41,168 nucleotides of DNA from Acidobacteriota bacterium (GTDB taxonomy: Bacteria > Acidobacteriota > Thermoanaerobaculia > Gp7-AA8), in the NCBI GenBank assembly GCA_003223645.1, contig QHVT01000035.1:1-41168 (forward strand), given 5' to 3'. Made by a program: the position numbers and the translations under genes. The notes under the pieces are model-generated. The model was not told the DNA's origin and searched no databases. It saw nothing but the letters and a program-made list of their open reading frames with translations. Below, in pieces: positions 1 through 41,168 of the stretch (position 1 is the first letter of the stretch; each line of letters starts with the position of its first letter).

Positions 1-3
1 ATC

Positions 4-230
4 CCAGCATACTTGCTAAAAAACTATGCATTTGCACTTCATGTGTCAGCAGTTGTGCTGACACTCAGTACGGTAAAAACTTGCAATGTCAGCAAAGTTG
101 CTTAAACTGGAAGGGATCATTGCAAGACGTTAAGCAAACCTGTTGAGAATATCAGCACATCTGCTGAGATTCTTAGTATGTTTACTGAGACTTTCAGCAA
201 TCGTGCTTCATTTCTCAGGACATTCGCCGA
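4..230. promoter_or_regulatory. Array of operator-like palindromes upstream of XRE gene
   Basis: Repeated copies of TCAGCA-N4-TGCTGA or close variants precede the XRE gene. The AGCA/AGTA core starts at 6, 48, 91, 133, 154, 175 and 196. Most steps are 21 bp or 42 bp (one is 43), and weaker in-phase copies can be seen near 27 and 217. The copies at 43-64 (9-bp arms) and 152-167 are perfect palindromes. Two helical turns per step puts all sites on one DNA face. Inferred role: cooperative binding by the adjacent XRE protein for autoregulation. Plasmid-type iterons are an alternative, but no replication gene is visible. Confidence 0.75.
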
Positions 231-242
231 AGGAGGCCAACG

Positions 243-611
243 ATGGATCCACGGGAGCTTGGAGTGCGTCTGACCCGGTATCGCCAGCGGCTGGGATTGT
301 CGATGACCCAGCTCGCCAACCAAAGCGGCGTCGATTACATGCAGATCTCCCGCTATGAAAAGGGACAAACATTGCCATCCCTCGACACGGCGGTCCGTCT
401 TTCCATAGTCCTGAAAGTCTCTCTCGACGAGCTCGTCACCGGAACCCAGCCACCCGAGCCACCGATGTTCAAGAACGAGCGCCTCCTGGAGAGAATGCGT
501 GAGCTCGATCAGCTTCCCGCCGATCGCCAGGCCATGGCCCTGCGCGTCCTCGACACCGTCATCACCGGCCACGAGCTCGAAAGCCTCAGCGAGCGCCTTC
601 GGCGCTCGTGA
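243..611 (+). CDS. XRE-family helix-turn-helix regulator
   Basis: A 122-residue DNA-binding protein. Residues about 6-62 form a Cro/C1-type helix-turn-helix (LGLSMTQLANQSGV followed by ISRYEKGQTLPSLDT). The C-terminal half is charged and helical and may be a dimerisation segment. The ATG is fixed by a strong AAGGAGG at 230-236. The phased palindrome array upstream ends at the ribosome-binding site, so the protein probably represses or tunes its own operon. It is followed closely by a small ORF and a broken PIN gene, so it may regulate a toxin-antitoxin-like module. The target and signal are unknown. Confidence 0.88.
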   Translation: MDPRELGVRLTRYRQRLGLSMTQLANQSGVDYMQISRYEKGQTLPSLDTAVRLSIVLKVSLDELVTGTQPPEPPMFKNERLLERMRELDQLPADRQAMALRVLDTVITGHELESLSERLRRS

Positions 612-635
612 GGCGCTCTTTCACCACATCGGCTT

Positions 636-818
636 TTGCGACACGATGACGGAGAGGACGATGGATCTCCCGCCTACGAGCTCGACGTCAACGGCGGCCG
701 CGTTGCAGTCACCACCGAACGACCGGGACTCTGGCGCTGGAAAGGCTTCATCAAACACGGCCCCGATGACGCCGTAAAGGCCGTGCACGAAGCACGGAAG
801 ACGCGAGGACGCATCTGA
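636..818 (+). CDS. Small antitoxin-like protein
   Basis: A 60-residue protein with no family I can name. It starts 24 nt after the XRE stop, in the same frame, at a TTG; no ATG or GTG is available in frame. It ends 1 nt before the GTG of the PIN gene. Residues 13-34 look like a beta-hairpin (YELDVNGGRVAVTTERPGLW) and the C-terminus is basic. A small ORF immediately ahead of a PIN toxin is the usual antitoxin position, which is the only ground for the call. Start uncertain. Confidence 0.5.
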   Translation: MRHDDGEDDGSPAYELDVNGGRVAVTTERPGLWRWKGFIKHGPDDAVKAVHEARKTRGRI

Positions 819-819
819 C

Positions 820-1234
820 GTGCGCACCGTCGTCGTCGATGCAAACGTCCTCGTTTCCTTCTTCGTCGATCGCAACGCAAAGCAACGCGACGCGGCCGAC
901 GAACTCCTGCGGCGAGCCGAAGCCGGCAAACTTGCGGCCATCGTCCCGCAGTTCGTCGTTTTGGAGACCGCTTACGTCCTGCAGAGCCAGTATGGCGTCA
1001 CCGGCGAAAACCTCGCCTCCGTGATCCGTGACATCGTCGTCACGCCCGGCGTGCAGACGATCGACATCTGCCCATGGCCTCGCGTCTTCAAGCTCTGGCC
1101 GAACCCTCTCCCCGGCCTCGCCGATGCATCCATCGTCGCCGTCGCCACCACCCACCGATTACGACGCCATCGCCACCTTCGACCAGAAACTCTCCAAGCG
1201 CGCGAAAGACCTCGGCGTGGCCTCGTACTGGTAA
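820..1234 (+). pseudogene. PIN-domain ribonuclease (VapC-like), frameshifted
   Basis: The N-terminal part in the first frame carries PIN motifs: VVVDANVLVSFF with the first acidic residue, FVVLETAYVL with the conserved Glu, and LADASIVAVA with the third acidic residue. Near 1150-1156 the frame is lost. The expected C-terminus (YDAIATFDQKLSKRAK, ending GVASYW) continues one base further on and stops at 1234. Dropping one C of the ACCC run at about 1148-1152 would restore a normal PIN protein of about 138 residues. As read, the first frame runs to 1275 with an unrelated tail. Either a real inactivating insertion or a base-call error. PIN proteins are Mg-dependent RNases and often toxins. Confidence 0.72.
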
Positions 1235-1613
1235 CCAATCACAACGTTCCACACGTTCCATGCGCGGGCTTGTGAAGCTCGCGATGCTCACAAGCGGCCT
1301 CACAAGATCGGCCCTTTTCACCCCTAACCGCCGTCTTATCAGAGCTTGCGGTGCCCGCTGCCCCTCAGTAGCGGGCGAAAGGCAATTAGACTCAGAGCTG
1401 TCACGCCGCAGGGCGCAGGCTCGCGGGGAGCCTATCTTCTCCACAAGCTCTTGGCTTCAGGTGGCCTCGGCTTCCCCGCGTCTTCGTCTTTTAAGATACA
1501 AGGTGGCCCTGAGCGAAGCGAAGGACCGGATAAGGGGCTGTCATTGGCAGCCGGCGACGCGCGGCGAAGGACCTCGTTCTACGTAGCCCGAGATCCTTCG
1601 GCGTCTTCGCGTC
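1235..1613. repeat. Gene-free stretch with degenerate palindromic element
   Basis: No convincing gene is seen in this 380-bp gap. From about 1500 it contains a degraded copy of the element found intact at 3699-3789 and 38533-38618: a left half CCTGAGCGAAGCGAAGGACC and a right half GAGATCCTTCGGCGTCTTCG followed by a CGATGAC end at about 1618-1622. The rest holds no structure I can name. Confidence 0.5.
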
Positions 1614-2471
1614 TCACGATGACGCGGCTTCGCGTTCCAGCTCGTCGAACAGCTCCTGCACGCGCGTCGTCACTTCACCGCGGCGGCTGTTGCCGATGAT
1701 GCGACCGTCGATCTCGGAGATCGGCATCACGCCCTGCGTCGTCGAGGTGATGAACGCCTCGTCGAGATCGAACAGCTCGGCCTCGCGCAGCGGACGCTCG
1801 TCGACCGGGATGCGCGCGGACAGCGCGAGGTCGAGGACGCGGTCGCGCACGACGCCGGGAAGGATGCAGTCTTGGAGCGGATACGTGACGAGGCGGCCGT
1901 TCTTCACGGCGAAGAAGCTCGAGCTCGCGCCTTCGCGCACGAAGCCGTCGTCGCTGAGAACGATTGCTTCGTCGGCAGTCGCACGCTGCGCCTGCTTTTT
2001 CGCGAGCGCGTTCGCGAGAAGGTTGTTCGATTTCACGGAGCAGTAGTGCCAGCGGTGATCGGGCGTGGTGATGACACGAATGCCGCGCTCTTTTTTCGCC
2101 GCGTCGGGAAACTTGAAGGCGCGCGAATAGGCGATCGCGGTCGGCGTCATGTCGTCGGGCCAGAAATGCGCGCGCTGCGCCTCGCCGCGCGAGACCTGGA
2201 TGTACACGATGCCGTCCGCGAACGACGTGCGGTCGAGCAGCTCACGGATTGTTTCCTGGAAGGACGATTCGTCCCACGGCACCGGAATCTCGATCTTCTG
2301 CAGTCCCTGTTGCAGACGGCGGAAGTGTTCGAGAAGAAAAATCGGACGCTTGCGGAGGAATTTGAAGACTTCGTAGACGGCGTCGCCGAATTGGAAGCCG
2401 CGGTCTTCGACGCCGAGGACGCGCTCGTCGGTGGTGGTGAACCGGCCGTTGAACCAGAGGACGTCGCTCAC
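1614..2471 (-). CDS. dat: D-amino-acid transaminase (fold-type IV PLP enzyme)
   Basis: Reversible transamination between D-amino acids and 2-oxo acids (for example D-Ala + 2-oxoglutarate to pyruvate + D-Glu), supplying D-Ala/D-Glu for peptidoglycan. The 285 residues match the usual length of about 280. Visible are EDRGFQFGDAVYEV (21-34), the carboxylate-trap segment RGEAQRAH (95-102, Arg100/His102), the PLP lysine Lys147 in SVKSNNLLANALAK, and the TSTTQG phosphate-binding loop. The GTG start overlaps the upstream phosphatase stop (GTGA), indicating translational coupling. The same frame is open upstream, but the coupled GTG fits the family N-terminus. A branched-chain aminotransferase is less likely given the RxH motif. 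Confidence 0.87.
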   Translation of the reverse strand: MSDVLWFNGRFTTTDERVLGVEDRGFQFGDAVYEVFKFLRKRPIFLLEHFRRLQQGLQKIEIPVPWDESSFQETIRELLDRTSFADGIVYIQVSRGEAQRAHFWPDDMTPTAIAYSRAFKFPDAAKKERGIRVITTPDHRWHYCSVKSNNLLANALAKKQAQRATADEAIVLSDDGFVREGASSSFFAVKNGRLVTYPLQDCILPGVVRDRVLDLALSARIPVDERPLREAELFDLDEAFITSTTQGVMPISEIDGRIIGNSRRGEVTTRVQELFDELEREAASS

Positions 2472-3655
2472 AGGTAGATCGCCTTGACGATCACGATCGT
2501 GCGATCGTCCTCCCCTTCGCGTCCCCACTTCGCGACGCGTGTCAGCACTTCCTGTCCGATCTCCTGAGCCGAGCGGGCGCGGGCCGCCTTCACGATGCGG
2601 ACGAGGCGCTCTGTAGAGAACTCGCGATCCTGGCGGTCATGGGCCTCGATGATTCCGTCGGAATAGAGACAAAGCAAATCGCCGGGCTGCAGCTTCGCAA
2701 ACCCGCGCGTATACGACGCGTCCGGCGTCGGACCGAGCACCGGACCGCCGTTGCGAAGAAACTCGACCTTCTGATTCGAGACGACGAACGGCGGATTGTG
2801 CCCGGCATTGCAATAGATCAAAATCCCGCCGGTCTCCAGCTCACCATAGAAGAGCGACACGAATTTCGTCGTCAACCGCCCGCGGTGAATGATGTGGTTG
2901 AGCTTCTCGACGGTGCGCACGATCTTGAAATCGCGGTCCGTAGCCATGCGCAGACCCATGTAAATGTCGCGGACGACCAACGCGGCGGGAAGGCCGTGTC
3001 CCGAACCGTCGGCAATGGCCAGTCCGAGAATATTGTCCGTGACCGGGATGAAGTCGTAGAAATCGCCGCTGACGATTTCGGCGGGAACCGTCCGGCCCCA
3101 GATGTCGAATCCCGCATACTGCGGCACGCGCTGCGGCAGAATCGACTGTTGGATCCGCTGTGCTTCCCCGATCAACGACTCGAACCGATGCGTTCGGATG
3201 CGCTGGTTGATCGCGTAGCGAATGAGATTGAGCGAGAACAGGATGTCGTCGCGCTTCAACTCCGGCGAGACATTGAAGGCCAGAATGTAATTCTCATCCC
3301 CCACGGCGACGGCACAGAACCGCCGCGCCCCCAGCTGCTTCTCCAGTTCCGGATCGATGCCGGGATCGGTCGGATCCATGACCACGATCCCGTTCTCCAG
3401 GATCAGCGAGATCGGTTTGTAATCCTTCGGAACCTCGATGTGCAAAGCCCCATCCTGGTCCTGCCCGAACCGCCCGACCAGCTCATACGTCTCGTCCCGA
3501 GCCTCATAAATCCGCCCGCCTGTAATCCCCAACTCGTCCCGGAAATTCGCCGCAATCGCCTCGGCAATGAACGTAACCGTAGTCGAAGTCGACTCGGGCA
3601 TATCGATCTGCTCGAGAGTGCGCTCGACTTGGGTGAGGAGGCGTTTGTAGTCCAC
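2468..3655 (-). CDS. GAF-like sensor with SpoIIE/RsbU-type PP2C phosphatase
   Basis: A 395-residue serine phosphatase likely to act on a phosphorylated anti-anti-sigma factor or similar partner. Residues about 20-160 form a GAF-like sensor; about 180-393 form the SpoIIE/PP2C catalytic domain. Metal-site motifs are SGDFYDF, ADGSGHGLPAAL, NAGHNPP, LYSDGIIEA and EDDRT. No transmembrane helix is seen, so it should be cytosolic. It starts at GTG. It overlaps the transaminase downstream by 4 nt; why a phosphatase and a D-amino-acid enzyme share an operon is not evident. No anti-sigma or STAS partner lies in the window. Confidence 0.88.
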   Translation of the reverse strand: MDYKRLLTQVERTLEQIDMPESTSTTVTFIAEAIAANFRDELGITGGRIYEARDETYELVGRFGQDQDGALHIEVPKDYKPISLILENGIVVMDPTDPGIDPELEKQLGARRFCAVAVGDENYILAFNVSPELKRDDILFSLNLIRYAINQRIRTHRFESLIGEAQRIQQSILPQRVPQYAGFDIWGRTVPAEIVSGDFYDFIPVTDNILGLAIADGSGHGLPAALVVRDIYMGLRMATDRDFKIVRTVEKLNHIIHRGRLTTKFVSLFYGELETGGILIYCNAGHNPPFVVSNQKVEFLRNGGPVLGPTPDASYTRGFAKLQPGDLLCLYSDGIIEAHDRQDREFSTERLVRIVKAARARSAQEIGQEVLTRVAKWGREGEDDRTIVIVKAIYL

Positions 3656-3698
3656 TTGTAGAAGCTCTCAGGTCTTAGGTGTTAGCTCTTAGGGGGCC

Positions 3699-3789
3699 GT
3701 CATCCTGCGCCGCGAAGACGGCGAAGGATCTCAGGTCGCAAACGTTTCGCATTTAGAGATCCTTCGGCGTCTTCGCGCCTCAGGATGAC
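3699..3789. repeat. Palindromic element, GTCATCCTG...CAGGATGAC family
   Basis: Left arm 3699-3733 and right arm 3756-3789 are near-perfect inverted copies containing GCGAAGACGGCGAAGGATCT and its complement. The element fills the gap between the phosphodiesterase stop and the phosphatase start, both on the minus strand. A related copy lies at 38533-38618 and a degenerate one near 1500-1622. Confidence 0.8.
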
Positions 3790-3792
3790 AAT

Positions 3793-5919
3793 TCATCGTA
3801 ATTCCACCCCATCCACCTCGTACGGTACCCCCACCCCCAGCCGCCCCAGCACGGTCGGATAAATATCCGCAATGTAGGGAGCCCGGTTCGTGGCCAACTT
3901 CTCGTTCACAAAGAAAATCCCCTTCACGATCTCCGGGTCGACGGAACAGTGGTCGCCGCTCCATACCGCCTTGTTCGGCTCGAATACTTGTTTCGGCACG
4001 CCGCCCAAGGACGTTTGCCAGGAGACGCGGTAGCCGTCGTTGTTCATGACGAAGAGGTCGGGGATCATGTTGGGGTCGAATTTCTTGTAGATTTCTTCGC
4101 GGGCGAGGACTCGGCGGACGGGGTGATCGAGGGTATCGGGGTCCACCATGGCGACGAGGCGCTCTTTGAGCTCTTTCTTGAGGTTGTCGTATTCGGCGCC
4201 GGGCTCGACGACGCCGTTCGCTTCGCGGCCTTTGAGGTTGATGTAGACCTCGCCCAGTCCCATCGCATACGCGCGAGTCTTGGACCAGTCGACGTTTTCC
4301 CAGAATTGGCCGGAGTCGAAGAGCATTTCGACGTTGCGCTTTTTAACTTCCACTCCTTTCCGGAGGGTCATGTAGCCGTTCATCACGAGCCAGGTGTTGT
4401 AATGAACGTGTTTTCGGAAGGAGGCGAAGCCGTGGTCGGACGCCACAATGAGCACTGCGTGTTTCTTTTCGGCAGCAGCCATCGCGTCGCCGACGATGTC
4501 GTCCATCAATTGATAGGCCTTCAATAACGCATCGCCCCACTGTATGGCGAGTTTCGCGTCATAAGCCGGATGGGTGGGGTCGACGAAGCGCCAGAAGACG
4601 TGTCCCACGCGGTCGGGAAATTCGAAGCATTGGACGGTCAGGTCGTCGTCACGCTGCAGGAAATGGCCGAACATTTTCCGGTCCTGGGTAACCGTCCACT
4701 CCATGTCGTCCCAGAACATTTGCTCGGTCGCGAATCCCTCGGAGATCGCCCACGTGTCGATCTCCCACCCGAGCGTCTTGTACAAGCCCATTTGTTTCGC
4801 CACTTCAGGCGCCCACTTTGGCGGCGTCGAGATGCGAAATCCCGGCGGCAGGCTCCGCGGGTCGAAGTTGATCGGCGACAGGTACAGTTTGACTTCGGGC
4901 TGCGAGGCGATGAGATGGAACCGGCTGATGCCGTGCAGTTTGATGAGTGGATTGAACGGGAACGTGAAATTCACCCATCCCGTCCAGTCCCCCGGCTTCA
5001 GTGTGAATTTCTGTCCGCTGACTTCGATCTCGACCGAATTGCGATCGTTCGCGACCGCGATGGTCATCGGAATCTTGATGTACGGCGGATCGCCGAAGAG
5101 TTTGTTCGGCGGCCCCTGAATTTCAGTGTGGATGACGCCGCGGTTGTCTTCAAGCTGCACGACTTCGATCGAGAATTCGTTCGACGCACCGGCGCGTTGG
5201 AAATCGAGCTCGGACGTGAAATAGAACGGCTTCCCGACACGGCCCGACATGTCCGGAACGCCGAGGCCCGACAACATGTGGCCTTCGTCGAAATCAGTCG
5301 CGGGAAAGGTGACCGGCACGTGGACGATCGTGGCCTTCTTCCCCGCCTTCGCCGCGGCTTCCCAGAACGGAATGCCCTGCCGTCGATTGATCACGCCGGG
5401 TCGTGTGACCGGGATGTATTTCTTCACGGCAACGAACAATCCCGCAGCGAGCGCGGCGCCGATGACGAGAGTCACGACGCCGCCGATGCGGCGTCGGCGC
5501 AGGAGCAGGATCGCCGCAATCAGGAGAAACAGGAGAAAGACCGCGCCGCCGACAGCGATCGGATTGCGATCGCCGAGGAGGAACGGCTCCTTGGTTTCAT
5601 CGAACGCGGCGAAGACCGGGAGATAGGTTTTGGGATCGCGACGCAGAAAATCGAAAATCCCGGTGCGTCCCGGATCGATGCCGGTGCTGAACGTCGACCA
5701 CGACACCGGCGTCTGCGCGGGTGTCGTCGGCAGGAGCGGGCGAAACGTGCCTTGCGCGCGCAGCTTCGCGAGGTTCGGCAGCTTGCCTTCATTCATCCAG
5801 CGCTCGGTGTAGCGGGCGTCGACGCCGTCGAAGCCGAGCACGATTACTTTGCGCTGCTGCGCCGCCGCGGAGACGGCCGCCAAGAGCGCGGCCGCGAGAA
5901 ACAGTCTTCTGAGAAACAT
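3793..5919 (-). CDS. Exported type I phosphodiesterase/nucleotide pyrophosphatase-like protein
   Basis: An alkaline-phosphatase-superfamily hydrolase of 708 residues. The chosen ATG begins a clear signal peptide (MFLRRLFLAAALLAAVSAAA). The frame is open further upstream only because it crosses a palindromic repeat. Metal ligands are suggested by VLGFDGVDARY, TPVSWSTFSTG (nucleophile region), FPDRVGHVFWR, IVASDHGF and SGDHCSVDP. Two adjacent membrane helices (about residues 120-165) interrupt the N-terminal region, an unusual insertion that may anchor it to the inner membrane. The substrate is unknown; relatives act on nucleotides or phospholipid head groups. It is divergent from the peptide-binding lipoprotein at 6055. 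Confidence 0.82.
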   Translation of the reverse strand: MFLRRLFLAAALLAAVSAAAQQRKVIVLGFDGVDARYTERWMNEGKLPNLAKLRAQGTFRPLLPTTPAQTPVSWSTFSTGIDPGRTGIFDFLRRDPKTYLPVFAAFDETKEPFLLGDRNPIAVGGAVFLLFLLIAAILLLRRRRIGGVVTLVIGAALAAGLFVAVKKYIPVTRPGVINRRQGIPFWEAAAKAGKKATIVHVPVTFPATDFDEGHMLSGLGVPDMSGRVGKPFYFTSELDFQRAGASNEFSIEVVQLEDNRGVIHTEIQGPPNKLFGDPPYIKIPMTIAVANDRNSVEIEVSGQKFTLKPGDWTGWVNFTFPFNPLIKLHGISRFHLIASQPEVKLYLSPINFDPRSLPPGFRISTPPKWAPEVAKQMGLYKTLGWEIDTWAISEGFATEQMFWDDMEWTVTQDRKMFGHFLQRDDDLTVQCFEFPDRVGHVFWRFVDPTHPAYDAKLAIQWGDALLKAYQLMDDIVGDAMAAAEKKHAVLIVASDHGFASFRKHVHYNTWLVMNGYMTLRKGVEVKKRNVEMLFDSGQFWENVDWSKTRAYAMGLGEVYINLKGREANGVVEPGAEYDNLKKELKERLVAMVDPDTLDHPVRRVLAREEIYKKFDPNMIPDLFVMNNDGYRVSWQTSLGGVPKQVFEPNKAVWSGDHCSVDPEIVKGIFFVNEKLATNRAPYIADIYPTVLGRLGVGVPYEVDGVELR

Positions 5920-5934
5920 GCGGGCGACATGATA

Positions 5935-6005
5935 CAAGTGGAGGATAGGCAATCCTGCCTGTCCAAGCCGAAAGAGGACAGGCAGGATTGCCTGTCCCCC
6001 ACTTG
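5935..6005. repeat. Palindromic element, GGACAGGCAATCCTGCC family
   Basis: Arms 5935-5964 and 5976-6005 pair over 30 bp with two mismatches, around an 11-nt loop. It lies between two divergent start codons (5919 and 6055), so it would sit in or near both promoters. A short perfect copy recurs at 39992-40013. Confidence 0.85.
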
Positions 6006-6054
6006 GCGGCGGGCATCCCTCTTGTAACCACGCGCGGAAGAAGGAGTACCGGAC

Positions 6055-7587
6055 ATGAAACATCGCTCAATCGTCCTCGCGATCGCGCTCGTCACGCTGG
6101 CCTCATGCGGCGGCGAGAAAAAGGACAACGGGACGGCCGCGGAGAAGCGCCTCATCGTGATGGTGCAGAGCAGCCCGACGAATCTCGACCCGCGCGTCGG
6201 CCAGGACAACGTCTCCGGCCGCATCTACGATCTCTGCTGCCGCGGCCTGATCCAGGTCACGCCGGAGCTCGACTACGCGCCCGACCTCGCGCAGAGCTGG
6301 GAGACGCCGGACGACAAGACGATCGTCTTTCACCTCAATCCCGCCGCGAAGTTTCACGACGGACGGCCGGTCACCGCGCAGGACGTGAAGTGGACGTACG
6401 ACAGCGTGATGCAGCAGAAGGTGGTGAACTCGAAGGCGTCCGGTTATTCGGCCGTCGATCACCTCGAGACGCCGGACGCGCACACGGTCGTCTTCAAGTT
6501 GAAAGAAGCGAACGGCGGTCTCTTCGACAATCTCAACATGGGCATCGTGCCGACGAACGCCAACGCGAATGCGTTCAAGACGCATCCGATCTCGTTCGGT
6601 CCGTACAAGATCGTGAGCTACAAGACGGACGAGTCAGTCGAGCTGGAAGCGAACGAGAACTGGATCGGCGGAGCGCCGAAGATCAAGCGGATCACCGTCC
6701 GCATCATCCCCGACTCGACGACGCGCGTGCTCGAGATGCGCCGCGGCACGGTCAACTTCGAAGTGAATCAGATCGCGTTCGAGAACGTCGCCGAGTTCGA
6801 GAAGAGCGACAAGTTGCAGGTCGTGAAGAAGCCGGGATCGGTGTGGCAGTACCTCGCCTTCAATCTGCACAGCCCGGTCCTCGGCAAGGTCGAAGTGCGA
6901 CGCGCGATCGCGCACGCGATCGATCGCCAGCGCATCGTGCAGGACCTCCTGCGCGGACACGGCGTCGTCACCGACTCGATGCTGATGCCGATTCATTGGG
7001 CGCACGCGGACAATCTGCCGGCCTATCCGTACGATCCGAATCGCGCAAAGCAGCTGCTCGATCAAGCCGGTTACAAAGATCCGGACGGCGACGGACCGCA
7101 GCCGCGCTTCGAATTGAATTTCAAAACGTCGACGGACGTCGAGGCGAATCTGCGCGCGCAGATGATTCAGCAGATGCTCGCGCAGGTCGGCATCAAGGTG
7201 AACATCCTCTCCAGCGAGTTCGGAACGTTCTTCGAGGACATCGGCAAGGGCAACTTCGACATGTACTCGCTGAGCCGCAACGGAATCGGCGATCCTGATT
7301 TCTACTACATCATTTTCTACTCGAAGAATGTGCCGCCCGAGGGACAGAACCGTGGGTATTACAGCAACCCGCGCGTGGATCAGCTGATCCTGGAGGGACG
7401 CTCGACATTCGACCGCGCGAAACGCAAGCAGATTTACGGCGACGTCCAGCGCATCGTGCAGGAGGATTTGCCGTACCTCTCGCTGTACCATCAGGTCAAC
7501 GTCGCGATCATGGACAAAGATCTTCAGGGCTATGTGATGTATCCGGCCGGCTTCTACCTCGGCCTTCCGAAGATGAGCTTCAAGTGA
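6055..7587 (+). CDS. Peptide/dipeptide ABC transporter substrate-binding lipoprotein
   Basis: A family 5 solute-binding protein (DppA/OppA type), 510 residues. Lipobox LASC at residues 14-17 predicts a lipid-anchored Cys17. Typical segments follow: NLDPRVGQDNVSGRIYD, the DLAQSWETPDDKTIVFHL signature, AKFHDGRPVTAQDVKWTYDSV, and the C-terminal IVQEDLPYLSLYHQV. A GGAG-containing sequence precedes the ATG. No permease or ATPase gene of a Dpp system lies in the window, so the transporter partners are elsewhere. The stop overlaps the GTG of the MgtC-like gene. Ligand unknown; oligopeptides are likely. Confidence 0.9.
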   Translation: MKHRSIVLAIALVTLASCGGEKKDNGTAAEKRLIVMVQSSPTNLDPRVGQDNVSGRIYDLCCRGLIQVTPELDYAPDLAQSWETPDDKTIVFHLNPAAKFHDGRPVTAQDVKWTYDSVMQQKVVNSKASGYSAVDHLETPDAHTVVFKLKEANGGLFDNLNMGIVPTNANANAFKTHPISFGPYKIVSYKTDESVELEANENWIGGAPKIKRITVRIIPDSTTRVLEMRRGTVNFEVNQIAFENVAEFEKSDKLQVVKKPGSVWQYLAFNLHSPVLGKVEVRRAIAHAIDRQRIVQDLLRGHGVVTDSMLMPIHWAHADNLPAYPYDPNRAKQLLDQAGYKDPDGDGPQPRFELNFKTSTDVEANLRAQMIQQMLAQVGIKVNILSSEFGTFFEDIGKGNFDMYSLSRNGIGDPDFYYIIFYSKNVPPEGQNRGYYSNPRVDQLILEGRSTFDRAKRKQIYGDVQRIVQEDLPYLSLYHQVNVAIMDKDLQGYVMYPAGFYLGLPKMSFK

Positions 7588-8018
7588 TCCCGACCGATGT
7601 GATCGTCATCCGGCTCGCGCTCGCATTGCTGTTCGGCGCAGTGATCGGCATCGAGCGCGAGCTTCGTCAGAAGCGCGCCGGACTGAAGACGATGTCGCTG
7701 GTCTGCCTCGGTTCCGCCGGCTTCGCGATGATGTCGAACACCTTCGGCGCCGGCAATCACAATCCCGCGCAGATGGCGGCGATGGTGGTGACGGGCATCG
7801 GCTTCGTCGGCGCGGGCGTGATCATGCATCGCGACGCGACGGTGCAAGGCGTGACGACCGCGGCGACGTTGTGGGCGGCGGCAAGCGTCGGCGTTGCCGC
7901 GGGAATCGGGCAACTCACGCTGGCGACCGCGTTGACGGTTGCGATCGCGATCGTGCAGCTGACGTTTCCGTTCGTGGAGAGGATGATTCACCGCGACGGG
8001 AACGGCGCGACGAAGTAG
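7584..8018 (+). CDS. MgtC/SapB-family membrane protein
   Basis: A 144-residue inner-membrane protein with about four helices. Family signatures: LFGAVIGIERELRQKRAGLKT near the N-terminus, then GIGFVGAGVIMH and VQGVTTAATLWAAASVGVAAG. MgtC relatives are linked to growth in low Mg2+ and to control of ATP synthase; the biochemical activity is not settled. The GTG start overlaps the stop of the lipoprotein gene (GTGA), so translation is probably coupled. The short form without the C-terminal ACT-like domain is typical of SapB. Confidence 0.88.
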   Translation: MIPTDVIVIRLALALLFGAVIGIERELRQKRAGLKTMSLVCLGSAGFAMMSNTFGAGNHNPAQMAAMVVTGIGFVGAGVIMHRDATVQGVTTAATLWAAASVGVAAGIGQLTLATALTVAIAIVQLTFPFVERMIHRDGNGATK

Positions 8019-8020
8019 TG

Positions 8021-8084
8021 GAGCGGCGGCCGCTTCGGCCGCCGGCACTCGCGAGAATTCGGCGGCCCGAAGCGGCCGCCGCTC
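8021..8084. repeat. Palindromic element between convergent genes
   Basis: An 18-bp perfect inverted repeat: GAGCGGCGGCCGCTTCGG at 8021-8038 and its complement at 8067-8084. It lies just after the MgtC-like stop and before the convergent glutamine synthetase stop. It could act as a bidirectional stem-loop, but there is no U-tract. Confidence 0.8.
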
Positions 8085-8096
8085 CCCACGATCGGA

Positions 8097-9113
8097 TCAA
8101 TAGTCGCCGCAGACGGTCTCGATCAGGATCGAGCAGACCTGATAGGGGTCCATGTTCGCGGCGGGACGGCGGTCTTCGAAGTAACCGTAGCCGAGGTTCG
8201 CGGTGGCCATCGGAATGCGGACGGAAGCGCCGCGATCGCTGATGCCCCAGCGGAACTGATGAATGGGCGCCGTCTCGTGCAGTCCGGTGAGGCGCTCCTC
8301 GTTGTGCGCGCCGTACACCTTGATGTGCTCGTCGTGGCGCTTCTCGAGCTTGCGCATCGCTTCTTCGATGATCTTCATGCCGCCTTCCTGGCGCATGGCT
8401 TTCGTCGAGAAGTTCGTGTGCGCGCCGGCGCCGTTCCAGTCGCCTTTGACCGGCTTCGGATAGAGCGTCGCGCTAACTTCGAACTCTTCGCCGATGCGAT
8501 ACAGCAGCCAGCGCGCGAGCCACAGCTCATCGGCGATATCCGGCGCGCCCACCGCGCCCACCTGGAATTCCCACTGCCCCGGCATGACCTCGGCGTTCGT
8601 TCCGACGATGTGGATGCCGGCGCGCACGCACGCGTCGGCGTGCGCTTCCACGACGTCGCGTCCGAACACTTCATCCGCGCCGACGCCGCAGTAGTAGCCG
8701 CCCTGCGGCGCGGGAAATCCGTGATCGGGCCAGCCGAGCGGGCGGTTGCCTTCGAAGAACGTGTACTCCTGCTCGATGCCGAACCACGGATCGTGATCCT
8801 TGTACTTTTCCGCGACTTCGCGCAGCTGCGCGCGCGTGTTGCTCCAGTGCACCGAGCCGTCTGGATTCAGCACTTCGCAGAGCACGAGGATGTCGTTCTC
8901 GCGATGCAGCGGATCGGCGACGAATCTGCCGGGACGCAGCAGGAGATCGCTGAAGTGTCCGCTCGCCTGGGACGTGCTCGATCCGTCGTATCCCCACTCG
9001 GGAATGTCGGAGAGTTTCTTCACCGGCCCGTCGAGGATCTTCGTTTTCGAACGAAGCTTCGAAGTCGGGCGCTGTCCGTCGATCCAGATGTATTCCGCGG
9101 TGATTTTGGCCAA
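8097..9113 (-). CDS. glnII: Glutamine synthetase, type II (GSII)
   Basis: ATP + glutamate + NH3 to glutamine. The 338-residue length fits the short decameric GSII class rather than GSI (about 470). Motifs: WGYDGSSTSQA, GIEQEYTF, the NAEVMPGQWEFQVG active-site segment, NGAGAHTNFST (ATP/glutamate), and EDRRPAANMDPY near the C-terminus. The start is a TTG at 9113, chosen because a strong GGAGGG lies about 9 nt upstream and the protein then begins AKITAEYIW as the family does. No regulatory Tyr-adenylylation segment of GSI is present. GSII is otherwise best known from eukaryotes, rhizobia and actinobacteria. Confidence 0.95.
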   Translation of the reverse strand: MAKITAEYIWIDGQRPTSKLRSKTKILDGPVKKLSDIPEWGYDGSSTSQASGHFSDLLLRPGRFVADPLHRENDILVLCEVLNPDGSVHWSNTRAQLREVAEKYKDHDPWFGIEQEYTFFEGNRPLGWPDHGFPAPQGGYYCGVGADEVFGRDVVEAHADACVRAGIHIVGTNAEVMPGQWEFQVGAVGAPDIADELWLARWLLYRIGEEFEVSATLYPKPVKGDWNGAGAHTNFSTKAMRQEGGMKIIEEAMRKLEKRHDEHIKVYGAHNEERLTGLHETAPIHQFRWGISDRGASVRIPMATANLGYGYFEDRRPAANMDPYQVCSILIETVCGDY

Positions 9114-9236
9114 GGCGAATTCCCTCCAAAAAGATGGGAAACGATAGCAGATCGCCGGAAGTGGATGGCACAGGATTCAGGGCAGTTTCCGAGCGCAGAT
9201 AGAGACTGTGTGGCGACCGCAACCCAACACGACCCT

Positions 9237-10373
9237 CTACCTCGTCGCGGCATTCGCGGCGAGGGCGCGGTTCCAGACGAAGACCTGGTTTTTTCCGAGC
9301 GCTTTGGCCTGGTACATCGCCGTGTCGGCGCGGCGGAGGAGCTCGTTTTTCTCGTGGTCGAGCGAGGCCGTGCTGTTGCGGTCGGGGATGTGTTGCGCGA
9401 CGCCGATCGATGCCGACAGCACGCCGCGCAAATGAACCGGCGGCATGTTGAAGCCCCACGGACGATCGAGAAAGGACGTCGCCTCGATCGCCTGCCGGAT
9501 TTCTTCGCAGAGCGCGAGTCCTTCGTCGAGTGTCGTGTCGGGAAGGATCATCACAAATTCGTCGCCGCCGTAGCGCGCGACGGTCGCGTCGCCGCGCTGC
9601 ACGATGCGCTTGAGAAGAAAGCCGACTTCGCGCAGCACCTGGCTTCCGGCGAGATGTCCGTGGCAGTCGTTCACGATCTTGAAGCGATCGAGGTCCATGA
9701 ACAGCAGCACCGATTCCTTGCCGCTCTTGCGCGACTCCTCGAGCGTTTCGGTGAGGCGGACGTGGAACCAGCGATCGTTGTACAGGCCGGTGAGATCGTC
9801 CTTCTTCGCCAGCTCGTGCGCGCGTTTCGCTTCGAGCGCGTTCTGCAGCGTGAACGAGGTGTAGCCGGCGAAGATCTCCATCAGGTTCATGTCGCGCGGC
9901 GTGAACGTTTTTCCCTCGTGGCGATTGATCAGCTCGAGGACTCCGACGACGTGCTTGCCGAGGTAGATCGGGACGGCGACGATGGACCCGGAGCGATGAC
10001 CGAGCTGCTCGTCGATGTCCTTGTAGAAATACTCGTCGAGCTCGACGTTCACCGACAGATGCGGCTGGCCGGTTTGGTAGACGTGACCGACGATTCCGTG
10101 CTGCGCGGAGAGGCGCTTGCCGATCAGCTCGCGGCTCGCCTCGCCGAACGCGGCGATGAAAACCAGCTCGTTGTCCTTGCGCGACGCGACCTTGCGATAT
10201 GGATCGTCGAGGAGAATCGATCCCGACTCCGCGGGCACGAACTCGTTCGCGCGCTGCAGGATCTGCCGCAGCACGAGATCGAGCTCGACATTATCCTGCA
10301 GCGACAGCCCGGACTTATGCCTCTCGAGAAACCGCTCGAGTTGAGGAATCTCGAGAGAATGAAACTGCATCAT
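9237..10373 (-). CDS. GAF-GGDEF diguanylate cyclase
   Basis: Predicted to make cyclic di-GMP from two GTP. Residues about 30-190 form a GAF sensor, followed by a GGDEF domain to about 365. The catalytic YGGDEF is intact, with FMDLDRFKIVND upstream (metal Asp) and RRADTAMYQAKALGKNQV downstream. The product-inhibition site is not canonical: the residues before the signature are RGDATVARYGGDEF, so the Asp of RxxD is replaced. No signal peptide or membrane helix is seen, so the sensor should be cytosolic. It begins ATGATG, and no Shine-Dalgarno is obvious. Confidence 0.92.
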   Translation of the reverse strand: MMQFHSLEIPQLERFLERHKSGLSLQDNVELDLVLRQILQRANEFVPAESGSILLDDPYRKVASRKDNELVFIAAFGEASRELIGKRLSAQHGIVGHVYQTGQPHLSVNVELDEYFYKDIDEQLGHRSGSIVAVPIYLGKHVVGVLELINRHEGKTFTPRDMNLMEIFAGYTSFTLQNALEAKRAHELAKKDDLTGLYNDRWFHVRLTETLEESRKSGKESVLLFMDLDRFKIVNDCHGHLAGSQVLREVGFLLKRIVQRGDATVARYGGDEFVMILPDTTLDEGLALCEEIRQAIEATSFLDRPWGFNMPPVHLRGVLSASIGVAQHIPDRNSTASLDHEKNELLRRADTAMYQAKALGKNQVFVWNRALAANAATR

Positions 10374-10386
10374 TGGGAGCGTTGAA

Positions 10387-10758
10387 TTATACGTCGGTAC
10401 GATTTTCTTCTTCCCACGCCTCCACTTCGAAGGAGATGCTGCGATACGCGCGCTGCACGTTGCGCTCGCGCCGCAGATGGCGGAGGAACTCCGCGGAGTA
10501 GCGCCAGACGAAGGGAAAGAAGCCGTGCGTGTTCATCTGCCGCACGTGCACGAGCTCGTGGCGCAGGAGCCTCATCAGGCTCTCTCCGCTGCGCGCGGCG
10601 GCGCGCTCGCTGACATAGATCGTGCGGCCGAGGGTGATGGCGACGACGTCGCGCGCAAGCCACGGGCGCAGCCATCGCGGATATCCGATGCGCACCTTTG
10701 CGCCGGCGCCGGCAATCAGCTGTTCCATCGCGGCCGGAAACTTATAATCGCCCGCCAT
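10387..10758 (-). CDS. Small HExxH putative metallopeptidase (DUF4157-like)
   Basis: A 123-residue protein with LLRHELVHVRQ, a zinc-binding HExxH with the His-x-Arg-Gln extension seen in DUF4157/eCIS-core domains, and Glu residues near the end (FEVEAWEEE) that could supply a third ligand. Only the catalytic core is present; there is no signal peptide. The ATG at 10758 shares a CATG with the ATG of the divergent MBL gene at 10757. An internal ATG at 10728 is the main alternative. Longer upstream frames would run into the MBL coding sequence. The substrate is unknown. Confidence 0.7.
   Translation of the reverse strand: MAGDYKFPAAMEQLIAGAGAKVRIGYPRWLRPWLARDVVAITLGRTIYVSERAAARSGESLMRLLRHELVHVRQMNTHGFFPFVWRYSAEFLRHLRRERNVQRAYRSISFEVEAWEEENRTDV
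10743..10748 (+). promoter_or_regulatory. TATAAT -10 box for a leaderless MBL transcript
   Basis: A perfect TATAAT ends 8 nt before the ATG at 10757, so transcription would begin at or beside the start codon. No Shine-Dalgarno lies between. A weak -35 may be TGTTCC at 10721-10726. Inference from spacing only. Confidence 0.55.
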
Positions 10759-11644
10759 GCGCAGACTGTACATGACTCTCGTCACACTGTTCGTCGTCAC
10801 GTCCGCCTTCGCACAGCGCGACTGGAGCAAGGTCGAAGTGAAGGCGACGCTGGTCTCGGGCTCGGTCTACATGCTGACCGGGTTGGGCGGAAACATCGGC
10901 GTGTCGGTCGGCGACGACGGCATCGTGGTGATCGACGACCAGTACGCGCCGCTGGCGCCGAAGATCGAGGCGGCGATGAAGGGCATCACCGACAAGCCGG
11001 TGCGGTTCATCATCAACACGCACTACCACGGCGATCACACCGGCGGGAACGAGTACTTCGGACAGAAGGGAACGATCGTCGCGCACGACAACGTGCGCAA
11101 GCGGCTCGAGTCGGGGACGACGTTCGCGGGTGTCGCGACGCCGCCCGCGCCCAAGGCCGCGCTGCCGATCGTCACGTTCAATGACAGCCTCACGATTCAT
11201 CTCAACGGCGAAGACGTCAAAGCCGTGCACATGCCGCCCGGCCACACCGACGGCGACTCGGTGATCTGGTTCTCGAAGTCGAACGTCGTGCACATGGGAG
11301 ACGACTTCTGGGTCGGCATCTTCCCGCGCATCGACCTCGAAAACGGCGGCAGCGTGAAGGGCATGATCACGGCGGTGGAGAAAGTGATCGCGACCGTGCC
11401 GGACGACGCGAAGGTCATTCCCGGCCACGGCACGCTGTCCGACAAGGCCGGGCTCCGCAAATTTCTCGACATGCTGAAAGGCGCGACGGCTGCGGTCGAG
11501 AAAGGGATCAAGCGCCACAAGACGCTCGATCAGTTGAAGGCCGAGAAAGTGCTCGCGCCGTGGGACGTGGAGTGGGGACAGTCGTTCATCAAGGCGGACG
11601 CGTTCATCGAGACGCTGTACAAGTCGCTGAAGCCAGGCTCATAG
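10757..11644 (+). CDS. Secreted MBL-fold metallo-hydrolase
   Basis: A metallo-beta-lactamase-fold hydrolase of 295 residues. The signal peptide ends near residue 19 (SAFA|Q). The zinc motif NTHYHGDHTGG is the canonical HxHxDH; the later ligands are in PPGHTDGDSV, VVHMGDDF and VIPGHG. The arrangement fits the general periplasmic MBL hydrolases (SoxH or cyclase-like) more than a known beta-lactamase subclass; the substrate is open. The second Met (10772) is an alternative start. The last codons and the TAG stop are formed by the first unit of a palindromic repeat. Confidence 0.88.
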   Translation: MRRLYMTLVTLFVVTSAFAQRDWSKVEVKATLVSGSVYMLTGLGGNIGVSVGDDGIVVIDDQYAPLAPKIEAAMKGITDKPVRFIINTHYHGDHTGGNEYFGQKGTIVAHDNVRKRLESGTTFAGVATPPAPKAALPIVTFNDSLTIHLNGEDVKAVHMPPGHTDGDSVIWFSKSNVVHMGDDFWVGIFPRIDLENGGSVKGMITAVEKVIATVPDDAKVIPGHGTLSDKAGLRKFLDMLKGATAAVEKGIKRHKTLDQLKAEKVLAPWDVEWGQSFIKADAFIETLYKSLKPGS

Positions 11645-11710
11645 GCTCATGGGCTCATGGGCTCATTGGAGCGTTGACTATGAGCCCATGCGCCCATGAG
11701 CCCATGCGCC
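11636..11710. repeat. Iterated palindromic element, ATGGGCTC family
   Basis: About three direct copies of a 10-11-mer (AGGCTCATGGGCTCATGGG) face about three inverted copies (CCCATGCGCCCATGAGCCC) across a short loop. It separates two convergent genes and supplies the stop codon of the MBL gene. A longer relative lies at 35479-35589. Confidence 0.8.
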
Positions 11711-11713
11711 TCG

Positions 11714-12178
11714 TCACCCTTTCTTCTTCACCGACAACGTCAACTCGAACTTCGCCACCGGCTCCTCGCCCAGCTTGGACGGCACGGTCGCGGTGACGTG
11801 CACGGTCGCTTCCTGCCTCTCGCCGGTTTCCAACGCGCGGCGCAGCAGGTCTTGAACGACATGCCCGTCGTTGTTCGTGAACACGACGTCGCCTTCGGCG
11901 CGCTTCAGAAACTCCGCTTTCAGGTCCTTGAAGATGAAGACGACGCGCACCTTGCGCTCGTTGACGATCTTGAAGGAGATGAGGCCCGCGGCGACGTCGG
12001 CGCCCATGCAGAGCGTGCCGAGGTACATCGCGTGAATGTCGCGGCGGCGCGTGATCCAGTTGAGCGGCACGCGGACGATGCAACGGTCGTCCGTAAGCTC
12101 GACGATCTTCGGGCGGATGAGCCAGAGCAGAAACACGTTCTGCAGGGACCAGAGGCGGACCATCGTCGTCGGCTTCAT
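11714..12178 (-). CDS. DUF4442 hotdog-fold protein (thioesterase-like)
   Basis: A 154-residue protein of the DUF4442 group, related to PaaI-type acyl-CoA thioesterases with a hotdog fold. Visible family features are an N-terminal amphipathic segment (LWSLQNVFLLWLIRPKIV), the RRRDIHAMYLGTLCMGADVAAG helix region, and a beta-rich C-terminal half. No member-specific substrate can be read from the sequence. A palindromic element separates it from the SDR gene upstream on the same strand. Confidence 0.75.
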   Translation of the reverse strand: MKPTTMVRLWSLQNVFLLWLIRPKIVELTDDRCIVRVPLNWITRRRDIHAMYLGTLCMGADVAAGLISFKIVNERKVRVVFIFKDLKAEFLKRAEGDVVFTNNDGHVVQDLLRRALETGERQEATVHVTATVPSKLGEEPVAKFELTLSVKKKG

Positions 12179-12186
12179 TCAGTACC

Positions 12187-12265
12187 TCGGTTGCGCAGTC
12201 GTTCGGTCACGCGGTTGCGCGGCGCATCCAAAGCATTGCCGCGTAACCGCGCGACTGCGCAACCG
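12187..12265. repeat. Iterated palindromic element, CGGTTGCGCAGTCG family
   Basis: The left arm holds two related units (CGGTTGCGCAGTCG and CACGCGGTTGCGCGGC); the right arm holds their complements ending GCGACTGCGCAACCG. It fills the gap between the SDR stop and the DUF4442 start. The same family recurs at 40018-40082. Confidence 0.8.
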
Positions 12266-12272
12266 AGCAACC

Positions 12273-13013
12273 TCATCTCCTCACCCGCTTCATCAATCGA
12301 TCGTAAACCGGATCGGGAAGATGCCGCAGGAAGCGCATCAGGAGCGACATCGGCAGCGGGAACTCGACGACGCGCTTTCCGCGCTCGATGCCGTCGGCGA
12401 TGATGCGTGCCGATTTCTCCGCTGACATCAGGAACGGCATGCGGAAGCGGTTCTTCTCCGTCAGCGGCGTGGCGATGAAGCCGGGGTTCACGATCGTGAC
12501 GCCGACGCCGTACGGCTTCAGCTCGATGCGGCTCGCCTCGAGAAACGTCTGCATCGCGGCCTTGCTCGCGGAGTACGTCGCGCCGCTCGGCAGCCCGCGC
12601 AGTCCGGCGATGGAGGCGACGCCGACGAAGCGCCCCTTCTTCGCCTCGATCATCGGCGGAATCACGGCATCGAAGAAGTTGAGCATGCCGATCACATTCA
12701 CGCGAATGATCTCGTTCGCCACTTCGGCGTCGAATTTGGGCACCGGACTCGGAATGCTGATCCCCGCGTTCGCGATCGCGAGATCGAACGCGCCGCCGAA
12801 ATGATCGTGCGCGCGTTTCACGGCATCGCGCACGGATGCGAGATCTGTGACGTCGCACGGCAGCGCGATCGATTTCGTCTTCAGCGAAGACGCCAGCTCA
12901 TCGAGCAGCTCGCGCCGCCGCGCGAGCAGCGCGAGCTCGTAGCCGCGGTTCGACAACTCACGCGCCAGCGCGTGGCCGATGCCGGTGGACGCGCCGGTAA
13001 TGATTGCGCGCAT
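12273..13013 (-). CDS. Short-chain dehydrogenase/reductase (classical SDR)
   Basis: An NAD(P)H-dependent oxidoreductase of 246 residues. The start at 13013 gives MRAIITGASTGIG, with the cofactor motif TGxxxGIG at residues 7-13. LPCDVTD and the NAG motif (IANAGIS) follow; the catalytic Tyr-x3-Lys is YSASK, with the preceding Ser in VASIAG. The C-terminal helix is basic. The longer frame upstream runs into the divergent Uma2 gene and is rejected. Substrate unknown. Confidence 0.9.
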   Translation of the reverse strand: MRAIITGASTGIGHALARELSNRGYELALLARRRELLDELASSLKTKSIALPCDVTDLASVRDAVKRAHDHFGGAFDLAIANAGISIPSPVPKFDAEVANEIIRVNVIGMLNFFDAVIPPMIEAKKGRFVGVASIAGLRGLPSGATYSASKAAMQTFLEASRIELKPYGVGVTIVNPGFIATPLTEKNRFRMPFLMSAEKSARIIADGIERGKRVVEFPLPMSLLMRFLRHLPDPVYDRLMKRVRR

Positions 13014-13055
13014 GTTCGGGCGGATCGTAGCACCGTGCGTTATCCTAAAGGCCGA

Positions 13056-13625
13056 ATGACTGCCTCCGCACCGCAATCACCTCACGAGTACTCCTTCGCG
13101 GAGTACCTTGCGCTCGAGCGTGACAGCGAGATCAAACATGAATTCTATGCGGGCGAGATTCTGGAGATGGCTGGCGGAACCACCAGGCACAGCGCGCTCG
13201 CGATGAACGTCGGATTTGCAATCCGTGGTACGCGTCCCGAAGGCTGCACCGTATTCCAATCAGATATGCGGGTCCGCGTCACTGCAACCGGGCGAGCCAT
13301 GTACCCCGATGTGTCTATGGTTTGCGGGCCCATCGAACACGATCCCGAGGACGCTGCGCACACAACAATCACGAACCCCCTGCTCATCGTCGAAGTCCTT
13401 TCGGTAACGACAGAGAAAGACGATCGCGGAGACAAGTGGCTGCACTATCAGCGGATCCCCTCGCTCCAGGAATACGTGCTCGTCGGTCAGCAGCCGCGCA
13501 TCGAGGTCTTCCGCCGCACGCCAGCCGGCACGTGGGAGTATTTCGAAGCAGAGGAAGGAGGCGTGAGACTCGCCACCGGCCCGACACTCGATTTCTCCGT
13601 TTTGTACGCCGACCTTCCGGCCTGA
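13056..13625 (+). CDS. Uma2-family (DUF820) restriction-endonuclease-like protein
   Basis: A PD-(D/E)xK-fold protein, 189 residues. The N-terminus FAEYLALERDSEIKHEFYAGEILEMAG is the family hallmark. The nuclease-like core is YPDVSMVCGP (metal Asp) and LLIVEVLSVTTEKDDRGDKW (Glu-x-Leu then Lys). Function in this family is unsettled, although many copies sit near mobile DNA. The ATG is preceded by TATCCT at 13041-13046 with no Shine-Dalgarno, so a leaderless message is plausible. The longer open frame upstream is antisense to the SDR gene. Confidence 0.88.
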   Translation: MTASAPQSPHEYSFAEYLALERDSEIKHEFYAGEILEMAGGTTRHSALAMNVGFAIRGTRPEGCTVFQSDMRVRVTATGRAMYPDVSMVCGPIEHDPEDAAHTTITNPLLIVEVLSVTTEKDDRGDKWLHYQRIPSLQEYVLVGQQPRIEVFRRTPAGTWEYFEAEEGGVRLATGPTLDFSVLYADLPA

Positions 13626-13685
13626 CGACTCCCCGATGATCTTTACCATCACCCACTTGTCCCGGCCGCCCGCTATGAACTCCGC

Positions 13686-13940
13686 ATGACCTACATCATC
13701 TGCGAGCCGTGCGTCGGAGTAAAAGATACGGCGTGCGTGGATGTCTGCCCCGTCGACTGCATCTACGGCAAACAGGAAGACTGGGAGATTCTCTATATCC
13801 ATCCCGAGGAATGCATTGACTGCGGGCTCTGTGTCGCCGCGTGTCCGGTCGAGGCGATTTACCCGCTCGATATCGTTCCTGCCAAGTGGAAAGAGTGGAT
13901 CGCCAAGAACTACGAGCACTTCGGCTTGACGCCTCCGTGA
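13686..13940 (+). CDS. fdxA: 7Fe-8S ferredoxin (Thermus/FdxA type)
   Basis: An electron-transfer protein of 84 residues. Cys9-x7-Cys17 with Cys53 fits a [3Fe-4S] site, and Cys21 with Cys43-x2-Cys46-x2-Cys49 a [4Fe-4S] site; Cys6 and Cys25 are extra. The sequence ICEPCVGVKDTACVDVCPVD is typical of FdxA-type bacterial 7Fe ferredoxins, which have a C-terminal extension (here KEWIAKNYEHFG). It is a lone gene; its redox partner is not evident. Confidence 0.92.
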   Translation: MTYIICEPCVGVKDTACVDVCPVDCIYGKQEDWEILYIHPEECIDCGLCVAACPVEAIYPLDIVPAKWKEWIAKNYEHFGLTPP

Positions 13941-13946
13941 GTCCGT

Positions 13947-15731
13947 TCATTTCAACTTCGGCAGCTTCACGCCATCCTGGAATACGTCCGCGAACAAATC
14001 CCCCACTTTCGCGAGCCGGTTCGGCATCGTCTTGATGTTGAACTTCAGCGGGTCGAGTTTGGGCGTGATCTCGCTCCATTTGAGCGGGGCGGAGACGGGC
14101 GCGCCGTTGATGGCGCGCGGCGAGTATGGCGCGACGACGGTTTTTCCGTAGCCGTTTTGCATGCAGTCGAGGTAGAGCCGTCCGCGGCGTTTGGCGATGC
14201 TGCGCTCGACCGTCATCGTCGGCACCTTCTTCGTCACGGCCTCGGCGATCGCGCACGCGAACTCTGCGGCTTCTTCGTGCGAGTAGCCGGGCGCGAGGGG
14301 GACGAAGACGTGAATGCCGCGTTTGCCGGACGTCTTCGGGACGCTCGGCAGTTCGAGGTTCTCGAGCAATCGCCGCATCACGCCCGCGGCTTCGATCGCC
14401 TGCTCGATCCCTTTTCCTTTCGCGGGATCGAGATCGAACAGGATCCAGTCCGGCTCTTCGAGCTGCGGCGCGCGCGACGACCACATGTGCACAGTCAAGA
14501 TCGACATCTGCGCGAGCCAGCGCAGCGCTTCTTTACTGTCGACGATGAGGTGCCGCACGGTTTTGCGGCTGGCGACGCGCGTCGGCGTCTCGACGATCGT
14601 CAGCCACTCCGGACCTTCCTTGCCGATGTGCTGATGAAACCATGACGGCTTGTCGATGCCCTGGTTCCAATGTTCGAGCGACAGCGGACGGTCGCGCAGT
14701 GTGCGCAGCATCGGCTCGGCGACGGCTTCGTAGTAGTCGGCGATGTGCTGCTTCGTGATTCCGTCGCGCGGATAGAGCAGGCGATCGGGATTGGTGAGCG
14801 TGACGGCCGGTTTCTCGTGCACCACTTCTTTGACGCCTTTGTCTTCGCGTAATCCGAGGAACGAAGGATGACGGAGGCGGTGATCGCCGGTCCACTCCGA
14901 GAACGCGACTTCGCCGACGAGCCGCGGCTTCACCCAGATCGCGTTGCGATCTCGCGGCGCGCCTTTCACATCCGTTTTGTCGATCACGTCCTTGGCGAGC
15001 ATCTCGCGCAGCGTTCCGCGCATCTTCGCGGAGAATCCGGTGCCGACTTTGCCGGAGTAGACGAGCTGTCCGCCTTCATTGACCGCGAGGTGCAGCGAGC
15101 CGATCTCGCGGTCGGTCGCGCTGCTGGCCTGATATCCGATGATGACGAATTCCTGCTGATTGAGCGTCTTGATCTTCAGCCATTCCTTCGAACGGCGGTT
15201 CTCGTACACCGACGAGTTGTGCTTGGCGATGATCCCTTCCCACTTTTCTTTCGCCGCGAGCTGCAGCGCCTTCTCGCCGCTCATCTTCAGCGTCTGCGCG
15301 ACGATGATTCCGGCGGGCGGCTTCCTGAACAGTTTCTCGACGAGGGCGCGGCGCTCGATGTACGGCTTGCCGCGCAGGTCTTCGCCGTCGAGCCAGAGCA
15401 CGTCGAAGATCACCATCCGCTCGTTGCCGCCCTGCTGCAGGAGTTGAAACCGCGGCGCGCCCTGGTCGTCGAGCACCACGACTTCGCCGTCGATGATGAT
15501 CTCCTTCGACTTGATCTTGTGCAGCGCCTTGTACGTTTGCGGGAAGCGCGGCGCGAGATCGAGCTCGTTGCGGCTCTGCATCACGACATCGCCGTTCACG
15601 ATGGCGACGAGCGCGCGGAAGCCGTCGTATTTCAGCTCGTACGTCCAGTTCTCCGCGTCGCGCGGCGGCGCGTCGGCGAGCGTGGCCAGCATCGGCGGGA
15701 AGATTTTCTTCAGCAGTTGTTTCGGCGTCAT
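13947..15731 (-). CDS. ligD: LigD-type ATP-dependent DNA ligase with polymerase domain
   Basis: A double-strand-break repair ligase, 594 residues. Domain order is ligase then polymerase. Ligase: Lys34 nucleophile in YELKYDGFR, IIIDGEVVVLD, EGIIAK (165-170), WLKIK (184-188), OB fold to about 305. Primase-polymerase: about 310-590 with the metal pair DLD at 433-435 (ILFDLDPAKG). The 3'-phosphoesterase domain of Pseudomonas-type LigD is missing, and no Ku gene lies in the window. The ATG overlaps the stop of a polynucleotide-kinase-like gene (ATGA), so end-healing and sealing activities may be co-expressed. Confidence 0.93.
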   Translation of the reverse strand: MTPKQLLKKIFPPMLATLADAPPRDAENWTYELKYDGFRALVAIVNGDVVMQSRNELDLAPRFPQTYKALHKIKSKEIIIDGEVVVLDDQGAPRFQLLQQGGNERMVIFDVLWLDGEDLRGKPYIERRALVEKLFRKPPAGIIVAQTLKMSGEKALQLAAKEKWEGIIAKHNSSVYENRRSKEWLKIKTLNQQEFVIIGYQASSATDREIGSLHLAVNEGGQLVYSGKVGTGFSAKMRGTLREMLAKDVIDKTDVKGAPRDRNAIWVKPRLVGEVAFSEWTGDHRLRHPSFLGLREDKGVKEVVHEKPAVTLTNPDRLLYPRDGITKQHIADYYEAVAEPMLRTLRDRPLSLEHWNQGIDKPSWFHQHIGKEGPEWLTIVETPTRVASRKTVRHLIVDSKEALRWLAQMSILTVHMWSSRAPQLEEPDWILFDLDPAKGKGIEQAIEAAGVMRRLLENLELPSVPKTSGKRGIHVFVPLAPGYSHEEAAEFACAIAEAVTKKVPTMTVERSIAKRRGRLYLDCMQNGYGKTVVAPYSPRAINGAPVSAPLKWSEITPKLDPLKFNIKTMPNRLAKVGDLFADVFQDGVKLPKLK

Positions 15732-16171
15732 GGTGCGGTGACCGGAAGAGGCGCGATGACGCGCACCTCGTCGAATCCTTCCTCGAGCGACGGCGGAACG
15801 ATCTTCTTCGACGTGATGTAAATCGCGACGTCGGGCACGCGCGCTCTCCCCTCCCGCAATCGATTGCGCGCGACGGCATCCTTCACCGCGGTCTCGAAAA
15901 AATACGCGGCGACACGCGCGCCGAATCTCCGCCCGAGCGCGATGAGCGGCGCGCGCACGATCGGCGTCGGATTCGTGTTGTCGACGGCCACCGATTTCCC
16001 GGCGGCGAGCGCCGCAGAGATCAACTCCGTCTGCTTCACATCCTTGTCGCGCGCGTTCGGCATCAGGTCCTTGCTCACATGCACGTGCGTTGCCGCGAGA
16101 TTGGCGTGGTACCAGGTCGACTTGCCGGACGCCTGCAGTCCGACGAAGATGATCAACTCCACGCGCATCAT
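15728..16171 (-). CDS. P-loop kinase resembling the PNKP kinase domain
   Basis: A 147-residue P-loop protein. The Walker A loop is GLQASGKST (11-19), and VAVDNTNPT (62-69) matches the DNTNP signature of polynucleotide 5'-kinase domains of the PNKP/T4 Pnk type. A basic segment ARNRLREGRARVP could form the lid. Inferred role: 5'-phosphorylation of nucleic-acid ends before sealing by the overlapping LigD gene. Other small kinases (zeta toxin-like, AAA_33) share the fold, so the substrate is unproven. The protein begins Met-Met; both are possible. Confidence 0.75.
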   Translation of the reverse strand: MMRVELIIFVGLQASGKSTWYHANLAATHVHVSKDLMPNARDKDVKQTELISAALAAGKSVAVDNTNPTPIVRAPLIALGRRFGARVAAYFFETAVKDAVARNRLREGRARVPDVAIYITSKKIVPPSLEEGFDEVRVIAPLPVTAP

Positions 16172-16194
16172 CGTTGCACAGGAGGTAAAAAGAG

Positions 16195-16611
16195 ATGAAG
16201 TGGTTGTTCTGGTTTCTCGCCGGCGCTCTCGCAGTCCCGCTCGCGCATCATCCTGTCCTGGCCGCGTTCTACGCGGCGGGGATTGCGCCGTACCGTCCCT
16301 ACTCGTTCCAACCCACGCAACCCTTCGGCGTTCCTCAAGTCATTTCGCTCTCGTTCTGGGGTGGCGTGTGGGGACTCGTCCTCGGGCTCGTTCTCTCCCG
16401 CATCCAAACACCGCGCATCTGGTGGATCGTCGCAATCGTGTTCGGTGCCGTCGCGCCGACCCTGGTCGCCGGGCTCGTGGTCGCGCCACTGAAAGGGCAG
16501 CACATGCATCCGACGCCGGCATTGGCGATCCTAGGCTTGTGCGTGAACGGAGCGTGGGGATTGGGTACCGCGGTGATCTACAAACTCCTCAACGCATGGC
16601 GCGCTACGTAA
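16195..16611 (+). CDS. Hypothetical four-helix membrane protein
   Basis: A 138-residue protein of unknown family. Hydrophobic stretches at about 4-28, 49-66, 74-96 and 108-130 predict four membrane helices with short loops. The ATG follows a strong AGGAGG. It heads a tight three-gene set: the next ORF starts 16 nt before its end and the third overlaps the second by 4 nt. No catalytic motif is visible. Confidence 0.75.
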   Translation: MKWLFWFLAGALAVPLAHHPVLAAFYAAGIAPYRPYSFQPTQPFGVPQVISLSFWGGVWGLVLGLVLSRIQTPRIWWIVAIVFGAVAPTLVAGLVVAPLKGQHMHPTPALAILGLCVNGAWGLGTAVIYKLLNAWRAT

Positions 16612-16805
16612 AGAAATTCACGCGCGTCGGATCGATCGGGCCGACCGAGGAGCGGGGATTTGCGGTCTGGGTCGGATACGATATCGACGGCGTCGATGAG
16701 GACCTGTCGGAGCACGGACTGATTCGCGTCGACGACGACAACGACGCGCACGGCGTGACGACGTTCACGCCGGTCGACCTGGAGAAGCTCGGGATCAAAC
16801 GATGA
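16596..16805 (+). CDS. Hypothetical small protein, MARY-type domain
   Basis: A 69-residue acidic protein starting inside the 3' end of the membrane-protein gene. Its pattern, MARY then VWVGYDIDGV then GVTTFTP, is shared with the N-terminus of the convergent protein at 17102-17551 (MARY, RWIGWEIDGV, GVKEFRP), so the two appear paralogous. No known family recognised. The frame is open far upstream, but this start matches the paralogue. Confidence 0.6.
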   Translation: MARYVKKFTRVGSIGPTEERGFAVWVGYDIDGVDEDLSEHGLIRVDDDNDAHGVTTFTPVDLEKLGIKR

Positions 16806-17035
16806 TGTCTCACGATCAGTTGAAAGCGATGGCCGCCGCGGTTGCGACGGAGCTGCACGGAACGATGACGCCGGAGCTGCGCAAGAAGTTCATCGATGTG
16901 CGCGCGGAGCTGTTTCAGCGCGGCCTCTACGATCCGGTGCTCGTGCGATTCGACAGCGCGACGGTGCCGCACGCGACGCAGGAAGAGATTGCGGCGCAGC
17001 TGGGGACGATCGCGGAGAGCCTCCCGGCCTCCTAG
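16802..17035 (+). CDS. Hypothetical 77-residue helical protein
   Basis: Starts with an ATGA overlap on the preceding gene, indicating coupling. Mostly helical, with PELRKKFIDVRAELFQRGLYDPVLVRFD in two pieces as the most conserved-looking part. No family recognised. Its last five codons and TAG stop are formed by the leading unit of the palindromic element at 17019-17095, so the original C-terminus may have been altered by that element. Confidence 0.6.
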   Translation: MMSHDQLKAMAAAVATELHGTMTPELRKKFIDVRAELFQRGLYDPVLVRFDSATVPHATQEEIAAQLGTIAESLPAS

Positions 17036-17095
17036 CCTCCTAGCCTCCCAGAAAACTTTCTCGGAGGCTGAGGCCAGGAGGCTCGGAGGCTCGGA
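17019..17095. repeat. Iterated palindromic element, GGAGGCTNGGAGGC family
   Basis: Four to five units such as GCCTCCTAGCCTCC face inverted units such as GGAGGCTCGGAGGCTCGG across a short AT-rich loop (AAAACTTT). It separates convergent genes and contains the stop of the 16802 gene. Other members: 26857-26950, 37027-37094, 37951-37999. Confidence 0.82.
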
Positions 17096-17101
17096 AGCTA
17101 C

Positions 17102-17551
17102 CTACGCGAGCCGCCCGAGAATCCGCAAGTAGCAATCGTCCGCGCCGACCACCTTCACCCGTCCGTCCTGCTCCCACTCGCGGAAGCGCGACTGCACGCG
17201 CGGATGGCCGAGCTGGCGCTCATCGCCGAAGAAGCCGAGGAGGAGCGAGCGCGAGACGTTGGTCACGCCGCGCGAGCGGATGCGCTCCATGCCCACGAGG
17301 AGCGCGTCGAGGCGATACTCGATGTCCTGTTCGAGCAGATCGCCGGGTGCTGCACTCGTGACCGCGCCGAGTCCGAGGAAGGACTCGAACGGCATCGGCC
17401 GAAACTCCTTCACGCCGCGCGCGCGGAGCTCTTCCTCCGGCATCTCGTCGGCGAGAATCAGCCCCGGGATCTCGGTGCCGACGCCGTCGATCTCCCACCC
17501 GATCCACCGCTCCTTCCCGAGCAGCGCAATCCGCTGGATGTAGCGCGCCAT
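17102..17551 (-). CDS. Hypothetical protein with N-terminal MARY-type domain
   Basis: 149 residues, no recognised family. Residues 1-55 resemble the small protein at 16596 (MARY, a tryptophan-rich IGWEIDGV, then GVKEFRP). Residues about 75-149 are basic and could bind nucleic acid or protein. It is convergent to the three-gene set at 16195-17035, with a palindromic element between, which suggests a local duplication and rearrangement. Confidence 0.6.
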   Translation of the reverse strand: MARYIQRIALLGKERWIGWEIDGVGTEIPGLILADEMPEEELRARGVKEFRPMPFESFLGLGAVTSAAPGDLLEQDIEYRLDALLVGMERIRSRGVTNVSRSLLLGFFGDERQLGHPRVQSRFREWEQDGRVKVVGADDCYLRILGRLA

Positions 17552-17580
17552 CTGTTTGTCCGTGCGTTCAAGGATACCGC

Positions 17581-17994
17581 TTACGATCCATACGGAGCGG
17601 CTCCAGCCGTCGGCAACTGCACGCGATCGAGTGCCATCTGGTACTGCGGGCGCGGGTCCATCACGAAGTAGAGAATGTTGAAGATCCAGAGAAACCAGAG
17701 GCAGAAGAAGCCGGCGATTCCCATGATCCAGAAGAACGTGTTGGGCGTGAGCGTGATCGTTCCGTTGATCTCGACGATGCCGGGCGCCGGCTGCGTCAAC
17801 GCCACGTCGGCCATGACTTCGGCGACGAACGAGAAGTTGACGTTGTTCGTGCCGTTGAAGATGCGGAAGGTGTTCGCGTCGCGGCTGATCGAGCCGCCGA
17901 CGGTCACGCGCAGCGCCTGCTCGACGGCGTCGAATACGACATTCGGCGGTTCGGTCGTGGCAAGCCGTTTGTAGACGGTGAATTGACGATTCAT
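17581..17994 (-). CDS. Hypothetical membrane-anchored protein
   Basis: 137 residues, unknown family. An N-terminal alpha/beta region (residues 1-80, beta-rich with NTFRIFNGTNNVNFSFVAEV) is followed by one long hydrophobic segment at about 86-112 and a short C-terminal tail. It may be a cytosolic domain anchored to the membrane. It is divergent from the gene at 18015 with only 20 bp between the start codons; no Shine-Dalgarno, but TACGCT lies 6 nt before the ATG. Confidence 0.65.
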   Translation of the reverse strand: MNRQFTVYKRLATTEPPNVVFDAVEQALRVTVGGSISRDANTFRIFNGTNNVNFSFVAEVMADVALTQPAPGIVEINGTITLTPNTFFWIMGIAGFFCLWFLWIFNILYFVMDPRPQYQMALDRVQLPTAGAAPYGS

Positions 17995-17999
17995 GGTCT

Positions 18000-18006
18000 T
18001 AGCGTA
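18000..18006. promoter_or_regulatory. Symmetric -10 element serving two divergent leaderless genes
   Basis: TAGCGTA reads TAGCGT toward the gene at 18015 (9 nt gap) and TACGCT toward the gene at 17994 (6 nt gap). With 20 bp between the two start codons, this is the only TA-rich hexamer available to both. Inference from spacing. Confidence 0.45.
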
Positions 18007-18014
18007 GCAGCGTC

Positions 18015-19184
18015 ATGGCCCCCACCACTCCTTTGCGATTTCCTTACCGCCACGAACTTCGTCTCCCCGTGATCGGGCTGGAGGCGGAGTTCAAGGTGTT
18101 CGTCGACGACGAAGAAGTCGTCCCCGAAGAGCTGTGGCGGACGCCCTACGCGTTCATCGAAGAGCCGCTGCTGCATCGCGGGACGAAGGCCGCGCAGTTG
18201 CCGACGGGCGGAGCGGTGTATTTCGACGGCGGCGTGCTCGAGGTCGTCACGCCGGTGATCGAGATCGGCGCCCAGTGCACGGCGCGCGCGGTGCGCAGCT
18301 TGTGGGAGCAGATCGAATTCATTCGCGCGGAGCTCGATCGCTGGGAGACGCGCAGCGGCAAGCGCGCGCGGCTGCAGGCGTTCAGCTGTCACTACAACAT
18401 CTCGTACGAGATCGCAGCCGTGGAGCGGAATCGCAATCGCACGATTCAGAAGCTCGCGCTGCTCCTCGCGCATCTATTGCCGGCGCCGGTGATCGTGACG
18501 GGTGCGAATCGCGAGTCGACAGGCGTCGGCGTTCGGCCGCGACGCGATCGCATCGAGGTCACGTTCGACTTCACTCCCGATCCCGCGCTCATGTCGGCAA
18601 CCACCGCGGTGATCGTCGGCATCGTGCGCGACGTGATCGCCTGGCCGTCGTATCGCGTCGAGGAGATCGCGAAGCGGAACATCCCGACGATCGCCGGACT
18701 GAACCCCGGCCGGCACACGACGCGCCACGGATGGATCGCGCGCGCGTTTCATTTTCCGCACGATCCGTTCGCGTGCGACATCAACGCGCCGATCTGGTCC
18801 GGTGACAAGTCGCTGCGCCAGGTCGCGCACGACATCGCGGCGCACTTTTGCAAATCGATCAGCGCGGTGTCCGACGCGCAAAGCGAGAGCGTTCTCTTCT
18901 CCGTGCTGCGCGGCGAGACCAAGTCTTTGCTCGACCTGGAAAAACGTCCCGCCGCGTACGACGACATCGGCCGCGCCGTCCGGTGGTCCGAATCCACCCC
19001 GCCCCTCCCCCGCTCCCGTTACGAGCGCGTGTTCCTCGGCCTCGGCTCGCAGAAGCCGATCAAGATCGGCGACGAGTGGCTCACGCCAGTCGGCGTGAAA
19101 GGGTGGTATCACGCGGTGTTCAAAGACGCGCACGGCGAGGAGCAGCTGCTCTCGATCGATCAGCTCGCGGACCTGTTCGTGTGA
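18015..19184 (+). CDS. Putative carboxylate-amine ligase/amidoligase-like protein
   Basis: 389 residues, family not firmly recognised. The N-terminal VIGLEAEFKVFVDD resembles the GxExE opening of glutamine-synthetase-fold ligases (GCS2/amidoligases). TPVIEIG, FSCHYNISYEI and the basic VRPRRDRIEVTFDFTPD look like further active-site strands. RHTTRHGWIARAFHFPHD may be a nucleotide or phosphate contact. No signal peptide. If the assignment holds it would form an amide bond at the cost of ATP on an unknown substrate. A TAGCGT box 9 nt before the ATG suggests a leaderless message. Confidence 0.55.
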   Translation: MAPTTPLRFPYRHELRLPVIGLEAEFKVFVDDEEVVPEELWRTPYAFIEEPLLHRGTKAAQLPTGGAVYFDGGVLEVVTPVIEIGAQCTARAVRSLWEQIEFIRAELDRWETRSGKRARLQAFSCHYNISYEIAAVERNRNRTIQKLALLLAHLLPAPVIVTGANRESTGVGVRPRRDRIEVTFDFTPDPALMSATTAVIVGIVRDVIAWPSYRVEEIAKRNIPTIAGLNPGRHTTRHGWIARAFHFPHDPFACDINAPIWSGDKSLRQVAHDIAAHFCKSISAVSDAQSESVLFSVLRGETKSLLDLEKRPAAYDDIGRAVRWSESTPPLPRSRYERVFLGLGSQKPIKIGDEWLTPVGVKGWYHAVFKDAHGEEQLLSIDQLADLFV

Positions 19185-19226
19185 TTCCGAGCCGCGACCC
19201 TCCGTCATCCCGATCGATCCACGCGG

Positions 19227-19319
19227 TGTAGGGCAGGTTTTCTAACCTGCCCCCCGAGGGCAGGCTGGAAAGCCTGCCCCTACACCAGGGAGGGGGCAGG
19301 TTGGAAAACCTGCCCTACA
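19227..19319. repeat. Triple palindromic element, GGGCAGGTT family
   Basis: Three successive palindromes, each GGCAGG-TT-loop-AA-CCTGCC in form: GGCAGGTTTTCTAACCTGCC at 19232-19251, then a variant around GGCAGGCTGGAAAGCCTGCC, then GGCAGGTTGGAAAACCTGCC. The outer ends GTAGGG and CCCTAC also pair. It lies between the 18015 gene and the YCII gene. Confidence 0.82.
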
Positions 19320-19379
19320 CGGCCGTGTCGATTTCCTCGTTCTCCGTTCGTCTGTAGAGTGAAGAAAGGAGAATCAACG

Positions 19380-19712
19380 ATGTCCCAATACCTGATCGTG
19401 CTTCGCGACGCCAACTGGAATCCCGAGAGCCTCAGCCCCGAGGAGCTGCAGGCGATCATGAAGAAATACCGCACCTGGATCGACGGCATCGCCGGCAAGG
19501 GCAACAAGCTTCGCGACAAGGAAGGACGCGTCGTTCGCCGCAACGGCAGCGGCGTTTCGGTCACCGACGGACCGTACTCCGAGGCGAAGGAAGTCATCGG
19601 CGGATACATCGTCATCGAAGCGGACAGCTACGAAGACGCGGTGAAGAAGTGCGAGGACTCGCCACACCTCGTCAACGGCTCCATCGAGATCCGCGCGCTC
19701 GAAGTCCGCTGA
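19380..19712 (+). CDS. YCII-related (DGPF-domain) protein
   Basis: A 110-residue ferredoxin-like-fold protein. The DGPYSEAKEVIGGY segment is the DGPF-type signature. The ATG at 19380 is set by GAAAGGAG upstream; the GTG at 19359 would place that site inside the gene. Such proteins are the constant genomic partners of ECF42 sigma factors; the sigma gene starts one base after this stop. Biochemical role unknown. Confidence 0.9.
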   Translation: MSQYLIVLRDANWNPESLSPEELQAIMKKYRTWIDGIAGKGNKLRDKEGRVVRRNGSGVSVTDGPYSEAKEVIGGYIVIEADSYEDAVKKCEDSPHLVNGSIEIRALEVR

Positions 19713-19713
19713 T

Positions 19714-20964
19714 ATGACCGAGATCCCGGACGTCGTCGACCATCTGTTCCGCCACGCGGCGGGACAGATGGTCTCGACGCTGACGCGCGTGTTCGGCCCC
19801 GAGCACCTTTCGCTCGCCGAGGAGGTGGTGCAGGAGGCGCTGATCTCGGCGTTGCAGCAGTGGGGCCTGCGCGGCATCCCCGAAAACCCGCAGGGCTGGC
19901 TGTTCCAGGTCGCGCGCAATCGCGCGCTCGATCAGCTGCGGCGCGACGCGTCGCTGCGCGCGAAGGAGCCGGAGATCATCGCCGCGCTGCATGAACGCGC
20001 CGACGATCCGCATCCCGCGTTCGCACACGAGTTGCGCGACGATCAGCTGCGGATGATGCTGATGTGTTGCCATCCGGCGATTCCGCGTGAGAGCCGCGTC
20101 GCGCTGACGCTGAAGACCGTCGGCGGATTCAGCGTCGACGAGATCGCGCGCGCGTTCCTGACGAAGAAGGAGACGATCGCGCAGCGGATCGTGCGCGCGA
20201 AGCGGTTGATCCGCGACGAGCGGATCCCGATCGAGATGCCGTCGCGCGTCGAGTTGCCGGAGCGCGTCGACTCGCTGCTCGAAGTCATCTATCTGATGTT
20301 CAACGAAGGCTACAGCGCGCACGCCGGCGACGATCTCGTGCGCTCCGATCTGTGCGCCGAGGCGATTCGACTCGGACGCGAGATCGCGATGCATCCGGCG
20401 ACGGATGTGCCCGAGGCGCACGCGCTGCTCGCGCTGATGCTCATGCAGGCCGCGCGATTGCCTGCGCGCATCGACGCCGCCGGCGAGCTGTCGACGCTCG
20501 CGGAACAGGACCGCGCGCTGTGGGACCAGGCGATGATCGCCGACGGCATGCGCCAGCTCGGAGAATCCGCCGAAGGCGAGCGACTGACCGCGTATCACGT
20601 CGAGGCCGCGATCGCCTCGTGTCATGCCATCGCGGAATCGTTCGAAGACACCGACTGGGACGCGATCGTCGCGCACTACGACCTGCTGACGGAGCTGAAG
20701 CCGACGCCGGTCGTCGCGCTCAATCGCGCAGTCGCCGCCGCGATGGCCGAAGGTCCCGCGGCCGCAATGTCAGCCATTGAAGAAATCGAGTCGCACGAGT
20801 CGCTGCAGAACTATCTCCCCCTCCCCGCCACCCTCGGCGAACTGTGTCTGCGGTTGGGCGATCGCCGCCGCGCGGCCGAATACTTCACGCGCGCGCTGGA
20901 GTTGCCGGCGACGATGCCGGAGAAGAAGTTTTTGTTGAGGAAGCTCGAGGCTTGCGGGCGGTGA
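19714..20964 (+). CDS. ECF42-type RNA polymerase sigma factor
   Basis: 416 residues, much longer than a basic ECF factor (about 190). Region sigma2 is at about 15-75 (EEVVQEALISALQQWG, GWLFQVARNRALDQLRR) and sigma4 at about 110-165 (GFSVDEIARAFLTKKETIAQRIVRAKR). The long C-terminal extension with TPR-like helices (LPLPATLGELCLRLGDRRRAAEYF) is characteristic of ECF42, which has no classical anti-sigma and is thought to be controlled through the extension. Paired with the DGPF gene upstream. Its 3' end overlaps the convergent multidomain gene by 80 bp. Confidence 0.92.
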   Translation: MTEIPDVVDHLFRHAAGQMVSTLTRVFGPEHLSLAEEVVQEALISALQQWGLRGIPENPQGWLFQVARNRALDQLRRDASLRAKEPEIIAALHERADDPHPAFAHELRDDQLRMMLMCCHPAIPRESRVALTLKTVGGFSVDEIARAFLTKKETIAQRIVRAKRLIRDERIPIEMPSRVELPERVDSLLEVIYLMFNEGYSAHAGDDLVRSDLCAEAIRLGREIAMHPATDVPEAHALLALMLMQAARLPARIDAAGELSTLAEQDRALWDQAMIADGMRQLGESAEGERLTAYHVEAAIASCHAIAESFEDTDWDAIVAHYDLLTELKPTPVVALNRAVAAAMAEGPAAAMSAIEEIESHESLQNYLPLPATLGELCLRLGDRRRAAEYFTRALELPATMPEKKFLLRKLEACGR

Positions 20965-23797
20965 CCCGCTTCCATTCGAGCATGGCGGCGAGCGAGTGCT
21001 GGACGAAGTCCGTGCGGACCTCGCTGGAATGGATTCCCTCGCGCAGGCCGCCGATCGCATAGTCGGGGTTGGGAAGGATCGATCGATCGCGCTCCTGGAT
21101 GATGAGCCGGTCGAGAAAGCGCAGGCCGCGCGCATAGGAATCGAGGTAGGTCGCGCGACGCCGGCCGCGCGCGATCGAGGCCGCCGCCGCGAGGCCTTCG
21201 AGATACACCGCGGTCGTGTAGCCGGGCGTGCCGGCTTGATGGTCGTTGATGAAGCCGCCAGTCTTCTCCTGCTGATATCCGAGGAGCCAGTCTGCGATCT
21301 CGAACGTCATGTGGGCGAACTGCGGGTCGCCCGTCACCTCCCACCACTTGCTGAAGGCCTGCAACAACCACGTGACTTGCCCGAAGTGGCGCTTGTACCG
21401 GAAGCGATGCCGGTAGTATTGAAACGCGCGGCGGAGCCGTTCCTCATCGATCGCCGAGACGCCCTGTTGGCAGGCGACGGCGAGAGCGAGCAGCACCTGG
21501 CCGGGAAAGTACTCCTGGTACTCCTCGAGGGATGGATCGCCGGCAGCTTTGTGCGTGGCGATGCGGCCGTGAGGCAGTTCCACGCGCCGCCACAGGGCGG
21601 CGGCGAGATCCTTCATCGACGAGCGCCTCGGATCGCCGTCTTCCAGATTGCTGAGCGCCAGAAGGAGGAAGGAGATCTCGGCGGCGGAGTCGTCCAACTC
21701 GCCTTTGAAGAGAGCGTCGATCGCTTTGCCGGCAGCGCTTCCAAGCCCGTCGCCGCCGACGACGTTGTGGGCGCGGCTCAAGACCCATGCGCCGTGAGCC
21801 TGCCTCGCCGAATCGGCGTCCTCGTACAACCGGTTCTGAAACGGTTCATACGACGAAAAGAGCGTGCCGTCGTCGCGCATGTGTTTGAGCAGATAGCGCA
21901 GCTGCAGTTTGCAGTGCCGGTCCGCAAGCACGCGGGCCGGCGGCAGCTTTTGCTGCGGCACAGGAAACCCTCCGGCGGTGGGCCAGACGCCGTCCGGACC
22001 GGCCAGCCACGTCGTGCAGTCGTAGCGGCACCAGTCGTACGGAGGCTCGGACAGGCCGGCCTTTTCGAGCACCGCCTCCGCAAAACTCACGTCGTCGAGG
22101 TTCCAGAGGCTTGCGACGAACGGGAGCAGCATCCCCGCCTGCTCGCCGCGATGGGCCATCAGTGCCTGCTCGCCGTGACGGTAATAACGAACCACTTCTT
22201 CCGGCTTCGGGTCTCCGAGCTCGAGCGGATCAAACAGCAGCGAGACGGTGACGGCGATCGAATCGGGGCCGGCCGGTTCCGTCTCGTCGAACCGGTCATC
22301 AGCGAGAGCGGCTCCGACGATCGTCTTCAGGTCCTCGTCGAGGTTGCGTACCGCCCAGCCCATGCAACCGCGGAGACAGCCTTCGATGTAGACCGTCACA
22401 TACAAAGAGTCGACGTTCTCCGGAAGCAGGTTGTCCGCCAGCGGAGCGGTCGTTTCGGGCAGGCCCGATCGTTGGGCCAGCACGAGGTCATGCGCGCGAT
22501 CAGCAATCCGTCCGCAGACCATTCTGTCCTTGTACCAGGGCAGCGGGTCGGACTCCGGAACGCCGGCCGGTTGCCAGCTCGCATCCGGCTCGACGGCCTT
22601 GACGACTTCGTGCCGGAGAATCTCGTACGGCTCGAATGGCTCGAGCTGCGCGTTCCTGATGCGCGCGTGCTGGAGCTGCGCCCATTCGCCGGCAATGCCC
22701 GGCATGCGCGGCAGAGCGCCGCCGATTCTCTCGCGCCGCTCCAGGCTCCGCACCACGATGCCGTAACGATCGTTGTCGAGCTGACCCGGGCTGCACGGCT
22801 CGAGCGCGCTGAAAAACGTCACGGCAAACGCGCTCTCCTCGAGGATGCGCAACCCCTCCTCGCCGCGCGCCAGCCCCTCGGCCGTGCTCAGCGAGGCCAT
22901 CACCACGTCATCGGCTGCCGAACGGGACGTCTCGCCCGGGAAGTGCCAGAACCCGCCGCGGGCATGACGATGATGGAGGTCTTCGCGCGAACGGATGCTC
23001 ACCCACGCGCCGCCCGCTGAATCGTAGTCCTGGTCCAGCTGTTCGGGCGGACGCAAAAGCCTGCCGGACGACAGGTATTCCGAAAGAACCAACCGCGCGA
23101 GCCGCGCGGGATGAAAGTGTTCGGGTGCCCGCTCGGTGTGCCATTCGAACTCGGGAAACCATTTGGAAGGATTGGCCGGCGTTTTCTCTTCATCGTCCAT
23201 GGATGCGATGAAGTCGTCCCAGATGTCGTAGACCGCTTCCATGTGAAACCCGCGCTCCTGCATCAGCGCGTAGCCGTTTTCCCAGCCGAAGCGCACCAGG
23301 CAAATCCCGCCCTCGACACGCAGGCCCGCGGCTTCGAGCCGCTCGACCGCCTCGGTCATACAAGTTCCGGAGCTCACCGAGTCGTCGATCACGATCACCG
23401 GCTCGCGGGGATCGATCTCGCCCTCGATGAGTTTGCAGGAGCCGTGTTGCTTCCGCTCCTTGCGAACCAAGAGACCTCCATAGCGGCTGTCCTGGAGCAG
23501 GCAGGCCTGCAGAATGGGAACGCCGGTCAGCCCGTACGTCGCGAGCTGCCGGCCGTCGAATCGCTGGAGGAGCTCCAGCACGCACTTCCCCGCCAGTTCC
23601 GCGCCACTCTGCGAGAGCGTGACGGAAAGGGAGTCCAGCATCCAGCGCGCGGAGGTGCCGTCACGCGAAAGCACGGGCTGCGTCTCCGAGCGATGCAGAA
23701 TCCCGCGCCGGAGCAGCAGATCGAGCAACTCGGCGCGCCGCGACTGAAAACTCTCGGGAAGCGATCCCAGCGTCGTGGAAAGGGCTTCGCGCAACAT
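20885..23797 (-). CDS. Multidomain protein: OPRT-like + AMMECR1 + alpha/alpha toroid
   Basis: 970 residues. Residues 25-195 resemble orotate phosphoribosyltransferase: RKERKQHGSCKLIEGE (112-127) and the PRPP loop VIVIDDSVSSGT (134-145). Residues about 260-390 may be a degenerate AMMECR1 copy. Residues about 430-590 form a clear AMMECR1 domain: GCLRGCMGW (473-481), ADDRFDETEP, MLLPFVAS and LEKAGL. Residues about 605-950 are repeated helical hairpins (WVLSRAHN, WLLGYQQEKTGGF) like an alpha/alpha-toroid glycosidase or terpenoid-cyclase fold. No signal peptide. It starts 7 nt after the radical SAM stop, so it is cotranscribed. The low-complexity Ser/Ala/Pro tail overlaps the convergent sigma gene and looks like readthrough. 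Predicted to be part of the RiPP-like pathway, activity unknown. Confidence 0.82.
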   Translation of the reverse strand: MLREALSTTLGSLPESFQSRRAELLDLLLRRGILHRSETQPVLSRDGTSARWMLDSLSVTLSQSGAELAGKCVLELLQRFDGRQLATYGLTGVPILQACLLQDSRYGGLLVRKERKQHGSCKLIEGEIDPREPVIVIDDSVSSGTCMTEAVERLEAAGLRVEGGICLVRFGWENGYALMQERGFHMEAVYDIWDDFIASMDDEEKTPANPSKWFPEFEWHTERAPEHFHPARLARLVLSEYLSSGRLLRPPEQLDQDYDSAGGAWVSIRSREDLHHRHARGGFWHFPGETSRSAADDVVMASLSTAEGLARGEEGLRILEESAFAVTFFSALEPCSPGQLDNDRYGIVVRSLERRERIGGALPRMPGIAGEWAQLQHARIRNAQLEPFEPYEILRHEVVKAVEPDASWQPAGVPESDPLPWYKDRMVCGRIADRAHDLVLAQRSGLPETTAPLADNLLPENVDSLYVTVYIEGCLRGCMGWAVRNLDEDLKTIVGAALADDRFDETEPAGPDSIAVTVSLLFDPLELGDPKPEEVVRYYRHGEQALMAHRGEQAGMLLPFVASLWNLDDVSFAEAVLEKAGLSEPPYDWCRYDCTTWLAGPDGVWPTAGGFPVPQQKLPPARVLADRHCKLQLRYLLKHMRDDGTLFSSYEPFQNRLYEDADSARQAHGAWVLSRAHNVVGGDGLGSAAGKAIDALFKGELDDSAAEISFLLLALSNLEDGDPRRSSMKDLAAALWRRVELPHGRIATHKAAGDPSLEEYQEYFPGQVLLALAVACQQGVSAIDEERLRRAFQYYRHRFRYKRHFGQVTWLLQAFSKWWEVTGDPQFAHMTFEIADWLLGYQQEKTGGFINDHQAGTPGYTTAVYLEGLAAAASIARGRRRATYLDSYARGLRFLDRLIIQERDRSILPNPDYAIGGLREGIHSSEVRTDFVQHSLAAMLEWKRVTARKPRASSTKTSSPASSPATPARA

Positions 23798-23804
23798 GAG
23801 GGGA

Positions 23805-25646
23805 TCAGAAATACGGATTCTCGGGAAGGGCCAGACTGAGATAACGCTGGTCGAGATGGACAATCAGGTCTTTCTCCACGAGCTCTTCCAGCGCCGGCCC
23901 GACCCAGCCGGCGTCCTCGAACTTCGCGGAGATCTCCCTCAGGCTGCGGGCATCGGCGCAATATTCGTAAAGACTCGCGTAATCGTCCGAGTAGGCCGTC
24001 GTGCGCGGTGAGCCGTTGCGCCCATCCTCGATCAGGATCGTCGCCCAGGTCTTGCGATAGCGCAGATACGGCCGCGGCTCCCGCCGCCAGCGCTCCTGCC
24101 ACTCCTCCACGGCCTCGAAGATCTCGCCGTACTCATGATCCTCGAGGGTATTGCCCATCTCGTGCTCGAAGTAATAGGAAACACGATTCAGGTCGAAGCG
24201 GTCTTTCGGGAACAGATAGTCGTAGCAGGGCGACGGAACCAACCGGGTCACGGACTGCGTCTCGGGCTCGGCATACATCGGCGAGCCGCGGTCGGCGCGC
24301 GCCTTCGCAACGGCCCAGGGCGCCTGGAAGTGATGAATCTTCGACATCACCTCGCACTGGGCTCGATAGTCTTCCCGAGTCTCGCCGGGAAACCGGAGCA
24401 GGATGTTGTAGAGATTGTTGATCCCGTAGTAGGTGGACCACTTGATCAACTCCAGGTTCCGGACGCCGGTGGTGTGCTTTCGCATCAGCTTGAGAATGTG
24501 CGTGGAGAAACTCTCGACCCCCGGCTGGATCGAAAACAGCCCGCCTTTTCGCATCTGCTTCAGTTGCGCGCGCGTGAGACTCGGGCGCACCTCGTAGTGG
24601 ATGCGGAGATCGGTGTTGGCCTCGCCGAGGCGCTGGAACAGCTGATCGACGTATTCAGGGGCGATGATGTTGTCGATGGCGTTGAAATCGAGGATGCCGT
24701 AGCGTCTCGAAAGCTCGTCGAGTTGCTGAATGACGTTCTCGACGTGCTTGGAACGAAATTCCATGCCGGCGCGATTGAGACCGCAAAACGTGCAGTGGTT
24801 CTTCACACCCCACCAGCAGCCGCGCGCCGTTTCGATCGGCAGTAAGACCTCTTCCGCTTGACCGTAGTCGTGGTACCCGCCCTCTTTGCGCGCGTAGAAA
24901 TACTCGTCGAAATCGGGGACCGGAGTCTTGTTCATGTCGGCGAGGTTGGGAGCCCGGCCGGCATACGCCACCTGACTCCCGTTGCGCCACATCATGCCCG
25001 GAATGCCCGCCATCGACTGGCCGGCATAGAGACGGCGGATGGCCGGGGCTAGTGTCTCATCGGCATCGCCGCAATGAACGTAATCCACCTCCGGGCAGCC
25101 CTTCATGATTTCGTCGGCGATGTCGTCTTCGAAGGTGGCGCCGCCCATCATGACCGGAATGTGCGGATACTTCCGCTTGAGCGCCTTCGCCAGCGCAAGA
25201 CTCGCGAGCATCTGCTGAAAAACGACCGAGAACCCGATCACGCCGAACCGGCTCCAGTCGATGCTCGTCATGCAGAAGTCGATGAACGCCGGCGCCTCGG
25301 TTTCGCGCAGACGGCGGAGATCGTCGAGCGAACAGCCGGCCTTTTCACAGATGGTTTCGAGGTCGTCCCGATAGGTCTCGAAGTAGCCGTCGCCGGCCGC
25401 GAAATCACCGAAGGCGGCCTTGGTCCAGATCCACTCCCCCAACATGCACGGGTAGACCTCGGACAGCGTTTCGTTGAGACGCCAGCCGACCTGCGTTCCG
25501 AAATACATGAAGAGCGAGAACGTCTGAACGGGAAGCCCTTCGCTCTCGAGGGTCGGTTTGAGCAGAGCGAGTTGAAAGGATGGAAAACGCGCCGAGAGCG
25601 TCGGCATGCTGACGAGTGCAACCGGCTTGAGCGGATCGGTAGCCAT
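23805..25646 (-). CDS. RiPP-maturation-type radical SAM protein with B12-binding-like domain
   Basis: 613 residues from the chosen ATG. Residues about 8-240 form a Rossmann-like B12-binding-type domain (IPVMMGGATFED, YVHCGDADETL); the DxHxxG cobalamin signature is not apparent. Radical SAM core about 265-480: Cys277-x7-Cys285-x2-Cys288 in RGCWWGVKNHCTFCGLNRAG, typical of the ribosomal-peptide maturation radical SAM protein 1 group (TIGR03975), and SIQPGVESFS. The C-terminus (about 500-613) is a winged-helix-like peptide-binding region. It presumably modifies the Pro-rich protein encoded upstream. The start at 25646 lies after a stem-loop; 25712 is an alternative giving 22 more residues. Confidence 0.88.
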   Translation of the reverse strand: MATDPLKPVALVSMPTLSARFPSFQLALLKPTLESEGLPVQTFSLFMYFGTQVGWRLNETLSEVYPCMLGEWIWTKAAFGDFAAGDGYFETYRDDLETICEKAGCSLDDLRRLRETEAPAFIDFCMTSIDWSRFGVIGFSVVFQQMLASLALAKALKRKYPHIPVMMGGATFEDDIADEIMKGCPEVDYVHCGDADETLAPAIRRLYAGQSMAGIPGMMWRNGSQVAYAGRAPNLADMNKTPVPDFDEYFYARKEGGYHDYGQAEEVLLPIETARGCWWGVKNHCTFCGLNRAGMEFRSKHVENVIQQLDELSRRYGILDFNAIDNIIAPEYVDQLFQRLGEANTDLRIHYEVRPSLTRAQLKQMRKGGLFSIQPGVESFSTHILKLMRKHTTGVRNLELIKWSTYYGINNLYNILLRFPGETREDYRAQCEVMSKIHHFQAPWAVAKARADRGSPMYAEPETQSVTRLVPSPCYDYLFPKDRFDLNRVSYYFEHEMGNTLEDHEYGEIFEAVEEWQERWRREPRPYLRYRKTWATILIEDGRNGSPRTTAYSDDYASLYEYCADARSLREISAKFEDAGWVGPALEELVEKDLIVHLDQRYLSLALPENPYF

Positions 25647-25674
25647 CTCGGATTCAAAAGAGCCGGGGACCGCA

Positions 25675-25697
25675 GGCACCCCGCGGTGCGGGGAGCC
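25675..25697 (-). terminator. GC-rich stem-loop between precursor and radical SAM genes
   Basis: Arms GGCACCCCGC (25675-25684) and GCGGGGAGCC (25688-25697) pair in 9 of 10 positions around a 3-nt loop. No U-tract follows. In RiPP operons a stem-loop after the precursor gene often lets through only a fraction of transcripts and stabilises the precursor message; that role is inferred here. Confidence 0.6.
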
Positions 25698-25738
25698 GGC
25701 GGACCTCGGCATGCGTGATTACGCCCGATTCTCGAGGA

Positions 25739-26113
25739 TCACTTCTTCTTCTTCGGACTCGGAGCAACTTCCGGAATCGGCCGGCGCGGCGCTTTTTGCG
25801 GCGCGACTTCCGGGATCGGCCTCGACTTCCTGTCCGGTGCTACTTCGGTAATCGGTCCCCGTTTCCTCTGTGGCGACACTTCCGGGATCGGTCCCGGTCT
25901 CTTATGCGGCGCCACTTCCGGAATCGGCCGCCGCGGCGGTTTTGTCGGCGCGACTTCCGGGATCGGTCTCGGTTTCTTATACGGAGCCACTTCCGGGATC
26001 GGGCGCCGCGGCACGTTTGCCGGTGCAACTTCGGGATTCGGACGTTTCGCAGGAATCGAACGTTTTGCGGGGGCGATTTCCGGCCGGACTCCGGATTTGG
26101 ATTTGCCCTTCAT
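25739..26113 (-). CDS. Proline-rich repeat protein, putative multi-core RiPP precursor
   Basis: 124 residues, very basic, without Cys, Trp or a signal peptide. About nine imperfect repeats with consensus RPIPEVAP plus a 4-5 residue linker (YKKP, TKPPR, HKRP, QRKR, DRKS, QKAPR): octads start at residues 24, 37, 49, 62, 74, 86, 98 and 111, with a first divergent copy at 10-15 (RPEIAP). Spacing alternates 12 and 13. The tail is SPKKKK. The ATG follows GGAGG at a 7-nt distance and a strong promoter. Its place between a prolyl-hydroxylase-like gene and a RiPP radical SAM gene makes it the likely substrate. It lacks an obvious leader; the N-terminal 9-23 residues may serve. A non-RiPP Pro-rich scaffold is the main alternative. 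Confidence 0.78.
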   Translation of the reverse strand: MKGKSKSGVRPEIAPAKRSIPAKRPNPEVAPANVPRRPIPEVAPYKKPRPIPEVAPTKPPRRPIPEVAPHKRPGPIPEVSPQRKRGPITEVAPDRKSRPIPEVAPQKAPRRPIPEVAPSPKKKK

Positions 26114-26188
26114 GGATCTTCCTCCATAGTCATGGCACCAACGCGCCTGAACGAGAGCCGCTGCAGTGATGTTTCGGTTTACGTAAGG

Positions 26189-26217
26189 AACTTAGAGCGA
26201 AACGGTAATCTTGTCAA
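26189..26217 (-). promoter_or_regulatory. Near-consensus sigma-70 promoter for the precursor gene
   Basis: On the minus strand TTGACA (26217-26212), a 17-bp spacer, and TAAGTT (26194-26189). The start of transcription would fall near 26182, giving a leader of about 70 nt before the ATG at 26113. It lies after the oxygenase stop codon, so precursor, radical SAM and multidomain genes can be transcribed without the oxygenase gene. Confidence 0.8.
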
Positions 26218-26240
26218 CAAACCTGGGCGTGCCTTCCCGC

Positions 26241-26804
26241 CTATCGGAACCAGCTGATGATCGTGAAGCGTTTGCCGCTCGTGACGGGCAGCACCTCGTG
26301 CACCGTATCGGCCTTGAACGCAACCAGCAATCCGGTTTCGCCCGCCAGCCCATATTTCTTCCGCCGATCGTAAAAGGTCAGCGAACCGCCGGAGAACGAG
26401 TCATTCAAAAACACGACGATCGAGACTCGGCGGGCTCGCAAGTGATCGAAATCGAGTTGATCGGTGTTGCCGTCCTGGTGACGAACGAAAAAGTCCCCCG
26501 TTTCATAACGCAGGAACTGGGGCCGCTCGCAGTCCTTCAGACTCGTACCAAAATGCTCGTCCAGTGCTGATTTTTGGCTCGAGAGCCGTCTCTTGATTTT
26601 GCGAACGGTGTTCCTGGCGGGGTGAAGACTCGCGGTTTTGCGGACGGTCTCGTGAATCGTCCCTTCGACGCCTTCGAGATAGACCGGAGCCCGCGTCGTC
26701 GGAGCCGAATCCAATTCCGCCGTCAACCTCGCACAATGGTCTGGATCCAGAAAGTTCCGCAGCAAAAACAAATGGAAATGCGCCGGCCCGTCTGACTTCG
26801 GCAT
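26241..26804 (-). CDS. Prolyl-4-hydroxylase-like 2OG-Fe(II) oxygenase
   Basis: 187 residues, a single double-stranded beta-helix domain. The iron triad is His109 and Asp111 (YETGDFFVRHQDGN, 99-112) with His169 (DTVHEVLPV). Lys178/Arg179 in GKRFTIISWF fits the 2-oxoglutarate anchor. SIVVFLNDSFSGGSLTFYD is the usual strand pair of P4H-type enzymes. The family hydroxylates proline (or other residues) in peptides, consuming O2 and 2-oxoglutarate. Directly upstream of a protein that is about one-quarter proline, so hydroxylation of the repeat prolines is the natural inference. No signal peptide; it acts in the cytosol. Confidence 0.88.
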   Translation of the reverse strand: MPKSDGPAHFHLFLLRNFLDPDHCARLTAELDSAPTTRAPVYLEGVEGTIHETVRKTASLHPARNTVRKIKRRLSSQKSALDEHFGTSLKDCERPQFLRYETGDFFVRHQDGNTDQLDFDHLRARRVSIVVFLNDSFSGGSLTFYDRRKKYGLAGETGLLVAFKADTVHEVLPVTSGKRFTIISWFR

Positions 26805-26856
26805 TGCGTTCTCACGCTACTTTTCGAAAACAATATCATCGCGCGGGTGACGCAGT

Positions 26857-26950
26857 CCTGGCCTCCTGGCCTCCCAGAGTCCGAGCCTCCAAGCCTTGCA
26901 GAAACACCTCTGCGACTAGGAGGCTTGGAGGCCGGGAGGCTCGGAGGCCC
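26857..26950. repeat. Iterated palindromic element, GGAGGCTNGGAGGC family
   Basis: Units such as CTGGCCTCCTGGCCTCCC and GAGCCTCCAAGCC face inverted units (GGAGGCTTGGAGGCCGGG) across a loop that includes a second small palindrome (GCAGAAACACCTCTGC). It lies between the divergent oxygenase and prolidase genes, 50 bp from the first and 35 bp from the second. Confidence 0.82.
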
Positions 26951-26985
26951 GGGCCGGGCGGGCGGTGTTATATCCTCGCGCCGCC

Positions 26986-28320
26986 ATGATGGACGACGCG
27001 CTCGCCACGATTTACACCGCCCACGTCACGATTCAGAAGCTGCGGCACGACCGCGCGCTGCTCGAGGGGAAGTTCGATCACGTCGCGATCTTCTCCGGCG
27101 CGCTGCACTACCAGCTGTTCGACGACATGTCGTATCCGTTCAAGCCGAATCCGCATTTCAAATCGTGGGTGCCGGTGACGGACAACCCGAACTGCTTCGT
27201 CGTCTACACGCCGAACGTCAAGCCGAAGCTCATCTACTGGCAGCCGGTCGACTACTGGCACAAGGTCGCGGAGACGCCGACCGATCGCTGGACGGAAAAG
27301 TTCGACATCGTGATGATCGCGAATCCCGACGACGCGAAGGCGCATCTCCCCTCCGGCCGCATCGCGTTCCTCGGCGAATGGGACGAGCGCTTCGCGAGCT
27401 GGGGCGACCTCACGCCGAACCCCGAGCCGATCCTCAACAGCCTGCATTGGGACCGCGCGTGGAAGACGGAATACGAGATCGAATGCCTGCGTCGCGCGAA
27501 CGAGCGCGGCGCGCGCGGACACCTGGCCGCGGAGAAAGCGTTCCGCGGCGGCGCGTCGGAGTTCGAGATCCACGTCGACTATCTCGCGGCGTCCGATCAT
27601 GCCGAGGAGGAGTTGCCGTACGGAAACATCATCGCGCTCAACGAGCACGCGTCGACGCTTCACTACTATCACCACGGCCGCAGTCGCCTCGACAAGAAAA
27701 ATCTCTGGTCGTTCCTCATCGACGCCGGCGGGTCGTACAACGGCTACGCCAGCGACATCACGCGCACCTACTCGACGCACAAGGACGAGTTCCACGACCT
27801 GATCGCCGCGATGGACGAGATGCAGCTCGCGCTCGTCGATGCGATCCGTCCGAAGGTGAACTATCCCGACGTGCATCTCCTCTCGCATCGCAAGGTCGCG
27901 GAGATCCTCGCGCGCTTCAACTTCGTGCGCGACATCGATGCGGACGGCATCGTCGAGCGCCGCATCAGCTCCACGTTCCTCCCCCACGGCGTCGGTCACT
28001 ACCTCGGCCTGCAGGTGCATGACGTCGGCGGCTTCATGGCCGACCGCAGCGGCAAGACGATTCCGAAGCCGGAAGGGCATCCGTACCTGCGGCTCACGCG
28101 CGTCGTCGAGCCGGGACACGTCTTCACGATCGAGCCGGGCCTCTATTTCATCGACACGCTGCTCGCGGAGCTGAAGACGAGCGAGAACGCGAAGTTCGTG
28201 AATTGGGAAAAGGTCGGCGCGTTCCGCAAATACGGCGGCATCCGCATCGAGGACGACGTGCTCGTCACCGAGACGGGGCACGAGAACCTCACGCGCAACG
28301 CCTTCGCGAATGTGGCCTGA
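26986..28320 (+). CDS. pepQ: Xaa-Pro dipeptidase (prolidase, M24B)
   Basis: Hydrolyses X-Pro dipeptides using a two-metal pita-bread site. 444 residues, near E. coli PepQ. The N-terminal creatinase-like domain spans about 1-160. Metal ligands: Asp in FLIDAGGSYNGYASDITRTY (two Asp), His in LPHGVGHYLGLQVHD, Glu in TIEPGLYF and Glu in GGIRIEDDVLVT. The ATG at 26986 (first of two) is preceded by TATCCT at 26971-26976 and no Shine-Dalgarno. It is divergent from the Pro-rich peptide cluster; whether it processes that product is speculative. Confidence 0.95.
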   Translation: MMDDALATIYTAHVTIQKLRHDRALLEGKFDHVAIFSGALHYQLFDDMSYPFKPNPHFKSWVPVTDNPNCFVVYTPNVKPKLIYWQPVDYWHKVAETPTDRWTEKFDIVMIANPDDAKAHLPSGRIAFLGEWDERFASWGDLTPNPEPILNSLHWDRAWKTEYEIECLRRANERGARGHLAAEKAFRGGASEFEIHVDYLAASDHAEEELPYGNIIALNEHASTLHYYHHGRSRLDKKNLWSFLIDAGGSYNGYASDITRTYSTHKDEFHDLIAAMDEMQLALVDAIRPKVNYPDVHLLSHRKVAEILARFNFVRDIDADGIVERRISSTFLPHGVGHYLGLQVHDVGGFMADRSGKTIPKPEGHPYLRLTRVVEPGHVFTIEPGLYFIDTLLAELKTSENAKFVNWEKVGAFRKYGGIRIEDDVLVTETGHENLTRNAFANVA

Positions 28321-28807
28321 CCTGACCCACACGCAGCAGCTCGCCGACGTCCTGCAAGTGCTGTCGGCGATGATCACGCCGGCCGTGCTCATCCTCGCCT
28401 CGAGCTCGCTGCTCCTCACGACGTCGACGCGCTCGATCCGCTGCATCGATCGCGTCCGCGAGCGCACCGACGAGCTGGAAAAGCTCGGAACGGCGACGGA
28501 TGAAGTGACGGAGCGTCGCCGCAAACATTTGTACGAGCAGCTCGAGGTGAACATCCGCCGCGCGCGATTGCTGCAGCGCGCGATGTCGCGCTTGTACATG
28601 GGCATCAGCTTCTTCATCGGCACGAGCGTGTCGATCGGCGTCACGTCGCTCTTCAGCGCCGCTCTCGGCTGGATCCCGCTGATCCTCGGCTTCGTCGGCG
28701 CGGGCCTTCTCTTCTCCGCGAGCGTCTACCTGATCATCGAGTCGCGCCATGCGCTGACCACGACGTACGCGGAGATGGACTACATCTCACGGAACTACAT
28801 GCGATGA
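28310..28807 (+). CDS. DUF2721 membrane protein
   Basis: 165 residues. Overlaps the prolidase end by 11 nt, so probably translated with it. Helix at about 17-38 (VLSAMITPAVLILASSSLLL), a charged helical middle with RIRCIDRVRERTDELE-type and RRKHLYEQLEVNIRRARLL segments, and two more helices at about 95-145. This layout is that of DUF2721 proteins, whose function is unknown. Confidence 0.85.
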   Translation: MWPDLTHTQQLADVLQVLSAMITPAVLILASSSLLLTTSTRSIRCIDRVRERTDELEKLGTATDEVTERRRKHLYEQLEVNIRRARLLQRAMSRLYMGISFFIGTSVSIGVTSLFSAALGWIPLILGFVGAGLLFSASVYLIIESRHALTTTYAEMDYISRNYMR

Positions 28808-28851
28808 CGATGGCACCGCCCCTCACCCGGCGCTTCGCGCCACGGAACCTA

Positions 28852-28949
28852 TGTGGCGACCGCTGCCCTCAGCGGTCGCGGCGGTGCAACGCGCCGCTGG
28901 CGCCGCCCTTAGGCGGCGCTGTGACCGCTGAGGGCAGCGGTCACCACAA
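28852..28949. repeat. 98-bp palindromic element, GACCGCTGCCCTCAGCGGTC family (copy 1)
   Basis: Outer arms TGTGGCGACCGCTGCCCTCA and TGAGGGCAGCGGTCACCACA pair, with an inner GGCGGC-rich hairpin. Each outer arm itself contains GACCGCTG and CAGCGGTC, so it can also fold alone. A near-identical copy lies at 32638-32734. The remaining gap between the DUF2721 and permease genes shows nothing else. Confidence 0.85.
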
Positions 28950-28982
28950 CCGGGCCACCACCTCGAAGGGGGATGAGGGGCG

Positions 28983-29732
28983 ATGAACGCACGCACTCTC
29001 ATCGATCTGGCGTTGTTCGCTGCCGCCGGCTTCGTCGCGCAGATGATCGACGGCATCTGCTCGATGGGCTACGGCGTCAGCGCGACGTCGCTGCTGCTCT
29101 CGTTCGGCGTCTCGCCCGCGGCCGCGAGCGCGAGCGTGCACACGGCGGAAGTCGTCGCCACCGGCGCGTCGGCGTACAGCCACTGGCGCGTCGGCAATGT
29201 GATCTGGGCATTCGCAAAAAAGCTGCTGATCCCCGGCGCGATCGGCGCGATCATCGGCGCATACATCCTCACGTCGATTCCCGGCAACGTGATCAAGCCT
29301 TTCGTTGCCGCGTACCTCCTGATCATGGGCATCGTCATTTTCGTGAAGGCGTTTCGCCGGCGGCGCGAGCAGGAGTCGCACGCGCAGATCATTCCGCTCG
29401 GACTCGCCGGCGGCTTCTTCGACTCGATTGGCGGCGGCGGATGGGGACCGATCGTCGCCGGCACGCTGATCGCGCGCGGCAACTCGCCGCGCACGACGAT
29501 CGGCTCAGTCGCCTTCGCAGAATTTTTCGTGACCGTCGCGTCGTCGGCGACGTTGCTTGCCACGATCGGCGTGAAGAACTGGATTCCGATCGCGGGACTC
29601 GCGGCCGGCAGTCTTGTTGCGGCGCCGATCGCCGCGCGTTTGACAGGAAAGATTCCGACGAAACCGCTGATGATCTTCGTCGCGCTGGTGATCATCGCGC
29701 TCAGCGTGCGGACGATCTTCTTAGCCTTTTAG
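28983..29732 (+). CDS. TSUP/TauE-SafE family sulfite or organic-anion permease
   Basis: 249 residues with about eight predicted helices in two similar halves. The paired motifs GYGVSATSLLLSFGVSPAAAS and GGGGWGPIVAGTLIARGNSPR are the repeat signatures of the family. Members export sulfite, sulfolactate or related anions; the substrate cannot be told here. GAGGGG lies just before the ATG. The 3' end overlaps the convergent glycosylase gene by 32 bp. Confidence 0.9.
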   Translation: MNARTLIDLALFAAAGFVAQMIDGICSMGYGVSATSLLLSFGVSPAAASASVHTAEVVATGASAYSHWRVGNVIWAFAKKLLIPGAIGAIIGAYILTSIPGNVIKPFVAAYLLIMGIVIFVKAFRRRREQESHAQIIPLGLAGGFFDSIGGGGWGPIVAGTLIARGNSPRTTIGSVAFAEFFVTVASSATLLATIGVKNWIPIAGLAAGSLVAAPIAARLTGKIPTKPLMIFVALVIIALSVRTIFLAF

Positions 29733-30306
29733 CGATCAACTTCAGCGACTTCGCGAGCAGCGCCACATTCTCTTTCTTGTTCGTCCACGTCGAGCGCCCC
29801 GACGGATGCGGCAGCACGATCACGTCGAACTCGTGGCCGGCGCGCGTGACGCGATGGACGCGGCCGACGACTTTCTTGAGCTCCGACTCGCCGACGAGCT
29901 GCTTCGCGGCGAGCGTGCCGACGGCGATCACGAGCTCGGGCCGCAGGATGCGCAGCTCGCGATCGAGATGCGCGGAGCAGCGCGCGATCTCGTCGACGTC
30001 GGGAACGCGATCGCCTCCGGCCTTCGGATCGCGTCCGGGAAAGCAGCGGATGACCGCGGCGATGTAGACGCTCGCGCGAAATTCTTCTTCACTGATGCCG
30101 ACGTGCTCCTGCATCCACGCGAACAACCGCCGCCCCGCCGTGTACGCGAACGGCTTCGCCTGCTCGACTTCGCGCGGGCCCGGCGCCTGGCCGACGAGCA
30201 TCACGCGCGCGTTCGGCACGACACCCGTCACCGGCACGCCGAAGACGTTCGGGCAGGCGCGGCACGCGAAAAGCGCGTCGAGGTGAGCTGCAAAGTCGCG
30301 GTTCAT
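29701..30306 (-). CDS. Uracil-DNA glycosylase superfamily protein (Fe-S type)
   Basis: 201 residues, base-excision repair. Motif A is VGQAPGPREVEQAKPF and motif B HPSGRSTW. Cysteines at CRACP (15, 18), IRCFPG and ARCS fit the [4Fe-4S] cluster of family 4/5 enzymes. The GQAPG-type motif without the usual catalytic acidic residue directly after GE resembles the broader family 4-like group, so base preference is uncertain. It is divergent from the phospholipase-C-like gene with 22 bp between the starts. Confidence 0.85.
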   Translation of the reverse strand: MNRDFAAHLDALFACRACPNVFGVPVTGVVPNARVMLVGQAPGPREVEQAKPFAYTAGRRLFAWMQEHVGISEEEFRASVYIAAVIRCFPGRDPKAGGDRVPDVDEIARCSAHLDRELRILRPELVIAVGTLAAKQLVGESELKKVVGRVHRVTRAGHEFDVIVLPHPSGRSTWTNKKENVALLAKSLKLIAKRLRRSSAR

Positions 30307-30328
30307 ACGTTACGATCGTGAGCCAACA

Positions 30329-31069
30329 ATGCGGCGCACCCAAATCGTCCTCGTTCTCGCACTTTTTCCCTGGATCGCCCATGCGTGGACGCGCGCGTCG
30401 GACGAGCGCATCGCGAAGAAAGGCGTCGCGCTCGCGCCTCCCGATCTCCGGCTCGTTCTCGATCGCTTCGATACCGAGTTCAAGCACGGAATCGCGCTCG
30501 CGGAGTCGGACGAGGGCTCGGAGTCGCATCACTTCTTCGTGCTGTCGCGCGACGGGCGCTTGCGCGAGCGCATCGAGAAAGAGACTGCGAAGTCGATCCA
30601 GATGATCCGCAGCGGCGAGCCGATGAGCCACGTCGCCGAGCGCCTCGGCATCCTCGCCCATCTCGTCGCCGACGCCAACAATCCGTTCCACGTCGCCAAC
30701 GACGACGCGCGCCTCACCGCCGCGCACAACGACTTCGAGCAATTCTTCGAACAGCGGCTCGCGAAGTTTCCGACCGTCTTCTACGGACTCGATCCGCGAT
30801 TCCAGCTCACGTCGTATCTCGACAAGACCTTCGCGCGCACGGCGAAGTTTTATCCGCTGATGAGCGAGGAGTATTTTCGCGGCGGCACGCTGCGGTCGTC
30901 GAGCGAGTTCGATGACCGCTCGACCGCGTTCGGCGTCGCGTCGGTCTGCTACTCGCGTGCCGTCACCGATCTCGTGAACCTCTACTACTACATCTGGAAG
31001 GAAGCCGGCGGCGACGTCCGCTCCGCGGCGCTGATGCGGCGCGGCAACCTGCTGTTGAATGCCTATTGA
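30329..31069 (+). CDS. Secreted zinc-dependent phospholipase C / S1-P1 nuclease-like protein
   Basis: 246 residues. The signal peptide would be cut after AHA at residue 20, leaving Trp21 as the mature N-terminus; in this fold the N-terminal Trp is a zinc ligand. Further candidates are SHHFF, the characteristic AHLVADANNPFHVAND segment, and HNDFEQFFEQ (His-x3-Glu). The enzyme could act on phospholipids or single-stranded nucleic acid; the sequence does not decide. The stop overlaps the purH start by 11 nt. Confidence 0.75.
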   Translation: MRRTQIVLVLALFPWIAHAWTRASDERIAKKGVALAPPDLRLVLDRFDTEFKHGIALAESDEGSESHHFFVLSRDGRLRERIEKETAKSIQMIRSGEPMSHVAERLGILAHLVADANNPFHVANDDARLTAAHNDFEQFFEQRLAKFPTVFYGLDPRFQLTSYLDKTFARTAKFYPLMSEEYFRGGTLRSSSEFDDRSTAFGVASVCYSRAVTDLVNLYYYIWKEAGGDVRSAALMRRGNLLLNAY

Positions 31070-32627
31070 ACGCGCGATCCTCTCCGTCTCCGACAAAACC
31101 GGCATCCTCGAGCTCGCGCGCGCGCTGCGCGCGAAAGGCGTGGAGATTCTCTCGACCGGCGGCACCGCGCAGCATCTGATCGACGGCGGCGTCGACGTCA
31201 CGCCGATCGCGAAGTGGTCCGGCGCTCCCGAGATCCTCGGCGGCCGAGTGAAGACGCTCACGCCGAAAGTGTTCGGCGCGATCCTGCACGATCGCGCGAA
31301 GCCGGAGCATCTGGCCGACTGCGAGCGCCTCGGTATTCCGCCGGTCGATCTCGTCGTCGTGAACCTCTATCCATTCGAGGCGACGATCGCGAAGGAAGGC
31401 GTGACCGTCGACGAAGCGATCGAGCAGATCGACATCGGCGGCCCGTCGATGCTGCGCGCGTCGGCGAAGAATCACAAACACGTTTTGCCGCTCTGCGATC
31501 CGTCGCTGTACGGCGATTTCCTGCGCGAGCTCGAGTCCGGCGAGATCAGCGAAGCGTTTCGCCTGCGCTGCGCGATCGCGGTGTTCGAGAAGACGAGCGC
31601 GTACGACGCGACGATCAGCGCGTTTCTCGGACGTGGGAATCGATTGATTCTCAATCTCGAGAAATTTCAGGACCTTCGCTACGGAGAGAACCCGCATCAA
31701 ACTGCCGGCTTCTACGTGCGCGCCGGCGAGACGCCGTTCGCGCAGATTCAGGGGAAGGAGCTGTCCTACAACAACCTCCTCGACCTCGACTCCGCGATTC
31801 GCCTCGCGACGGCATTCAGCGATCCCGCGATCGCGATCATCAAACACACGAACCCCTGCGGCGTCGGAGTGGTGCGCGCCTCCGAGGAGAGCGGGCGTCT
31901 CGCCCGCCTCCCGGGGGCGGGCGGGACGCCCGCTCTCCTCGGAAGGGCGCACCACTCGACGCTCGCCGAAGCGCTTGCGTTGGCGATCGAATCCGATCCC
32001 GTCTCCGCATTCGGCGGGATCATCGGCGCAAACCGCGCGTTCGACGCCGATTGCGCGCGCGCGATCGCCGATCTCTTTCTCGAAGTGATCGTCGCACCGT
32101 CATTCGACGATGAGGCCATCGAGATTCTCTCGAAAAAGAAAAATCTCCGGCTGGTCACAAGCGAATCGCGGAGAGCTTCGGACGTGCGCAGCGCGGCGAA
32201 CGGATTTCTCGTGCAGTCACCCGATCGCATCTCCTCGCGCGAGAACTGGAAAGTCGTCACCGACCGCCAGCCGTCCGCCGAAGAGTTGGACGGACTCGAG
32301 TTCGCGTGGATCGTCTGCGCGCACGTGAAGTCGAACGCGATCGTGCTCACGCGCGCGTCGCAGTCGGTCGGCATCGGCGCGGGACAAATGTCGCGCGTCG
32401 ATGCGGCGAAGGTCGCGATCATGAAGTCGATCCTCCCCGCCGAAGGGACGTTCGCCGCGTCCGACGCGTTCTTCCCCTTCCGCGACGGCCTCGACATTCT
32501 CGCCGACGCCGGCGTGCGCGCGATCATCCAGCCCGGCGGCTCCGTCCGCGACGCGGAAGTGATCGCCGCCGCGAATGAGCGCGGAGTGGCGATGGTGTTT
32601 ACGGGCGAGCGGCACTTCCGGCATTAG
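31059..32627 (+). CDS. purH: Bifunctional AICAR formyltransferase / IMP cyclohydrolase
   Basis: Last two steps of IMP synthesis. 522 residues. IMP cyclohydrolase domain about 1-190: SVSDKTGI, STGGTAQ, GRVKTLTPK. Transformylase domain about 195-522: RYGENPHQ, the catalytic KHTNPCGV, SAFGGI, and the C-terminal PGGSVRD. Between NPCGVG and STLAEALALA the reading frame runs through a 91-bp perfect-looking palindrome (residues about 270-300, with SEESGRLARLPGAGGTPALL), absent from normal PurH. It keeps the frame, so the enzyme probably carries an extra loop near its active-site Lys-His segment. No purine neighbours. Confidence 0.95.
   Translation: MPIERAILSVSDKTGILELARALRAKGVEILSTGGTAQHLIDGGVDVTPIAKWSGAPEILGGRVKTLTPKVFGAILHDRAKPEHLADCERLGIPPVDLVVVNLYPFEATIAKEGVTVDEAIEQIDIGGPSMLRASAKNHKHVLPLCDPSLYGDFLRELESGEISEAFRLRCAIAVFEKTSAYDATISAFLGRGNRLILNLEKFQDLRYGENPHQTAGFYVRAGETPFAQIQGKELSYNNLLDLDSAIRLATAFSDPAIAIIKHTNPCGVGVVRASEESGRLARLPGAGGTPALLGRAHHSTLAEALALAIESDPVSAFGGIIGANRAFDADCARAIADLFLEVIVAPSFDDEAIEILSKKKNLRLVTSESRRASDVRSAANGFLVQSPDRISSRENWKVVTDRQPSAEELDGLEFAWIVCAHVKSNAIVLTRASQSVGIGAGQMSRVDAAKVAIMKSILPAEGTFAASDAFFPFRDGLDILADAGVRAIIQPGGSVRDAEVIAAANERGVAMVFTGERHFRH
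31867..31957. repeat. 91-bp palindromic element inside purH
   Basis: Two 42-nt arms (31867-31908 and 31916-31957) with three mismatches around the loop TCCCGGG. The arms contain GAGGAGAGCGGGCGTC and its complement; outer ends are GAGTGGTGCGC and GCGCACCACTC. It is translated in frame with no stop on the coding strand. Confidence 0.92.
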
Positions 32628-32637
32628 CGTGCCTCTT

Positions 32638-32734
32638 TGTGGCGACCGCTGCCCTCAGCGGTCGCGGCGGCGCGAAGCGCCGCGGGCGCAACCATAGGCG
32701 GCGCCGTGACCGCTGAGGGCAGCGGTCACCACAA
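32638..32734. repeat. 97-bp palindromic element, GACCGCTGCCCTCAGCGGTC family (copy 2)
   Basis: Nearly identical in its outer arms to 28852-28949 (TGTGGCGACCGCTGCCCTCA at the left end and the complement at the right). The inner part differs (GCGCGAAGCGCCGCGGGC). It lies between purH and kdsC, both on the plus strand. Confidence 0.87.
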
Positions 32735-32755
32735 TTCTTGCTAGCATGCCCGCCA

Positions 32756-33292
32756 ATGGCGAACCCTCGCGACATCAAGCTGATCATCTCAGACGTCGAC
32801 GGCGTGTGGACGGACGGGAAGATCATTTACGGCGGCGAACGCACGGAGATCAAGGAGTTCAATGTCCGCGACGGGCTCGGGGCGAAGCTCGCGCAGAAGG
32901 CAGGAATCGTCGTGGCGTTGCTGACGAGCCGGCGCTCGCTGGCGGTCGAGCGGCGCGCGCGCGAGCTGGGGATCGCGGAGCTGCATCAGGGCACGCCGGA
33001 CAAGTTGCAGGAGACGCAGCGCATCGCGGAGAAACTCAACGTGAACTTCAGCGAGATCGCGTATGCCGGCGATGATCTTCCCGATCTCGCGCCGATGGCG
33101 CGCGTCGCGATCTCGGCTGCGCCTTCCGATGCCGCGCCGGAGGTGCGCGCGGCGGCGACGTGGAAGCTCGAGAGGGCCGGAGGCGCGGGCGCGTTTCGCG
33201 AGCTGGTCGAGCGTCTCCTCCGCGAGCGCGGCGAGTGGGACGCATTGGTGCGCGAGCTCAGCGATGGCAAGTCCGCGAGTTCGAGCATTTAG
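32756..33292 (+). CDS. kdsC: 3-deoxy-D-manno-octulosonate 8-phosphate phosphatase
   Basis: HAD phosphatase, KDO-8-P to KDO for lipopolysaccharide. 178 residues. Motif I is LIISDVDGVWTDG (nucleophile Asp), motif II LLTSRRS, motif III Lys in the following helix region (QGTPDKLQE), motif IV YAGDDLPDL. A C0/C1-type HAD without a large cap, as for KdsC. TAGCAT at 32742-32747 lies 8 nt before the ATG and there is no Shine-Dalgarno. An in-frame TTG at 32738 is an alternative start. It overlaps the acyltransferase gene by 29 bp. Confidence 0.9.
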   Translation: MANPRDIKLIISDVDGVWTDGKIIYGGERTEIKEFNVRDGLGAKLAQKAGIVVALLTSRRSLAVERRARELGIAELHQGTPDKLQETQRIAEKLNVNFSEIAYAGDDLPDLAPMARVAISAAPSDAAPEVRAAATWKLERAGGAGAFRELVERLLRERGEWDALVRELSDGKSASSSI

Positions 33293-34256
33293 GTCGCGCG
33301 CGATCTATTTCGTCGTCGCGTTCTTCACCGCGATCGGCCGCCGCATTCCGCTCCGCACCGGCCGCCTCCTCGGGCGCGGACTCGGAACGTTCGCGTACTT
33401 CGTCGTCGGACGCCAGCGCAAGAAAGCGCTCGCCAATCTCGCAATCGCATTTCCGGACTGGTCCGGCTCGAAACGCCACAAGACGATTCACGCGATGTTC
33501 CGTCACTTCGGCATGTCGCTCTTCGAGATCGCGTGGCTGCCGAACCTCACCCCGGAGACGCGCGACCGCTTCACGAAATTCGAAGGCGTCGACCAGATGA
33601 TGCAGCTCATCGACGAAGGCCGCGGCTTCGTCATCTTCACCGCGCACTGCGGGAACTGGGAGTGGCTGTCGTACACGATCGGCTTGTGGGGACGTCCGCT
33701 CAGCGTGATGCAGCGCGAGCGGGACGAGCACGGACTGAATCGCTTCATCACCGAGCTGCGCGCGCGCTCGGGCGCGAAGACGATCGATCGCGGATCGGCG
33801 AGCTCTGCGCGCGACATGATCAAGGCCATCCGCGGCGGCGGCATGCTCGCGTTCGTGATCGATCAGAACATTCGCAGCGAAAGCGTGAAGGTGCCGTTCT
33901 TCGGAACGCCCGCACCGACGGTGATCGGTCCGGCGCGGCTCGCGGTGCGCACGGGCGCGATGGGAATCACGGGCGTGTGCGAGCGGCTGGCGGACGGCAC
34001 GCTGGTCTCGCGTTTTCTAGAGCCGTTCGAATGCGCGGGCGGCGATCCGGTGGAGATCACCGCACGCGCGACCCGCGAAGTCGAAGAGCAAATTCGCAAG
34101 GCGCCCGAGCAGTGGCCGTGGTTTCACGACCGCTGGAAAGAGCGGCCGCAGTGGGACGCCGGCGCTACTCGATCTTCTGACTCCCTCACTTCGCGGGAAC
34201 GGACCCGATCGGCCACTCCCCGCGCAGGAAGTGACGGATCGACGCGAACACCGTGA
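33264..34256 (+). CDS. LpxL/HtrB-type lipid A acyltransferase
   Basis: Transfers a secondary acyl chain to a lipid A precursor at the inner membrane. 330 residues. An N-terminal membrane-associated helix (YFVVAFFTAIGRR) is followed by the catalytic His-x4-Glu in TAHCGNWEW and by IDQNIRSESVKVPFFG, a typical second block. The normal family end is near WFHDRWKERPQ; about 30 further residues of low complexity overlap the convergent hydrolase gene by 71 bp, so the original stop may have been lost. Start chosen at the ATG inside the kdsC end; earlier frame is antisense-like filler. Confidence 0.87.
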   Translation: MASPRVRAFRSRAIYFVVAFFTAIGRRIPLRTGRLLGRGLGTFAYFVVGRQRKKALANLAIAFPDWSGSKRHKTIHAMFRHFGMSLFEIAWLPNLTPETRDRFTKFEGVDQMMQLIDEGRGFVIFTAHCGNWEWLSYTIGLWGRPLSVMQRERDEHGLNRFITELRARSGAKTIDRGSASSARDMIKAIRGGGMLAFVIDQNIRSESVKVPFFGTPAPTVIGPARLAVRTGAMGITGVCERLADGTLVSRFLEPFECAGGDPVEITARATREVEEQIRKAPEQWPWFHDRWKERPQWDAGATRSSDSLTSRERTRSATPRAGSDGSTRTP

Positions 34257-35487
34257 CCGGATCGTCGAGGAATGACATGTGCGCGGCGCCTTTGACGGTG
34301 ATGAGCCGCGCGTCGGGCAGCGTCTTCGTCCACTCCACGCTCCCGGCGTACGGCGTGCTGCGATCTTTGTCGCCGTGGATCGTCAGCACCGGAACTTTGA
34401 TCGCCTGCAGTTTCTCCGCGGTGATCCCCAGGGTCTCGATCGATCCGCCGATGTGCTGCTGGGTGCGATCGAAGTTGATCGGCCACTCGTTTTCCTGCCT
34501 ACAGAACGCGAGATCGAAGCGCGAGGCGTGCGCGGGATTGCCGACGAAGAAGTACTTCCAGACGTCCCACTGCGCCTCGCAATACTCCTTCGGCGATTTC
34601 TCGCGCGCGCCGGCGGCGTGGAGCTCGGCCAGTCTTCTCTGCGCGGCTTCGGGAACGCCGAGATCGGGAGCCTCGCGCGGCATATTGGCGAATTTGGAGA
34701 ACGGCGCGGAATCGATCTGGACGACCCGGGAAACGCGATCGGGATAACGCATCGCGTAGATCGCGACCATCAGGCCGAGGTACGAGAAGCCGACGGGAAC
34801 GAACTTCTCGACTTTCAGCTCGCGGCGAACCGCCTCCATGTCGTGCGCGTCCTGCAGAATCGTCCACGTGCTTTCATCTTTCGCACGCTGCGAGCGCCCG
34901 CGATTGCGAGGGTCGTAGGTGATGACGGTGGCGATGTTCGCGAACTGCCGGAACTGATCGTGAAGATAGTTATCGAGCGGCACGATCAACGTGACCGGAC
35001 CGCCGCCGACTTTTCGGTAGAAGAGCTTCGTGCCGTCGTCGGCTTTGACGAATCCTTCTTCGACTTTGCCGGCTTCGGCGGGCGCGGAGCCGGGGCCGTC
35101 GAAGATCACCTTCCACGAGCCGTCGCCCTGCTTCTGCCAGATCGACGAATAGTCGCCGGCGTGTTTTCCGTTCGCGTCGTAAATCGGGCCGGTCGAGAGT
35201 CCGAGCTTTCCGTCCGCCGTCACTTCGACGCGCTCCGGTCCCCACGAGAACGGCGCCGGCCCTTCGAACAACCGCGACCATCCTTTGGCGACGGCGTCCT
35301 GGCCGCGCAGCGTGCGGAAGCCAAGGAAGTTCGCGTCGGGCGCGACCATCGCGAAGAACTTCGCGGAATCGCGATCGGCGAATGCCTTCGCGAATGCGCG
35401 CTCCGCGTCCGCGACGTCTTCGACGGGGCCCGCGAACGCCGGGATCGCGAGCGTAAGAGTGAAGGTAATGATGATGAATAGGCGCAT
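34186..35487 (-). CDS. Exported NTF2-like (DUF4440) + alpha/beta hydrolase fusion
   Basis: 433 residues. Signal peptide 1-19 (ends AFAG). Residues about 22-135 form a SnoaL/DUF4440-type NTF2 fold (AERAFAKAFADRDSAKFFAMVAPD then GQDAVAKGW). Residues about 150-430 form an alpha/beta hydrolase: PLDNYLHDQF, YDPRNRGRS, nucleophile region VGFSYLGLM, late Asp in HGDKDRSTP, His in GAAHMSF. The elbow reads GxSxL rather than GxSxG. The start codon ATGCGCCT is itself a unit of the palindromic repeat just upstream. Substrate unknown. Confidence 0.87.
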   Translation of the reverse strand: MRLFIIITFTLTLAIPAFAGPVEDVADAERAFAKAFADRDSAKFFAMVAPDANFLGFRTLRGQDAVAKGWSRLFEGPAPFSWGPERVEVTADGKLGLSTGPIYDANGKHAGDYSSIWQKQGDGSWKVIFDGPGSAPAEAGKVEEGFVKADDGTKLFYRKVGGGPVTLIVPLDNYLHDQFRQFANIATVITYDPRNRGRSQRAKDESTWTILQDAHDMEAVRRELKVEKFVPVGFSYLGLMVAIYAMRYPDRVSRVVQIDSAPFSKFANMPREAPDLGVPEAAQRRLAELHAAGAREKSPKEYCEAQWDVWKYFFVGNPAHASRFDLAFCRQENEWPINFDRTQQHIGGSIETLGITAEKLQAIKVPVLTIHGDKDRSTPYAGSVEWTKTLPDARLITVKGAAHMSFLDDPVTVFASIRHFLRGEWPIGSVPAK

Positions 35488-35589
35488 AGGCTCACAGGCT
35501 CATGGGCTCACAGATCTTGAAGTTTGTGAGCTTGAGCCAATGCGCCTATGAGCCTATGAGCCTTTGCGCCTCTGAGCCTCTGCGCCTAC
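35479..35589. repeat. Iterated palindromic element, AGGCTCATAGGC family
   Basis: Left units AGGCGCATAGGCTCACAGGC and CATGGGCTCACAG face at least five inverted units (GCGCCTATGAGCCTATGAGC and similar). It spans the junction of two minus-strand genes and supplies both the stop codon of proline dehydrogenase (TAG at 35588-35586) and the start codon of the hydrolase (35487). Related to 11636-11710. Confidence 0.85.
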
Positions 35590-36506
35590 CTTCTGAACAG
35601 ATTCTTCAAAATGAAAATCGCGTTTGCCGGCCGCTCTGCAAGTCGCCGCATCAAGTATGGGTACCACTCCGTTCCGAACGGGATGTAGACGCGCATGCGC
35701 CAGCCGTCGCGGACCAATTGTTCCTGAAGATCGCGGCGGACGCCGTAAAGCATTTGAAACTCAAATGCGTCATTTCGGATTTGTTCGGCGCGCGCGAATG
35801 CGAGCGTGGCTTCGATCATCTTCGGGTCGTGCGTGGCGATGCCGTGATAGGTCCCGCTCTTCAGCAGGATCTTCATCAGCGTCACGAAATTCGCATCGAC
35901 GTCTTCCTTCGCCTGGAACGCGATCTCGGCCGGCTCCTTGTACGCGCCCTTGCAGAGGCGGATGCGAATCTTCTCGGCGCACAGTTCCCGTACGTCGCGC
36001 TCGCTGCGATGCAGATACGCCTGGATCACCGCGCCGACGTGTCCGGCATGGCCGGGTTGCGCGTGCAGCTCGCGCACGATGTCGAGCGTCTTCTGCGTGT
36101 AGGGCGAGCCTTCCATGTCGATGCGCGCGAAGTTGTCGTTCTTCGCCGCGTGCGCGACGACTTCGCTGACGATCGTGCGCGACACCGCTTCGTCGATGTC
36201 GAGTCCCATGTGCGTCAACTTCAGGCTGACGTTCGCGTTCAGCTTGCGTGCGATGATCGCGTCGATCAGCTCGTGATAGAGCTGCGCGCTCTCGCGCGCT
36301 TCGTCCAGATTCGTGACGTTCTCGCCGAGGTTGTCGATCGAGACGGACATCCCCTTCGCGTTCGTGGCGGCGGTCGCGGCGAGCGCTTCCTCGACGGTCA
36401 TGCCGGCGACGAAGCGGCCGGACATGCGGCGTCCGATCGCGGACTTTTCAGCGACGGCGCGGAGGGTGCGGCTTTCGGAGAGAGCGATGAAAAATGCGCG
36501 GAACAT
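35586..36506 (-). CDS. Proline dehydrogenase (monofunctional PRODH)
   Basis: FAD-dependent oxidation of L-proline to pyrroline-5-carboxylate, electrons to quinone. 306 residues, the usual length of the single-domain enzyme. Motifs: SVSIDNLGENV, NVSLKLTHMGLD, ARIDMEGSPYT, RIRLCKGAYKEP, IATHDPKMI, FEFQMLYGVRRDLQ, RVYIPFGTEWYPYLMRRLAERP. The ATG lies 2 nt after the ComF stop, so the two are cotranscribed. No P5C dehydrogenase gene is in the window. Confidence 0.93.
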   Translation of the reverse strand: MFRAFFIALSESRTLRAVAEKSAIGRRMSGRFVAGMTVEEALAATAATNAKGMSVSIDNLGENVTNLDEARESAQLYHELIDAIIARKLNANVSLKLTHMGLDIDEAVSRTIVSEVVAHAAKNDNFARIDMEGSPYTQKTLDIVRELHAQPGHAGHVGAVIQAYLHRSERDVRELCAEKIRIRLCKGAYKEPAEIAFQAKEDVDANFVTLMKILLKSGTYHGIATHDPKMIEATLAFARAEQIRNDAFEFQMLYGVRRDLQEQLVRDGWRMRVYIPFGTEWYPYLMRRLAERPANAIFILKNLFRR

Positions 36507-36508
36507 GC

Positions 36509-37285
36509 TCACACTGTTTTCGCCACCGTGACCGCGCACACGCGCGACGCTCCCGCGCGGATCAGCGCGTTCGCGCACGCCCGCAGCGTCTCGCCGGTGG
36601 TGCAGATGTCGTCGACGATGAGAATCGATTTCCCTTTCAACCGGGGGGACCGGGATGCCTGAAATGCGCCGCGCACATTAGCCGCGCGGGCGTGTTTCGG
36701 CAAGAGCGACTGCGCGGCTGTCTCGCGCCGGCGCGTGAGGAGCATGTCACATTGGACATCGATCCGCCGCCCGAGGGCGCGCGCGAGGAGCTCGGCCTGG
36801 TTGTAGCCGCGCCTGCGCTCCTTCGCCGCCGACATCGGAACACCGGCGATGACGTCGAAGTCGCGATCGCGCAGCGTCTCTTCGAGCAGGCCCGCGAGCG
36901 CGTCGTCGAGAAAATCGTGCTTCTCGAATTTCAGCGCGTGCAAGACTTTTTCGAGCGAGTCGCGATACGTGCCCCACGATTCGCACCAGCCTACGGGGAG
37001 CGGATGTTCCATGCACCCGATGCAGAAGCCTCCAGGCCTCCCAGCCTCCTGGCCACCTGGGAGACCGGGAGGCTGGGAGGCTTGGGGGCTCGGCAAAGGC
37101 AGCGCGCACGAAAGACACTTTGCACACGCAATCCGCGGCAACGCGTCCCAGCACTCGCGGCAGCAGGACGCCACGCGCGCGTCCCATTCGAGGTCTTTGC
37201 CGCAGGCGACGCACCACGACGGCAGAACGATTCGCAGCGCCTCGCGTCCAAAGTACGACAACGCGCTGGCGACTCGGCTCGGCAC
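36509..37285 (-). CDS. ComF-family phosphoribosyltransferase-like protein
   Basis: 258 residues; relatives (ComFC, GntX) take part in DNA uptake or use. N-terminal zinc-finger region with Cys25/28, 41/42/45, 54/57/60 and 88/91. The PRTase-type domain about 110-255 ends with ILIVDDICTTGETL and has RRRGYNQAELLA. Between CALPLP and FCIGC (residues about 64-86: SPQASQPPGLPG then GQEAGRPGG) the frame crosses a palindromic element, adding about 23 residues between zinc ligands. Starts at GTG. Confidence 0.9.
   Translation of the reverse strand: MPSRVASALSYFGREALRIVLPSWCVACGKDLEWDARVASCCRECWDALPRIACAKCLSCALPLPSPQASQPPGLPGGQEAGRPGGFCIGCMEHPLPVGWCESWGTYRDSLEKVLHALKFEKHDFLDDALAGLLEETLRDRDFDVIAGVPMSAAKERRRGYNQAELLARALGRRIDVQCDMLLTRRRETAAQSLLPKHARAANVRGAFQASRSPRLKGKSILIVDDICTTGETLRACANALIRAGASRVCAVTVAKTV
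37027..37094. repeat. Palindromic element inside comF-family gene
   Basis: Units GCCTCCAGGCCTCCCAGCC and CTCCTGGCCACC face inverted units GGGAGGCTGGGAGGCTTGGG. Same family as 17019-17095, 26857-26950 and 37951-37999, but here it is translated in frame. Confidence 0.88.
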
Positions 37286-37347
37286 GCGCCCATTGTACTC
37301 ACGCGAGAAGGATGACAGTGATGATCCGCTTCGCTATATTCGCCGCC

Positions 37348-37920
37348 ATGAAACGTGCTTCTCTCCTCATTGCGCTGATCGTCGTCGGCGCTCCTCTCTT
37401 CGCGCAGTCGACAGAATTCGGCGTGATCGTCGGCGGCAGCCGCCGCATGGTCGACATCGGACAACGCGAGCCCGGCGTCCAGTGGCTCGACAGCAAGTTC
37501 AATTTCTCCAACTCCTCGGTCGAGCTTTTCTGGGGCATGCAGATGGACGAGGACACCTGGTTCAAGCTGAAGGTCGGGCGCATCGAGACCCAGATCGCCG
37601 AGGCGTACAACATCACGGGAACGTCGGGAACGTTCCGGCGCGATGCGGAAGGCGAAGTGCAGCACATCGACGCGCTGGCTGAATATCGATTCGCCGAGCC
37701 GTACGGATCGACGAGCATCTTCGGCGGAATCGGGCTGTACCGTCAGTCGGCGGACGGCCTCGCGTCGACGAACAACTTCGGTCTCACCGCGGGCGTGAAC
37801 GGAGACTTCCCGATCACGCGGCGCTACGGAATCGTCATCGAAGGCGCGTATCACTTCACGAACGCCGACTTCCGGCCGCGCTACATGACCGTCGGTGGCG
37901 GACTCCGCCTCTCGTTCTGA
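37348..37920 (+). CDS. Outer-membrane beta-barrel protein
   Basis: 190 residues. Signal peptide to about residue 20 (LFAQ). Alternating hydrophobic strands continue to the end, which is GGGLRLSF with the C-terminal Phe recognised by the BAM complex. Size fits an eight-stranded barrel of the OmpW/OmpA-barrel kind. TATATT at 37335-37340 lies 7 nt before the ATG with no Shine-Dalgarno, so a leaderless message is plausible. Function unknown. Confidence 0.82.
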   Translation: MKRASLLIALIVVGAPLFAQSTEFGVIVGGSRRMVDIGQREPGVQWLDSKFNFSNSSVELFWGMQMDEDTWFKLKVGRIETQIAEAYNITGTSGTFRRDAEGEVQHIDALAEYRFAEPYGSTSIFGGIGLYRQSADGLASTNNFGLTAGVNGDFPITRRYGIVIEGAYHFTNADFRPRYMTVGGGLRLSF

Positions 37921-37950
37921 GCTGGCAGCCCCATTGCTCCCCCGTTAGCG

Positions 37951-37999
37951 AGCCTCCAGGCCTCCCAGGATTAACGTTCCTAGGGAGGCTAGGAGGCCC
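37951..37999. repeat. Short palindromic element, GGAGGCTNGGAGGC family
   Basis: GCCTCCAGGCCTCCCAGGA faces CCTAGGGAGGCTAGGAGGCC around a small TTAACGTT palindrome. Lies after the outer-membrane protein gene and just ahead of the CBS gene ribosome-binding site. Confidence 0.8.
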
Positions 38000-38017
38000 A
38001 CAAAAGGAGGCAGCAAG

Positions 38018-38470
38018 ATGGCTCAGGATCGCAACTCGCGCCACGTGCGCGACGTGATGACACCCAACCCGGAAAGCGTGTCGCAGGACGCGCGCGTGCA
38101 GGAAGCCGCGCGCATCATGAAGGAAAAGGACACGGGAGTCGTGCCGGTGGTGGACGGCAACAGGAAAGTCGTCGGACTGATCACCGACCGCGACATCGTC
38201 GTGCGCGGACTCGCCGACGGCAAAGACTGCGCGAACATGTCGGTCAAAGAGTTGATGACGAAGCACGTCCGCTCGGTGCGCGAAGACGAACCGGTCGACA
38301 AGGTGCTGACGCTCATGTCGAGCGCGGAAGTGCGCCGCGTGCCGGTCGTGAACAACCGCGACGAGCTCGTCGGCATCATCTCGCTCGGCGACATCGCGGT
38401 CGAGACAAACAAAGACGGACGCGTCGGCAAGGCGATCGAGGACATCTCGCAAGCGCCGCCGAACAACTAG
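38018..38470 (+). CDS. Tandem CBS-domain protein
   Basis: 150 residues forming one Bateman module. CBS1 at about 10-68 (VRDVMTPNPESV, GVVPVVDGNRKVVGLITDRDIV) and CBS2 at about 75-135 (VKELMTKHVRSV, RRVPVVNNRDELVGIISLGDIA). Such stand-alone modules bind adenine nucleotides and regulate partners. The ATG follows AAAGGAGG. No partner gene adjoins it. Confidence 0.93.
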   Translation: MAQDRNSRHVRDVMTPNPESVSQDARVQEAARIMKEKDTGVVPVVDGNRKVVGLITDRDIVVRGLADGKDCANMSVKELMTKHVRSVREDEPVDKVLTLMSSAEVRRVPVVNNRDELVGIISLGDIAVETNKDGRVGKAIEDISQAPPNN

Positions 38471-38532
38471 AGTCCGCAGCGCGTCAGCCCGCATTTCTCA
38501 CAGAATCTGAAAAGGCGTGGAGCAAACGTCAA

Positions 38533-38618
38533 CGTCATCCTGAGCCGGCGAAGCGCGGCGAAGGATCTCAAGTTACGTAGATTGAGATCTTTCGCCGTCT
38601 ACGCGGCTCAAGATGACG
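38533..38618. repeat. Palindromic element, GTCATCCTGAG family
   Basis: CGTCATCCTGAGCCGGCGAA and AAGGATCTCAA face GAGATCTTTCGCCGTC and CGGCTCAAGATGACG. Intact relative of 3699-3789. It is the first of two palindromes in the 390-bp gap between the CBS and DsbA-like genes. Confidence 0.82.
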
Positions 38619-38671
38619 ATAAGGGGTGAGAAATGTAGATTGGCATCGTTCGCTCGATACCAGCGCACGCA

Positions 38672-38785
38672 CCGGAATGCAGAACACAAAATGCAGAATT
38701 CAGAAGTGAGAAGCCCGCCCACCGTGGCCCACGGGCGGAAGGGCTTCTAAATTCTTCATTCTGCGTTCTGCGTTCTGCATTCCGG
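38672..38785. repeat. Long iterated palindrome, ATGCAGAA family
   Basis: Units GGAATGCAGAACAC, AATGCAGAATTCAGAA and GAGAAGCCCGCCCACCG face GGGCGGAAGGGCTTC and repeats of CATTCTGCGTTCTGCG ending GCATTCCGG. AT-rich for this genome. No gene is seen between 38471 and 38860 apart from the two palindromes. Confidence 0.82.
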
Positions 38786-38859
38786 ACCAGTGCGCGTTCA
38801 AGTTCGTTCAAGCGCCGCACGCGCCATCCCACCGCACGCGCCCGTCCCCCCTCCCAGGA

Positions 38860-39987
38860 ATGCCCCGCCCGCCTTCTCCCGTTCACCCTCGCGTGAAACG
38901 CCTCTTCTTCGCCTGCTCGCTCCTCGTCTGCTCGAGCCTGTTCGCGGTCGAGAATGAAGTGAAGATCGATCGCGCGGTGCGCGACGCGCTTCCGGTCTGC
39001 GCCGACAGCAAGATCTCGTACGCCGACATGACGTTCAAACTGCCCGCGCGCTTCAAAGGCGCGCTGGTGAAAGTGGAGAGCTCGCGGCAGACCTGCGAAG
39101 GCATGTACGCCGCCATCTTCTCCCCCACCGGCGGCTTCTACCTCGGCATGCCGATGCAGTTCTCCCAGGAAGAAGGCGACTCGACGGAGCAGAAGCTCAA
39201 GAATTACGTCTGGACCAACCTGCAGATGAACGTCACGCCGGTCATCGATCGCAGCACGGTCACCGATGACGGACTCGTCAAGGTCACGCTGTTCGAGACC
39301 ACCGAGAACGGCAGGATGCCGTACGAAGGGGAGATGGATCAGCAGGGGACGACGTTTTTCTTCGGCCACTTCCGCAGCGCGGCCACGAGCATCCGTCCGC
39401 AGCGCATCAAAGGCTTCTCGACGTTCCTCAGCAAGATGCCGGCGAAGGGACCGGAGAGCGCGCCGGTGACGATCATCGAGTTCTCCGACTTCGAGTGCCC
39501 GTCGTGCAAGCGCGCCTCCGGTTACCTCGATCCGATCCTTCACAAGTACGGCGACAAAGTCCGCTACATCCGCTACGACCTCCCGCTCACGATGCATCCG
39601 TGGGCGTTCAGCGCCGCGATCGCCGGACGCGCGATTTATCGCCAGAAGCCGGAGCTGTTCTGGGAGTACAAGAAGCAGATCTATTCGAACCAGGACTCGC
39701 TGACCGCGTTCACGTTCTGGGATTTCGCGCGCGGATTCGCGCAGGATCACGAGCTCGATCTGAAGAAATACGACGCCGACCTGCAGAATGAAGATCTGCG
39801 CAGCGAGATCCTTCGCGGAGCGGGCGCGGCGCTGTCGAACGAAGTGCGCGCGACGCCGACGTATCTCGTCAACGGCGCGTTCGTCGACGCGGGCGAGGAA
39901 GGGAAACACCTCGCGACGTACGTCGACGAGCTGCTGGCCGAAAAAAAAGCCGCCGGCGCGAACACCGGCGGCAAGAACGACAAGTAG
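38860..39987 (+). CDS. Exported DsbA-like thioredoxin-fold protein
   Basis: 375 residues from the ATG. A GTG at 38893 would begin the signal peptide directly (VKRLFFACSLLVCSS) and is equally plausible; neither has a clear Shine-Dalgarno. An unassigned N-terminal domain spans about 35-195. The thioredoxin/DsbA domain is about 200-360 with the CPSC redox motif in FSDFECPSCKRASG, an inserted helical part, and the cis-Pro loop EVRATPTYLVNGAFV. Periplasmic disulfide or protein-folding role inferred; similar proteins pair with vitamin K epoxide reductase, not seen here. Confidence 0.88.
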   Translation: MPRPPSPVHPRVKRLFFACSLLVCSSLFAVENEVKIDRAVRDALPVCADSKISYADMTFKLPARFKGALVKVESSRQTCEGMYAAIFSPTGGFYLGMPMQFSQEEGDSTEQKLKNYVWTNLQMNVTPVIDRSTVTDDGLVKVTLFETTENGRMPYEGEMDQQGTTFFFGHFRSAATSIRPQRIKGFSTFLSKMPAKGPESAPVTIIEFSDFECPSCKRASGYLDPILHKYGDKVRYIRYDLPLTMHPWAFSAAIAGRAIYRQKPELFWEYKKQIYSNQDSLTAFTFWDFARGFAQDHELDLKKYDADLQNEDLRSEILRGAGAALSNEVRATPTYLVNGAFVDAGEEGKHLATYVDELLAEKKAAGANTGGKNDK

Positions 39988-39991
39988 TGGA

Positions 39992-40082
39992 GGACAGGCA
40001 ATCTTGCCTGTCCATGGGTTACGCAGTCGCGCGGTTACGCGGCAGTCACTTCAACCGAGCGACTGCGCAACCGCGCAACCGG
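39992..40082. repeat. Two adjacent palindromes (GGACAGGCAA and GCGCGGTTACGC families)
   Basis: A perfect palindrome with arms GGACAGGCAA and TTGCCTGTCC lies at 39992-40013; its family also appears at 5935-6005. Next, 40018-40082 holds GGTTACGCAGTCGCGCGGTT facing GAGCGACTGCGCAACCGCGC, the family of 12187-12265. Both fill the gap between convergent genes. Confidence 0.83.
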
Positions 40083-40093
40083 ATCCATCAAGA

Positions 40094-40309
40094 TCAGCCG
40101 CGGGCGATGCGGCGAACCGTCGCCTGCACGTCTTCGACCTTGTCTTCCACCTTCTCGATGAGATCTCCGGTCACGCCGGCGATCTTCTTCTGCATCTTCT
40201 TGCCGGTGAGCGGGGCGTAGAGCAGCGCGAGGACCGCGCCCGCGAACGCGCCGATGCCGAAACTCGCGGCGACCTTGCCGAGGGGAAACTTCTGCTTGCG
40301 ATTGAACAT
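40094..40309 (-). CDS. YtxH-domain small membrane protein
   Basis: 71 residues. A short basic N-terminus is followed by one glycine/alanine-rich helix (SFGIGAFAGAVLALLYAP) with the LLYAPxxGKKxR-like turn (LLYAPLTGKKMQKK) that marks YtxH, then an amphipathic helical tail. Often stress-linked; function unknown. The ATG is set by AAGGAG 10 nt upstream. Confidence 0.87.
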   Translation of the reverse strand: MFNRKQKFPLGKVAASFGIGAFAGAVLALLYAPLTGKKMQKKIAGVTGDLIEKVEDKVEDVQATVRRIARG

Positions 40310-40362
40310 TGATTGACTCCTTGTTTCTCGGCCCGAAGGCCGGCATAGGCTGCGTCCAACGA

Positions 40363-40645
40363 TGAATGAACAGCCATTCATTCCATGATTTGCTACCGAA
40401 TTGATCCATGGATGAGATTCATTGCTACTTTTTGAACTTCAATTTATCCATGGATGACTTCATCGACCGCAAGACGTGGCGCAAGTTATCCATGGCCGGC
40501 TTAATCGACATCCATGGATCATTTCATGAACGACACGGTTCCATGAAGGTCATCCTTGGCAAGCTTCAGCCTTCATAAATTTCTGATCATCCCATCCATG
40601 GCGATTTTCGGATTGAAATCGCCCGCACGAATCTCTCCCATGGAT
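40363..40645. promoter_or_regulatory. Array of ATCCATGGAT palindromes upstream of second XRE gene
   Basis: CCATGG cores start at 40406, 40448, 40490, 40512, 40596 and 40638, with a one-base variant CCTTGG at 40554. Steps are 42, 42, 22, 42, 42 and 42 bp. Three are the full ATCCATGGAT. Other palindromes are TGAATG-N6-CATTCA (40363-40380) and TTCATGAA (40523-40530). The last site abuts the start of the XRE gene. Inferred to be an operator array for that protein. The gap is AT-rich relative to the window and holds no gene. Confidence 0.75.
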
Positions 40646-40913
40646 GTATCATGACGGCGTGCCGCGTTCGAGTAAGACCAGCATCGAGGCCCAGCGCTTC
40701 GGCGCGATCATTCAACGCCTCCGCGCAGAGCGTGGGTGGACGAAAGTCAAGCTCGCACAGCGCGCCGGCATGAACGCCACCTACCTTGGCGTGCTCGAAC
40801 AGGGCGGCAACGACACGAGCCTGACCACGATCGTGGAGCTTTGTGACGTTTTAGGCGCCGATATCGGAGAAGTAATGCGCGAAGTCGCAGCCGTCCGCAT
40901 TCGCGCGCGCTGA
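40644..40913 (+). CDS. XRE-family helix-turn-helix regulator
   Basis: 89 residues, almost entirely one Cro/C1-type helix-turn-helix: FGAIIQRLRAERGWTKVKLA then AGMNATYLGVLEQGGNDTSL. The ATG at 40644 lies in the final palindrome. A GTG at 40659 is an alternative, and TATCAT 6 nt before it would give a leaderless message. No other gene follows before the window edge intron, so its regulon is unclear apart from its own promoter. Confidence 0.85.
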   Translation: MYHDGVPRSSKTSIEAQRFGAIIQRLRAERGWTKVKLAQRAGMNATYLGVLEQGGNDTSLTTIVELCDVLGADIGEVMREVAAVRIRAR

Positions 40914-41014
40914 GATCAGCTTGAGCCTAAGCTGCACGGCCAGAGCCTACGTGCCGAAGCCGACGCGGCACGGCGGTTGCCGCCAAGGAGTTGCGAGCCA
41001 CGATTGGCGATCTG

Positions 41015-41168
41015 GTCGGGTAGGCCGAGGCGATTACTCGCCCCGGCCCCCCTGAAGATCCGGACGTGCGGGATTACCGCATCCGGCTCCGCGAGCCACG
41101 GTTTCGCTGCGCACCGTACACGGTATGAACAAGGATAGGCTTTGGCAACGCATAACGCTGCAGAAGCT
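41015..41168 (-). mobile_element. 3' end of a group II intron (domains V and VI)
   Basis: Read on the minus strand, 41089-41057 is a 33-nt hairpin beginning GAGCCGGATGCGG and ending CCGCACGTCCGGATC, with the AGC triad and AC bulge expected of domain V. A second hairpin follows (GGCCGGGGCGAG/CGCCTCGGCC) as domain VI, with an unpaired A and the end CTACCCGAC at about 41015. The upstream part, presumably with the reverse transcriptase gene, is outside the window. 40914-41014 shows no gene. Confidence 0.68.

Follow-up and report, generated by a model that had tools for sequence, protein, structure and literature searches.

The window, which is the whole stretch of 41,168 nucleotides analysed here (on contig C26 of a 6.38 Mb assembly), carries four minus-strand genes arranged head to tail between positions 26804 and 20885. 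A check of the open reading frames found all four where the first-pass annotation had placed them and in the order it gave, and also the gap of 7 nt that it had described between the stop codon of the radical SAM gene and the start of the multidomain gene. The features are:

26241 to 26804, minus strand: 2OG-Fe(II) oxygenase, 187 amino acids, with a 2OG-FeII_Oxy_3 profile; apparently accessory, missing from some homologous loci.
25739 to 26113, minus strand: repeat protein and putative precursor, 124 amino acids, with 9 E[VI]xP units and without a database family.
23805 to 25646, minus strand: B12-binding radical SAM enzyme of C-methyltransferase type, 613 amino acids (TIGR03975 rSAM_ocin_1, CX7CX2C).
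20885 to 23797, minus strand: multidomain partner, 970 amino acids, with an OPRT-like domain, a middle domain, an AMMECR1 domain and a predicted (alpha/alpha)6 barrel.
23366 to 23464, minus strand: RKERKQHG loop and VIVIDDSVSSG PRPP-binding-type motif in the OPRT-like domain, residues 112-144 of the multidomain protein.

The radical SAM reading frame opens at 25712, and the ATG at 25646-25644, which gives 613 amino acids, is favoured because the homologue at locus L008 begins MTTDSLKPVAL. An Rfam scan of window positions 20000-28500 returned no match. A promoter scan of the window was uninformative (1 found, 1.0 expected), and 10 terminator-like sites were found against 5.1 expected. No leader peptide, protease or exporter is recognised by Pfam and NCBIfam profiles among the four genes. 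A divergent gene on the plus strand (26965-28320), encoding an Xaa-Pro dipeptidase (NF010133, 594.2 bits, cutoff 339), adjoins the proline-rich repeat cluster; no such gene was noticed by eye in the open reading frame lists of loci L004, L005 and L008.

The 613-amino-acid protein is by its profile scores a clear member of the TIGR03975 family of RiPP C-methyltransferases. It scores 537.4 bits with TIGR03975, well over the cutoff of 281.85, across residues 8-606 of 612, and its earlier placement in the RiPP maturation radical SAM group is thus upheld. The B12-binding domain (PF02310) and the Radical_SAM domain (PF04055) are both detected, at 32.7 bits (cutoff 32.1) and 49.8 bits (cutoff 29.5), respectively. 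The CX7CX2C motif reads C-WWGVKNH-C-TF-C and is kept in all five aligned radical SAM rows.

The E[VI]xP units of the window's repeat protein are mostly RPIPEVAP or GPIPEVSP-like and stand 12-16 residues apart. The protein contains no Leu among its 124 residues and no Cys, and has a net charge of +21. The motif E[VI]xP is present nine times; 2000 shuffles that preserved composition averaged 0.37 and never exceeded 3. No Pfam or NCBIfam model matched the protein at E up to 1, and it does not have the profile of a proteusin NHLP-type precursor in these collections; NCBIfam includes an NHLP model. A profile search with the repeat proteins of the window, L044 and L045 found no family above cutoff, and by eye the N-termini differ among the repeat proteins of the homologous loci described below. 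Pairwise comparison of the seven best window copies, in which the pairs are not independent, gave 46 synonymous and 12 non-synonymous codon differences. Such a pattern fits selection on the repeat at the protein level and not a recent duplication of the DNA.

Seven further loci have close homologues of the radical SAM enzyme, the multidomain protein and the repeat protein; five are acidobacterial or of the same phylum and two are in one Mycobacterium. Close homologues are in metagenome-assembled genomes of Acidobacteria/Acidobacteriota and Pyrinomonadaceae, and one genome, G060, belongs to the window's own class. A radical SAM scan of the genome contigs gave seven loci, of which five have enzymes 54-87% identical to that of the window. 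L004 and L005 display oxygenase, repeat protein, radical SAM and multidomain genes in the same order as in the window. In L008 the contig stops after the first three, and another contig of the same genome (L048) has the terminal part of a multidomain gene, 75% identical. In L004 (positions 11948-14500) the multidomain gene is interrupted by a frame change with codons missing, possibly an error of the metagenomic assembly. L006 and L007 are the two loci of Mycobacterium sp. OAS707, with repeat protein, multidomain protein and radical SAM. At L044 and L045 the cassette includes repeat proteins of E[VI]xP type (244 and 430 amino acids), at L044 together with two tandem radical SAM genes. The cassette is therefore real and conserved: a repeat protein lies in or beside it at all eight loci, window included, whose radical SAM enzymes are 54-100% identical to that of the window.

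As controls, 13 loci with other TIGR03975-like enzymes, which share 28-36% identity with the window enzyme, were used. They derive from 15 matches, with the window and a contig-end fragment (L021) omitted; L012 and L022 were merged as L049 and L019 and L024 as L055, and the resulting 11 loci were joined by L009 and L010. Some are short (L018, 3.7 kb; L057, 8.2 kb; L058, 9.1 kb). None of the 13 has a homologue of the multidomain protein or the oxygenase at E 1e-5, and none has an open reading frame with more than one [PT]E[VI][AS]P; with the looser E[VI]xP pattern, a single control frame (820 amino acids, L050) has four. By eye, L049 and L055 seem to have precursors of the nitrile-hydratase type. 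L050 also has, at 9635-10099 and directly 3′ of the distant TIGR03975-like gene, a 154-amino-acid open reading frame with repeated GMGPTPAPAPPPEPE units, which is perhaps another proline-rich repeat substrate.

These distributions bear on an alternative in which the repeat protein would be a low-complexity neighbour, structural or regulatory in role, without functional tie to the enzymes. Proline-rich low-complexity open reading frames are common, and the net charge of the cassette repeat proteins varies widely, from +21 to −45. A bystander is nonetheless scarcely credible in view of a repeat protein at eight of eight loci with radical SAM enzymes at least 54% identical and at none of the 13 controls, and of a motif that lies far above shuffled sequences at every one of the eight loci.

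As charge varies so widely, the core motif and not charge is the conserved feature. The E[VI]xP counts are 9 in the window, 17 in L004, 14 in L005, 25 in L008, 10 in L006, 11 in L007, 19 in L044 and 39 in L045; shuffling the eight proteins gave means of 0.4-3.1 with maxima of 3-10. In seven of the eight the x position is mostly Ala, and in L004 it is mostly Arg. Glu is followed by Val or Ile in 9/9 cases in the window, 17/24 in L004, 14/21 in L005, 29/33 in L008, 12/31 in L006, 21/40 in L007, 46/50 in L044 and 58/76 in L045. Leu is nearly avoided, with counts of 0, 0, 0, 0, 1, 1, 2 and 2 (window, L004, L005, L008, L006, L007, L044 and L045, in this order), compared with 9-12% Leu in the three window enzymes. 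For L006, unit counts and charge refer to a frame of 339 amino acids with an over-long start, and Leu and Glu counts to a shorter start giving 215 amino acids. Since the units are 12-16 residues apart in the window and 4 apart in a long stretch of L004, it is difficult to say what makes up one unit. The shared core is E-[VI]-x-P and not PIPEVAP. The repeats described in the first-pass annotation are thus present, and radical SAM, multidomain and repeat protein recur together, which was the check it had proposed, but neither its PIPEVAP pattern nor its oxygenase is constant among the loci.

The RiPP-like nature of the cassette appears well supported by enzyme family and co-occurrence. Gene order, family membership, conservation of the motif and co-occurrence are observed; what we infer concerns the substrate relation, the site, the chemistry, the role of the partner and the biological purpose of the cassette. 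The preferred reading, given a probability of roughly 0.6, is a co-inherited RiPP-type cassette in which the radical SAM enzyme C-methylates the repeat protein, the multidomain protein is a partner and the oxygenase adds a hydroxyl where it is present. The repeat protein would be the substrate, and the B12-radical SAM enzyme would bind the E-[VI]-x-P units and C-methylate them successively, most likely at the beta carbon of Val or Ile, such that Val would become tert-leucine and Ile 3-methyl-isoleucine. The OPRT-AMMECR1-barrel protein would be the constant partner that acts on the same repeat substrate or presents it, and the hydroxyl would plausibly be added to a repeat proline.

The choice of the beta carbon follows from a described enzyme. 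PoyC, which shares the CX7CX2C motif, is reported to beta-methylate Ile3 and Val5, 10 and 21 of the polytheonamide precursor (PMC11285071). Because of this likeness, together with the Val/Ile bias and the avoidance of Leu in the repeat proteins, Cbeta-methylation of Val or Ile in each unit is the simplest reading and the best guess by analogy. The invariance of Glu, Pro and Val/Ile cannot by itself pick the site, because these residues were the basis on which the motif was selected. The TIGR03975 C-methyltransferases, and PoyB and PoyC (PoyC presumably itself scores in TIGR03975), have in common with the window enzyme the B12-binding and radical SAM domains and a Val/Ile-rich ribosomal substrate. 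The putative substrate differs, being here a Leu-poor E[VI]xP repeat protein without a recognised leader, and we know of no OPRT-AMMECR1-barrel partner from proteusin clusters.

The oxygenase matches 2OG-FeII_Oxy_3 (PF13640) with 58.7 bits over a cutoff of 27 and has the HxD...H pattern, which we take to be the motif of 2OG-Fe(II) oxygenases. Its nearest solved chains are PKHD-type hydroxylases, with a weak best E of 3.8e-5. Assignment to the 2OG-Fe(II) oxygenases thus stands, and the label P4H-like given to it earlier is loose. The gene is found beside the repeat gene in four of the eight loci (window, L004, L005 and L008), the other three proteins being 51, 52 and 72% identical to that of the window; no homologue was found in the locus sequences of L006, L007 and L044, and for L045 the sequence reaches just 534 bases upstream. 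The oxygenase therefore seems to be an accessory and not a constant part of the cassette.

Prolyl hydroxylation, with the oxygenase acting on repeat prolines and the other enzymes acting later, was proposed early as the core chemistry and could account for the adjacency of oxygenase and repeat genes. It could also account for the prolines that precede the motif, at −1 and at −3, each in 8/9 window units and 12/14 units of L005. The same proline at −1 is found in 11/11 units of L007, which has no detected oxygenase, and that at −3 in 0/17 units of L004, which has one; loci with and without the oxygenase do not sort cleanly by proline at −1 or −3, and proline position was dropped as evidence of hydroxylation. 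Cassette and motif persist in L006, L007 and L044, where no oxygenase homologue was found, the likeness to PKHD hydroxylases is weak, and the motif common to the loci is built around Glu-Val/Ile, followed two residues later by Pro, and not around PIP. Hydroxylation is therefore not core-looking and is improbable as the main modification. As an addition to the preferred C-methylation, proline hydroxylation by the oxygenase is possible.

The multidomain protein consists of an OPRT-like domain (residues ∼1-200), a middle domain (∼205-420), an AMMECR1 domain (∼420-609) and an (alpha/alpha)6 barrel (∼616-953). The OPRT-like domain shares with PyrE orotate phosphoribosyltransferase a profile match, an RKExKxHG loop and a PRPP motif. 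It differs from PyrE in that the TIGR00336 (pyrE) score of 56.9 bits is under the cutoff of 106.8, and in that it lies within a 970-amino-acid fusion. RKExKxHG is presumably the catalytic loop, and VIVIDDSVSSG a PRPP-binding-type motif. In the multidomain alignment RKExK and DDS..SG are kept in all eight rows that cover the region, and the full loop in six of them, with PYG in place of HG in L046 and L047. As loop and PRPP motif are kept, the multidomain protein is probably catalytic, and the intact motifs suggest phosphoribosyl or sugar chemistry.

The AMMECR1 domain scores 65.7 bits with PF01871 (cutoff 25). In structure comparison its model aligns with 1vaj at Z 17.8 and rmsd 3.2 over 186 residues, and three AMMECR1 entries align solely to residues ∼420-610 of the multidomain protein. 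The middle domain is conserved, and in a model of slice 200-610 (mean pLDDT 74.4) its order of helices and strands is much like that of the AMMECR1 domain. Profile-profile comparison with AMMECR1 gave a probability of 0.3 at an effective depth of about 2, and pairwise BLAST with the genome's own stand-alone AMMECR1 gave E 0.023; the middle domain is possibly a second AMMECR1-like unit. The full-length model is poor (mean pLDDT 56.8), and only its C-terminal part was used, which is predicted to form an (alpha/alpha)6 barrel. Among the best 50 matches listed, the folds are those of sugar 2-epimerases, GH76 and squalene-hopene cyclases (Z 22-25, rmsd 3.2-3.9, 269-320 residues aligned).

These features also allow a different arrangement, in which the multidomain protein makes a nucleotide- or sugar-like small molecule, the radical SAM enzyme methylates that molecule, and the repeat protein serves as a scaffold or carrier. 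The conserved OPRT loop and PRPP motif, and the sugar 2-epimerase, GH76 and squalene-hopene cyclase folds nearest to the barrel among those 50 matches, agree with this. A shared fold, however, shows no function, TIGR03975 is named as a peptide-modifying family, and the strong residue constraint on the motif is unlike that of a plain scaffold. This alternative is considered unlikely. The earlier idea that the multidomain protein helps to conjugate or cleave the repeat protein is a conjecture.

A search of plasmids gave four records with weak partial matches, none covering 80% of the query. One, on the Thioclava plasmid pTElox9 (L029, 7029-8687), matches the barrel alone, at 30% over residues 742-942, and adjoins a Mur ligase family gene.

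The multidomain query alone led to four further genomes (G060, G718, G614 and G589). All four have a TIGR03975 gene in the cluster, and two, those of L044 and L045, have E[VI]xP repeats. The remaining type is a variant cluster at L046 (1605-9812, in G614) and L047 (350-8112, in G589), with the genes on one strand. Here a 783-amino-acid OPRT-barrel protein lacks the AMMECR1 stretch, and the TIGR03975 enzymes score 282.2 and 286.9 bits, barely over the cutoff. A different repeat-bearing protein is present (440 and 335 amino acids, 54% identical over 432 columns), as is a CxxCxxCC-type protein, which in L047 matches PF03692 at 23.6 bits (cutoff 23). The open reading frames of L046 and L047 contain no E[VI]xP repeat (at most one motif per frame). 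To judge from its gene content, the variant broadens the theme and shows that the E[VI]xP motif is not universal.

In searches by taxon, which overlap in genomes, the multidomain family was found in 2/148 genomes of the window's class and 5/395 in the phylum of G149 (the window's genome and G149 included, respectively), in 1/394 in the class and 1/297 in the genus of G150 (both G150 itself), and in 0/349 in the phylum of G152; the G792 match is at the same place as that of G060. With so few genomes matched, the set is rare and patchy. In a quick radical SAM tree, which leaves out the L008 fragment, seven cassette enzymes form one clade (SH-aLRT 100) and the second enzyme of L044 groups among the controls; two control entries, L012_ctl and L022_ctl, have no distance between them and may be a single frame sampled twice from loci that overlap. 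In the multidomain tree, support is 100 for the two Mycobacterium proteins, 99 for L044 with L045, and 97 for a group of the window, L004, L005 and L048. Both trees contain the Mycobacterium pair and the grouping of the window with L004 and L005; in the radical SAM tree L044 and L045 do not pair.

Several neighbouring genes were observed in addition. At L005 (14770-16533) and L008 (4986-6720) the cassette has beside it a radical SAM/SPASM gene of TIGR03913, "GDL motif peptide", which scores 652.9 and 635.0 bits over a cutoff of 591.75 and is accompanied by a small PPYGEAIRGA-type peptide frame. On contig C3 of the window genome (L056, 5606-7631) a similar-looking set, seen by eye, lies beside the other TIGR03975-like gene of that genome. 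At L044 (4465-6656), DgcN-like and DgcA/L-Ala-D/L-Glu epimerase-like genes, below equivalog cutoffs, are just upstream of the cassette.

Among known systems, tvgABCDE is the nearest described logic found (PMC9062424). It encodes TvgA with a TVGG repeat, the radical SAM enzyme TvgB and the Fe/2OG oxidase TvgC, and thus has in common a repetitive precursor, a radical SAM enzyme acting on a repeat Val and a neighbouring 2OG-type oxygenase. TvgB differs in that it forms cyclopropylglycine, with loss of 2 Da, in a TVGG motif. The system has transporter and peptidase genes, and the portion of the source consulted neither mentions B12 dependence of TvgB nor names an OPRT-AMMECR1-barrel protein (PMC9062424).

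The AmmeMemoRadiSam system, which combines AMMECR1, Memo and a radical SAM protein, likewise pairs an AMMECR1 domain with a radical SAM protein. In the present cassette AMMECR1 is instead fused to OPRT and barrel domains and scores 61.5 bits with TIGR04335 (AmmeMemoRadiSam protein A), below the cutoff of 99, and the radical SAM enzyme is of TIGR03975. A literature search that covered few subscription papers found no account of this gene set, and no paper that joins AMMECR1 with orotate phosphoribosyltransferase or with radical SAM and RiPP; AMMECR1, Memo and radical SAM each occur once in PMC7159879.

The cassette links a TIGR03975 enzyme, a repeat protein that is poor in Leu and has as many as 39 units of E[VI]xP, and a protein of OPRT-AMMECR1-(alpha/alpha)6-barrel type, a trio not found together in the literature searched. 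The AMMECR1 domain is widespread, and to our knowledge no biochemical role has been established for it; here it gains a testable partner and a candidate substrate. It is also conceivable, if doubtful, that the product is not a secreted peptide antibiotic but an intracellular disordered repeat polymer, beta-C-methylated at E-[VI] and then decorated with phosphoribose or sugar by the OPRT-AMMECR1-epimerase-like protein; AMMECR1 would then have a substrate context, next to a radical SAM enzyme. If the preferred C-methylation chemistry is true, the compact cassette (∼6 kb), whose substrate has many units, would be a handy route to many tert-leucine-type residues per protein. The recurrence of the set in a few distant bacteria points to an unfamiliar chemical decoration of repetitive proteins.
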